Below are positions 1-45,160 of a stretch of 45,160 bases of DNA, in pieces (positions within the stretch are counted from its first letter, which is position 1; each line of letters starts with the position of its first letter). Location: NCBI GenBank assembly GCA_017479285.1, contig JAFVCL010000071.1, forward strand, positions 1 to 45,160, in the 5' to 3' direction. Below the pieces are notes generated by a model. That model searched no databases. It was given only the letters and a program-made list of their open reading frames with translations, and was not told where the DNA came from. The position numbers and the translations under genes are program-made. Source of the DNA: Lachnospiraceae bacterium. GTDB taxonomy: Bacteria; Bacillota; Clostridia; Lachnospirales; Lachnospiraceae.

Positions 1-1
1 A

Positions 2-499
2 GTTTTGTTTATTATCGTGATCCTTCTCGGAGCGGATAATATAGGCTTCGGAACTGTGGCAAACATGGTGTTTATCGGATACCTGTGCGATTTTTTCACA
101 TGGCTCTGGAAGAAAATACTTCCGGAAAGGATTTTTGAATATCCGGTTTCGGAAGAGGGCATTAAGGACTATTCCGCAATACCGCATTTTAGCAATGAGT
201 ATCTGTGGCTCAGGATAATCGTTCTTATCGTGGCCCTTGCCGCCTTTGTTTTCTTCGCGGCTCTTTATATGGACTCCGGTCTCGGGGTTTCACCCTGCGA
301 TGCGATCCCTTTTATAGCCCAGCAAAAGATAAAGAAGCTTCCCATCAAGGTCGTAAGGATAATCTATGATGTGACCCTTATCCTCATCGCATTCGCATTC
401 GGGAGCAAGTGGTATATCGCTACGATCCTTATGGCGCTTACGCTCGGACCGGTGATAGAATTTGTGGGAAAAAATATAAAAAAATGGTTTAACTTTTGA
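2..499 (+). CDS. YczE/YyaS/YitT-like integral membrane protein, 5' truncated
   Basis: The reading frame is open to the left edge of the window, so only the C-terminal ~165 residues are present. The visible part has hydrophobic segments separated by short loops and a GFGTVANMVFIGYLCDF stretch that resembles the conserved 'G-x-GT-x-x-N-x-x-x-IG' region of YczE-type membrane proteins. A second conserved-looking stretch reads GLGVSPCDAIPF. These proteins are predicted multi-pass membrane proteins of unknown substrate; no transport role is claimed here. The next gene starts 23 bases downstream, which allows co-transcription. A TTG at position 5 is unlikely to be a real start because the frame continues upstream of it. 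Family call is from recognition of the sequence pattern only. Confidence 0.6.
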   Translation, partial: VLFIIVILLGADNIGFGTVANMVFIGYLCDFFTWLWKKILPERIFEYPVSEEGIKDYSAIPHFSNEYLWLRIIVLIVALAAFVFFAALYMDSGLGVSPCDAIPFIAQQKIKKLPIKVVRIIYDVTLILIAFAFGSKWYIATILMALTLGPVIEFVGKNIKKWFNF

Positions 500-522
500 T
501 CGTATAAAAGTATTATTTCTTT

Positions 523-2133
523 ATGAGACCTTTTGGAAATCGCCGCAAAAGTCCGAAGGGACAGAATATCCGGAAAAGCTCCGGCATAGCGCTGTTTTTG
601 TGCCTTGCTTTTATTATCTCGGGGACAAATGTCTGCCCTCTTTTTTCCTATGCGCTGACCGATGAAGAAAAGCTGGAAATCAACGAAAGTCTTGAGGTTG
701 TGACAAACGAGACAGCGAACTGGCCCCAGGGACCGATAGTCGGCGCTGAGTCGGCAATCCTTATGGAAGCCGGAACGGGGATGGTATTGTACGAGAAGAA
801 CGCGTACAAAACAGAGTTTCCGGCGTCGACCACGAAGATAATGACCTGCCTTCTCGCGGCGGAAAACTGTGAGATGACGGAGGTGGTTCCCTTTTCGTAT
901 GACGCGGTATTTGATACGCCGAGAAACAGCAATCATATCGCCATAGATCCGGGGGAGGAGATGACGGTATATGAGTGCCTCCAGGCGATTCTCATCCGCT
1001 CCGCAAATGAATGTTCGTTTGCGCTGGCAGAGGCAGTGGGAGGCGGAGACAGAGCGGCCTTTATCGATATGATGAATGAGAGAGCGGCGGAGCTTGGCTG
1101 CGCCAATACACATTTTTCAAACCCCAACGGTCTGCCGGATGATACCCATTATACCTGCGCTTACGATCTTGCGCTTATCGGGAGAGAGTTTTTTAAGAGT
1201 GATCTGCTCTGCGGTATCACCATGATGCCGAGGCTTCATATATATCCATCCGCGAAACAAAAGGATGAGATAATCGAGAATTCAACGAATGAAATGCTAA
1301 GAAACCCCGTGTACGCGTATCCGAATCTCATCGGAGCAAAGACGGGGCATACCGAGGAGGCAGGGTACTGTCTTGTCTCCTGCGCGGAGAAGGACGGGGT
1401 AAGACTGATATGCGTGGTGCTGAATGATGTTGCGCCAAACCAGTATCTTGACACCATATCTTTGTTTGACTACGGCTTTTCCAATTTTGACAAGGTGAAT
1501 ATCTCCGAGACGGAGACAAAGTATAATATAAGCACAAAGGGCTCCTTTTATACAGGAGTTGATTTCCTGGGAAATTCCGAGCCCATACTTTCCCTTAACA
1601 AGAATGACTATATCATGCTCCCGAAGACAGTGGTATTCTCCGATATCGAGTCCGACATATCGTACAACACGGAGAGCAAGACCTCAGTGGCGCTTATAAC
1701 ATATTCTTATCATGGAAGATTTCTTGGAACCGCGTCGGTAGATTTTGCCGTATCCGGCGACAGCGCGAGCTACACCTTTGACGAGCTGCCGGCGTCAATG
1801 CAGATAGAGAAGGAAGAACCCATTATCCCGGAAGAGCAGAGGGTCATATTTGTAAACATTGTCAAGATAGGGCGTTATGTGCTTATTATCGGCGGGGGAG
1901 GAACCCTTCTGTTTTTGATAGTAAAGGGAGTTCTGGGGTACAGAAAAAGACATCCGAACTGGCGGGCAAACTGGCGCCGGGAGCGGAGAAAAAGAAAGAA
2001 CCGTACAAGGAACATTTCCATACACCAGGAGGCGAGACGCCACAAGGCGGAGTTTCGGGCAGAGGAAAGACGGAGGACCAGCGGAAGGCGGAGAGTAAAC
2101 CGCAGTATGAGTGAGAGAGCGCGAAGGAAATAA
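523..2133 (+). CDS. D-alanyl-D-alanine carboxypeptidase, peptidase S11 (DacF-like), membrane anchored
   Basis: Penicillin-binding serine carboxypeptidase that would trim the terminal D-Ala of peptidoglycan stem peptides outside the membrane. An N-terminal hydrophobic segment (about residues 21-45) is the export signal. All three catalytic motifs of family S11 are visible: S102-T-T-K105, S160-A-N162 and K273-T-G275. After a beta-rich C-terminal domain there is a transmembrane helix (about residues 449-468) followed by a very Arg/Lys-rich tail of about 65 residues. The helix anchors the enzyme; the tail would be cytoplasmic. At 536 residues it is longer than typical DacA/DacF proteins (about 380-440), mainly through this tail. 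ATG at 523 has no strong Shine-Dalgarno, but no better start precedes the signal peptide. The gene converges on trmB. Confidence 0.9.
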   Translation: MRPFGNRRKSPKGQNIRKSSGIALFLCLAFIISGTNVCPLFSYALTDEEKLEINESLEVVTNETANWPQGPIVGAESAILMEAGTGMVLYEKNAYKTEFPASTTKIMTCLLAAENCEMTEVVPFSYDAVFDTPRNSNHIAIDPGEEMTVYECLQAILIRSANECSFALAEAVGGGDRAAFIDMMNERAAELGCANTHFSNPNGLPDDTHYTCAYDLALIGREFFKSDLLCGITMMPRLHIYPSAKQKDEIIENSTNEMLRNPVYAYPNLIGAKTGHTEEAGYCLVSCAEKDGVRLICVVLNDVAPNQYLDTISLFDYGFSNFDKVNISETETKYNISTKGSFYTGVDFLGNSEPILSLNKNDYIMLPKTVVFSDIESDISYNTESKTSVALITYSYHGRFLGTASVDFAVSGDSASYTFDELPASMQIEKEEPIIPEEQRVIFVNIVKIGRYVLIIGGGGTLLFLIVKGVLGYRKRHPNWRANWRRERRKRKNRTRNISIHQEARRHKAEFRAEERRRTSGRRRVNRSMSERARRK

Positions 2134-2158
2134 AAAAGCCGCTCTTTATCTGGCGGCT
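2132..2158 (-). terminator. Rho-independent terminator of trmB
   Basis: Read on the minus strand, AGCCGC and GCGGCT pair around a 10-base loop (arms 2153-2158 and 2137-2142) and are followed by a run of six T (2132-2137). The hairpin overlaps the last codons of trmB and lies just after the convergent carboxypeptidase gene. Confidence 0.7.
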
Positions 2159-2799
2159 CTGTGAATACAGTATTTAAATATGGGATTCCCCATTGCGGAG
2201 AATTTCTCTTCATATTCAGTCATTACATTATTCTCCATAAGAGCGGGGTCCGAGTGCAGGTCATAGGAGATATAATCCGCTTCCCAGCCGGCGGGCTCCA
2301 GCTCTTCTACCGCAAAATCAAAAAGTCCGCGGTTGTCGGTCTTGAATTCAATAAGACCATCAGGCTTCAGGATGCGGTCGTATCTCGCAAGAAACTGTCT
2401 TGAAGGAAGACGCCTTTTCGCATGGCGGTCCTTCGGCCAGGGATCCGAGAAATTAAGGTAGATCCTGTCCACCTCTCCGGGGGCTAAGACCTTATCAATA
2501 TCCTCCGCATCCATGCGGACAAATACGAGATTGGGCTTTTCCTCAGCCTCCATTTTCTGAACTGCACGGAGTAAAACGGCGGAGTATTTCTCTATTCCGA
2601 TGTAGTTTACACCGGGGTTTAAGGCGGCAAGATCATGTATAAAGCGGCCCTTTCCCATACCGATCTCAATCCGGATGGGAGAGCTGTTTCCGAAACGCTC
2701 ATGCCAGGTTCCGGGGCAGTTAAAGAGCTCATCCTCGTTTACTACATATTTGCTGTCGGCGATCATTTCCTGACAGCCGGTTATATTTCTAAGACGCAT
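2146..2799 (-). CDS. trmB: tRNA (guanine-N7-)-methyltransferase
   Basis: SAM-dependent enzyme that makes m7G46 in tRNA variable loops. The glycine-rich SAM site IEIGMGKGRF is present, followed by YIGIEKYSAVLLRA and the TrmB signature FSDPWPKDRHAKRR. The C-terminal FKTDNRGLFDF is also typical. I place the start at ATG 2799 (217 residues, starting MRLRNI) rather than at the upstream in-frame ATG at 2829. AAAGGA lies five to six bases before 2799, and family members begin with a closely similar MRLRNI sequence. A consensus promoter lies about 90 bases upstream. The gene is divergent from uvrC and convergent with the carboxypeptidase. Confidence 0.95.
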   Translation of the reverse strand: MRLRNITGCQEMIADSKYVVNEDELFNCPGTWHERFGNSSPIRIEIGMGKGRFIHDLAALNPGVNYIGIEKYSAVLLRAVQKMEAEEKPNLVFVRMDAEDIDKVLAPGEVDRIYLNFSDPWPKDRHAKRRLPSRQFLARYDRILKPDGLIEFKTDNRGLFDFAVEELEPAGWEADYISYDLHSDPALMENNVMTEYEEKFSAMGNPIFKYCIHRAAR

Positions 2800-2892
2800 A
2801 ATATTCCTTTGAAGTGCATGATCCTGCATAGCCCGGGTGACCGGAGAGTGTATGCAAAATCAGCCGGTGGCGTTTTACTGGCGACGCGAGAA

Positions 2893-2921
2893 ATTATAGG
2901 CTAAATTGTTTTTTATGTCAA
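2893..2921 (-). promoter_or_regulatory. Sigma-A consensus promoter for trmB
   Basis: On the minus strand there is TTGACA (2916-2921), a 17-base spacer, and TATAAT (2893-2898): an exact match to both consensus hexamers with ideal spacing. Transcription would start near 2886, giving a leader of about 87 bases before the trmB ATG at 2799. Confidence 0.85.
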
Positions 2922-2995
2922 TAAAGGGAAGAACACAGACGCGAGAATGTTGACTGTCAGGGCAGGGTTCCGTATAGCTTGAAAGGCGTATCTGT

Positions 2996-4897
2996 ATGTT
3001 TGATATTCAGGAGGAACTGAAAAAATTACCGCAAAACCCCGGTGTGTACATCATGAGAGATGCCGCGGGGGGAGTCCTTTATGTGGGAAAAGCCGTAAAT
3101 CTGCATAACCGCGTCCGCTCATATTTCAGAAAGAACATCGGGCGGGGACCGGCGATAGACCAGATGGTCTCGCTTATAGATCATTTTGAATATATCATAA
3201 CGGATTCGGAGCTTGAGGCGCTGGTACTTGAAAATAATCTTATCAAAGAGTATTCGCCCAAGTACAACACGCTTTTAAAGGACGACAAGACTTACCCCTA
3301 CATAAAGGTAACCATCGGTGAGGACTATCCGAGGGTACTGTTTTCAAGAACAATGAAGAAAGATAAGTCGAAATATTATGGTCCCTACAGCTCCGCCGGT
3401 GCGGTAAAGGACACCATCGAGCTTTTGAACAAGCTATACAGGCTGAGGACATGCAACCGCGCCCTGCCGCGGGATATAGGCCTTGAGAGACCCTGCCTTA
3501 ATTATCATATCGGGCAGTGCAGCGCTCCCTGTCAGGGCTATGTTTCAAAGGAGGAGTACGCAGCGCAGGTTGCGGGGGCGCTTGAGTTCCTTGGAGGAAA
3601 TTACAAGCCTGTATTAAAGGAGCTTGAGGAGAAGATGAACGCCGCCGCGGAGAGGCTTGAATTTGAGGAGGCGGCAAGGCTGAGGGATCTCCACGCAAGT
3701 GTAAAGAGTGTGGCACAGAAGCAGAAGATAACGGATAATGAGGGCGATGATAAGGATGTTATCGCCATGAGCCGTGACAAGGATGAGGTGGTAATGCAGA
3801 TATTCTTTGTCCGGGATGGTAAGCTTATTGGGCGTGAGCATTATTATATGACACATGTGTCGGAGGAGTCTCCCGCCATGATAATGCAGGATTTTGTCAA
3901 GCAGTTCTACGCGGGTACGCCTTTCCTTCCGAGGGAGCTTATGCTGCAGTACGAGATTGAGGACGCGGAGCTTATCGAAAAATGGCTCAGTGAAAGAAGG
4001 GGAGCGAGAGTATATATAAGGGTTCCAAAGGCCGGGACCAAGGAAAAGCTGGTTGAGCTTGCGGCACATAATGCCGAGATAATCCTTACCCAGGACAGAG
4101 AGAAGCTCAAGCGCGAAGAGGGAAGAACGATCGGGGCGGTTAAGGAGATAGCAAAGCTTTTGGGACTTGAGAACGCAGACCGTATGGAGGCCTTTGATAT
4201 TTCGAATACCAACGGATTTGAGAATGTCGCGTCAATGGTGGTATTTGAAAAGGGAAAGCCCAAAAAGAGCGATTACAGGAAATTCAGGATAAAGACGGTC
4301 GCAGGCCCCGACGATTACGCCTGCATGAGGGAGGCACTTACGAGGCGCTTTACCCATGGCATGGAGGAGAACGAGGAGCTTGCGAGAAAGAATCTCGGCG
4401 CGGAGTACGGGAGCTTTTCGAAATATCCGGACCTTCTTTTGATGGACGGAGGAAGAGGCCAGGTAAATATCGCGCTGGAGGTTCTGGGGAGCCTTGGACT
4501 TAATGTTCCGGTCTGCGGAATGGTTAAGGATGATTACCCCAGAACGAGAGGAATTTATTTTAACAATGTTGAGCTTCCCATAGATATCCACTCCGAGGGC
4601 TTTAAGCTTGTGACGAGGATACAGGACGAGGCCCACAGGTTTGCGATCGAGTATCATAAGTCCCTTCGAAGCAAGGTTCAGGTAAAGTCGATACTGGAGG
4701 ATATCCCGGGGGTCGGACCCGCAAGAAGAAAGGCGCTTATGCGTCATTTCTCAAATCTTTCGGATATAGGGGAGGCAAGCGTCGAGGATATAAGCCGGAT
4801 TCCGGAGTTTTCCCCGGCGGCGGCAGAAGCGGTCGTAAAGTTCTTTAGGGAGAGAAAAACTTGTCAAAATGCAGATGACGGGGGCGATACTGACTGA
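2996..4897 (+). CDS. uvrC: Excinuclease ABC subunit C
   Basis: Nucleotide-excision repair nuclease that makes both incisions around a lesion marked by UvrA/UvrB. Domain order is standard for the family. A GIY-YIG nuclease domain comes first (GVYIMRD and LYVGKA within residues 1-100). A cysteine cluster follows near residues 155-180 ([19 protein letters not shown]), then a UVR motif around residues 200-240 ([12 protein letters not shown]). Next is the RNase H-like endonuclease region containing [10 protein letters not shown] and [10 protein letters not shown], and C-terminal helix-hairpin-helix repeats ([16 protein letters not shown]). Length of 633 residues is normal. GAAAGG about 10 bases before the ATG serves as the ribosome site. 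hprK follows after about 150 bases with a hairpin between. Confidence 0.97.
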
Positions 4898-4950
4898 ATA
4901 ATTGATAAATATGTGATAATGCTTTTATTGGAAAACTGTGATATCATTAA

Positions 4951-4976
4951 AAAAGCGGGTTTTAAGCCCGGCTTTT
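4951..4976 (+). terminator. Hairpin between uvrC and hprK, possible weak terminator
   Basis: AAAAGCGGG (4951-4959) pairs with CCC-G-GCTTTT (4967-4976) around a seven-base loop with one bulged G. The 3' arm ends in TTTT. This could terminate or attenuate uvrC transcription ahead of hprK. The short T-run makes it a modest candidate. Confidence 0.5.
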
Positions 4977-5047
4977 AAAGGCGAAATAAATGAGCTGCAT
5001 CTTTTCAGGATCGGGGATGTACAGGATTTCGAAAAAGGGGTAAAGGT

Positions 5048-5995
5048 ATGGCAACGGTTAAACTTACGAAGGTTGTTGAAAAAATGAAGCTGGAGAATCT
5101 TACTCCGGATATTCCTATCGACAAGATAAGGATCCAGGAGCCCGATATAAACCGTCCGGCTCTTCAGATCGCGGGGTACTATGAGTATTTTGATGCTGCC
5201 CGTATCCAGATAATCGGTTATGTAGAGTATTCCTACATGGAGAATGCTCTTGATCCCGAGCAGCAGAGGGAAGCTTTTTCAAAGCTTTTGGATTACCCGA
5301 TCCCGGCCATCGTTTTTTGCAGAAACTTAAGACCCAACGATATTTTCCTTGAGGTCGCAAAGGAGAAGGGCAGACCGATATTCCTTACCTCCGAGCCCAC
5401 CTCCGCATTTACCGCGGAGATAATAAGATGGCTCAACGAACAGCTTGCCCCGATGATGACCGTACACGGAGTTCTTATCGATGTATACGGACAGGGAGTG
5501 CTTATAACCGGCGAGAGCGGTATCGGTAAATCCGAGGCGGCGCTTGAGCTTATAAAGCGTGGACACAGACTTGTGAGCGATGATGCGGTGGAGCTTAGAA
5601 AGATAAATGATGAGCTTCTTATGGGAACCGCGCCGGATATTACAAAGCACCTTATCGAGCTGAGGGGTATAGGCATCGTCGATGTAAAGGCTCTCTACGG
5701 TGCGTCCTCCGTCAAGGATTACCAGCAGATAGACCTGGTTATTCACCTGGAGGACTGGGACAGGGACAAGGATTACGACAGGCTCGGACTTGAGGATAAT
5801 TACACCGAGTATCTCGGAGTAAAGGTGGCAAGCCACAATATCCCCATAAGACCCGGCCGAAACCTGGCAGTTATATGCGAGTCCGCAGCGGTAAACTTCC
5901 GTCAGAAGAAGATGGGATACAACGCTGCCGAGGAGCTTTACAAGAGATTCCAGGAGAATCTTGCAAAGCGCGGAGAGGAGGAAGACGAGGACTGA
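5048..5995 (+). CDS. hprK: HPr kinase/phosphorylase
   Basis: Bifunctional enzyme that phosphorylates and dephosphorylates Ser46 of HPr or Crh; it is the sensor step of catabolite repression through CcpA in Firmicutes. An N-terminal alpha/beta domain (residues 1-130) precedes the P-loop GESGIGKS (G155-S162). The downstream RGHRLVSDDAVEL carries the acidic pair of the active site. The HprK signature LRGIGIVDVKALYG lies near residue 207. Length of 315 residues matches the family. GGGGTAAAGGT precedes the ATG. The stop codon shares one base with the ATG of the following ROK kinase, so the two are translationally coupled. Its likely substrate, the HPr-like protein at 9733, lies in the same cluster. 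Confidence 0.97.
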   Translation: MATVKLTKVVEKMKLENLTPDIPIDKIRIQEPDINRPALQIAGYYEYFDAARIQIIGYVEYSYMENALDPEQQREAFSKLLDYPIPAIVFCRNLRPNDIFLEVAKEKGRPIFLTSEPTSAFTAEIIRWLNEQLAPMMTVHGVLIDVYGQGVLITGESGIGKSEAALELIKRGHRLVSDDAVELRKINDELLMGTAPDITKHLIELRGIGIVDVKALYGASSVKDYQQIDLVIHLEDWDRDKDYDRLGLEDNYTEYLGVKVASHNIPIRPGRNLAVICESAAVNFRQKKMGYNAAEELYKRFQENLAKRGEEEDED

Positions 5996-6939
5996 TGAAG
6001 TACGCAGTAGGTGTTGATATAGGCGGAACAACCGTCAAGATAGGTATTTTTGAGGAAAATTCAAAGCTGATCGACAAGTGGGAAATCCCTACCGTAACGG
6101 AAGACGGCGGAAAGAGGATAATCCCGGATATCGCAGAGAGCGTTCTTTCAAAGCTTGAGGAGAAGGACATTAAAAAGAGTGATGTCCTCGGGGTTGGAGT
6201 CGGAGCCCCCGGAGCTGTGGATGACGAGGGATATATGCCGAACGGGGCCGTAAATCTCGGGTGGAAGCCCTTCAATCTAAGGGAGGAATTCGAGAAGGAG
6301 ATAGGCTTAAGGGTCATCGGAGCAAATGACGCAAATGTCGCCGCATTCGGAGAGATGTGGCAGGGCGGCGGACTCGGCTACAGCGATATGGTTGCCGTTA
6401 CTCTCGGAACCGGTGTCGGCGGCGGAATAATAACCGGCGGAAAGATAATCGCAGGCGCTGCGGGTGCGGGTGGGGAAATCGGCCACATCCATATCGAGGA
6501 TAACGAGAGCGAAACCTGCGGCTGCGGAAACAAGGGCTGCCTTGAGCAGTATGCCTCCGCAACGGGAATTGTAAGACTTGCCGGAAGAAGGCTTGAGAAG
6601 GACGATACTCCGAGCGTATTAAGAGAAGGCGCAGTCACCGCAAAGGCTGTGTTTGACGCGGTTAAAGCCGGAGATAAGCTTGCCTGCGAGGTTGCGGAGC
6701 AGTTCGGATATTACCTCGGAAAAGGTCTTGCTGCCGTCGCAAATGTAGTTAATCCGCAGGTATTCGTCATCGGAGGAGGTGTCTCGAAGGCGGGAGAAAT
6801 GCTGATACCCTTTATCGAGCCGAGCTTTAAGAAATATGCGTTTAATCCCTGCAGATGTGCGAAATTTGCCATGGCAGAGCTTGGAAACGATGCGGGAATA
6901 GTCGGGGCAGCAGGCATGGTCATAAAGGCAGATGAATAA
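5995..6939 (+). CDS. ROK-family glucokinase
   Basis: ATP-dependent sugar kinase of the ROK family, most likely glucokinase feeding cytoplasmic glucose into glycolysis. The N-terminal phosphate-binding motif DIGGTTVKIG is at residues 8-17. The ROK signature is complete: GHIHIE followed by the zinc ligands in CGCGNKGCLEQYAS. The sugar-binding region includes GANDANVAAFGE. The start at 5995 is chosen because ATG overlaps the hprK stop (TGATG). The frame extends further upstream within hprK, but translation from there would give a non-family N-terminus. Length is 314 residues. murB starts six bases after the stop. Substrate specificity (glucose versus another hexose) cannot be settled from sequence alone. 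Confidence 0.9.
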   Translation: MKYAVGVDIGGTTVKIGIFEENSKLIDKWEIPTVTEDGGKRIIPDIAESVLSKLEEKDIKKSDVLGVGVGAPGAVDDEGYMPNGAVNLGWKPFNLREEFEKEIGLRVIGANDANVAAFGEMWQGGGLGYSDMVAVTLGTGVGGGIITGGKIIAGAAGAGGEIGHIHIEDNESETCGCGNKGCLEQYASATGIVRLAGRRLEKDDTPSVLREGAVTAKAVFDAVKAGDKLACEVAEQFGYYLGKGLAAVANVVNPQVFVIGGGVSKAGEMLIPFIEPSFKKYAFNPCRCAKFAMAELGNDAGIVGAAGMVIKADE

Positions 6940-6944
6940 TAAAG

Positions 6945-7853
6945 ATGCTGACAGGTACTGTTATTGAAACAATAACCGAATACACTTCGCCGGAGCGCGT
7001 AAAGACGGGAGAGACCCTGTCCGCGCATACATCCTTCAGAATCGGAGGAGCTGCCGGGTGCTTTGTGGAGATCGGCTCCCCAAAGGAACTGACGGATGTG
7101 TCGGAATATTTAAAACGGGAAAAGATAAGGTTTTTCGTACTCGGAAACGGAAGCAATACGCTGTTTTCGGATGAGGGCTTTGACGGGGTGGTGCTCCATA
7201 TAGGAAAAGGCCTCTCCGAGATAAAGGTCCGCGGGAATGTTATTTATGCCGGGGCGGGGGCGCTGCTCTCTGCGGTGTCAAAGCAGGCAGCGGCAAATTC
7301 GCTCTCGGGTCTTGAGTTTGCAGCCGGGATACCGGGAACCGTGGGCGGCGGGCTTGTAATGAATGCCGGAGCTTACGACGGAGAGATGAAGCAGGTCGTA
7401 AAGTCCGCACAGGTCATCACTCCGGAGGGCGGGCTGAGAGAGCTCGGCATCGGGGAATTAAAGCTGGACTACCGAAGCAGTATCTTAAGACATTCCGGAT
7501 ATATTGTGACAGGAGTGACCTTTGAGTTAAAGCCCGGAGATAAGAACCGGATCCTCGGAATGATGGAGGATTTTGGCATAAGAAGGCGGGAGAAACAGCC
7601 TTTGGAGCTTCCGAGCGCAGGAAGCACTTTTAAAAGACCGGAGGGAAACTTCGCGGGAAAGCTTATAATGGATGCGGAGCTTCGCGGATTCCAGATAGGG
7701 GGAGCGAGGGTATCCGACAAGCATTGCGGCTTTATTGTAAACACAGGTAACGCGACATCGGAGGATGTCGTTAAGCTTATAGAGACGGTGCAGAAAAGGG
7801 TTTATGAGAGGTTCGGGGTAATGCTTGAACCGGAAATCGAGATCGTAAAATGA
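6945..7853 (+). CDS. murB: UDP-N-acetylenolpyruvoylglucosamine reductase
   Basis: FAD- and NADPH-dependent enzyme completing UDP-MurNAc synthesis for peptidoglycan. Visible FAD-binding segments are GNGSNTLFSDEGF and AGIPGTVGGGLVMNAGAYDG. YRSSILR and PSAGSTFKRPEGNFAGKLI contain active-site residues including the catalytic Ser of the GSTFKRP segment. The C-terminal LEPEIEIV is typical. Length is 302 residues, consistent with the type II (Gram-positive) form. Its last codon and stop overlap the rapZ start by four bases (ATGA), indicating coupling. Confidence 0.97.
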   Translation: MLTGTVIETITEYTSPERVKTGETLSAHTSFRIGGAAGCFVEIGSPKELTDVSEYLKREKIRFFVLGNGSNTLFSDEGFDGVVLHIGKGLSEIKVRGNVIYAGAGALLSAVSKQAAANSLSGLEFAAGIPGTVGGGLVMNAGAYDGEMKQVVKSAQVITPEGGLRELGIGELKLDYRSSILRHSGYIVTGVTFELKPGDKNRILGMMEDFGIRRREKQPLELPSAGSTFKRPEGNFAGKLIMDAELRGFQIGGARVSDKHCGFIVNTGNATSEDVVKLIETVQKRVYERFGVMLEPEIEIVK

Positions 7854-8716
7854 GATTTATTATTGTGACCGGAATGAGTGGGGGCGGCAAGAGCACCACT
7901 CTGAAGATGCTTGAGGACATGGGGTTTTACTGCGTGGACAATCTGCCGGTATCCCTGCTCGAAAAGTTTGCGGAGCTTATAACACAGCCCGGAACCGAGT
8001 TTACAAAGGTTGCTCTGGGGCTTGATGTCCGCTCGGGACAGCCGTTTATGGAGCTTCCGGGAATCCTTGATAACCTTGCGGAGAACGGGATCGGGGTTGA
8101 TGTCCTTTATCTTGAAGCCTCCGACAGGGCGCTGATACGGCGCTATAAGGAGACAAGGCGTATGCATCCCCTCTCGCCGGAGGGTAGGGTGGAGGATGGA
8201 GTCGCCAGGGAAAAGGAGATGCTCTCGGGCATCAAACAGCGGGCTACTTATGTTATCGATACCACGAATCTGCTGACGCGGGAGCTTAAAGCCCAGCTTG
8301 ACCAGATATTTGTCAAGGATAAGGAATACAACAATCTCATGGTTTCGATCATGTCCTTCGGCTTTAAACACGGAATCCCGGTGGATGCCGATCTGGTATT
8401 TGATGTGAGATTTCTCCCCAACCCCTTCTATGTTGAGGAATTAAAGACAAAGACGGGACTTGACAAGGAAGTAAGAGATTTTGTGATGCAGTATGACGAA
8501 GCCGGCGTGTTCCTCGATAAGGTGACCGATCTTTTACAGTTTCTTATTCCGAATTATATTAAAGAGGGTAAGTACAGCCTTGTTGTGGCAATCGGCTGCA
8601 CCGGCGGAAAGCACAGGAGCGTTACTCTCGCGGATGCTCTGTACAACAGGCTCGAGGAAAAGGGCGGATGCGGCTTAAAGCTCTATCACAGGGATGTGAA
8701 CGCCCTGGGAAAATAG
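7850..8716 (+). CDS. rapZ: RapZ/YvcJ-family nucleotide-binding protein (RNase adapter family)
   Basis: P-loop protein of the RapZ/YvcJ family, found next to hprK and whiA across Firmicutes. Walker A GMSGGGKS is at residues 8-15, followed by the family segment LEDMGFYCVDNLP. The C-terminal domain carries VAIGCTGGKHRSV, the conserved ligand-binding region. In enterobacteria RapZ guides decay of the GlmZ small RNA. In Firmicutes the equivalent protein binds and hydrolyses nucleotides, with a role less clear, so the gene symbol is by family only. It starts on the ATGA overlap with murB, and whiA follows after 41 bases. Confidence 0.95.
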   Translation: MRFIIVTGMSGGGKSTTLKMLEDMGFYCVDNLPVSLLEKFAELITQPGTEFTKVALGLDVRSGQPFMELPGILDNLAENGIGVDVLYLEASDRALIRRYKETRRMHPLSPEGRVEDGVAREKEMLSGIKQRATYVIDTTNLLTRELKAQLDQIFVKDKEYNNLMVSIMSFGFKHGIPVDADLVFDVRFLPNPFYVEELKTKTGLDKEVRDFVMQYDEAGVFLDKVTDLLQFLIPNYIKEGKYSLVVAIGCTGGKHRSVTLADALYNRLEEKGGCGLKLYHRDVNALGK

Positions 8717-8757
8717 CCGGGTTATAAAGATCTGTTAGAGACAGTGGAGTGACAAAG

Positions 8758-9636
8758 ATGTCATTTTCTGGAAAAGTAAAGGATGAACTGATAGGAAAAA
8801 TGCCTCCGTCCCGGCATTGCCAGCTGGCAGAGCTTGCAGGGCTTTTCCACTCCTGCGGCCAGATCGGTGTGTCCGCGGAGGGGACGGTGTCTGTCGGATT
8901 TTCCACAGAGAAGGAGCCGATAGTCAGAAAAGGCTTTACTTTATTGAAGAAAACATTTAATATAGTTGGTGAATTTAACGAAAAAGAAGCCTCATTTATG
9001 GAATTTCTTACAAAAATCGGGAATCCGGAGGAGCCGGTAAATCCCCTTCTTATAAAAAATTCCTGTTGCCAGAGGGCATTTCTCCGAGGCTTTTTCCTCG
9101 GCTGCGGCTCGGTAAGCGATCCTGCCAAGACCTACCATCTTGAGTTTGTGTGCCCGGGTGAAGAACCGGCCGCCCAGGTGGTAGCCCTTTTGAAGGATTT
9201 TGATATTGACGCAAAGACGACCGAACGGAGAAAAAGCGTTGTAGTCTATGTCAAGGAGGGCGAGTCCATCGTGGAGCTTTTCGGTGTTATGGAGGCCACG
9301 GGCGCCCTTATGGAGATGGAAAATGCCCGGATACTTAAAGAGGTCAACAACACCGTAAACCGGCGCGTAAACTGCGAGATGTCAAACATCAGAAAGATCG
9401 TCGGCGCGTCCTCAAGGCAGGTTGAGGATATTAAGTACATCAGGGATAATTACGGACTGGAAAAGCTTCCGGAGTCCTTGCGGCAGATGGCGGCGGTAAG
9501 GATCGAAAACCCTGAATCGCCCCTCGGCGAGCTCGGAGAGCTTCTTGATCCGCCGGTGGGAAAATCCGGAGTAAACCACAGGCTGAGGAGGCTCGGTGAG
9601 ATGGCTGACAGGCTGCGGGAAACCGGAAGTATATAG
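8758..9636 (+). CDS. whiA: WhiA-family DNA-binding regulator
   Basis: Firmicute WhiA homologue with an N-terminal LAGLIDADG-like domain (no nuclease activity expected) and a C-terminal helix-turn-helix. The family opening MSFSGKVKDEL is present, as are the typical CCQRAFLRGFFLGCGSVSDP and NCEMSNIRKIVGASSRQVEDI. In Actinobacteria WhiA controls sporulation; in Bacillus the homologue affects division and chromosome segregation. ATG 8758 (292 residues) is preferred over GTG 8749: GTGGAGTG sits seven bases before the ATG, and the in-frame GTG lies within that ribosome site. It belongs to the hprK-murB-rapZ-whiA cluster. Confidence 0.95.
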   Translation: MSFSGKVKDELIGKMPPSRHCQLAELAGLFHSCGQIGVSAEGTVSVGFSTEKEPIVRKGFTLLKKTFNIVGEFNEKEASFMEFLTKIGNPEEPVNPLLIKNSCCQRAFLRGFFLGCGSVSDPAKTYHLEFVCPGEEPAAQVVALLKDFDIDAKTTERRKSVVVYVKEGESIVELFGVMEATGALMEMENARILKEVNNTVNRRVNCEMSNIRKIVGASSRQVEDIKYIRDNYGLEKLPESLRQMAAVRIENPESPLGELGELLDPPVGKSGVNHRLRRLGEMADRLRETGSI

Positions 9637-9732
9637 ATATAACAAATTTTGATAAATGAAAAATGATCAGGTAACTATTTGGAAAGTTTTGAGGAGTACC
9701 GCGTTTGCGGGATTATGAAAGGGTGTTTTATT

Positions 9733-9990
9733 ATGAAAACTTGCAAGATCACAGTTAACATGGAAAGCGGACATGAGGCAAGACCTATTGCGCTTCTTGT
9801 TCAGGAGGCCGGAAAATTTGACAGCAAGATCTATCTTGAGATCGGCACAAGGAAGGTTAATGCCAAGAGCATTATGGGAATGATGAGTCTCGGAATGGCT
9901 AACGGCGACGAGGCAATAGTTTCCGCAGAGGGAGAGGATGAGCAGGCGGCTCTTGACGGAGTGAGCAAATTCCTCGTAGGTGAGGCTTAA
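9733..9990 (+). CDS. HPr-family protein with Glu at the His15 position (Crh-like)
   Basis: 85-residue HPr fold. The regulatory region VNAKSIMGMMSL places Ser at residue 46 exactly, the site HPr kinase modifies, and the surrounding segment resembles Bacillus Crh, as does GEDEQAAL. In normal HPr the active site is G-x-H15-A-R17-P. Here residues 13-18 read GHEARP, so residue 15 is Glu and the His is displaced to 14. By alignment this protein should not accept phosphate from Enzyme I in the usual way, which parallels Crh (Gln15). A purely regulatory role with HprK and CcpA is therefore inferred. The start at 9733 follows AAAGGGTG with good spacing. The longer in-frame extension to 9679 is rejected because it adds 18 non-family residues. 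Confidence 0.88.
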   Translation: MKTCKITVNMESGHEARPIALLVQEAGKFDSKIYLEIGTRKVNAKSIMGMMSLGMANGDEAIVSAEGEDEQAALDGVSKFLVGEA

Positions 9991-10009
9991 TTCTGAATTA
10001 TATTCCTAA

Positions 10010-10060
10010 GAAACCGGTGCATAGATTTTTTTGCTTCGGTTTCAGCCTTTGGGGAAAGGC
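10010..10060 (+). other. Two hairpins in the leader of the lipid kinase gene
   Basis: GAAACCG (10010-10016) pairs with CGGTTTC (10037-10043). Directly after it GCCTTT (10045-10050) pairs with AAAGGC (10055-10060) around GGGG. The second hairpin ends about 14 bases before the downstream ATG, close to its ribosome site. No clean T-run follows either 3' arm, so a processing or translational role is as likely as termination of the whiA cluster. Confidence 0.4.
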
Positions 10061-10074
10061 GGGGTACGGGTTAT

Positions 10075-10968
10075 ATGAAAAAGAATAAAAAAATGCTTTT
10101 CGTCTACAATCCCAAGGCCGGCAAGGCGCTTATCCGGAATAAGCTTGCGGATATACTTGATATTTTTACGGCCGGTGGTTATGAGATAACCATCGTTCCC
10201 ACACAGAGACACGGGGATGCGGTAGACATAGTTAAAAACCGTTCAAACGGATATGATGTCGTGGTATGCAGCGGCGGCGACGGCACACTCGATGAGGTTG
10301 TAAACGGGATGCTGGGCAGCGACCACAGGACTCCCCTCGGTTATATTCCGGCGGGCTCCACAAATGATTTCGCGGCAAGTCTGGCAATACCCTCGGATAT
10401 GCTTAAGGCGGCAAATATCATCGTCAGGGGGCAGAATTTTGCCTGCGATGTGGGCAGCTTTAACGAGACGAATTTTATATATGTCGCGGCCTTCGGACTG
10501 TTCAGCGAGATCTCCTATTCCACCGACCAGCAGATAAAGAATGCCCTTGGACACACGGCGTATATCCTAAGCGGCGGAAAATCGCTCTTAAACGCGCATG
10601 CGCATAAGCTTAAGGTTACGGCGAACGGAAAGACCATAGAGGATGTTTTTATCTATGGAATGATCTCCAATTCAAAGCAGGTAGGAGGCTTCCAGGGAAT
10701 AATGGGACCGGGTGTTGAGCTTGACGACGGAGAGTTTGAGGTTACTCTTATCAAGGATCCGAAGACACCACCTGAGCTCAATACGATCCTTGTTTCGCTG
10801 CTTGAGAGAAATTTTGACAATGATCTTATGTACAGCTTCCGCTCCAATGATATTCTTATTGAGAGCATGGAGCCGGTGCGTTGGGCGCTTGACGGCGAGG
10901 ACGGAGGCGAGCACACGGTGGCGCATATAAAGACTCTGCCCAAGGCAGTGGATATACGGGTAATGTAG
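10075..10968 (+). CDS. Diacylglycerol kinase/YegS-type lipid kinase
   Basis: Member of the DAGK catalytic-domain family that phosphorylates lipid substrates such as diacylglycerol and recycles them into phospholipid synthesis. The nucleotide-binding motif SGGDGTLDEVVNGM is at residues 66-79. The N-terminal VYNPKAGK and the GYIPAGSTNDFAASL segment are also characteristic. The C-terminal beta-sandwich contains the family-type EPVRWALDGEDGG. Length of 297 residues is standard. The protein has no membrane helix, as in DgkB/YegS rather than the small integral DgkA. It lies downstream of the HPr-like gene with two hairpins between and upstream of fba, which has its own promoter. Confidence 0.92.
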   Translation: MKKNKKMLFVYNPKAGKALIRNKLADILDIFTAGGYEITIVPTQRHGDAVDIVKNRSNGYDVVVCSGGDGTLDEVVNGMLGSDHRTPLGYIPAGSTNDFAASLAIPSDMLKAANIIVRGQNFACDVGSFNETNFIYVAAFGLFSEISYSTDQQIKNALGHTAYILSGGKSLLNAHAHKLKVTANGKTIEDVFIYGMISNSKQVGGFQGIMGPGVELDDGEFEVTLIKDPKTPPELNTILVSLLERNFDNDLMYSFRSNDILIESMEPVRWALDGEDGGEHTVAHIKTLPKAVDIRVM

Positions 10969-11009
10969 GTATTCTATCAGTAAAAATTATTTTAATAAGA
11001 GTAAAGGTG

Positions 11010-11018
11010 TGTTATAAT
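11010..11018 (+). promoter_or_regulatory. Extended -10 promoter for fba
   Basis: TGTTATAAT (TG-n-TATAAT) matches an extended -10 element 52 bases before the fba ATG. The corresponding -35 region (TTTTAA near 10990) is weak, which is common for extended -10 promoters. Confidence 0.6.
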
Positions 11019-11070
11019 AGTAATTAATTACGATGATGAAGAATAATAAAACAAACGGAGGTATCAAATT

Positions 11071-11937
11071 ATGTTAGTTTCAGCAACAGACATGTTGAAG
11101 AAGGCTAAGGCAGGACATTATGCCGTAGGTCAGTTCAACATAAACAACCTTGAGTGGACAAAGTCCATTCTTCTTACCGCAAAAGAGCTCAGAAGCCCTG
11201 TTATCCTTGGTGTGTCCGAGGGCGCAGGAAAGTACATGGGTGGTTATGATGTTGTAGTAGGTATGGTAAACGGACTTCTCAAGGATCTTGATATAGATGT
11301 TCCCGTTGCTCTCCACCTTGATCATGGTACTTATGAGCACTGCTATAAGTGCATCGAGGCAGGCTTCTCATCCATTATGTTCGACGGCTCCCACTACTCT
11401 ATCGACGAGAATGTTCAGAAGACCACCGAGCTCGTTAAGGCAGCCCACAGAAAGGGTCTTTCCATCGAGGCTGAGGTAGGTTCCATCGGCGGAGAAGAGG
11501 ACGGCGTTATCGGAATGGGCGAGTGCGCAGATCCCAACGAGTGCAAGCAGATCGCAGACCTCGGAGTAGACTTCCTCGCAGCAGGTATCGGAAATATTCA
11601 CGGTAAGTATCCCGCAAACTGGCAGGGACTTTCATTCGAGACTCTGGATGCCATCCAGAAGCTTACCGGCGAGCTTCCTCTCGTTCTTCACGGAGGAACA
11701 GGAATCCCCGCTGACATGATCAAGAAGGCTATCGACCTCGGAGTATCAAAGATCAATGTTAACACCGAGTGCCAGCTTTCATTCGCGGCTGCAACAAGAA
11801 AGTATATCGAAGAGGGTAAGGATCTTGAGGGCAAGGGCTTCGATCCCAGAAAGCTTCTCGCTCCCGGAACCCAGGCTATCCACGATACCGTTAAGGAAAA
11901 GATGGAGCTCTTCGGATCTGTTGGAAAGGCAGAATAA
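11071..11937 (+). CDS. fba: Class II fructose-1,6-bisphosphate aldolase
   Basis: Zinc-dependent glycolytic aldolase interconverting fructose-1,6-bisphosphate with DHAP and glyceraldehyde-3-phosphate. Metal-binding His residues are seen in ALHLDHGTYEHCYKCIEAGF (H-L-D-H). Further motifs are EAEVGSIGGEEDG, GNIHGKYP and VLHGGTGIPADMI. SKINVNTEC is the usual phosphate-binding segment. Length of 288 residues fits the short FbaA form of Firmicutes. Codon usage is strongly biased, as expected for an abundant enzyme. GGAGG eight to ten bases before ATG is a strong ribosome site. It is a single-gene unit with its own promoter and terminator. Confidence 0.96.
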   Translation: MLVSATDMLKKAKAGHYAVGQFNINNLEWTKSILLTAKELRSPVILGVSEGAGKYMGGYDVVVGMVNGLLKDLDIDVPVALHLDHGTYEHCYKCIEAGFSSIMFDGSHYSIDENVQKTTELVKAAHRKGLSIEAEVGSIGGEEDGVIGMGECADPNECKQIADLGVDFLAAGIGNIHGKYPANWQGLSFETLDAIQKLTGELPLVLHGGTGIPADMIKKAIDLGVSKINVNTECQLSFAAATRKYIEEGKDLEGKGFDPRKLLAPGTQAIHDTVKEKMELFGSVGKAE

Positions 11938-11955
11938 TTACTTAGGTAAATATAA

Positions 11956-11984
11956 AACTCCGACCGTAAGGCCGGAGTTTTTTA
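11956..11984 (+). terminator. Rho-independent terminator of fba
   Basis: AACTCCG (11956-11962) pairs with CGGAGTT (11973-11979), extended internally by CC/GG pairs around a GTAA loop, and is followed by a run of T (11978-11983). It lies about 20 bases after the fba stop. Confidence 0.9.
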
Positions 11985-12023
11985 ATTTACGGAGCTTTTG
12001 GAAAATACCCCATAAAAGGGAGG

Positions 12024-12050
12024 ATGCCGGGAAACAATGTTTCCCGGCAT
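12024..12050. repeat. Perfect 12-bp inverted repeat
   Basis: ATGCCGGGAAAC (12024-12035), a three-base AAT spacer, and GTTTCCCGGCAT (12039-12050) form a perfect hairpin. It has no T-run on either side, so it is not a standard terminator. It sits in the 288-base gap between fba and the convergent cyclophilin gene. No coding frame was accepted in this gap. Confidence 0.8.
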
Positions 12051-12225
12051 ATATTATGAAAAAGTTATTTAAACTGTGATTAGCTCACTTGCTCTTCTTG
12101 AGTTCAAGTATACTTGTCAATAGTGGCAAAAAAATGTTTAGCAGGTAAACATAATTAAAAATAACTATGAACAAAATATGAACAGGCGAGCCCCGTCATA
12201 ATACGAAAATCCCTTAATTATCGTA

Positions 12226-12753
12226 TCAGTCAGGTATGATCTCGGGATCGGGATATTCTACCCCGAAGGTCTCGGCGGTAACGGTCTCCATAACCTGATC
12301 CTCGAGGGGACGGTCGCGGAAATCCGTTGCGGTCTCGGCGATGGAATTTACAATATCCATACCCTCGATCACTTTACCGAAAGCGGCATACTGCCCGTCC
12401 AGGTGGGGAGAGTTCTTGTGCATAATGAAGAACTGGCTTCCCGCTGTGTCGGGATACATTGTGCGCGCCATGGAAAGAACGCCCTCTGTATGCTTCAGGT
12501 TGTTCTCAAATCCGTTGATATTAAATTCCCCCTTTATGGAATAGCCCGGCCCGCCCGTTCCGGTTCCCTCCGGGTCTCCGCCCTGAAGCATAAAGCCTTT
12601 TATGACTCTGTGGAAGATTAGACCGTTGTAAAAGCCCTTGTTTACAAGGCTTAAGAAATTATTTACGGTATTGGGTGCAATCTCGGGATAGAGCTCCGCC
12701 TTTATCTCGCCGGCTCCTTTGATCTTAAAGGTTACAATGGGGTTTTGTGCCAT
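12226..12753 (-). CDS. Peptidyl-prolyl cis-trans isomerase, cyclophilin type
   Basis: Cytoplasmic cyclophilin (no signal peptide) that speeds proline isomerisation during folding. The core motifs are visible: [38 protein letters not shown] with the catalytic Arg in FHRVI (quoted here in part as [15 protein letters not shown]). [20 protein letters not shown] and [11 protein letters not shown] follow. Length of 175 residues is standard. GAGGAGGAA lies seven bases before the ATG on the minus strand. A TATAAT at 12825-12830 (minus strand) is a candidate -10, without a clear -35. Convergent with fba and divergent from the chemoreceptor gene. Confidence 0.93.
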
Positions 12754-12873
12754 TATGGTTCCTCCTCGTTTCTAAATAATTATCTGAATATTTTGGTAAT
12801 TTTTAACAAAAATAAACCAAAAAAATTATACAATAAAAGTCACAAAATGACATTACTTTTTGTAAAAATATGT

Positions 12874-12917
12874 TAAAATGTTCTTTGGTATCCGTAAGTC
12901 GGCAATTTAAGTCGGCA
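12874..12917 (+). promoter_or_regulatory. Candidate sigma-28-type promoter and direct repeat upstream of the chemoreceptor
   Basis: TAAA (12874-12877), 14 bases, then CCGTAA resembles the flagellar/chemotaxis sigma factor pattern TAAA-N15-GCCGATA imperfectly. Overlapping it, TAAGTCGGCA occurs twice with a 13-base period (12895-12904 and 12908-12917). A separate TATAAT at 12936-12941 could be a sigma-A -10 but lacks a good -35. Which element drives the gene is unresolved. Confidence 0.35.
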
Positions 12918-12996
12918 TATTTTTTGTCCTATACTTATAATTCAATGAAATATGGATATTAGATTTTTTCATTAATATGAACAGGAGAAAAAGGAA

Positions 12997-14718
12997 ATGG
13001 CATCAAATCAGGAAAACAACACAAAGGTGGGGTTCTTTGCCTCGATGCGCTTTAAGATCCTTCTCATGATCGCAGTAAGCGCACTTGTAGTGGGAGGCGT
13101 ACTTATCGTAATACTTCTACCTACTTTAAGAAAGAATATTCAGGAGACAAACCATGATTACCTTATGGATATGTCGGTTGCGTACGGTAAGGTAGTAGAT
13201 GATGCATATGACGCTCTGGGAGAAGGGCTTATCGGAAATTATGATGAGCTCAACAGCATGCTTTCAAATGTTAAGATCTCCAACTTGAGCACCAGCTACG
13301 CATATATGGTAAGCGCAGACGGAACCATGCTCTACCACCCTACGGCGGAAAAGGTCGGCAACCCGGTAGAGAATGTGATGGTCAAGGGACTTGTGGCAGA
13401 TATCCAGGCAGGCAAGGACCTTTCGGGGCAGGAGGATTCCATCGAGTACCTTTTCAAGGGCGCGATAAAGATGGCTTCATACCATGTAGGACCTGACAAC
13501 AGCTACATCCTCATCGTTACCGCTGACAAGGATGAGGTAATGGCAAAGGTTAAGAAGATAACCACCCAGGCATTTGTTGCCGCAAGCATCATCTTTATAA
13601 TAGTGATGGGCGTCAGCATACTCGTTACAACAATGCTTGTACAGCCTCTCACAAAGGTTACCGAGATAATCAATAAGCTTGCTGCCCTTGATATTACCAA
13701 GAATGAGGGAACCGATAAGATCAAGAACCGCAAGGATGAGTCCGGTATGATCTGCAGGGCGGTAAGCAGCATGAGACACAGCCTTGTCGACATCGTTAAG
13801 GATATATCCGAGCAGAGCGATAAGCTTGCCGAGGCAAACGGTGAGTTTACCGAGAGATTCCAGGAGATCACGGAGAATGTTTCAAATGTAAATATCGCGG
13901 TTGAGGAGATTGCGGAAGGCAGCACATCGCAGGCTCAGGAGACCACCTCCGCAGGCGAGCAGGTCGGAAACATCGGTACAGTTATCGAGACCAATGTACG
14001 CAACATTGAAAAGCTCGAGCAGACTGTTAAACAGATGAATGAGCTCTCCGACAAGGCAAGCTCTACCCTCGGCAACCTTCGCAGAATCAATGAACAGACC
14101 GCAGCAAATATCGATATCGTTTCCGAGCAGACCGGAAGAACGAACACCTCTGCTACGAAGATCCAGGAGGCAGTTACACTTATCCAGGATATCGCTTCCC
14201 AGACAAACCTTCTTTCACTCAACGCTTCCATCGAGGCTGCAAGAGCAGGAGAAGCGGGACGCGGATTTGCGGTTGTTGCGGAGGAAATCAGAAAGCTTGC
14301 TGACGATTCCGCCGCAAGTGCCAACGAGATCAACAGCATCGTAGAAGAGCTTATTGCAAACTCCAACCAGAGCGTTGGAAAGATGAGCGAGGTCAAGGCA
14401 GATTCCGACAAGCAGATGGAACAGCTCCAGAGCACCATCGACTCCTTCGATTCACTTCGTCAGTATGTTGAGGAGGTATCCAATGCATCCGGTGATATCG
14501 CGGAGCAGATGGCAGACCTTGAGAAGGAAAAGAATATTATCAGTGGCGTTGTAGAACAGCTTGCTGCCATTTCGGAGGAGAATGCGGCATCTACAGAGGA
14601 GACCAGCGCTTCCATGCAGACTCTCTCCGGAGCGGTACAGTCCTGCCAGGAGGAGACGACGGTTCTCAACCAGCTCAGCGCAAGCCTTGCTTCCGAAGTT
14701 GGAAGATTCAAGATTTAA
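12997..14718 (+). CDS. Methyl-accepting chemotaxis protein with periplasm-facing Cache-type sensor
   Basis: Transmembrane chemoreceptor. One helix near residues 19-42 and another near 188-210 flank an extracellular sensor of about 145 residues whose [16 protein letters not shown] segment is typical of single Cache domains. A HAMP linker follows (residues ~212-265). The cytoplasmic signalling tip is clear near residues 400-440: [20 protein letters not shown] followed by [16 protein letters not shown]. This part would dock CheA/CheW. The C-terminus is not the NWETF-type pentapeptide that tethers CheR in enterobacteria. The ligand is unknown; proximity to the sugar locus is suggestive only. GGAGAAAAAGG precedes the ATG, and a terminator follows. 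Confidence 0.95.
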
Positions 14719-14762
14719 TTCTCACGGCAAAAGACTGAAAAACAAAAAAACAGACTAAAACA

Positions 14763-14805
14763 AGCCCCCGTTTATCCGGTGAAGCCGGTAAGCGGGGGCT
14801 CATTT
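14763..14805. terminator. Strong hairpin terminator between convergent chemoreceptor and ArsR-type genes
   Basis: AGCCCCCG (14763-14770) pairs with CGGGGGCT (14793-14800), and CCGG/CCGG pair further inside around TGAAG. On the plus strand it is followed by CATTTTAT. On the minus strand the preceding A-rich stretch gives T-rich sequence. It probably terminates transcription from both sides. Confidence 0.75.
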
Positions 14806-14848
14806 TATATTGAGGGAGGTTCTGACCAAAGGTTATGGTCTGTTTTCG

Positions 14849-15814
14849 TTATTTAGTCTCTTCATAGTATAGCTTTACCTGTATGTTCTGGCTGTAGTCT
14901 CCGAAGGATTCGCCGAAGAGCGTAAGACCGCCGCAGTTTGCGGTATCCTCGGGAACGGAGAAGGTAAAGAATATATCGCTGTTATAGTCAATGCCAAGGT
15001 CGTCGATGTTTGTGGAGGAGAGCCTGTGGGTTCCGTCCATAAAGGTACCGGCATTGTTTATTATGATCGTTTTCAAAAGTCCGTACTGGTTGAGTCCGTC
15101 GGGCCACCAGTTGGGGGACAACATTCCGCGCCTGTTTCCGAAATCTCCGGGGCTGATCCATTTTCCGAGGGAGCGTCCGTTTATGTCGAAGTAAATATCG
15201 CTGGGATAATCGTCGTTGAACTCGGGACATTCGGAGCATATCTCAAACGAAATCTGTATCTCCTTTAATACTTGTCCGGGACGGAGCCTGTTCGGGAAAT
15301 TGTATGTAACATGCCCGTGTCCGATCCAGAGAATGTCCGCTTTAAAACGCTCGGGGTAGGAGAATACCTTGGGATTGTCGAGGTCGCCGATAAGATTTCC
15401 GGAGGTTGAAAGTCCGCAAGTCGGATGTACCTCTATATCGGTATAGTGTCCGACGGCAATCTCGTCGGTGTAGCAGTTTCTTGAGCTCTTTCCGCTCTGC
15501 CCGATAAGATCCACCACAAGGCGCTCATGCCTTGGTCTTACGACCTTCATTATTCCGCGCTTTCCGGAGGTTGTCTGGACCGATACGAGCCCGGCAGTCT
15601 CAAGCTTGCTTACATGCATGGATATTGCGCTGTTTGTGAGCTGTAATGTCTCGGCAAGGTCATTCATGCTCATGTTTTCATTTTCATTGATGAGCTCCAT
15701 TATCCGGAGCCTCATCGGAGCACTTAATGCCTTGAATACTTCCTCGGCCTCGCCGAGGGATCCAAAATAAAGCAATTCTAAATCCTCTCTTATCTTTATT
15801 AAGATCATTCTCAA
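14849..15814 (-). CDS. ArsR-type HTH regulator with large unrecognised C-terminal domain
   Basis: A winged-helix DNA-binding domain occupies about residues 20-110: ALSAPMRLRIMELI, then the recognition region MNDLAETLQLTNSAISMHVS, then a wing with GKRGIMKVV. The remaining ~200 residues are rich in beta-strand-forming and aromatic residues (for example ILWIGHGHVTYNFPNRL and DIYFDINGRSLGKWI) and do not match a domain I recognise. A carbohydrate- or ligand-sensing jelly-roll is a guess. Ordinary ArsR proteins are about 100 residues. The gene faces away from the arabinofuranosidase operon across 467 bases, so it is the obvious candidate local regulator. The start is uncertain: ATG at 15814 or 15808 has weak ribosome sites. 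A TTG at residue 14 preceded by AGAGAGGA is a possible alternative. Confidence 0.8.
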   Translation of the reverse strand: MRMILIKIREDLELLYFGSLGEAEEVFKALSAPMRLRIMELINENENMSMNDLAETLQLTNSAISMHVSKLETAGLVSVQTTSGKRGIMKVVRPRHERLVVDLIGQSGKSSRNCYTDEIAVGHYTDIEVHPTCGLSTSGNLIGDLDNPKVFSYPERFKADILWIGHGHVTYNFPNRLRPGQVLKEIQISFEICSECPEFNDDYPSDIYFDINGRSLGKWISPGDFGNRRGMLSPNWWPDGLNQYGLLKTIIINNAGTFMDGTHRLSSTNIDDLGIDYNSDIFFTFSVPEDTANCGGLTLFGESFGDYSQNIQVKLYYEETK

Positions 15815-15954
15815 ATATTGATTTATTAAAGAATGAACAATTCACTTCAATAAATAAAATGAAGAAGTATCGATTTTATGTTTAATTAAAACATTCAATA
15901 TTAAACCAAATACTTAAACTGAATTATATAATGTCGTAAAACTGTTGTCAATAT

Positions 15955-15968
15955 CGAAATCGTTTTAG
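15955..15968. promoter_or_regulatory. LacI-type operator-like palindrome, site 1
   Basis: CGAAATCGTTTTAG; read on the minus strand CTAAAACGATTTCG, a close relative of site 2. The central CG flanked by AA/TT is the hallmark of LacI-family operators. It is the weakest of the three sites. Its centre is 52 bases from that of site 2. Confidence 0.35.
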
Positions 15969-16006
15969 TAATGTTGCACAAAAATTCGCAACTTTTTTCT
16001 ATTTCA

Positions 16007-16020
16007 CTTAAACGATTAAG
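16007..16020. promoter_or_regulatory. LacI-type operator-like palindrome, site 2
   Basis: CTTAAACGATTAAG is a 14-base palindrome with one mismatched pair, centred on CG between 16013 and 16014. It lacks the outer TG...CA of catabolite-response (CcpA) sites, so a different LacI-family protein is more likely. Confidence 0.5.
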
Positions 16021-16137
16021 GAGTTGCACATTTTATAAAAAATTAGTAAAGTATAGATAAATTTAAGTGAAAATGAAATCATTTAATTAAAAAGTGAAAC
16101 ACAAAATGATTTTAGGACAAAAACAGCACATTTTTCA

Positions 16138-16151
16138 ATTAAACGCTTAAT
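16138..16151. promoter_or_regulatory. LacI-type operator-like palindrome, site 3
   Basis: ATTAAACGCTTAAT is a 14-base palindrome with one mismatched pair, sharing TTAAACG-n-TTAA with site 2 at 131 bases centre to centre. Paired sites at this distance would suit DNA looping by a tetrameric repressor. Confidence 0.5.
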
Positions 16152-16281
16152 CAAAATAGAAAAAATTGTTAAAAGTTAAACAAATTAATGAAATACAAGC
16201 CTAATTATTGAAACAAAAGCATGAACGCTATAGGAAGATGATATAAGAAAAAACCAAACTACCGAAAGGGGAAACCAAGAA

Positions 16282-17784
16282 ATGGCAAAGTTTTACATCA
16301 ATCCTAACAACCAGAAAGGACATATCAACCCGGAGATTCAGGGACACTTCTCAGAGCACCTCGGACGCTGCATATATGAAGGAATATATGTGGGAGAGGA
16401 TTCAAAGATCCCCAATGTCAACGGAATGAGAAAGGATGTTGTCAAGGCACTTAAGGAGATTAAGATTCCGGTACTTCGCTGGCCCGGCGGCTGTTTCGCA
16501 GACGAGTATCACTGGAAGGACGGCATAGGCCCCAAGAAGAACAGGAAAAAGATGATAAACACCCACTGGGGCGGAGTCGTAGAGGACAACAGCTTCGGTA
16601 CGCACGAGTTCATGGAGCTCTGCAAACAGCTCGGCTGCAAGACCTATGTAAACGGAAATGTGGGCAGCGGCACAGTTCAGGAGATGAGCGAGTGGGTTGA
16701 GTACATGACCTTCGAAGGTGTTTCCCCGATGGCGGATCTTCGTAAGAAGAACGGAAGCAAGGATCCCTGGAAGGTTGACTACTTCGGAGTCGGAAATGAG
16801 AACTGGGGATGCGGCGGAAACATGACACCCGAGTATTACGGAAACCTCTACCGCAGATACCAGACCTATGTTAGAAACTACAAGCCCGATGCTCCAATAA
16901 AGAAGATAGCCTGCGGACCCAATGTGGATGATTACAACTGGATGGAGGGCGTACTTAAGACCTGCTTCGCGGCACCCGATTTCCTCCACGGCTTTATGGA
17001 CGGCATAAGCCTTCACTATTACACTCATCCGGGCGGATGGGAGCACAAGGGAAGCGCTACCGACTTTACCGATAAGATGTGGTACCAGACCTTAAAGAAG
17101 ACTCTTTACATGGAGGACCTCATCAATCACCACGCAGCCATCCTTGATAAGTACGACAAGAACAATCAGGTGGGACTTATCGTTGACGAGTGGGGAACCT
17201 GGTTCGATGTAGAGCCCGGAACAAACCCCGGATTCCTTTACCAGCAGAACACCATCCGCGATGCTCTTGTGGCAGGTATAAACCTCAACATCTTCAACAA
17301 GCACTGCGACAGGGTAAAGATGGCAAACATCGCGCAGATGGTAAATGTCCTTCAGTCTGTACTCCTGACCGAGGGCGACAAGATGGTAAAGACACCTACC
17401 TACCATGTATTCAATATGTACAAGCACCATCAGGACGCAGAGCTTCCTGAGAGCTACATCGAGACTGAAAAAATCGGACTTGAGGACGAGAACATGGTTC
17501 CCAATCTTACCGAGTCGGTATCCATGGGCAAGGACGGAAAGATGCACATTACCATTACAAATCTTTCCATCAAGAAGGCATACAGCATAGACACAGAGAT
17601 CGCAGGAAGCAAGATCAAAGCGGTAAAGGGCGAGATCGTAGGCGGAGAGATACACGAGCACAACACCTTCGCAAAGCCCAATACTGTTAAGGTAAACAAA
17701 TTTGAGGACGCAAGCTTCAAGGATAACAAGCTTAAATTCAAGATTCCCGCAAGCAGCGTGCTTCACCTCGAAGTAACCGTATAA
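16282..17784 (+). CDS. abfA: Alpha-L-arabinofuranosidase, GH51
   Basis: Retaining exo-enzyme releasing terminal alpha-L-arabinofuranose from arabino-oligosaccharides. No signal peptide, so it works in the cytoplasm on imported oligomers. The (beta/alpha)8 catalytic domain carries the acid/base Glu173 in [11 protein letters not shown] and the nucleophile Glu303 in [13 protein letters not shown]. Substrate-site segments [15 protein letters not shown] and [20 protein letters not shown] are the GH51 hallmark. A C-terminal beta-sandwich follows from about residue 395. At 500 residues it has the standard length of bacterial GH51 enzymes. First gene of the large operon, with 30 bases to the next gene. 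Specificity for arabinan versus arabinoxylan is not certain, but the GH43/araA context favours arabinan. Confidence 0.96.
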
Positions 17785-17814
17785 TATACGGATAAATAAT
17801 CAGGAGACCTACCT

Positions 17815-20784
17815 ATGTTTCGTAAGAGCGTTAAAAAGGCAGCATCTATATTGATATCGGCAGTTATGGCAATGGGAAGCCTGTCACTTGGCGGACTTAC
17901 CGCAGCGGCGGAGGAGAATGCTTCCGGAGAACCATTGGTTACGGAGCTTTCCGCGACCGATTCCGGGGTCGACAGACTGACCACCAATTACACGACTGTA
18001 AGCAAAAACTATACCGCTAAGGATTATACCGGTGAAACCGTAGTTATATCCATCGAGGACAATATAGATGATGCCGGGCTCCTTACGGGCGACAATCATA
18101 TGTACGAGGCCGGAAACATGGTTGCTTCGGTGTCTGCCGGAGACACCTTCAGGGTAAGGATAAACGCCCCGGAGACCGCGAAGTACCTGATCGGTTTCGA
18201 CTATTTATCCTACGATGCTTCTATCCTTCCCGTGGAGATAGGAATGAAGATAGACGGGGAGTATCCCTTCTATGAGGCGAGGAGCATGAGCTTCGAGACC
18301 ACATGGTTATCAAAGGCTATCGACACGGATCGCTACGGAAATGAGATCGTATCCCTTCCCGATAAGGATATCCGCTGGGAGCACAAGGAGGCGATGGACG
18401 CAAGCTACCGTTACTCCGAGCCCTTAGCTGTCGAACTTACAGCGGGTGAACACGAGCTCGAACTCACAATGCAGGAGGGAACGGTTCTTGTCGGAAACAT
18501 ATCCTTAAGCGCTCCGACGAGCGTTCCGGAGTACACCGGTTCCTCCAGGGCGGAAGGAAACAGCATCATCACTATTGAGGCTGAGGATTTTTACGAGAGA
18601 AACGACTCCTCGATCCACGCGACCGGAGAGTACTCCTCAAGAATAAATCCCCTTGACGCAACAGTAACGGTATTAAATCTGATCGACGAGGAGTCCTTCA
18701 ATGAGGCCGGTCAGAGAGTAACCTACAGATTCAGCGTTGACAATGCGGGTTACTACTATATAGGAATGAACTACCGCCAGTCGGAGAAAAACGACTTCCC
18801 CGTGTTCGTAGACTGGAGAGTGGACGGGGAGATTCCCAATACCGCATTTAAATCCTATGCGGTTGAGGCAAATAACAATTTCAAAACAAGGACGCTTAAG
18901 GATGCGGAAGGAAATAACCTGAGCGTTTATCTTGAGCCCGGCGAGCATACAATTTCGCTTACCATCAGCGCAGAGAACTTAAGATACGCGCTTGAAGCGG
19001 TTGACGAGATAATGAGCGGTATAAGCGACCTCTCGCTCGAGGTTACAAAGGTAGCCGGAACAAACACCGACAAATACAGAGATTTAAGACTTACAAGATA
19101 TATTCCCGATATACAGGAAAGATTACAGGGCTGGGTCGATCAGCTCTATGACATAACAGAGCAGGCGCAGGGTTATGTGGACGCGAAGAAACCCGACCAG
19201 GTAGCTGCATTCTCGTATCTGCTCATCGCGGCAAGACAGCTCGAGGATCTCGCGAAGGAGCCTAACGAGCTGGTTTACAGAGTGGGAGAGCTTTCGACCA
19301 GCACCAACTCCATCAACACACAGATTGCAAACTTTGTTGATCTTATAAATGACAATGACCTGGCAATAGACAGGATATATATATACCAGGAAGGAGCAAA
19401 GCTTCCGAAGGGACAGGGCTTCTTTAAATCCATCGGAACCTCCATCGCGAGATTCTTCAACTCCTTCTTCGGACAGTCATATTCGGCATCAAATACCGAT
19501 GAGACCCACATTCAGGTCTGGGTGAACAGGCCTCGTACTTATGTAGAGATCATGCAGAAGATGATCGACGAGGAGTTCACACCGGAGACGGGAATAAGCG
19601 TTGACCTTTGCCTTATGACCGATGCCCAGAAGCTTATCCTTTCAAACGCTTCCGGGGACACGCCGGATATAGCCACCGGAATAAACTACTCGATCCCTTA
19701 CGACCTCGCGATAAGAGGAGCGCTTGTGGATATGACGAAGTTCGACAATTACAGGGAAGTGTTCGGAAGATACTCGGACGGACTCCTTGTTCCCTCGGTG
19801 GTAGGCGATGGGCTTTACTCCCTTCCCGAGACGATGAACTTCTATGTAATGTTCTACCGCACGGATATACTGAGCAAGCTGGGGCTGCAGGCACCGCAGA
19901 CAATGGACGAGCTTATAGCGATGCTCCCCGATCTCCAGATGAGAGGACTTAATGTTTACTATCCCACCGCACCAATGGCGGCCATGAGAAACTTCCACGG
20001 AACAACGCCTCTTATCTTCCAGAACGGAGGAGCCCTCTACGGAGAGACAGCTCTTGATATAACGGTGGACAGCGAGGAGACCGTCAAGGGCTTTACCGAG
20101 CTGACCGAGCTGTTTACCCTCTACGATCTGCCGGTTGATGTGCCGAACTTCTACCAGCACTTCAGAAACGGAGACCTGCCCATAGGAATCGCGGATTTCA
20201 ACTCCTACAACCTGATCCTTAACGCGGCTCCCGAGATCGCAAACTCATGGGCGATAACACTTGTCCCCGGAGTGGAGGATCCCGAAACCGGAGAGATTTA
20301 CAGATACATGGCGGGCGGCGCGGAGAGCTCGATAATGTTTAACTCGACGCCCGAGAGAGAGCAGCAGGCGTGGGACTTCCTTGAGTGGTGGTCAAGAGCG
20401 GAAACCCAGGCCGAGTTCGGACAGAGACTCCAGATACTTTACGGCGACGAGTACATCTGGCCGACGGCAAATGTGGAAGCCTTCGGAATGCTTCCTTATC
20501 CGACCTCCGACAAGGAAACGATAATGGAGCAGGCACAGTACATCCTTGAGGCACCGAGACTTCCCGGAAGCTACATGATGGAGCGTGAGCTTTCCAATGC
20601 ATACAACGATGTGGTGGTAAACGGAGACAGCATCCGCTCCCGCATCGATGAGGTTGTAAAAACCGTAACCCGCGAGACTGAAAGAAAACTCGAGGAATTC
20701 GGCTATATCGACTCTGACGGCAACATAATCAAACCCTACATCGCCCCCAGCGTGGAGACTGTACGGAAGATAATGGAAAAATAA
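17815..20784 (+). CDS. Very large ABC-type substrate-binding protein with two N-terminal sugar-binding-like domains
   Basis: 989 residues, more than double a usual sugar-binding protein. A signal sequence (residues ~10-35) ends in LTAAAEE with no lipobox cysteine, unlike the lipoprotein at 28933. Two related beta-rich modules follow (about residues 70-240 and 250-400). Both end in an 'AGEHELELT / PGEHTISLT' strand typical of galactose-binding-like carbohydrate modules. A helical linker (about 400-540) leads to the family-1 solute-binding domain (about 565-960), recognisable from [29 protein letters not shown] and [19 protein letters not shown]. The protein is inferred to capture an arabinan-type polymer or oligomer and hand it to the adjacent permeases. 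AGGAG precedes the ATG; the permease gene starts 19 bases after its stop. Confidence 0.85.
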
Positions 20785-20803
20785 GAAGAAAGATTATTCA
20801 GAC

Positions 20804-21709
20804 ATGGCAAAATCATCTGTAGGAAAAAGATCTCATAACAACAAAGCGGGCTACTTTTTCGTGTTCCCCTATGCGGCGCTCTTCGTGATCTTTATACTCG
20901 CGCCCGTAGTGATGGCGGTAATCCTTTCGTTTACCAACTTCAACGCGATACAGTTTCCGAAGTTCGTAGGCTTTTTAAACTACATCAACCTTATAACAAG
21001 CGATGATGTGTTTATGAAATTCGTACTTCCGAACACCGTTAAATACGCTCTTATCGTCGGCGTCGGCGGATATGTGCTGGCATTCCTTTTAGCCTTCGGT
21101 CTCGCAAATCTGCCGAAGGTACCGAGAACGGTTTTTGCACTTATCCTCTACTCCCCGAGCATGACAACCGGTGTTGCCATGAGCGTCCTCTGGAAGATCC
21201 TTTTTACCGGAGACCAGACGGGATACTTAAACAGCTGGCTGATGGAGATAGGAGTCATAAACGAGCCGGTAATATGGCTTACGAACGCCAACTTCCTCCT
21301 TCCGATCGTTATAATAATCGGACTCTGGAGCAGCATGGGCGTAGGCTTCCTCTCAATCCTCGCGGGACTTTTGAATGTGGATGAATCCCTTTACGAGGCG
21401 GCGGCGATAGACGGAGTCAAGAACCGTTTCCAGGAAATGATCTATGTGACAATCCCGAGCATGAAGCCCCAGATGCTTTTCGCGGCGGTAATGCAGATCG
21501 TCGGAGCGTTCCAGAACGGTACCATCGCCACAATGCTCGCGGGAAACCCCACACCGGGATATTCGGCACAGCTCATCGTAAACCACATTGAGGACTACGG
21601 ATTTATAAGATACGAGATGGGATATGCAGCAGCGGTTTCCGTAATACTGCTTCTCATCGTACAGATATTCAGTTCAGTATCGACCAAGCTCTTCGGAGAG
21701 AAGGACTAA
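20804..21709 (+). CDS. Sugar ABC transporter permease, MalF type (set 1)
   Basis: Six predicted membrane helices in 301 residues. The cytoplasmic EAA loop that contacts the ATPase reads [20 protein letters not shown] followed by IPSMKP. The N-terminus [20 protein letters not shown] is the usual MalF/UgpA-type opening. It would form a heterodimer with the product of the next gene, 18 bases downstream. The substrate is inferred to be an arabino-oligosaccharide from context, not from the sequence. No ATPase gene exists in the operon; a shared MsmK-type ATPase encoded elsewhere is the expected partner. Confidence 0.93.
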
Positions 21710-21727
21710 AGGAAGGAGGAAAGAAAA

Positions 21728-22603
21728 ATGGCTTATAAAGGACACAGAATGAACCCTGACAAGTTCGAAAAAGGTCAGATAAAGATATACCTCCTGGTTC
21801 TTCCGATGGTGCTTCTTTGCGGACTGCCTATCATATTTATCATATTCCACGCATTTAAGCCTATGGAAGAGCTCTTCGCCTTTCCTCCGAAGTTTATCAC
21901 GCTTCACCCGACGCTTGATAACTTCGCAAAGCTTATAAAAGCGTCGAGGACGGGAAGCATTCCTCTTTCAAAATACTTTTTCAACAGTATTTTCGTAACG
22001 GTAGCCGTTGTTTTCGGCTCGCTCCTTTTCTCCACAATGGCCGCATACGCACTCTCCAAGATAAAGTTCAAGGGTGCGAAGGTGATGATGCAGATCAACC
22101 AGATAGCGCTCATGTTCGTATCCGTAGCGGTTATGATCCCGAGATATCTGGTGGTAAACAAGCTCGGAATGATCGACACCTACTGGGCTGAGATACTTCC
22201 TCTTATAGCTCTTCCCGTAGGACTCTTCCTTATAAAGCAGTTCGTGGACCAGGTACCGGATTCGCTTATAGAGGCCGCCTACATGGACGGAGCGAAGGAA
22301 TGGCAGATTTATTTAAAGGTCATACTTCCCCTTATAAAGCCGGCAATCGCGACAGCGGCGATCCTGGTATTCCAGCAGGTCTGGAACAACCTGGAGACTT
22401 CAAACTACTATGTAAACGACGACTCGATAAAGTCGCTGGCATTTTACATGAACACTCTGACATCGACAACGACTACAAACACAGTCGCAGGTCAGGGAAT
22501 CGCGGCAGCCGCATCTCTTATAATGTTCCTGCCGAACCTTATACTCTTCTGCATACTCCAGAAGAATGTTATGAACACCATGGCACACTCCGGTATCAAG
22601 TAA
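21728..22603 (+). CDS. Carbohydrate ABC transporter permease, MalG type (set 1)
   Basis: 291 residues with six predicted helices. The EAA loop reads IEAAYMDGAKEWQIYLKVIL followed by PLIKPA. The C-terminal ILQKNVMNTMAHSGIK is the standard MalG-family ending. It pairs with the permease at 20804. GGAAGGAGGAAAG precedes the ATG. The next gene starts 19 bases after the stop with a GTG codon, continuing the operon. Confidence 0.93.
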   Translation: MAYKGHRMNPDKFEKGQIKIYLLVLPMVLLCGLPIIFIIFHAFKPMEELFAFPPKFITLHPTLDNFAKLIKASRTGSIPLSKYFFNSIFVTVAVVFGSLLFSTMAAYALSKIKFKGAKVMMQINQIALMFVSVAVMIPRYLVVNKLGMIDTYWAEILPLIALPVGLFLIKQFVDQVPDSLIEAAYMDGAKEWQIYLKVILPLIKPAIATAAILVFQQVWNNLETSNYYVNDDSIKSLAFYMNTLTSTTTTNTVAGQGIAAAASLIMFLPNLILFCILQKNVMNTMAHSGIK

Positions 22604-22622
22604 TTTTGAGAGGTAGCGAATC

Positions 22623-24680
22623 GTGAAAAACGGGATTAAAAAGATAATCGGGTACGCGATACTGCCGCTCATGCTTGCGGGAAGCATTTTCGCGGGAAGC
22701 ACGGCGAGCGCATTTGCGGATGCACCCTACAAGACATACACAGTTGACGGCTACGGCTCTGTGACGGAAACACAGACAGCATACCTTCCCTACAAGACCA
22801 TTACAAAGATCGGAGAGGAGACACTTTTAACCCCCACTGATTTTACACTGGTCAACGACGAGTATATCTACATCCTCGACAGCGGAAACGCGAGAGTAGT
22901 GGTTTCCGATATGGATAACGAGCTCGTTATGACCTTCGGAGAAGGGATCCTTGTAGCACCCAAGGGAATATATGTAACAAAGGATCGCACAACATATGTT
23001 GCCGACAGGGACGCGAAGGCGATATTCGTATTTGACAAGGACGGAAATCTTATAAATACATACACAAAACCCACCGAGGCGATGTACGGAGAGGCCCAGG
23101 ATTTCCTTCCCTTAAAGATAGTCGCAAACAAGTCCGGAACGATGTATATCGTCTGCGAGTCAAACACCAACGGAATTGTCCAGATAAGCCCAGTTGAGGG
23201 AGGAACCTTCCTCGGATATTTCGGAACGAACGCAACAAGCGCAAACCTCTGGACAATAATCTGGAGAGCGGTTTTGACGGATGCCCAGAGAGCAAAGATG
23301 CAGTCCAACATACCGGCGACTCCCGACAATATGGCGATAGATGACAAGGGCGTTATCTACACAATAACAAGAGGCGAAAACAACGATACACTTAAGAGGC
23401 TCAACATTGCCGGCGTAAATATGATCGAGACCACGGACTTCCCGGATATTCCCGCGGCAGTCGCAGCCGGAAACCACGACAATGTGTTCGTTGCAACCCA
23501 GACGGGATTTATTTACGAGTATAACAACGATGGCGATCTGCTCTTTATGTTCGGCGGAAGCGATGACGGAAAACAGCGTATCGGACTTTCCACAAAGGTC
23601 GAGGCCATACAGATAGGTCTTGATGACAAGATATATGTGCTTGACTCTGAGAAGGCACAGATACAGGTATTTGAGCCCACAGAGTTTACCGCGTATCTCC
23701 ACAATGCGCTTTACTTTTTCTCCAAGGGCCGCTATGAGGAGAGCAAAGAGCCCCTCGGAAAAGTGCTGGAGATGAACAATCTCTTTACCTATGCAAATAT
23801 GGCGATGGGTAAGGCTCTTTACAAAGAGGGAGATTACGAGGGCGCACTTAAATACGCGCGAATTGCCAAGGATGGCGACGGCTACTCGGATGCATTCTGG
23901 GAGATAAGAAATGTATGGCTTAAGAAGAACCTGACATGGATCGCAATAGTCATCGTGCTTATCGTTATCTGCTGGAATGTGATAAGAGTTCTTCATAAGA
24001 AAAAGCATATACTTGATAAGCCGAAGGAAGCGCTTGCAAAGATCGGCGAAGTAAAGCTGATGAAGCAGATAGGATATATGTTTTACTTTATGCGTCATCC
24101 CATCGACGGATGCTACGGCATAAAGAGAGAGGGAAGGGTTTCGGTACTCTCCGCAAACATAATCCTTGTTGTATCAATAGTATTCTATGTTATCAACAAG
24201 TATTTCTGCGGATTTTTAAGCAAGACGGTAAGAGACGGAAGCTTTGATCTTCTCTCGGATGTGGGAATGATATTGATCGCACTTCTCCTGGTGGTTTCAT
24301 GTAATTACCTTATGTGTACCATAAACGACGGTGAAGGAAGATTCAAAGACATCTACTGCTCGCTTATATACAGCTTTGCACCTTATGTTATCCTTACGCC
24401 GGTGGTTTTTATACTCTCGCATATCGTTTCCAACAACGAGATATTCTTCGTACAGTTCGGAAATCTTTGTATGTGGGTATGGATTGCGGTCCTTATCTTC
24501 ATAAGTGTTCAGGAGATAAACAATTACCGCATAGGAGAGACGATAAAGATCATACTTCTCACAGTATTTACGATCCTTATCGTAGCTCTCCTGGCATTTA
24601 TAATCTATGTACTTTGGTCGCAGGTATTTGACTTCCTGCAATCGATAATCGGAGAGGTGGTGTATCGAATTGGCTCATAA
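22623..24680 (+). CDS. NHL-type beta-propeller / TPR / YIP1 membrane fusion protein
   Basis: 685 residues. A signal peptide (about 1-33) leads into repeated blade motifs such as YIYILDSGNARVVVSD, TTYVADRDAKAIFVFDKDG and KIYVLDSEKAQIQVFEP, giving an NHL-like propeller at about 45-360. A short TPR-like helical pair follows (SKGRYEESKEPLGKVLEM, YKEGDYEGALKYARIAKDG). Next come a membrane helix at about 436-456, a basic cytoplasmic stretch, and a YIP1-like domain with about five helices (about 485-680) opening FMRHPIDGCYGIKREG. The outside-facing propeller would be coupled through the membrane to a bundle. Function is unknown; its place between two permease pairs suggests a role in assembling or gating sugar uptake. 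GTG start with GAGAGG upstream. The end overlaps the next gene by 11 bases. Confidence 0.8.
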   Translation: MKNGIKKIIGYAILPLMLAGSIFAGSTASAFADAPYKTYTVDGYGSVTETQTAYLPYKTITKIGEETLLTPTDFTLVNDEYIYILDSGNARVVVSDMDNELVMTFGEGILVAPKGIYVTKDRTTYVADRDAKAIFVFDKDGNLINTYTKPTEAMYGEAQDFLPLKIVANKSGTMYIVCESNTNGIVQISPVEGGTFLGYFGTNATSANLWTIIWRAVLTDAQRAKMQSNIPATPDNMAIDDKGVIYTITRGENNDTLKRLNIAGVNMIETTDFPDIPAAVAAGNHDNVFVATQTGFIYEYNNDGDLLFMFGGSDDGKQRIGLSTKVEAIQIGLDDKIYVLDSEKAQIQVFEPTEFTAYLHNALYFFSKGRYEESKEPLGKVLEMNNLFTYANMAMGKALYKEGDYEGALKYARIAKDGDGYSDAFWEIRNVWLKKNLTWIAIVIVLIVICWNVIRVLHKKKHILDKPKEALAKIGEVKLMKQIGYMFYFMRHPIDGCYGIKREGRVSVLSANIILVVSIVFYVINKYFCGFLSKTVRDGSFDLLSDVGMILIALLLVVSCNYLMCTINDGEGRFKDIYCSLIYSFAPYVILTPVVFILSHIVSNNEIFFVQFGNLCMWVWIAVLIFISVQEINNYRIGETIKIILLTVFTILIVALLAFIIYVLWSQVFDFLQSIIGEVVYRIGS

Positions 24681-26877
24681 AAGAATCGGTAAAATATTAT
24701 CAGCTCTCCTGGCAAGTGCCGTGTTTGCGACGGCATTGCCGCAAATTACCCTCCCCTTTGGTTCCTCTGATATCTCTGCCGCTTACGCTGCGACCGAAAT
24801 CGACGGACACAGTTTTGTGGCAGAGAGCAGCGGATACCGCCTCTATATGAGGGAGGACGACCTTTCCATCGTGGTCGAGGACAAAAATACCGGAGCCTAT
24901 ATGGAATCCGCGATAAGCTATGACGACGGAAAGAACAACGCAAGCTGGCTCGGAGCGATGAAGTCGGCCATCGTTATAACGATGATAAACGGAAATGACG
25001 ATACCCAGCAGGCAGACCTTATAAATGACGATGTAACGATAAATACAACCAAAAGTGATAAAGGCTTTTATTCTGAAATATACTGGAACAAATATAAATT
25101 CGGACTTACGCTTAATGTTGAGATCGATGAAAACGGTGTAAAGGCATTCATCCCCGACGAATCGATACATGAGGATGGCGACAGCTACTACATCGGAACC
25201 ATCGCGCTTTACCCCTATATGGGAAATTCCTATCTCGATGATAAGAGCGGATATATCCTTGTTCCCGACGGAAACGGGGCACTGATTTATCTCGATGACA
25301 AAGAGGGAAGATTCAAGAGTGGCTTTTCAGGATTTATCTACGGAACTGACATCGGGTTTGACGAGTCGGATGTAACGACCCTTTTAAAGGACAGATACAA
25401 TACGATTTCCGATTCGGAGAAGGTTATCGCACCGGTATTCGGAATAGCGCATACGGATGACGGAATCGCTTATCTCGCTGTGGTAGAGGACGGAGAGGCG
25501 AGAGCCTCCATCGAGTGTATACCGAACGGAGTTTCGGTTGATTACAACAGGGCTTACGCCAAGTTTACCTTAAGAAAGACCTACACACAGCCCACAAGCA
25601 ATAACTCGACCGCAGGCTCACTTCACATATTTGAAGCAGAGAGAAGCCATTCAAACCTCGGCGTAAGATACATCTTCTTATCGAACGAACAGGCAGATTA
25701 CTCCGGAATGGCGAATGCCTACAGAGAATATCTCATAACCAACGGTTATTTGAATCAGGCAGATGATTCATACAATACGAGAATAGATTTCCTCGGAACC
25801 GAAAGAGAAAGCTGGGTGCTTGGAACAACACCGGTAGTGATGACCACGGTGGATGACATTTATGAAATCTATGACGACCTCAAGACGGCGGAGGTTACCG
25901 ATATCCTCTCGGTATACAAGGGCTGGCAGAAGGGCGGACTATACGACCTTCCGATAAGCTCTTACAGCGTGGAGTCGAAGATAGGCGGAAAAGCAAAGCT
26001 TACAGAGCTTATAAGCGACTGTGCTGAAAGCGGAATAGATTTCTATCTTTACAACAATGCGCTGCTTATCAACCCTGACGAGAAAAACGCGACCTTCAAT
26101 GTCGTAAAGAAAATAAACAAGAGAAAATACGAGCAGAAGACATACATGGATGTGTACGAAAAACTCCTGTTTCTCATCCCCACTCGAAGCGACACTCTTT
26201 TAGACAGATTTATTAAGAGTTACACTGCAAAGGGAGTAAATAATCTGGCTCTTGCCGGAATAACAAACAATGTTTTCTCCTATAACTACAGCGGAAGCAA
26301 TTACACGAGATACAACACCCAGTCTTCGTACGCAGCCACAGTATCAAAGGTCGCAGATAGCACAAAGCTGATCATGGAACAGCCTTTCGCATACCTTTGG
26401 TCGGACACACAGGCGTTTCTGGATATGCCCCTTTACACCTCGGCTTACATCTTTGAGGACGAGAGCGTACCCTTCCTCAGCATGGTACTTAAAGGAAGCA
26501 TCCCGGTATATGCCGAGTATGTAAACTTTGAAGCAAACAAGCAGGAGTTCTTCCTCAAGATGGTTGAGAGCGGAAGCTTCCCCTCCTTCTACATAACAAA
26601 GGAGAGCTCAGCGGAACTTATCTACACGAATTCGAGCGATATATACAGCTCCGAATACAGCTCATATAAGGACACGATCGTTGAGTATTCAGAGAAGCTT
26701 AAGGAGCTCGGAACGCAGACCGAAGGAGCGCAGATCGTAAAGCACGAGATACTTGAAAACGGAATTACAAAGGTTACCTACTCAAACGGTATCAAGGTAT
26801 ATGTAAACTATAGCTTACAGGATGAGACAGCGGACGGAATAACCGTTGGTTCGATGTCCTATGAGGTAGGCAGGTAA
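24670..26877 (+). CDS. Exported DUF5696-type protein
   Basis: 735 residues with a signal peptide (about 1-42, ending in AAYAATEI) and no lipobox. The sequence resembles DUF5696-type exported proteins seen beside ABC sugar permeases. The N-terminal third is beta-rich (YRLYMREDDLSIVVEDKNTG, YILVPDGNGALIYLDD). The central part has alternating strand/helix character (LGTTPVVMTTVDDIYEIYDD, GIDFYLYNNALLINPDEKNA), which could be a TIM-barrel-like hydrolase fold. I cannot assign catalytic residues. The start is TTG at 24670, preceded by GGAGAGGTGG at suitable spacing; no ATG lies near the signal peptide. It overlaps the gene before by 11 bases and the permease after by one base (TAATG), so translation is coupled on both sides. 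Confidence 0.75.
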   Translation: MAHKRIGKILSALLASAVFATALPQITLPFGSSDISAAYAATEIDGHSFVAESSGYRLYMREDDLSIVVEDKNTGAYMESAISYDDGKNNASWLGAMKSAIVITMINGNDDTQQADLINDDVTINTTKSDKGFYSEIYWNKYKFGLTLNVEIDENGVKAFIPDESIHEDGDSYYIGTIALYPYMGNSYLDDKSGYILVPDGNGALIYLDDKEGRFKSGFSGFIYGTDIGFDESDVTTLLKDRYNTISDSEKVIAPVFGIAHTDDGIAYLAVVEDGEARASIECIPNGVSVDYNRAYAKFTLRKTYTQPTSNNSTAGSLHIFEAERSHSNLGVRYIFLSNEQADYSGMANAYREYLITNGYLNQADDSYNTRIDFLGTERESWVLGTTPVVMTTVDDIYEIYDDLKTAEVTDILSVYKGWQKGGLYDLPISSYSVESKIGGKAKLTELISDCAESGIDFYLYNNALLINPDEKNATFNVVKKINKRKYEQKTYMDVYEKLLFLIPTRSDTLLDRFIKSYTAKGVNNLALAGITNNVFSYNYSGSNYTRYNTQSSYAATVSKVADSTKLIMEQPFAYLWSDTQAFLDMPLYTSAYIFEDESVPFLSMVLKGSIPVYAEYVNFEANKQEFFLKMVESGSFPSFYITKESSAELIYTNSSDIYSSEYSSYKDTIVEYSEKLKELGTQTEGAQIVKHEILENGITKVTYSNGIKVYVNYSLQDETADGITVGSMSYEVGR

Positions 26878-27956
26878 TGAGTGATAATAAAGACCAGGCA
26901 AAAACAAATATCGAAGAAACAAAACCTAAAAAGGTCAAAGTAAAGCGCGGAAAGCTTGAAGCCAGAGAAGCAAGAATGGGTTACTTCTTTGTTCTTCCGT
27001 GGATAATCGGTACACTGATCTTTGTGCTGATCCCGTTAGGACAATCCTTCTACTACATGTGGTACAACATAAGGATCACGCCTCTCGGGACGAAATTCAC
27101 ATGGGTGGGAACCGGTAACTTTACCCAGATATGGCTCGAGAATCCGGAGTTCCCACAGCAGCTTGTGACATACATCTGGCAGACGATTGTGGAGGTTCCG
27201 ATAATCGTAGTATTCGCGCTTATCATAGCGATGATGCTGAACGGAAAGATAAAGCTGAAGGGCTTCTTCAGACTCATATTCTTCCTCCCGGTCATCATAG
27301 TAAGCGGACCGGTTATGAATATGCTTGTAAGTGAAGGAGCGTCAACAATCCCGGCGATGAACACACAGGCGGTTATCAATGCACTGGATACATTCCTTCC
27401 GACAAAGATGGCGAATTCCGTCGGCGAGCTCTTTGGAAATATGATCATGGTCCTCTGGTATTCCGGAGTCCAGATACTCATATTCCTATCGGCGCTGCAA
27501 AAGGTTGACCCTTCGCTCTACGAGGCGGCTAAGATGGACGGAGGAAGCGGATGGGAGTGCTTTTGGAAGATAACGCTTCCCACAATAAAGAACTTTATCC
27601 TGCTGAACGCGGTTTATACGGTAATCTTCCTCTCAAGCAACGAGCAGAACGAGCTGATCACGATGATCAAGAACGCTATGTTCTCCGGTACAAAGGAAAA
27701 GGGCTACGGATACGCATCGGCGATGGCATGGATGTACTCCATAGTCGTTACACTTATAGTTCTTCTCTTCTTCCTGTTACTTGGAAACAAGAGAGATCAG
27801 TATGACAGACTTGTTTCAAAGAGAAAGAGAATGTTGAAGCGCGAGGAAAGACTCGCAAGGAAGATAGAAAGGAGGGGCGCAAGAAATGTCAAGAAGCTCG
27901 AACGCGCAAGGCGCAGTCACCGCTACAAGACCTACGACGGCAACGGAGACTATTAA
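26877..27956 (+). CDS. Sugar ABC transporter permease, MalF type (set 2)
   Basis: 359 residues. A charged N-terminal tail (about 40 residues, KPKKVKVKRGKLEAREARMG) precedes six predicted helices. The EAA loop reads YEAAKMDGGSGWECFWKITL followed by PTIKN near residue 215. A strongly basic C-terminal tail (about 55 residues, rich in RK and RR pairs) lies in the part that overlaps the next gene. Both tails are longer than in the set 1 permease. The start ATG shares one base with the stop of the DUF5696 gene. It pairs with the permease at 27886. Specificity is inferred from context only. Confidence 0.92.
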   Translation: MSDNKDQAKTNIEETKPKKVKVKRGKLEAREARMGYFFVLPWIIGTLIFVLIPLGQSFYYMWYNIRITPLGTKFTWVGTGNFTQIWLENPEFPQQLVTYIWQTIVEVPIIVVFALIIAMMLNGKIKLKGFFRLIFFLPVIIVSGPVMNMLVSEGASTIPAMNTQAVINALDTFLPTKMANSVGELFGNMIMVLWYSGVQILIFLSALQKVDPSLYEAAKMDGGSGWECFWKITLPTIKNFILLNAVYTVIFLSSNEQNELITMIKNAMFSGTKEKGYGYASAMAWMYSIVVTLIVLLFFLLLGNKRDQYDRLVSKRKRMLKREERLARKIERRGARNVKKLERARRSHRYKTYDGNGDY

Positions 27957-28893
27957 AAAGATATTTACAAAGGAAAGGCTCCACCGGTTTATTTTCGGAA
28001 CAAGAGAAAAACAGGGCGTGGGCAAGATGATAGTGATATACGCGCTTCTCATCTGCATCGGCTTTGTTTACCTTTATCCTATGCTCTATATGATAAGCAC
28101 AAGCTTCATGAGCAGGGACGACCTTCTCGATACCTCGGTAAAATGGCTTCCCAGCACATTTTATCTCCAAAACTATATCGATGCCGGAAAGTCAATGGAC
28201 TTCCTTATGTCCTTCCTCAAGGGAATCGCCATAGCGGGACTTCCGACACTCTGCAATATAGTAATCTGTATGCTTGTGGGCTACGGCTTCGCAAGATACG
28301 ATTTCAAGGGAAAGAAGATAATGATGGGGCTCCTGATCTTCTCCTATATCCTTCCGAGCCAGGTAACCATGATACCTACATATGTGCTTTACAACAATAT
28401 GCACATCCTCGGTACGATACTGACCTTCGTTATCCCGGCACTTTTCGGAAACGGACTTAATGCCCCCATATTCATACTGATATTCTATCAGTTCTTTAAA
28501 CAGATACCCAAGGTACTCACCGAGGCGGCGGCAATCGACGGAGCGGGACACTTCAAGACCTTCTTCCGTATCGCGGTTCCTTCGGCTGTACCTGCGATAG
28601 TAACGGTAGTGCTCTTCTCGTTCGTATGGTACTGGAATGAGTCTTATCTCACAGAGCTTTATGTACAGGGGCTTTCAGCGAATACAGTCTGGACGAACCT
28701 TGTTGTACAGCTAAAGAATTTTGACCAGTCCTTCAACACGAGGGCGACAGTCGGAGATACGGCAACGAGCCTTAACGAGTCAGTCAGAATGGCCGCGACG
28801 ACGCTGAGCATACTACCGCTGCTTGTAATGTACCTCATACTCCAGAAGCAGTTTGTAGAGAGCATTGACAGGGCAGGTATCACGGGTGAATAA
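27886..28893 (+). CDS. Carbohydrate ABC transporter permease, MalG type (set 2)
   Basis: 335 residues with an extended N-terminus of about 50 residues before the first helix (MIVIYALLICIGFVYLYPML). The EAA loop reads TEAAAIDGAGHFKTFFRIAV followed by PSAVPA. The ending YLILQKQFVESIDRAGITGE is typical of MalG. The ATG at 27886 lies 71 bases inside the preceding gene. It is supported by AAAGGAGGGG seven to nine bases upstream and by continuous family-like sequence. An alternative later start would lose this ribosome site. The binding lipoprotein gene follows after 39 bases. Confidence 0.9.
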   Translation: MSRSSNAQGAVTATRPTTATETIKKIFTKERLHRFIFGTREKQGVGKMIVIYALLICIGFVYLYPMLYMISTSFMSRDDLLDTSVKWLPSTFYLQNYIDAGKSMDFLMSFLKGIAIAGLPTLCNIVICMLVGYGFARYDFKGKKIMMGLLIFSYILPSQVTMIPTYVLYNNMHILGTILTFVIPALFGNGLNAPIFILIFYQFFKQIPKVLTEAAAIDGAGHFKTFFRIAVPSAVPAIVTVVLFSFVWYWNESYLTELYVQGLSANTVWTNLVVQLKNFDQSFNTRATVGDTATSLNESVRMAATTLSILPLLVMYLILQKQFVESIDRAGITGE

Positions 28894-28932
28894 AAACAAA
28901 AAAACTAATTTTCATACGCAAAGGAGGATGTT

Positions 28933-30453
28933 ATGAAAAAGAACAAAATTGTAGCTGCTCTTCTTACAGTAGCTATGGTGGCATCGGTTCTCACCGGCTG
29001 CGGCAGTTCGGGTTCAGGCTCGGGAAATTCAAGCGGCGCTACGGGAGAAGACGGGGTTACCACCGACAACATTACACTTACCTATTGGCACTACGAGGAT
29101 GAGACCACAGTCGGACTTATGGCTGAGGCTTTCATGAAGAAGTATCCCAATATCAAGGTAGAGTGTAAGCAGATCGCGGATATGTCAACTGACCTTTCCG
29201 CAGCGGCAGCGGCCGGAACCTTCCCGGATGTATTCTCCGGAACCGATTCCGATACAGCTCTCGCAAATATGTACTGGATGGACATCACCGAGTATGTTGA
29301 GAACGATCCCGACATGGACAATATGATGGTTTCCATCAAGAACTACGGTATCGGAAAGTTTGACACCGACAGATGGTTCGGACTTCCCACCTGGTACCAG
29401 CCCAGCGCTATCTTCATCGACAGAAATGTTATCACAAAGCTCAACCTTGAGATGCCCAGAACCGACTGGACCTGGGCTGAGATGATCCAGCTTATCAAGG
29501 ATGCAACCGTTGATGACCGTTCCGGAATGAAGTACTACGGGCTCGGCTTCTACAACAGACTTGACTCTCTTTACGGAATCGCTGCCTGCGCAACCGCAGA
29601 GCGTGCCATCAAGGGTGAGTTCGGATTCGACGGAACCGATTTTGACCTTTCCTATTGGGCAATCGGGGAGCAGGAATTCGGCGATCTTCAGACCGGCGGA
29701 TATGTAGCTCCCAAGCAGAACACCCAGCAGATGGAAGACTGGTCGGGCGACTGGGGAACTTGGTTCGGCGCTACCGGACATGTGGCAGTATTTTCCGAGG
29801 GCTTCTGGTCTTATCAGAACCTCTGGGGAACCGATGGTTATCAGGAGCAGTACGGACTTGATATCGTTCCTTATGTAACTCCAAATGTTGTAGATGAGAA
29901 GGATCACAATATCATCGCCAATATGTACATCGGTGGTGTATCCACATCCTGCAAGCATCCCTATGAAGCATATCTTCTTCTTAAGTTCATGGGTATCGGA
30001 ACCGAAGGCTGGAAGGCAAGACTTGATATTTATGAGGATGAGAGCATCACAAATGCTTCCGGCGTAGCTCTTAAGCACGCAAATATGCCTGTACCTATGA
30101 CTCTCGACACCGAGGTTTGGGATAGATACAAGGCAATGTTCCCCACCGATGAGGAACATAAGAAGTACTGGGATGACTATTTTGCATCCATCACAAGACC
30201 CGTTCCTTACGGCTGGTACTCCATCGCAGGTTACTGGAACTTCTGTGACCAGTACTTCAACAAGATCGGTATTCATGACCTTGTAGATGCCGGAACCGCA
30301 AAGGCTGCCGATTATGCCGCAGAGGCTACCGAGCAGGCAAATTACTATCATGCAGAGGCTATGCTCTCTTACTTCGGACCTTCCGGATACGATGTTCTTT
30401 CCGAAGAGGAGATCGCACAGTACCAGGCAGTAGTTGATTCCTTCGGTTCATGA
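28933..30453 (+). CDS. ABC transporter substrate-binding lipoprotein
   Basis: 506-residue family-1 sugar-binding protein. The lipobox VLTGC places the lipidated Cys at residue 23, followed by a Ser/Gly-rich flexible linker (GSSGSGSGNSSG). The mature domain opens with ITLTYWHYEDETTVGLMAEA and shows AGTFPDVFSGTDSDTALANM, a classical solute-binding pattern. Trp and Tyr are abundant (for example DWSGDWGTWFGATGHVAVFS), fitting an oligosaccharide ligand. It is the conventional partner for permease set 2. AAAGGAGG before the ATG and strong codon bias suggest high expression. A hairpin follows the gene before the next coding region. Confidence 0.93.
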   Translation: MKKNKIVAALLTVAMVASVLTGCGSSGSGSGNSSGATGEDGVTTDNITLTYWHYEDETTVGLMAEAFMKKYPNIKVECKQIADMSTDLSAAAAAGTFPDVFSGTDSDTALANMYWMDITEYVENDPDMDNMMVSIKNYGIGKFDTDRWFGLPTWYQPSAIFIDRNVITKLNLEMPRTDWTWAEMIQLIKDATVDDRSGMKYYGLGFYNRLDSLYGIAACATAERAIKGEFGFDGTDFDLSYWAIGEQEFGDLQTGGYVAPKQNTQQMEDWSGDWGTWFGATGHVAVFSEGFWSYQNLWGTDGYQEQYGLDIVPYVTPNVVDEKDHNIIANMYIGGVSTSCKHPYEAYLLLKFMGIGTEGWKARLDIYEDESITNASGVALKHANMPVPMTLDTEVWDRYKAMFPTDEEHKKYWDDYFASITRPVPYGWYSIAGYWNFCDQYFNKIGIHDLVDAGTAKAADYAAEATEQANYYHAEAMLSYFGPSGYDVLSEEEIAQYQAVVDSFGS

Positions 30454-30465
30454 TAAGGAACAAAA

Positions 30466-30498
30466 AATGGTTTTACCCCGGGGCAGCAAGGCCCCGGG
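30466..30498 (+). other. Intercistronic GC-rich hairpin after the binding-protein gene
   Basis: CCCGGGGC (30477-30484) and GCCCCGGG (30491-30498) pair around AGCAAG. There is no T-run after the stem, so it is better read as an mRNA-stabilising or attenuating element than a full terminator. The leading 18 bases (30466-30483) recur with one mismatch after the next gene. Confidence 0.75.
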
Positions 30499-30548
30499 TA
30501 AGATAAAAAGTTATTTAAATTTTATAATTACTATAGGAGGAAAGCTAA

Positions 30549-33395
30549 ATGAAAAAGAAGCTTTTAAGCGTTCTTCTCTGCGGAGCTATGGCGGCGACTG
30601 TGATCGCAGGATGCTCTAAGGGAGGAGATACCGGAGCAGATACCGGCGCATCAGGCGATGCAGGTCAGGCAACCGGAGCTGCTACCGCATCTGCCGATAT
30701 CCCGACAGACTACAAGTACTATTATTCCTTTGACCAGGCTGATGACAAGGAAACCATAAGAAAGGTTACCTGCGAAGCAGGCTCCACTATGGTTCCCGTA
30801 GAGAAGGAGAAGAATTACATCCCCGGTGTTAAGGGCGAAGCTCTTTACAATGATGGTGTATTCGGATACGACCTTGAGGATGTAAACGGTGTCGGAAATT
30901 CCTACACCATTTCCTACTGGACATACTGCCAGAGAAGTGCGCTTTATATGCCCAATACCATCTGGGGACCCGATATCAAGGGTAACAAGGACATCGGAGC
31001 AGAGCAGTGGGCAGCATTTGACTGGCTTGCATCCGACGATGATTCAACCCAGCAGGTATTCCCCGGCATCTGGTCTAACGAGGGCGCAGGCGTAGGCCGC
31101 GCAGAGTGGAAGGCAGCAGGAGCAGATCCCCAGACCGGACATTGGATGCACCTTGCACTTGTTGTAGACGAGAACAATGTATCCGCTGACGGAAATCTTT
31201 ACTATGCAAAGGTTTATGTTGACGGACAGGAATATCAGAAGATAACCAATGGTGAGGTTGTTCCCGTAAGCATCGTTAAGAGCGCAATGGTTCCCGCAGA
31301 TTCATTCGAGTTCCTTCTCGGAATCAACTACTGGGACGCAGTATTCAAGGGAGCTTTCGATGAGCTTTACATCTATGACAGAGCTCTTGATGCTACAGAG
31401 ATTGCTGCACTTGCCGCAGACGGAGATTCTTCCGTAGCTCTTCAGGAGCCCGAGAGAGTTATCGAGCCTGTAGCAAGCGCGGAGTTCATCACCGCACTCG
31501 GAGATCTCTCACTTAAGGCTGAGGAAGGTGCAAACACCTCTGACGCATATCCTATCAAGGATGGCGAGACCTTCAAGTTCACTCTTAAGAACTGGTCAGA
31601 CGGCGCTGATATGAAGAACAACTACATCCTTAAGTTCGCTACCGAGAGCAAGGATGTTGCAACCATCTATGCAGACGCTTCCGGAACTGTTAACGGAAAT
31701 GATATCACAAATGACTTTACCTACACCTGGGGTAACTGGAATTCATGGCTTTCAAATACCATGAGAGAGGCTTCTCCCGTTATTACCGTTTCAAGAAGCG
31801 GCGATGAGATTACTCTTTCCTGCGATAATATCGATATCTACGGCTCTGTAGGAGCAAATGTTGCAAATGTAACCTTCGCTACCGGCGTAGCAGACGATGA
31901 GGCTATCAATCTTACCTTCACCAACAAGGACAGCTATGTAGAGCTTCTTTCCGTAAAGGATCTGACTGCAAAGGCAGGCGGCATCGTAGTCGGAAATACC
32001 GACAGAAGTACTCCTTTCTGGACTGCATTCTCAGATATCTTCGAGATCCCTGAAGGACAGTCCGTGACCAAGACCTTCACAAACTACACTGACGGCGCAG
32101 AGCTTTGGAGAAACTATCTTGTATGTCTCCAGACCACTCCTTCCGGACACAGTGCCGATGATACTGAAGGATATGCCGAGTATGCTGTTCTTCGTGCGGA
32201 TGCATTCGGTTGGGGCGATGGATATGAGACCGCTACTGTAGATAACAACTTCAACTTCGATACCTTTAAGGAAGACATGGACGGTGCAAAGGTTACCGTT
32301 ACCATCACCAATAACGGCGATACTGCTGATGTTTATGCGGATGTACTCACCGCTGACGGAAGAAGCTTCTACCAGAGCTACAAGGGAATCACCACCGGAG
32401 GACCTCTCTATGCATGCTTCCTCTGCGAGGGATCATATCTCTCATTTGATGCTGTTACCGTAGGAAATACCGACAGAAGCACTCCTTTCTGGACCGCATT
32501 CTCAGATATCTATGCAGTTCCTGAAGGAACCTCAAAGACCGTATACTTCAAGAACTACACCGATGGTGCAGAGCTTTGGAGAAACTATCTCGTAGCACTT
32601 CAGAATGTACCTGCAGGTCATAGTGCGGAAGCCTATGAGGGATACAAAGAATATGCAGTAGTCCGTGCAGATGCGTATGGATGGGGAGATGGCTACGAGG
32701 CTGCAACTGTAGATCATAACTTCAACTTCGACAGCTTCAAGGAAGACATGGACGGTGCAAGCGTAGCGGTTACCGTTACCAATAACGGTTCAAGCGCTGA
32801 TGTATACTGTGCAGTCACCACCGCAGCAGGACAGAGCTACTATCAGAGCTATAAGGGAATCACCATCGACGGAGACCTTTACTTCAAGCTTCTCTGCGAG
32901 GGATCTTACCTTGTTATCGAGGGCGAGAAGGTTGGTAATACCGATTGCTCAACTCCTTTCTGGACCGCATTCTCAAACATCTATGCAGTACCTGAAGGAT
33001 CAACTGTTTACAAGAGCTTTACAAACTACACTGATGAGGCAGAGCTTTGGAGAAACTACCTTGTATGTCTCCAGACCACTCCTACCGGACACAGTGCTGA
33101 TACCACGGAAGGCTATGCAGAGTACGCTGTTCTTCGTTCCGATGCATTCGGATGGGGCGACGGCTATGCTACCGCAACCGTAGAGAACAACTTCAACTTT
33201 GATACCTTTAAGGAAGATATGAACGGAGCACACGTTCTTCTTGCAGTTACCAACAACGGTGCAACAGCTGATGTTAAGGCATATGTTACCACCGCTGACG
33301 GAAGAACATTCCAGCAGAGCTTTACCGGCATCACCACCGGCGGAGACCTATACTTCTGCCTGCTCTGCGAGGGCTCATACCTCGTGATCGATTGA
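30549..33395 (+). CDS. LamG-domain lipoprotein with tandem 157-residue repeats
   Basis: 948-residue surface lipoprotein; the lipobox VIAGC puts the lipidated Cys at residue 22. A LamG/concanavalin-like domain spans about residues 50-295 (GVKGEALYNDGVFGYDLEDV, HWMHLALVVDENN, FDELYIYDRALDATEIAAL). A diverged beta-rich module follows (about 315-478). Then come three closely similar repeats starting at residues 481, 638 and 795 with an exact 157-codon period. Each opens VGNTD-x-STPFWTAFS and carries AELWRNYLV, FGWGDGY or YGWGDGY, NFNFD and a closing LCEGSYL. No catalytic motif is seen. A polysaccharide-binding role on the cell surface is inferred from the aromatic-rich repeats and locus. AGGAGG precedes the ATG. 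Confidence 0.85.
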   Translation: MKKKLLSVLLCGAMAATVIAGCSKGGDTGADTGASGDAGQATGAATASADIPTDYKYYYSFDQADDKETIRKVTCEAGSTMVPVEKEKNYIPGVKGEALYNDGVFGYDLEDVNGVGNSYTISYWTYCQRSALYMPNTIWGPDIKGNKDIGAEQWAAFDWLASDDDSTQQVFPGIWSNEGAGVGRAEWKAAGADPQTGHWMHLALVVDENNVSADGNLYYAKVYVDGQEYQKITNGEVVPVSIVKSAMVPADSFEFLLGINYWDAVFKGAFDELYIYDRALDATEIAALAADGDSSVALQEPERVIEPVASAEFITALGDLSLKAEEGANTSDAYPIKDGETFKFTLKNWSDGADMKNNYILKFATESKDVATIYADASGTVNGNDITNDFTYTWGNWNSWLSNTMREASPVITVSRSGDEITLSCDNIDIYGSVGANVANVTFATGVADDEAINLTFTNKDSYVELLSVKDLTAKAGGIVVGNTDRSTPFWTAFSDIFEIPEGQSVTKTFTNYTDGAELWRNYLVCLQTTPSGHSADDTEGYAEYAVLRADAFGWGDGYETATVDNNFNFDTFKEDMDGAKVTVTITNNGDTADVYADVLTADGRSFYQSYKGITTGGPLYACFLCEGSYLSFDAVTVGNTDRSTPFWTAFSDIYAVPEGTSKTVYFKNYTDGAELWRNYLVALQNVPAGHSAEAYEGYKEYAVVRADAYGWGDGYEAATVDHNFNFDSFKEDMDGASVAVTVTNNGSSADVYCAVTTAAGQSYYQSYKGITIDGDLYFKLLCEGSYLVIEGEKVGNTDCSTPFWTAFSNIYAVPEGSTVYKSFTNYTDEAELWRNYLVCLQTTPTGHSADTTEGYAEYAVLRSDAFGWGDGYATATVENNFNFDTFKEDMNGAHVLLAVTNNGATADVKAYVTTADGRTFQQSFTGITTGGDLYFCLLCEGSYLVID
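31989..33392 (+). repeat. Three tandem 471-bp in-frame repeats within the LamG lipoprotein gene
   Basis: Units begin at 31989, 32460 and 32931; the last is 462 bases and ends at the stop codon. They remain alike at nucleotide level in many stretches, for example CTCCTTTCTGGAC near the start of each unit. Confidence 0.9.
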
Positions 33396-33456
33396 TCATG
33401 AAAATGACATTTTCGGACGCACACATACTTTTTGTCAGTCATTAGCGGCCGAGAAT

Positions 33457-33506
33457 AATGGATTTACCCCGGGGTGCGGATGCTATGCATCCCGGGGAGT
33501 TCTTTT
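33457..33506 (+). terminator. Terminator at the end of the large arabinan operon
   Basis: CCCCG...GGATGC (33467-33482) folds with GCATCC-CGGGG (33488-33497) around TAT with an internal bulge, and is followed by AGTTCTTTT. It shares the AATGG-n-TTTACCCCGGGG leader with the hairpin at 30466. It closes the transcription unit that starts at the GH51 gene. Confidence 0.75.
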
Positions 33507-33561
33507 ATAACAAATAGTGGGTTCAGATCGACTATTTGAATACAGTTGTGCGATAAATTGC

Positions 33562-33605
33562 AGTTTATATACACGCACCGGGCGTATATAAAAACTACAG
33601 TTTAT
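33562..33605 (+). promoter_or_regulatory. Inverted and direct repeats upstream of the first GH43 gene
   Basis: AGTTTATATAC (33562-33572) and GTATATAAAAACT (33584-33596) form an interrupted inverted repeat around a CGC/GCG-containing centre. CAGTTTAT occurs at 33561-33568 and again at 33598-33605. The element lies after the operon terminator and 50-90 bases before the GH43 start, where an operator or leader structure would sit. No firm promoter hexamers were found. Confidence 0.4.
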
Positions 33606-33653
33606 CGGACAATCAGTATATTTACACAGATTTATAATGACAGGAGAAAAGAG

Positions 33654-34634
33654 ATGAGCGAAAGACCAAGAAACGGAAAACTGACGGAGTACAATACCCC
33701 CTTTATAGAGCAGCGTGCGGATCCGTTTGTTACAAGGAGCGCAGAGGGAAAATATTATTTTACCGCCTCTGTTCCTGCTTATGACAGGATAGTGCTTAGG
33801 TGCAGCGATACCCTTGAGGGGCTTAAAGACGCGGAGGAGAAGACTGTGTGGACAAAGCACGCCTCCGGGGATATGAGCCGCCATATCTGGGCTCCGGAGC
33901 TTCATTTCTTAAGCGGTAAATGGTACATTTATTTTGCTGCATCAAGAGAGGAGGATATCTGGCGCTTAAGACCCTATATTCTTGAATGCACGGGAAGCGA
34001 CCCGATGAAGGACGAGTGGGTAGAGCGCGGAATGATACAAAGAAGTGACGACGATATCTACTCCTTTGAGGCGTTTTCTCTCGATGCCACCATCTTTGAG
34101 AACAAGGGAGAGTATTATTATGTGTGGGCGGAGAAAGTAAGCGTGGGAATACAGATATCGAATCTTTACATCGCGCGTATGGAGAGTCCGACAAAGCTGG
34201 CAACGGCGCAGGTGCTCCTTACAACGCCGGATTACGACTGGGAGAGGGTTGATATCTGGGTTAACGAGGGTCCTGCGGTAATAAAGCATGACGGAAAGAT
34301 ATTCCTTACTTATTCCGCGAGTGCGACGGGGGAGTGCTATTGTATGGGTATGCTCTCGATTTCCGAAGACGGGGATCTTCTTGATCCGAGAGCATGGAAA
34401 AAAGAGAAAAAACCTGTACTTAGATCGGACAGGGAAAAAGGCTTTTACGGGCCGGGTCATAATTCCTTTACAAAGACCGAGGACGGCAGGGATGTGTGCG
34501 TATACCATGCGAGAACCTATCTTGAGATAGAGGGTGATCCGCTCTATGACCCCAATCGTCACACGATGCTTATGGAAGTAAAGTGGGACGAGGAGGGCAG
34601 ACCTGTATTTGATTATAAAAACAAATTGTATTAA
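33654..34634 (+). CDS. GH43 exo-acting alpha-L-arabinofuranosidase, cytoplasmic
   Basis: 326-residue single-domain five-bladed propeller enzyme without a signal peptide. The three GH43 carboxylates are visible: base Asp23 in RADPFV, the pKa-modulating Asp144 in FSLDATIFE, and acid Glu205 in WVNEGPAVI. MSRHIWAPELHFLSGKWYIY and YCMGMLSI support membership. The pattern resembles exo-1,5-alpha-L-arabinofuranosidases (probably subfamily 26, by recollection). It would strip arabinose from imported arabino-oligomers alongside the GH51 enzyme. The start at 33654 follows AGGAGAAAAGAG. The frame runs back to 33546, but that extension lacks a ribosome site and family similarity. Confidence 0.88.
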   Translation: MSERPRNGKLTEYNTPFIEQRADPFVTRSAEGKYYFTASVPAYDRIVLRCSDTLEGLKDAEEKTVWTKHASGDMSRHIWAPELHFLSGKWYIYFAASREEDIWRLRPYILECTGSDPMKDEWVERGMIQRSDDDIYSFEAFSLDATIFENKGEYYYVWAEKVSVGIQISNLYIARMESPTKLATAQVLLTTPDYDWERVDIWVNEGPAVIKHDGKIFLTYSASATGECYCMGMLSISEDGDLLDPRAWKKEKKPVLRSDREKGFYGPGHNSFTKTEDGRDVCVYHARTYLEIEGDPLYDPNRHTMLMEVKWDEEGRPVFDYKNKLY

Positions 34635-34725
34635 TGCAGGCTTACAGGTCAAAAGGATATATAGCTGATATTGACACAAAACAATAAAGGAAAAGCTGTA
34701 AATAAACTAAGTGAGGGATCGGAAA

Positions 34726-36717
34726 ATGAGATTTGTTTCTGATATTAAAAAAAGAATGATCGCGGTTATTATATCCGGGGCGATGATCCTTGCCATAACG
34801 GGATGCTCGGGAAATAGCACGGGCAGTACAGGAGATTCACAGATACCCGATGGTTATAACGGCGAATTGAACGAGCAGACCGAGAACGGAATAACGGTTA
34901 CTCTTGCCACCGATAAATCCACTGTTAAAAAAGGGGAAACCATTGGTTATTCACTTACTGTCACCAATAACCGTGCAGGCTACACCGTAAGCATGGTTTC
35001 GGTGGAGGCGACAAACGACGATAATATCGGAGAGAGCGGCGGACCATCATTTTCCGGACAGATACTTACCGGGGACAGCGCGTCGTACGAGGGCACGGTT
35101 ATTGCATATCCGGAGACTCCGCTTACGCCAACCTCCGGAGCCAAGCTCGCGCTTTCGGGAGATATTGAAAAGGTGACACTCCGCCCCTATGTAAAGATCA
35201 ATTGTGACGGTGAGGAACTGATGATACGATATATCGTTGAGGTCATTATGTTCCAGCAGAGAGTAGAGATCGATGCAGCCGATAAGGTGACGCTTAAGAC
35301 CGTATCCTGTCACGATCCTTCAATTGTTGTGGGTGAGGATAAAGAGGGAAAGAAGTGTTATTACATATTCGGCTCCCACAGGGCCTGGGCGAAGTCCTAT
35401 GACCTGCAGAACTGGAGCAGCTTCAGCAACAATTTAAGTACGGATTACAGAAATCTGCTTGAAGAGCCCGCTGCCTGGTCCGCCCACGGAAGCAAGAATT
35501 ATAAGGTTGACGGATATATGTGGGCGCCGGATGTTATCTACAATACCGCAATGGGTAAGTGGTGCATGTACTTATCCGTTGATGGTGATAACTGGTATTC
35601 GTCCATAGTTCTTCTTACCGCAGACACCATCGAAGGCGACTGGACCTATGAAGGCATGGTGGTTATGTCCGGTTTCCACAGCGATGAATTTTACGATGAG
35701 ACCGATGTGGCTGAGGTAACGGGGGAGACAGAATATCCCGAGAGATATAACAAGGGCAAAAAGTGGGGGGATTATTATCCCAATAATATTGACGCCTGCG
35801 TATTCTATGATGACGAGGGAAATCTCTGGATGACATACGGCTCATGGAGCGGCGGCATATTTATGCTGGAGCTTGACGAGCAGACAGGCTTCAGAGATAT
35901 GAGCGTAAGTTATGCCGACAATATCCATTCGGATCCATACTTCGGAAAGAAGATTGCGGGCGGTGCGTACGCATCCGGTGAGGCTTCATACATCCAGAAG
36001 ATCGGTGATTATTACTGGCTCTTTATGTGCTATGGAGGTCTTGAGGCAAAGGGCGGATATAATGTAAGGGTATTCAGGAGCGAAAGGCCTGACGGTGACT
36101 ATGTTGACGAGCTTGACAATACTCCTTACTTTGACAATTGGGTACAGAACTTTAATATACCTGTAGGCGTGAGATTATTTGGTGGATACAAATGGAGAAC
36201 CTTCACCCAGGGACAGGTGGCGCAGGGACACAACTCAGCCTTCGTGGATGACGACGGAAAGGCCTACATCGTGTTCCACACCCGCACCACCGACGGAAGT
36301 GAAGGGCACTATGTAAAGGTTCACCAGCTCTTCCTTAATAAGGACGGATGGCTTGTGGCCGCGCCCTACCAGACAAGCGGGGAGACACTTAAGGAGGACG
36401 GATACTCCGTAAGTGAAGTAGCGGGCACTTATGATGTTATAATGCATGAGCTCAATATCGATTATGCAAATCTCGATGTCAACAAGCCTTCCGCGATAGA
36501 GCTTAAGGAGGACGGCAGCATAACAGGGGACTATGAGGGCTCTTGGAGTCTTGAGGAGGGAACGCCTTATATTGATATAACCATCGGCGGAGAGACCTAC
36601 AGCGGTCTGACCCTCGAGATGAATGTGGAGGGAACCTCCATAAATACCATGACCTTTACAGCGCTCGGAAAGGGTAATCAGATTACCTTCTGGGGCAGTA
36701 AAAGTATAGCGGAATGA
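34726..36717 (+). CDS. GH43 endo-arabinanase-like surface lipoprotein
   Basis: 663 residues. The lipobox AITGC gives lipidated Cys27, followed by a short Gly/Ser/Thr linker. A beta-sandwich module occupies about 50-180 (VTLATDKSTVKKGETIGYSL). The GH43 propeller then shows Asp197 in SCHDPSIV, Asp356 in NNIDACVFYDDEG and the probable acid Glu419 in ASGEASYI. WMTYGSWSGGIFMLELDE and NSAFVDDDGKAYIVFHTRT are typical of arabinanase-type GH43. A C-terminal small beta-barrel (about 565-660) is usual for extracellular arabinanases of this group. It would cut arabinan at the cell surface into importable oligomers. ATG 34726 is chosen over GTG 34711 because GAGGGATCGG precedes it at proper spacing. Confidence 0.88.
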   Translation: MRFVSDIKKRMIAVIISGAMILAITGCSGNSTGSTGDSQIPDGYNGELNEQTENGITVTLATDKSTVKKGETIGYSLTVTNNRAGYTVSMVSVEATNDDNIGESGGPSFSGQILTGDSASYEGTVIAYPETPLTPTSGAKLALSGDIEKVTLRPYVKINCDGEELMIRYIVEVIMFQQRVEIDAADKVTLKTVSCHDPSIVVGEDKEGKKCYYIFGSHRAWAKSYDLQNWSSFSNNLSTDYRNLLEEPAAWSAHGSKNYKVDGYMWAPDVIYNTAMGKWCMYLSVDGDNWYSSIVLLTADTIEGDWTYEGMVVMSGFHSDEFYDETDVAEVTGETEYPERYNKGKKWGDYYPNNIDACVFYDDEGNLWMTYGSWSGGIFMLELDEQTGFRDMSVSYADNIHSDPYFGKKIAGGAYASGEASYIQKIGDYYWLFMCYGGLEAKGGYNVRVFRSERPDGDYVDELDNTPYFDNWVQNFNIPVGVRLFGGYKWRTFTQGQVAQGHNSAFVDDDGKAYIVFHTRTTDGSEGHYVKVHQLFLNKDGWLVAAPYQTSGETLKEDGYSVSEVAGTYDVIMHELNIDYANLDVNKPSAIELKEDGSITGDYEGSWSLEEGTPYIDITIGGETYSGLTLEMNVEGTSINTMTFTALGKGNQITFWGSKSIAE

Positions 36718-36813
36718 TTACAGATATTCAGGCAAATGATTCGGCCTAAATAACTGTTGGTTACGAAATGGGAAACTCGCAGTTTAGAAGTAAGCTATAA
36801 AGATTATCAGTAT

Positions 36814-37278
36814 ATGAATGATTTAACCAATGAAGGAAGAAAGAATTCAGGGGGGTTATACGAGGATGACACCCAGCAGATAGTCCGCTCCATGCAGGAA
36901 AGCGCAGACGAAATGACGGAGAAATACCACGATAATCCTTACAGCGTAAAGGATATAATCCTGGATATAATACTGTTTTTTGTCACGGTGGCGGTGGCAT
37001 TCGGCTGGCTGATGATAATGCTTCTTATCGTGAGCTTTGTCTCCCTGTCGTATCTCCACATGAAGTTCGACAAGATGATAATTGCCTCGGTTATATTCGC
37101 TGTGGCGGTAGGAGTATTCTATGTCATCATGAAGTCGAGAAAGTATGTAAAGCTTAACGACGAGAAACGAAGACGCCGGGAAGCTAAGCGCAAAGAACAG
37201 TTATCAGGAAATCCCAATGAAAGCTTCCTGTTTAAAGACGGGGAACGAAACGGTAATAATGCATCGGATGAAAAATGA
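36814..37278 (+). CDS. Hypothetical membrane protein with two predicted helices
   Basis: About 154 residues from ATG 36814. I do not recognise the family. An acidic hydrophilic N-terminus (about 50 residues, including DDTQQIVRSMQESADEMTEK) leads to two hydrophobic segments (LDIILFFVTVAVAFGWLMIM extending onward, and MIIASVIFAVAVGVFYVIM). A basic tail follows (DEKRRRREAKRKEQ). This topology would put both ends in the cytoplasm. The start is uncertain: the frame is open to a TTG at 36757, and neither candidate has a clear Shine-Dalgarno. It sits between two GH43 genes and 55 bases before a small Cys-rich gene. A link to arabinan use is not shown by the sequence. Confidence 0.55.
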   Translation: MNDLTNEGRKNSGGLYEDDTQQIVRSMQESADEMTEKYHDNPYSVKDIILDIILFFVTVAVAFGWLMIMLLIVSFVSLSYLHMKFDKMIIASVIFAVAVGVFYVIMKSRKYVKLNDEKRRRREAKRKEQLSGNPNESFLFKDGERNGNNASDEK

Positions 37279-37333
37279 AGGCTCAGATAAGAACAAAGGA
37301 TAGGAGACTTAGGATCGGAGGACGAGGGGATAA

Positions 37334-37579
37334 ATGGCAGTAAATGTCTGTAAGAAATGTCTGCTCCGGGAGATGGCTGAAGCAGACAGGGCGATGATCG
37401 AGAAATACAAAAGTGCGATAAAGGGCGAGGATCAGGTTTCACCGGAGGAATACGAGAAGCGTCTTGCAATCTGCAAGGAGTGCGAGAGACTTAACGCCGG
37501 GACCTGCGATGCCTGCGGATGCTATGTGGAGCTGAGGGCAGCTGCAAAGGTAAGCCATTGCCCATATAAAAAGTGGTAA
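37334..37579 (+). CDS. Small four-cysteine-cluster protein (DUF6171-like)
   Basis: 81 residues with CKKC near the N-terminus and a second cluster CKECERLNAGTCDACGCYVE plus a C-terminal CPYKKW. The spacing suggests a zinc-ribbon-like metal site. It resembles short DUF6171-type proteins of unknown function in Clostridia. GAGGGG precedes the ATG by six bases, and codon use fits a real gene. Its stop lies two bases before the ATG of the following GH43 gene, so the two are probably translated together. Confidence 0.75.
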   Translation: MAVNVCKKCLLREMAEADRAMIEKYKSAIKGEDQVSPEEYEKRLAICKECERLNAGTCDACGCYVELRAAAKVSHCPYKKW

Positions 37580-37581
37580 AT

Positions 37582-38952
37582 ATGAAAAAAGGAAATCTAA
37601 ATGCCGGGGCTACAGTTCATGACCCCATGCTGTTTACGGAAAAAAAGGGAAAATATTACATCTTCGGAACCCATTTTACAAGTGCGGTAAGTAATGACCT
37701 TCGAAGCTGGAAACAGCTAACCGGAGAATTCGGCGGAGGAGAAAAGCTTTTTTCGGATCTTTTTGACGAATCCTGCGATCACTTTAAATTCGTCAAGGGA
37801 TTTAAGGGGAAATTTAAGGATGTCTGGGCGCCGGATGTAAGCTATAATCCATATCTGAAAAAATATGTTATGTACCTTTGCAGCTCGGGCTCTTATATCA
37901 AGTCAATCATCAGTATGGCGACTGCGGATAAACCGGAGGGACCCTATAAATTTGAGGAAAGGCTGCTTGATTCGGGATTTACGAAAGAGACTATAGAAGA
38001 GACAAATATAAAGCGCGTCATGGGAAAGAAATATGACGGCGGAAGGTACCTTAAAAAGAACGGAAACTACAATAATCTTGCCTATCCGAACTGCATCGAT
38101 CCGAATACCTTTCACGATGAGGACGGACGCTTCTGGATGGTTTACGGATCATGGAGCGGGGGGATATTCCTTCTTGAGATAGATGAAAAGACAGGAAGGC
38201 TTATTCATCCTGCGGAGAATAAAAAGGAGCATGTGGATCCGTACTACGGCAGAAGGCTTATCGGAGGAGGTCATAAGTCGATAGAGGGACCGTATATACT
38301 GTATGACAAAGTAAGCGGTTATTATTATCTCTTCGTTTCCTACGGATGGCTCGCAAGAGACGGAGGCTATCAGATCAGATTGTTTAGAGCGAAGAAACCC
38401 GAGGGACCATATGTGGATATGAAAGAACAGACCTTCGGAAGAGTTCCGCACCATGAACCCTACGGGTTAAAGCTTATGGGAAATTACAGCTTTCCCAGCC
38501 TGTCCGTTGGTTATAAGGCTCCGGGACATTGCAGCGCCTTCATTGAGGAGGGTAAAGTATCCGGTCACGGCAAGGCTTCAGATGAGATGTATGTCGTATA
38601 TCACCAGCGCTTTGACGACGGAACAGAGCGCCACGAGCCGAGGGTTCACAGGCTGCTTCGGACGAAGGACGGATGGCTTACTGCCGCTCCCTTTGCTGTA
38701 AACGGAGATGAGGAACTTTATAAAGCACCTGACGGGAAATATTTTCTTGTCCGCCACGGAAGCGATATTTCCGGAGAGGTTCATGAAGCTGAGGAGGTAA
38801 ATATCTCCAAGGGAGAGGTCAGGGAGCTGAATATCAAAATACCCGAGAAGTCGCGAGCAATAATTAGGCAGACCGATGAGGCGGGAAATGATATAATCGC
38901 AATAACATGGGTCAGTGAAAACGAAAGTTTCTGGGCCGTGAAATATATGTAG
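37582..38952 (+). CDS. GH43 arabinanase-like enzyme, cytoplasmic
   Basis: 456 residues, no signal peptide. Catalytic residues can be placed at Asp14 (TVHDPMLF), Asp173 (NCIDPNTFHDEDG) and Glu235 (SIEGPYILYD). The protein parallels the surface lipoprotein at 34726: WMVYGSWSGGIFLLEIDE here versus WMTYGSWSGGIFMLELDE there. Both have a GHCSAF or GHNSAF segment near the end of the propeller and a C-terminal beta-rich tail. It would degrade imported arabino-oligosaccharides inside the cell. ATG 37582 is chosen; the frame extends to GTG 37573 but that lies within the previous gene's last codons. Only a weak ribosome site (AAGTGG) is seen, consistent with coupling to the small gene upstream. Confidence 0.87.
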   Translation: MKKGNLNAGATVHDPMLFTEKKGKYYIFGTHFTSAVSNDLRSWKQLTGEFGGGEKLFSDLFDESCDHFKFVKGFKGKFKDVWAPDVSYNPYLKKYVMYLCSSGSYIKSIISMATADKPEGPYKFEERLLDSGFTKETIEETNIKRVMGKKYDGGRYLKKNGNYNNLAYPNCIDPNTFHDEDGRFWMVYGSWSGGIFLLEIDEKTGRLIHPAENKKEHVDPYYGRRLIGGGHKSIEGPYILYDKVSGYYYLFVSYGWLARDGGYQIRLFRAKKPEGPYVDMKEQTFGRVPHHEPYGLKLMGNYSFPSLSVGYKAPGHCSAFIEEGKVSGHGKASDEMYVVYHQRFDDGTERHEPRVHRLLRTKDGWLTAAPFAVNGDEELYKAPDGKYFLVRHGSDISGEVHEAEEVNISKGEVRELNIKIPEKSRAIIRQTDEAGNDIIAITWVSENESFWAVKYM

Positions 38953-38991
38953 TTAAAAATAATTAACACAGTCAATTTTGGAGGGTTTGTA

Positions 38992-40590
38992 ATGAACAGT
39001 GCAAAAGAGTGTATCGAGAGCGGAAAGGCAGTTCTCGGAATTGAATTCGGATCCACAAGAATAAAGGGAGTGCTCATCGATGAGAATCACAATCCCATTG
39101 CATCGGGGGATCATGAGTGGGAGAACCGCCTTGATAACGGAATATGGACATATTCGCTTGATGATATCTGGAACGGACTTCAGGATTGTTATTCAAATCT
39201 CAGAAAGGATGTAAAGGAGAGATTTGATATAGATATAACAAATCTTGCAGCAATCGGATTTTCCGGAATGATGCATGGTTACATGCCTTTTGACAAGGCA
39301 GGAAAGCTCCTTGTCCCCTTCAGGACATGGAGAAATACAATAACCGGACAGGCTGCAAAGGAACTTACCGAGGTTCTGGGATTCAATATTCCCCAGCGCT
39401 GGAGCATCGCCCATCTCTACCAGGCTATCCTTAACGGAGAGGAGCATGTAAAGGATATAGATTTCTTTACGACTCTCGCGGGATATATCCACTGGCAGAT
39501 GACCGGCGAGAAGGTTATGGGTGTGGGAGAGGCTTCCGGTATGTTCCCGATCGATTCCGCTACCTGTGATTACAACAGCGCGATGCTGGACAAGTTCGCC
39601 GCACTTGAAAATGTAAAGAAGTATTCATGGAATATAAGAGAGATCCTTCCCAAGGTCCTTGTTGCTGGAGAAAGCGCAGGCAGACTTACGGAGGAGGGCG
39701 CAAAGAAGCTCGATGTATCCGGAAATCTTAAGGCGGGAATCCCCATCGCTCCCCCCGAGGGAGACGCTGGAACAGGTATGGTCGCAACCAATTCCGTTGC
39801 CGTAAGAACCGGAAATGTTTCCGCCGGAACGAGTGTATTTGCAATGGTTGTTCTTGAGGAAGATCTTAAAAAGGTTCACGAGGAGCTTGACCTTGTTACA
39901 ACTCCCGCAGGCCCCGCGGTTGCTATGGTCCACTGCAACAACTGCACTTCGGATATAAACGCCTGGATCGGTCTTTTCAAGGAATTCGCCGAAATGTTCG
40001 GCATGGATGTAAGCCTCAATACCATCTACGGAATGCTCTACAACAATGCCATGAAGGGAGAGAAGGACTGCGGAGGACTCCTTGCGTTCAATACCCTTTC
40101 CGGTGAGCCCGTTATCGGAACCGATGAGGGAAGACCCATGTTTGCGAGAAAGCCCGATGCAAAGATGAACCCTGCAAATTTTGTAAGAACTCATCTTTAC
40201 GCCTCACTTGCAACCCTGAAGATCGGATGCGATATCCTCTTTAAGGAGGAGAAGGTTAAGGTGGATACCATCTACGGACACGGCGGACTCTTTAAGACAA
40301 AGGGTGTCGGACAGAGTGTTCTCGCCGCAGCAATGAACGCTCCGGTAGCCGTAATGGAGACCGCGGGTGAAGGCGGACCCTGGGGAATGGCGCTTCTTGC
40401 CGCGTATATGGTTAATAAGGCAGATGGCGAGAGCCTCGATAAGTACCTCTCCGACAAAGTATTCCACGGCGAAAAGGGAAGCGTAATGCAGCCCGATCCC
40501 GAGGATGTCGCAGGCTTTGACAAATATATCGAGAGATACATCAAGGCAATCCCCGCCCAGAAGGATATCTGCAAGGCAATCGAAATTTAA
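38992..40590 (+). CDS. FGGY-family sugar kinase, probable L-ribulokinase
   Basis: 532 residues. The N-terminal actin-fold domain begins [17 protein letters not shown], the phosphate-binding loop. [14 protein letters not shown] and [10 protein letters not shown] contact sugar and catalytic regions. The C-terminal domain has [15 protein letters not shown] and [17 protein letters not shown]. It is closer in look to xylulokinase-type FGGY proteins than to classical AraB. Its position directly before araA makes L-ribulose the likely substrate, which would be a non-orthologous ribulokinase. TTGGAGGGTTTGTA precedes the ATG. An interrupted palindrome GTTAA/TTAAC lies just upstream. Specificity is inferred from context. 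Confidence 0.85.
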
Positions 40591-40729
40591 ACGGATAGCT
40601 GAGTGAAAAAGATAAGTCAGTAATTTTTGCGACTGAGCATGTGTATAGTCATTTGATATGTGTTTAGGAGCAATAAATAACAAAAACATTGCAATATTTA
40701 ATAGGCACAAAATATAGGAGGATTATAAA

Positions 40730-42226
40730 ATGTTATCTGTAAAGAAGTATCAGTTCTGGTTTTGCACAGGCTCGCAGGATCTCTACGGAGATGAGTGTCT
40801 CGAGCATGTTGCTGCGCACGCAAAGGAGATGGTGGAGGGACTTAACGCCTCCGGAGTGCTTCCCTTTGAGATTGTATGGAAGCCCACTCTTTTGACCGCT
40901 GATATGATAAGAAAGACCTTTAACGAGGCAAATAATGACGAGAACTGTGCGGGCGTAATTACATGGATGCACACCTTCTCGCCCGCGAAGAACTGGATAT
41001 TCGGTCTGCAGGAGCTCAGAAAGCCTCTTCTTCATCTTCATACCCAGTACAATGAGGAAATCCCTTATGAGACGATGGATATGGATTTCATGAACGAGAA
41101 CCAGGCTGCCCACGGAGACAGAGAGTATGCGCATATTCTTTCGAGAATGCGTATTGAGAGAAAGATCGTTGTGGGCTTCTGGAAGGATGCGGAGGTTCAG
41201 AAAAAGATAGCCGGATGGATGCGTACCGCTGTCGGTATCGTAGAGTCGGGTCATATCCGCGTAATGCGTATCGCAGACAACATGAGAAATGTTGCCGTAA
41301 CCGAAGGTGATAAGGTTGAAGCACAGCTTAAGTTCGGCTGGACTGTTGACGCTTATCCCGTTAACCAGATAGCAGAGGCGGTTGCGGAGGTATCCGCTTC
41401 CGATACAAACGCACTTGTAGATGAGTATTACGAAAAGTACGATATCTGCCTTGAGGGAAGAGATCCGGAGGAGTTTAAGAAGCATGTAGCCGTGCAGGCC
41501 CAGATCGAGCTTGGCTTCGAGAGATTCCTTAAGGAGAAGAATTACCAGGCTATAGTTACCCATTTTGGAGATCTCGGAGCGTTGAAACAGCTCCCCGGTC
41601 TTGCAATCCAGAGACTTATGGAGAAGGGCTACGGCTTCGGCGCAGAGGGCGACTGGAAGGTTGCCGCCATGGTCCGCCTTATGAAGATAATGAGCTATGG
41701 AATGAAGGATGCCAAGGGCAGCTCGATGCTTGAGGACTACACTTACAATCTTGTAAAGGGCAAGGAGGGAATCATTCAGGCTCACATGCTTGAGATCTGT
41801 CCCACCATCGCCGATGGTCCCATCCAGATTAAGTGCCAGCCTCTTTCAATGGGTGACAGAGAAGATCCCGCAAGACTTGTGTTCCAGTCAAAGACCGGGG
41901 CGGGAATCGCAACCTCCCTTATCGATCTTGGAAACCGCTTCCGCCTTATAATCCAGGATGTTGACTGTAAAAAGGTTGAAAAGCCTCTCCCAAAGCTTCC
42001 TACCGCGATCAATTTCTGGACACCGCAGCCGGATTTCTACACCGGCACTGAAAGCTGGCTTCTCGCCGGCGGAGCGCACCATACCGCTTTCTCTTATGAT
42101 ATTACAGCGGAGCAGATGGGCGACTGGGCAGCAGCGATGGGAATCGAGGCGGTATTTATCGACAGGAATACCAATATCAGGGACTTCAAGAAGGACCTTA
42201 TGCTCGGAGAGGTATTTTACAGATAA
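40730..42226 (+). CDS. araA: L-arabinose isomerase
   Basis: Metal-dependent isomerase converting L-arabinose to L-ribulose in the cytoplasm. The opening YQFWFCTGSQDLYGDE is the family hallmark. Metal-site and catalytic residues can be located in GFGAEGDWKVAAMVRLMK (Glu), SMLEDYTYNL (Glu), AHMLEICPTI (His) and LAGGAHHTAFSYD (His). Length of 498 residues matches AraA. TAGGAGGA precedes the ATG; codon usage is strongly biased. The 139-base gap before it contains no recognised gene and only a weak TCAGT/ACTGA hairpin. This is the anchor that identifies arabinose as the sugar handled by the locus. Confidence 0.97.
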   Translation: MLSVKKYQFWFCTGSQDLYGDECLEHVAAHAKEMVEGLNASGVLPFEIVWKPTLLTADMIRKTFNEANNDENCAGVITWMHTFSPAKNWIFGLQELRKPLLHLHTQYNEEIPYETMDMDFMNENQAAHGDREYAHILSRMRIERKIVVGFWKDAEVQKKIAGWMRTAVGIVESGHIRVMRIADNMRNVAVTEGDKVEAQLKFGWTVDAYPVNQIAEAVAEVSASDTNALVDEYYEKYDICLEGRDPEEFKKHVAVQAQIELGFERFLKEKNYQAIVTHFGDLGALKQLPGLAIQRLMEKGYGFGAEGDWKVAAMVRLMKIMSYGMKDAKGSSMLEDYTYNLVKGKEGIIQAHMLEICPTIADGPIQIKCQPLSMGDREDPARLVFQSKTGAGIATSLIDLGNRFRLIIQDVDCKKVEKPLPKLPTAINFWTPQPDFYTGTESWLLAGGAHHTAFSYDITAEQMGDWAAAMGIEAVFIDRNTNIRDFKKDLMLGEVFYR

Positions 42227-42255
42227 GCAAAAATCTGTTAACATATTGAGTATCA

Positions 42256-42307
42256 CCGCACAGGAAAAGTGAGTGCACGGTTTATACCGCGGCAGTCCCC
42301 TGTGCGG
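42256..42307 (+). other. Long-loop hairpin between araA and the transaldolase gene
   Basis: CCGCACAGG (42256-42264) and CCTGTGCGG (42299-42307) are perfect complements 34 bases apart. An inner CGG-TTTATA-CCG hairpin (42278-42289) lies between them. No T-run follows. It may be a processing, stabilising or attenuating structure within an araA-transaldolase transcript. Confidence 0.6.
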
Positions 42308-42341
42308 AGTATATTGAAATTAATATGAAGGAGAATGTATC

Positions 42342-42998
42342 ATGAAAATTTTCGTTGACACCGGCAAGATCGAAGAGATTAAAAAGGCTAACGAGATGGG
42401 CGTTATCTGTGGAGTTACCACAAACCCTTCCCTTATCGCTAAAGAGGGCGGACGCCCCCAGGAGGAGATCTTAAAGGAGATCGCTTCAATCGTAGACGGA
42501 CCTATCTCAGGCGAGGTTAAGGCTACCACCGTTGATGCTGAGGGAATGATCGCAGAAGGCCGCGAGATCGCAAAGCTTCACAAGAATATGGTAGTTAAGA
42601 TTCCTATGACCGTTGAGGGACTTAAGGCTGTTAAGGTTCTTTCCGCTGAAGGGATCAAGACAAATGTTACTCTTATTTTCTCTGCTAACCAGGCTATCCT
42701 TGCTGCAAACGCAGGAGCTACCTATGTATCACCCTTCCTTGGAAGACTTGATGATATCTCTACTCCCGGAATCGAGCTTATCCGCCAGATTGCAGAGATC
42801 TTCGCTATCTACGGATACGAGACAGAGATAATCGCAGCCTCCATCCGTAATCCTATCCATGTTACCGACTGTGCTCTTGCAGGCGCTGACATCGCAACGA
42901 TCCCTTATTCCGTAATTGAGCAGATGACAAAGCATCCTCTTACCGACCAGGGAATCGAGAAGTTCCAGAAGGATTACCTCAAGGTATTCGGAAACTGA
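42342..42998 (+). CDS. Small transaldolase / fructose-6-phosphate aldolase-like (Fsa/TalC type)
   Basis: 218-residue class I aldolase. The Schiff-base lysine is Lys86 in NMVVKIPMT. The opening [20 protein letters not shown], then [13 protein letters not shown], and the later [20 protein letters not shown] are diagnostic. In this short-form family, transaldolase activity is common in Gram-positive bacteria. It would connect pentose phosphates from arabinose to glycolysis. AAGGAG precedes the ATG. Biased codon use suggests strong expression. Its stop codon abuts the convergent tadA stop in the palindrome TGATCA. Confidence 0.93.
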
Positions 42999-43481
42999 TC
43001 AGCTTCGCCCGGTCTTTAGTCTTTTCCTGAGATCGGAGAAGAATTCTTTAAGCATCCGGCTGCAATCGTCATAAAGGACTCCGTTTACGGTTTCCACCTG
43101 ATGGTTGAAGGCCGGATGATTTAATATGTTGAGGATTGAACCGGCGCAGCCTGCCTTGGGATTGTCGGCTCCGATGACTACCTTCGGGATTCTCGCCTGA
43201 ACAATGGCACCGGAGCACATCTGACAGGGCTCGAGAGTAACATAAAGTGTGCAGCCCTCGAGACGCCAGTCGCCCATCTTTTTGCTTGCCCTGTTTATCG
43301 CCGTGATCTCGGCGTGGGCGAGTGTGTTTTTATCCGTGTTTCTTCTGTTGTATCCGCGCCCTATTATTTTCCCCTCATATACGATAACGCATCCGATGGG
43401 AACTTCCCCGAGCGCCCGTGCTTTCTCTGCCTGCTTTATCGCAAGTCGCATATATCTTTCATCTTCTGTAAGTCTGCGCAT
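42999..43481 (-). CDS. tadA: tRNA-specific adenosine deaminase
   Basis: Zinc-dependent deaminase that makes inosine at the wobble position of tRNA-Arg(ACG). The active-site HAE (in LAHAEITAIN) and PCxxC (in TLEPCQMCSGAIVQARI) motifs are both present, as is VPIGCVIVYEGKIIG. I choose ATG 43481 (160 residues, MRRLTEDERYM): GGGAGC lies six to seven bases upstream, and family members start here. The frame can be extended to TTG 43514 but without a ribosome site. Confidence 0.95.
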   Translation of the reverse strand: MRRLTEDERYMRLAIKQAEKARALGEVPIGCVIVYEGKIIGRGYNRRNTDKNTLAHAEITAINRASKKMGDWRLEGCTLYVTLEPCQMCSGAIVQARIPKVVIGADNPKAGCAGSILNILNHPAFNHQVETVNGVLYDDCSRMLKEFFSDLRKRLKTGRS

Positions 43482-43591
43482 AATAAGCTCCCGAATCTTG
43501 TTTTTATACTCCAAAATCGCATTGAAAAACTCAGGATGATATTATAGCATACTATTTTGACCCGAAACAGTTTGATACCGAAAAAATATGG

Positions 43592-43597
43592 TATAAT
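43592..43597 (+). promoter_or_regulatory. Candidate -10 element for the GGDEF gene
   Basis: TATAAT 57-89 bases before the possible start codons. The nearest TTGATA upstream is only 14 bases away, too short for a standard spacer, so the -35 element is not assigned. Confidence 0.4.
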
Positions 43598-43680
43598 AAT
43601 TGAACCGATATCAGAGATTAAAAGCTTCATTTCCATAAACTAATGAGAGAAATGTGAGGTGCAATAAATTGGAGAAAGAG

Positions 43681-44997
43681 ATGATGTTGTTTGATGAGAA
43701 AATATATGATCAATATGAAAAATCCAAAATACCACTGGCGGTATTCTATGTTGAGGAGGGAAGATTCCGGGCTCATATAGTATCTGACGGGGTATGCAGA
43801 ATGTACCACTCCACAAGAGAAGAAATGATGGCAAGACTTAACGGTCAGGATCCTTTTGTGAACATAATCGAAAAAGAGGAGATGACCGATGCCGTTAGGG
43901 CGTTTTCTGATAATGATGAACCATACGATGTTGTCTTTCATGAATTTGTCGGATCTCAGAGAAAGCTTATAACGGTTCATGGATATGGATTTCATGAATA
44001 TACCGCAAATGGAAAAAGATATAGCATACTGCTCTATGACGAGGTTTCAGACAGGGCGAGACGCAATCTGTTTAAGGACGAGAAGACTCTTTTGATAGGG
44101 CTGTCGTGTGAATATGAGACAGTTTGGCTGGTAGATACATCCATACATCATGGGAAGCTCATACTCAATAATATGGGCGACACAAGATCCTCCGTCATAA
44201 TGAATTCCATGAATGAGGGCAATTATGAGGCTATATTGGAAAACTACATCGAAAAATATGTAGTCCCCAAAGACCGGGAAAGAATGTATGCTGAGACAGA
44301 TCTCTCGTCGCTGCTTAGAAGTGCCAGGAAAGATGAACTATATTATGTGAATTATTCGCGGATCAATGAAGAGGGCGAGACAAATTATATGCAGCTTGCC
44401 TACGCAAGGGTGACTGATGATGCGGGAATTGATCAATTTGTATGTGGGTTCAGGAATATTGATGCTGTTATTGCTGCCGAGAAAGAAAAGAATGCTTTAT
44501 ACCGTATGGCGCATGTTGACAGCATGACGGGAATTGGAAACCGAAGAGCATTTGATGAATATATGGACAGCTATATTGGAAAGAAGCCGGAATCCGATCT
44601 TGCGCTCTTTTCCTTCGATCTTAATGAGCTGAAATCAGCAAATGACACATATGGACATGAGGCTGGCGATGAACTCATCACGGGTGCGGCCGACTGCATG
44701 AAAAAGGCATTCGGAGGTGAAGGAAGCGTATACAGAATCGGTGGGGACGAATTCGCTGCGTTTATAAGATGTGATGCTGCCAGGTATATCAAGATTGCAG
44801 AGAACCTCGGGGAATTGTTCAAAAGCTGGAAAGGGAAGTATTCGCATGGTATATCTATAGCGACAGGACATGTGAGATCGGATGAAGCGCCTGAAAAGTC
44901 GATACAGGAAATGAGTCGGGAGGCAGAGGGTCGCATGTATAAACAGAAAAAGGATTACTATACAGCATCCGGTAAAGACAGGCGCAAGAGTAGTTAG
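43681..44997 (+). CDS. GGDEF-domain diguanylate cyclase
   Basis: About 438 residues. The C-terminal 165 residues form a GGDEF domain: HVDSMTGIGNRRAFDEYM, FSFDLNELKSANDTYGHEAG and the intact signature YRIGGDEFAAF (first Gly at about residue 354), predicting synthesis of cyclic di-GMP. The RxxD inhibitory site usually found just upstream is absent. The N-terminal 250 residues look like one or two PAS-type sensor modules (LAVFYVEEGRFRAHIVSDGV, YINYSRI-like strands) with no membrane helix, so the enzyme should be cytosolic. The start is ambiguous. ATG 43681 has GGAG six bases upstream; TTG 43669 has GAGGTG upstream; GTG 43654 is also in frame. Confidence 0.9.
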   Translation: MMLFDEKIYDQYEKSKIPLAVFYVEEGRFRAHIVSDGVCRMYHSTREEMMARLNGQDPFVNIIEKEEMTDAVRAFSDNDEPYDVVFHEFVGSQRKLITVHGYGFHEYTANGKRYSILLYDEVSDRARRNLFKDEKTLLIGLSCEYETVWLVDTSIHHGKLILNNMGDTRSSVIMNSMNEGNYEAILENYIEKYVVPKDRERMYAETDLSSLLRSARKDELYYVNYSRINEEGETNYMQLAYARVTDDAGIDQFVCGFRNIDAVIAAEKEKNALYRMAHVDSMTGIGNRRAFDEYMDSYIGKKPESDLALFSFDLNELKSANDTYGHEAGDELITGAADCMKKAFGGEGSVYRIGGDEFAAFIRCDAARYIKIAENLGELFKSWKGKYSHGISIATGHVRSDEAPEKSIQEMSREAEGRMYKQKKDYYTASGKDRRKSS

Positions 44998-45140
44998 ACG
45001 GTATTCAAATGGAAATCATTTATGATTTTTCTCAGATTTACTGAAAAAATATAGTATCAAGTGTTATTTTATGCCATAATAATAAGTTGAGTAATATTGT
45101 GCAGTCAAAATAAAAAAACTGTTGACAGGAGTTTAAGATA

Positions 45141-45160
45141 ATGGGAAACTTTGACCAGAC
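45141..45160 (+). CDS. Start of an unidentified gene cut by the window end
   Basis: ATG at 45141 preceded by ACAGGAG at nine bases, encoding MGNFDQ before the sequence ends. Too little is present for identification. The 143 bases between it and the GGDEF gene include a weak AAATCAT/ATGATTT hairpin followed by T (45016-45035), which may end the previous transcript. Confidence 0.45.

Follow-up and report, generated by a model that had tools for sequence, protein, structure and literature searches.

The window analysed here is a 45,160-nucleotide stretch of DNA from a Lachnospiraceae bacterium of rumen type. It carries a run of forward-strand genes that opens with an arabinofuranosidase gene and continues, after a 30-base gap, with a block encoding a giant substrate-binding protein (gSBP), two MalF/MalG-type permease pairs (F1-G1 and F2-G2) separated by an NHL propeller-TPR-YIP1 membrane protein (NHL-YIP1) and a DUF5696 protein, and a second substrate-binding protein (SBP2) (Table 1). 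All open reading frames have the coordinates given in the original prediction and the domains it named are backed by Pfam. The order of the components also stood, but not the count of six genes, as the order listed comprises seven genes, or eight with the second binding protein, which does follow the second permease pair as a conventional lipoprotein. We treat the module as seven genes, or up to nine parts if propeller and YIP1 are split and SBP2 is counted.

Table 1. Features of the gene run, with positions in the window
Feature	Position	Strand	Evidence and remarks
Arabinofuranosidase, first gene of the run	16282..17784	+	Pfam Alpha-L-AF_C 9.2e-53; substrate context, not a module part
gSBP, giant binding protein, 989 aa	17815..20784	+	Signal peptide, no lipobox; putative CBM35-like domains, a helical stalk and a CUT1-type binding part
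F1, first MalF-type permease	20804..21709	+	BPD_transp_1 1e-8; EAA loop (13 residues)
G1, first MalG-type permease	21728..22603	+	BPD_transp_1 1.5e-16; EAA loop EAAYMDGA
NHL propeller-TPR-YIP1 membrane protein, 685 aa	22623..24680	+	Pfam NHL, TPR_16 (weak), Yip1
DUF5696 protein, 735 aa, exported, GH129/GH101-like	24670..26877	+	PF18952 2.3e-172; Gly at nucleophile position
F2, second MalF-type permease, basic C-terminal tail	26877..27956	+	BPD_transp_1 2e-8; EAA loop EAAKMDGG
G2, second MalG-type permease	27886..28893	+	BPD_transp_1 2.8e-18; EAA loop EAAAIDGA; ribosome site 5' of start
SBP2, second, conventional lipoprotein, 506 aa	28933..30453	+	SBP_bac_8 7.4e-10; lipobox Cys23
LamG-domain protein, arabinan cluster (context)	30549..33395	+	Laminin_G_3 1.5e-12; residues 90-290 match 5hon 1.6e-6
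Terminator-like hairpin 3' of LamG gene	33467..33497	+	12 pairs, 9 G-C

The intergenic distances from gSBP to SBP2 are 19, 18, 19, -11, -1, -71 and 39 bases, in line with the predicted gaps of under 40 bases or negative, and the 71-base overlap between F2 and G2 seems genuine, given an AGGAGG-type ribosome site immediately 5' of the G2 start. The hairpin downstream of the LamG gene, with 12 pairs of which 9 are G-C, has the most among the 19 sites found between positions 15700 and 34800 and may mark where the transcription unit ends; over the same region the promoter and terminator scan returned about as many sites as shuffled sequence (19 hairpin sites against a shuffle mean of 17.0). The search for Rfam families in the window found none. 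The operon is preceded by genes for a chemotaxis receptor and an HTH protein.

All four permeases of the window match BPD_transp_1 and carry EAA loops. Among their relatives, a pattern search found the loop in 78/80 G1, 100/130 F2 and 80/89 G2 proteins and in 4/78 F1 proteins, the low F1 count reflecting too strict a pattern, as the 14-residue consensus of the F1 relatives shows the loop. Elsewhere in the genome, one protein (G000:C82) scores 441.8 bits against the curated cut-off of 432 for the UgpC-family ATPase model NF008653, and an ATPase of this family is annotated beside the module in Paenibacillus cellulosilyticus; we infer that this UgpC/MsmK-type ATPase drives the module.

Conservation and neighbourhood of the block

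Among 154 DUF5696 proteins, 64 distinct loci were fully flanked, the other 90 having too little flank (for 4 of these, only DUF5696 itself was seen within the short flank). NHL-YIP1 was the next called component upstream, with F2 and G2 downstream, in 58 of the 64 loci; within these 58, F1 and G1 both lay upstream in 55 and gSBP was called in 55. In a class sample of 290 genomes besides the window's own, NHL-YIP1 was present in 61, a strong DUF5696 match in 63 and both in 60 (Fisher p = 2.6e-57, uncorrected for shared ancestry), while 64 genomes had the gSBP N-terminus, NHL-YIP1 or strong DUF5696 and 59 of them had all three, leaving five with some but not all parts (G115, G128, G158, G159 and G329). 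In a phylum sample, 25 of the 26 genomes with NHL-YIP1 or strong DUF5696 had both. Counting the window's own genome in each sample, NHL-YIP1 occurs in 62/291 and 27/299 genomes, respectively, and some genomes hold at least 4 DUF5696 genes. These counts refer to E-value cut-offs of our choice (DUF5696 1e-60, NHL-YIP1 1e-20, gSBP N-terminus 1e-15), to the three to five top-scoring candidates of each genome, to neighbourhoods read for part of the 63 DUF5696 genomes, and to samples of related lineages that include incomplete metagenome-assembled genomes. Two weak DUF5696 matches, from a group scoring about 17-24 bits, proved to be mainly DUF6259 in one case (L194) and an alpha-amylase in the other (L195), and matches below the cut-off were therefore left uncounted.

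The co-occurrence check that the original prediction had proposed for the YIP1 propeller, DUF5696 and paired permeases thus came out in favour of a non-random association over many genera, and co-occurrence together with gene order rules out that the neighbours met by chance. Because bacteria of many distant lineages have the same block, it is probably a genuine and undescribed machine that imports large plant-sugar fragments.

A different account would be that two ordinary importers were co-inherited by happenstance and that NHL-YIP1 and DUF5696 do an unrelated job in the envelope. The EAA loops in all four window permeases would fit this. So would the second binding protein that 7 of 10 divergent loci have at their 3' end or close to it, by which each pair may be served separately. 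When pairwise identities are compared between the 7 proteins across 71 loci, with no organism-tree control, the correlations are 0.65-0.86 (for divergent pairs, 0.49-0.79), which favours a shared module; the tightest values join gSBP, F1 and G1 (0.81-0.86, highest for gSBP with G1), which speaks for a separate first importer, yet F2-G2, at 0.76, is hardly above F2-gSBP or F2-YIP1 at 0.75. Against happenstance, a genome that has any one of the parts almost always has the rest too, and the accessory genes stand between F1-G1 and F2-G2 in 55/58 module loci, the exceptions being L160 and L191, where module parts are displaced, and L183, with no gSBP-F1-G1 called upstream. We regard two independent importers as quite unlikely.

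Arabinan, named in the original prediction as the substrate of the system itself, fits the window operon. The structure matched by the LamG-domain protein, 5hon, is an extracellular arabinanase. Elsewhere the flanking enzymes vary: the best 25 of 67 families, from 66 hand-picked ORFs among 171 flanking ones, include GH26, GH130, GH10, GH9, pectate lyase and alginate lyase besides unrelated genes, and one named locus has redox genes beside the module and no CAZymes. The window's own genome has a second copy of the module, which comes after a GH10 gene. Given this variation, arabinan specificity is ruled out for the module in general. The cargo in the window is most likely an arabinan oligosaccharide, and other glycans would be taken up by the same chassis elsewhere.

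Domain content of the binding, NHL-YIP1 and DUF5696 proteins

None of gSBP, NHL-YIP1 and DUF5696 is named by an NCBIfam model scoring above its cut-off. In the window gSBP, SBP_bac_8 covers residues 586-870 (5.4e-21), and the only N-terminal match is GH115_C at 247-384, just under cut-off. Across 28 diverse members, SBP_bac_1 was matched in 26, Golvesin_C in 11, CBM_35 in 8, GH115_C in 3 and CBM_6 in 2. A profile built from 23 gSBP N-termini hit residues 432-520 of 5x7g (6.3e-11), which we take to be the CBM35 of that structure, and coiled-coil designs at 439-506. By a simple rule, a lipobox is absent in 70 of 75 gSBP relatives (present in 5) and present in 33/34 SBP2 relatives, and the window proteins follow suit, which bears out the description of the giant protein as non-lipidated.

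The 685-residue NHL-YIP1 protein matches NHL (8.6e-8), Yip1 (PF04893, 6.3e-11) and, weakly and under cut-off, TPR_16 (0.0071); against the PDB it gives TPR and NHL matches, and six hydrophobic stretches follow from residue 430 onward. Many relatives encode it as two adjacent genes, of about 500 and 210 residues in divergent loci. Dead enzymes and binding proteins are commonly re-used as sensors, and NHL-YIP1 and DUF5696 might likewise sense sugar together, adjusting the importer or its genes without being a transport subunit; the chemotaxis receptor and HTH genes upstream of the window operon, and a histidine kinase and response regulator upstream of a Butyrivibrio plasmid copy, would suit such a role. 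However, Pfam gives no signalling domain in either protein and no two-component gene appeared among the window genes scanned, which were part of the ORFs, so that we consider a sensor very improbable.

DUF5696 is listed in Pfam as a family of unknown function. Searched alone against the PDB with phmmer, the window protein gave only unrelated matches (E of 0.29 or more), and profiles were therefore needed. The profile of importer-linked DUF5696 proteins matched 5opq (3.8e-10) and 5wzn (1.8e-6), and below an E-value of 0.1 it retrieved only 5opq, 8rzg/8rzk and 5wzn/5wzq; that of the standalone relatives matched 5wzn at 1.8e-27 as well as GH101 structures, and the two branches align with each other in hhalign at 2.2e-42. 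As judged from these profiles, DUF5696 is a distant relative of the GH129/GH101 glycosidases.

The catalytic pair tested was Asp at NagBb position 435 (nucleophile) and Glu at the position aligned with NagBb 478 (acid/base). Standalone relatives retain both residues in 9/9 cases by HMM and in 6/9 by MAFFT, with two more off by one column. Importer-linked proteins retain both in 3/144 by MAFFT and in 2/144 by HMM, a mapping that leaves 35 of the 144 unaligned at one or both positions. Asp occupies the nucleophile column in 59/144 (MAFFT) or 52 (HMM), Gly, Thr, Ser and others also occurring there, and the acid/base column holds Glu, Asn, Asp, Ser and others. As Gly replaces Asp435 in the window protein, with Glu at the acid/base position or one residue away, and the pair is so seldom kept among its importer-linked kin, we do not class it, from its residues, as an active GH129/GH101-like member, and the processing role once suggested for DUF5696 becomes unlikely since the GH129-type pair is rarely kept. 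It could still be catalytically active at the surface, its active site re-arranged, and trim chains before uptake: besides the profile homology and the three proteins that keep both residues by MAFFT, conserved polar columns (Asn619 1.00, Tyr575 0.90, Glu633 0.90, Asn 573 0.82 with Phe in the window, Asp597 0.80) speak against random decay. With both catalytic columns this variable over 144 importer-linked proteins, while the standalone branch largely preserves them, we find an active enzyme unlikely.

A candidate importer variant and its known relatives

What was observed directly is which genes the block holds, their order and conservation, the domains they encode and how poorly the catalytic pair is kept. 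The reading we favour, to which we give somewhat better than an even chance and in which the assembly is inferred, is a variant CUT1-type importer with a YIP1 scaffold, a pseudo-glycosidase subunit and a shared UgpC/MsmK ATPase, serving large or branched polysaccharide fragments. In this importer variant, gSBP would stay close to the membrane although no lipid anchors it, catch long glycan chains through its CBM35-like domains and then pass a chain end to its own binding domain. The NHL-TPR propeller on its YIP1 membrane anchor would be a scaffold joining gSBP to the permeases, much as YknW serves an ABC exporter, and DUF5696 would bind the chain without cutting it and hand it over. Fragments would enter through both permease pairs, with gSBP serving F1-G1 and SBP2 serving F2-G2, each pair powered by the shared ATPase encoded elsewhere. 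A surface machine supplying one or both permeases, as originally proposed, is plausible. More tentatively, and in our estimate rather doubtful, the parts could all assemble into a single supercomplex around two permease heterodimers, where a dead glycosidase and the YIP1-anchored propeller guide long chains from the CBM-bearing binding protein into the membrane; Gram-positive bacteria would then have an analogue of outer-membrane glycan capture, with the pseudo-glycosidase as a dedicated importer subunit.

The statement that no function had been assigned to the arrangement holds among the literature matches listed, which contain no description of the module; nor is there anything on it in the available portions of PMC5217386 and PMC6344614, both on Butyrivibrio, of PMC8112048 on Clostridium thermocellum and of the review PMC11212667. 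Newly recognised here are the apparent kinship of DUF5696 to GH129/GH101 glycosidases and the rarity of the catalytic pair in its importer-linked members. If these proteins are indeed subunits of a transporter, the annotation of many carbohydrate importers in fibre-degrading Bacillota is incomplete, and evolution has turned a glycosidase fold into a transport component that does not cut.

Several known systems share features with the module. NagBb (5wzn, GH129), DagB (5opq, GH129-like) and, through the standalone relatives, GH101 enzymes resemble its DUF5696 proteins by profile, but the Asp/Glu pair of these enzymes is rare in the importer-linked members. The cluster G binding proteins Athe_2052, AlgQ1/Q2 and FusA are, in the part of the source available, likewise large proteins for long or branched glycans (PMC12710961), although at about 55-60 kDa they differ from gSBP with its 989 residues and putative CBM35-like domains, and the likeness is one of large size and presumed cargo, not an assigned membership. 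In Bacillus, as described in the available part of the report, the ABC transporter YknWXYZ depends on the Yip1 protein YknW, which modulates its assembly (PMC4887032); YknWXYZ is an exporter, whereas the Yip1 of the module sits in an importer operon, either fused to an NHL-TPR part or encoded next to it. Like the CUT1 importers with a shared MsmK/UgpC ATPase, the module has an SBP_bac_1/8-type binding protein, MalF/MalG-type heterodimers with EAA loops and a UgpC/MsmK-type ATPase encoded elsewhere in the genome, and departs from them in its two permease pairs in one run, the two extra exported or membrane proteins between the pairs, and a giant binding protein with putative CBM-like domains and no lipobox.

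Gene content and surroundings of the block

Every open reading frame of the original prediction lies where it had been placed, and Pfam supports the domain naming: a giant substrate-binding protein (gSBP), four BPD_transp_1 permeases in two MalF/MalG-type pairs (F1/G1 and F2/G2), an NHL-TPR-YIP1 protein (TPR with weak support), DUF5696 and a second, lipoprotein SBP (SBP2). The predicted small or negative gaps were also found, measuring 19, 18, 19, -11, -1, -71 and 39 bases from gSBP to SBP2, and the G2 start codon is internal to the F2 gene, with a ribosome site immediately 5' of it. Since an arabinofuranosidase gene lies 30 bases 5' of gSBP and a LamG protein, three GH43 enzymes, an FGGY kinase and arabinose isomerase follow downstream, the window copy is part of an arabinan/arabinose locus. 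Relatives of the LamG protein come after SBP2 in many close loci. The closest named matches are Lachnospiraceae MAGs, one from roe deer omasum by its title; the "RUG" names among them presumably also denote rumen origin.

Conservation of the module

We searched for DUF5696 (PF18952) in relatives, a class sample and a phylum sample and then retrieved the neighbourhoods, in which component HMMs placed 154 distinct DUF5696 proteins; the counted set comprises 64 loci, related and not independent, with at least 8 kb upstream and at least 2.3 kb downstream. In 58 of the 64, the first component called 5' of DUF5696 is YIP1, as one gene or two, and F2 then G2 lie 3'; these include one locus (L146) with a second DUF5696 piece interposed before F2-G2. 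Of these 58 module loci, 55 have both F1 and G1 upstream (exceptions L160, L183 and L191); gSBP was likewise called in 55 of the 58, upstream in 54 and downstream in one; that of L146 sits just beyond the counted span. The remaining six loci are standalone DUF5696 genes; two of these stretches, L178 and L179, also contain permease genes that match weakly and lie elsewhere on the opposite strand.

Among the 290 class-sample genomes, the window's own excluded, NHL-YIP1 (E <=1e-20) occurs in 61, strong DUF5696 (E <=1e-60) in 63 and the gSBP N-terminus (E <=1e-15) in 62, with any of them in 64; in the phylum sample, NHL-YIP1 and strong DUF5696 occur together in 25 of the 26 genomes having either. 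NHL-YIP1, strong DUF5696 and the gSBP N-terminus are all present in 59 of those 64 class-sample genomes. The co-occurrence check suggested for the YIP1-propeller, DUF5696 and paired permeases found set and order kept, and the block is a conserved module. Across 71 loci, the distances of the seven proteins are correlated with one another (Spearman 0.65-0.86 for all pairs, 0.49-0.79 for divergent pairs; gSBP-G1 0.86, F2-G2 0.76), which, as correlations uncorrected for the organism tree, is consistent with joint inheritance. In ten divergent loci, a gene at the 3' end or close to it was tested for its family: it is an SBP in seven, GH30 in one and without meaningful family in two. Only two plasmid records match, and both are named, annotated carriers: pNP243 of Butyrivibrio fibrisolvens D1 and a plasmid of Paenibacillus cellulosilyticus.

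Locations of individual features in the window and in neighbourhood loci (L-numbers)
Location	Strand	Feature
window 27886-27956	plus	71-base F2/G2 overlap; basic C-terminal tail of F2 coded across the G2 N-terminus
window 30549-33395		948-aa LamG protein; residues 90-290 resemble a domain of extracellular arabinanase (5hon, 1.6e-6), remainder without clear family
window 15951-15923	minus	perfect TTGACA-17-TATAAT 5' of divergent HTH gene 14849-15814
L046:1-20000 (G000:C36)		second, divergent module copy in the window's genome, after a GH10 gene; then HlyD- and FtsX-type genes and 542- and 711-aa proteins without Pfam family
L146:6331-11725		module DUF5696 gene split into two parts with almost 3 kb between them, as though interrupted by an insertion
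L207:4887-29010		P. cellulosilyticus plasmid; UgpC adjoins module; downstream four LLM flavin-dependent oxidoreductases, NADPH oxidoreductase, aldo/keto reductase and two SBPs, a redox set that we take to resemble sulfosugar monooxygenase pathways
L178:6787-8502		standalone DUF5696 relative, ~560-600 aa, GH129-type Asp/Glu pair
L179:9430-11115		same
L198:1087-2790		same
L199:7004-8761		same
L200:9588-11387		same
L085:4421-6196		same

DUF5696 and its standalone relatives

The profile of importer-linked DUF5696, that is, DUF5696 inside the module, matches DagB (5opq, 3.8e-10), 8rzg/8rzk, which are titled only conserved hypothetical periplasmic protein and whose aligned stretches look identical to 5opq, and NagBb (5wzn, 1.8e-6). 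Standalone relatives of ~560-780 aa exist; a profile from six of them matches NagBb at 1.8e-27, Pfam gives a weak GH101 match in all three scanned, and hhalign aligns the two branches at 2.2e-42. The YIDV and ASEG motifs of the standalone relatives align, by positions counted in the profile alignment, to NagBb Asp435 and Glu478, the latter of which we take to be the acid/base. PMC5698469 gives Asp435 as a catalytic residue and DagB as GH129-like.

Asp and Glu are both present, by MAFFT, in 3 of 144 importer-linked proteins versus 6 of 9 standalone ones (two of the others are off by one column and one has no Glu) and, by HMM, in 2 of 144 (one position or both being unaligned in 35) versus 9 of 9. 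The nucleophile-column Asp, with Glu present or absent, is found in 59 of the 144 importer-linked proteins (MAFFT). The window protein has Gly at the nucleophile position as read from hhalign, and at the acid/base position Gln by hhalign versus a neighbouring Glu by MAFFT. From these alignments, the standalone relatives of ~560-600 aa look like an uncharacterised, active glycosidase group.

Other components, cargo and likely function

The gSBP N-terminal profile (23 halves) matches cycloisomaltooligosaccharide glucanotransferase 5x7g (6.3e-11) at 5x7g residues 432-520, which we take to be a CBM35, and also, weakly (0.016), an exo-glucosaminidase domain, with coiled-coil designs matched at 439-506. 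Among 28 members, Pfam found CBM_35 in 8 and CBM_6 in 2; the SBP that makes up the C-terminal half is of CUT1 type. A simple rule detects a lipobox in 5 of 75 gSBPs and in 33 of 34 SBP2s, and the N-terminus of several gSBPs resembles an uncleaved membrane helix. Because the six hydrophobic stretches of the NHL-TPR-YIP1 protein all begin from residue 430 onward, its propeller and TPR are probably extracytoplasmic. EAA loops are present in each of the four window permeases, and the genome encodes a UgpC-family ATPase.

The Pfam survey of flanking genes covered 66 of 171 ORFs, and the families found include GH26 (4), GH130 (2), GH10 (2), CBM35 (3), CBM65 (2) and, once each, GH9, pectate lyase, alginate lyase and fucosidase, together with unrelated families such as URO-D, Omp85 and BrxC. 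As these families vary, the cargo probably varies by locus; the arabinan role first proposed suits the surroundings of the window copy, but other loci are flanked by varied CAZymes.

Judged by sequence, the parts most likely make up a sugar importer that has a stable apparatus at the cell surface, in which gSBP would catch glycan chains by its CBM-like domains, DUF5696 would grip them without cleaving, NHL-YIP1 would keep the components joined at the membrane, and the two permease pairs would take in fragments, powered by a common ATPase. The literature search covered mainly open literature: DUF5696 is mentioned in none of 5.39 million freely available articles, and the matches listed for the other components and related subjects include no description of the module. 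The scaffold role suggested for YIP1 has a precedent in YknW, which modulates YknXYZ complex assembly, and ABC transporters of bacteriocin clusters are also accompanied by Yip1 proteins, according to PMC4887032 and PMC10707071, respectively. We rate the module as a CUT1 importer whose accessory subunits are new.
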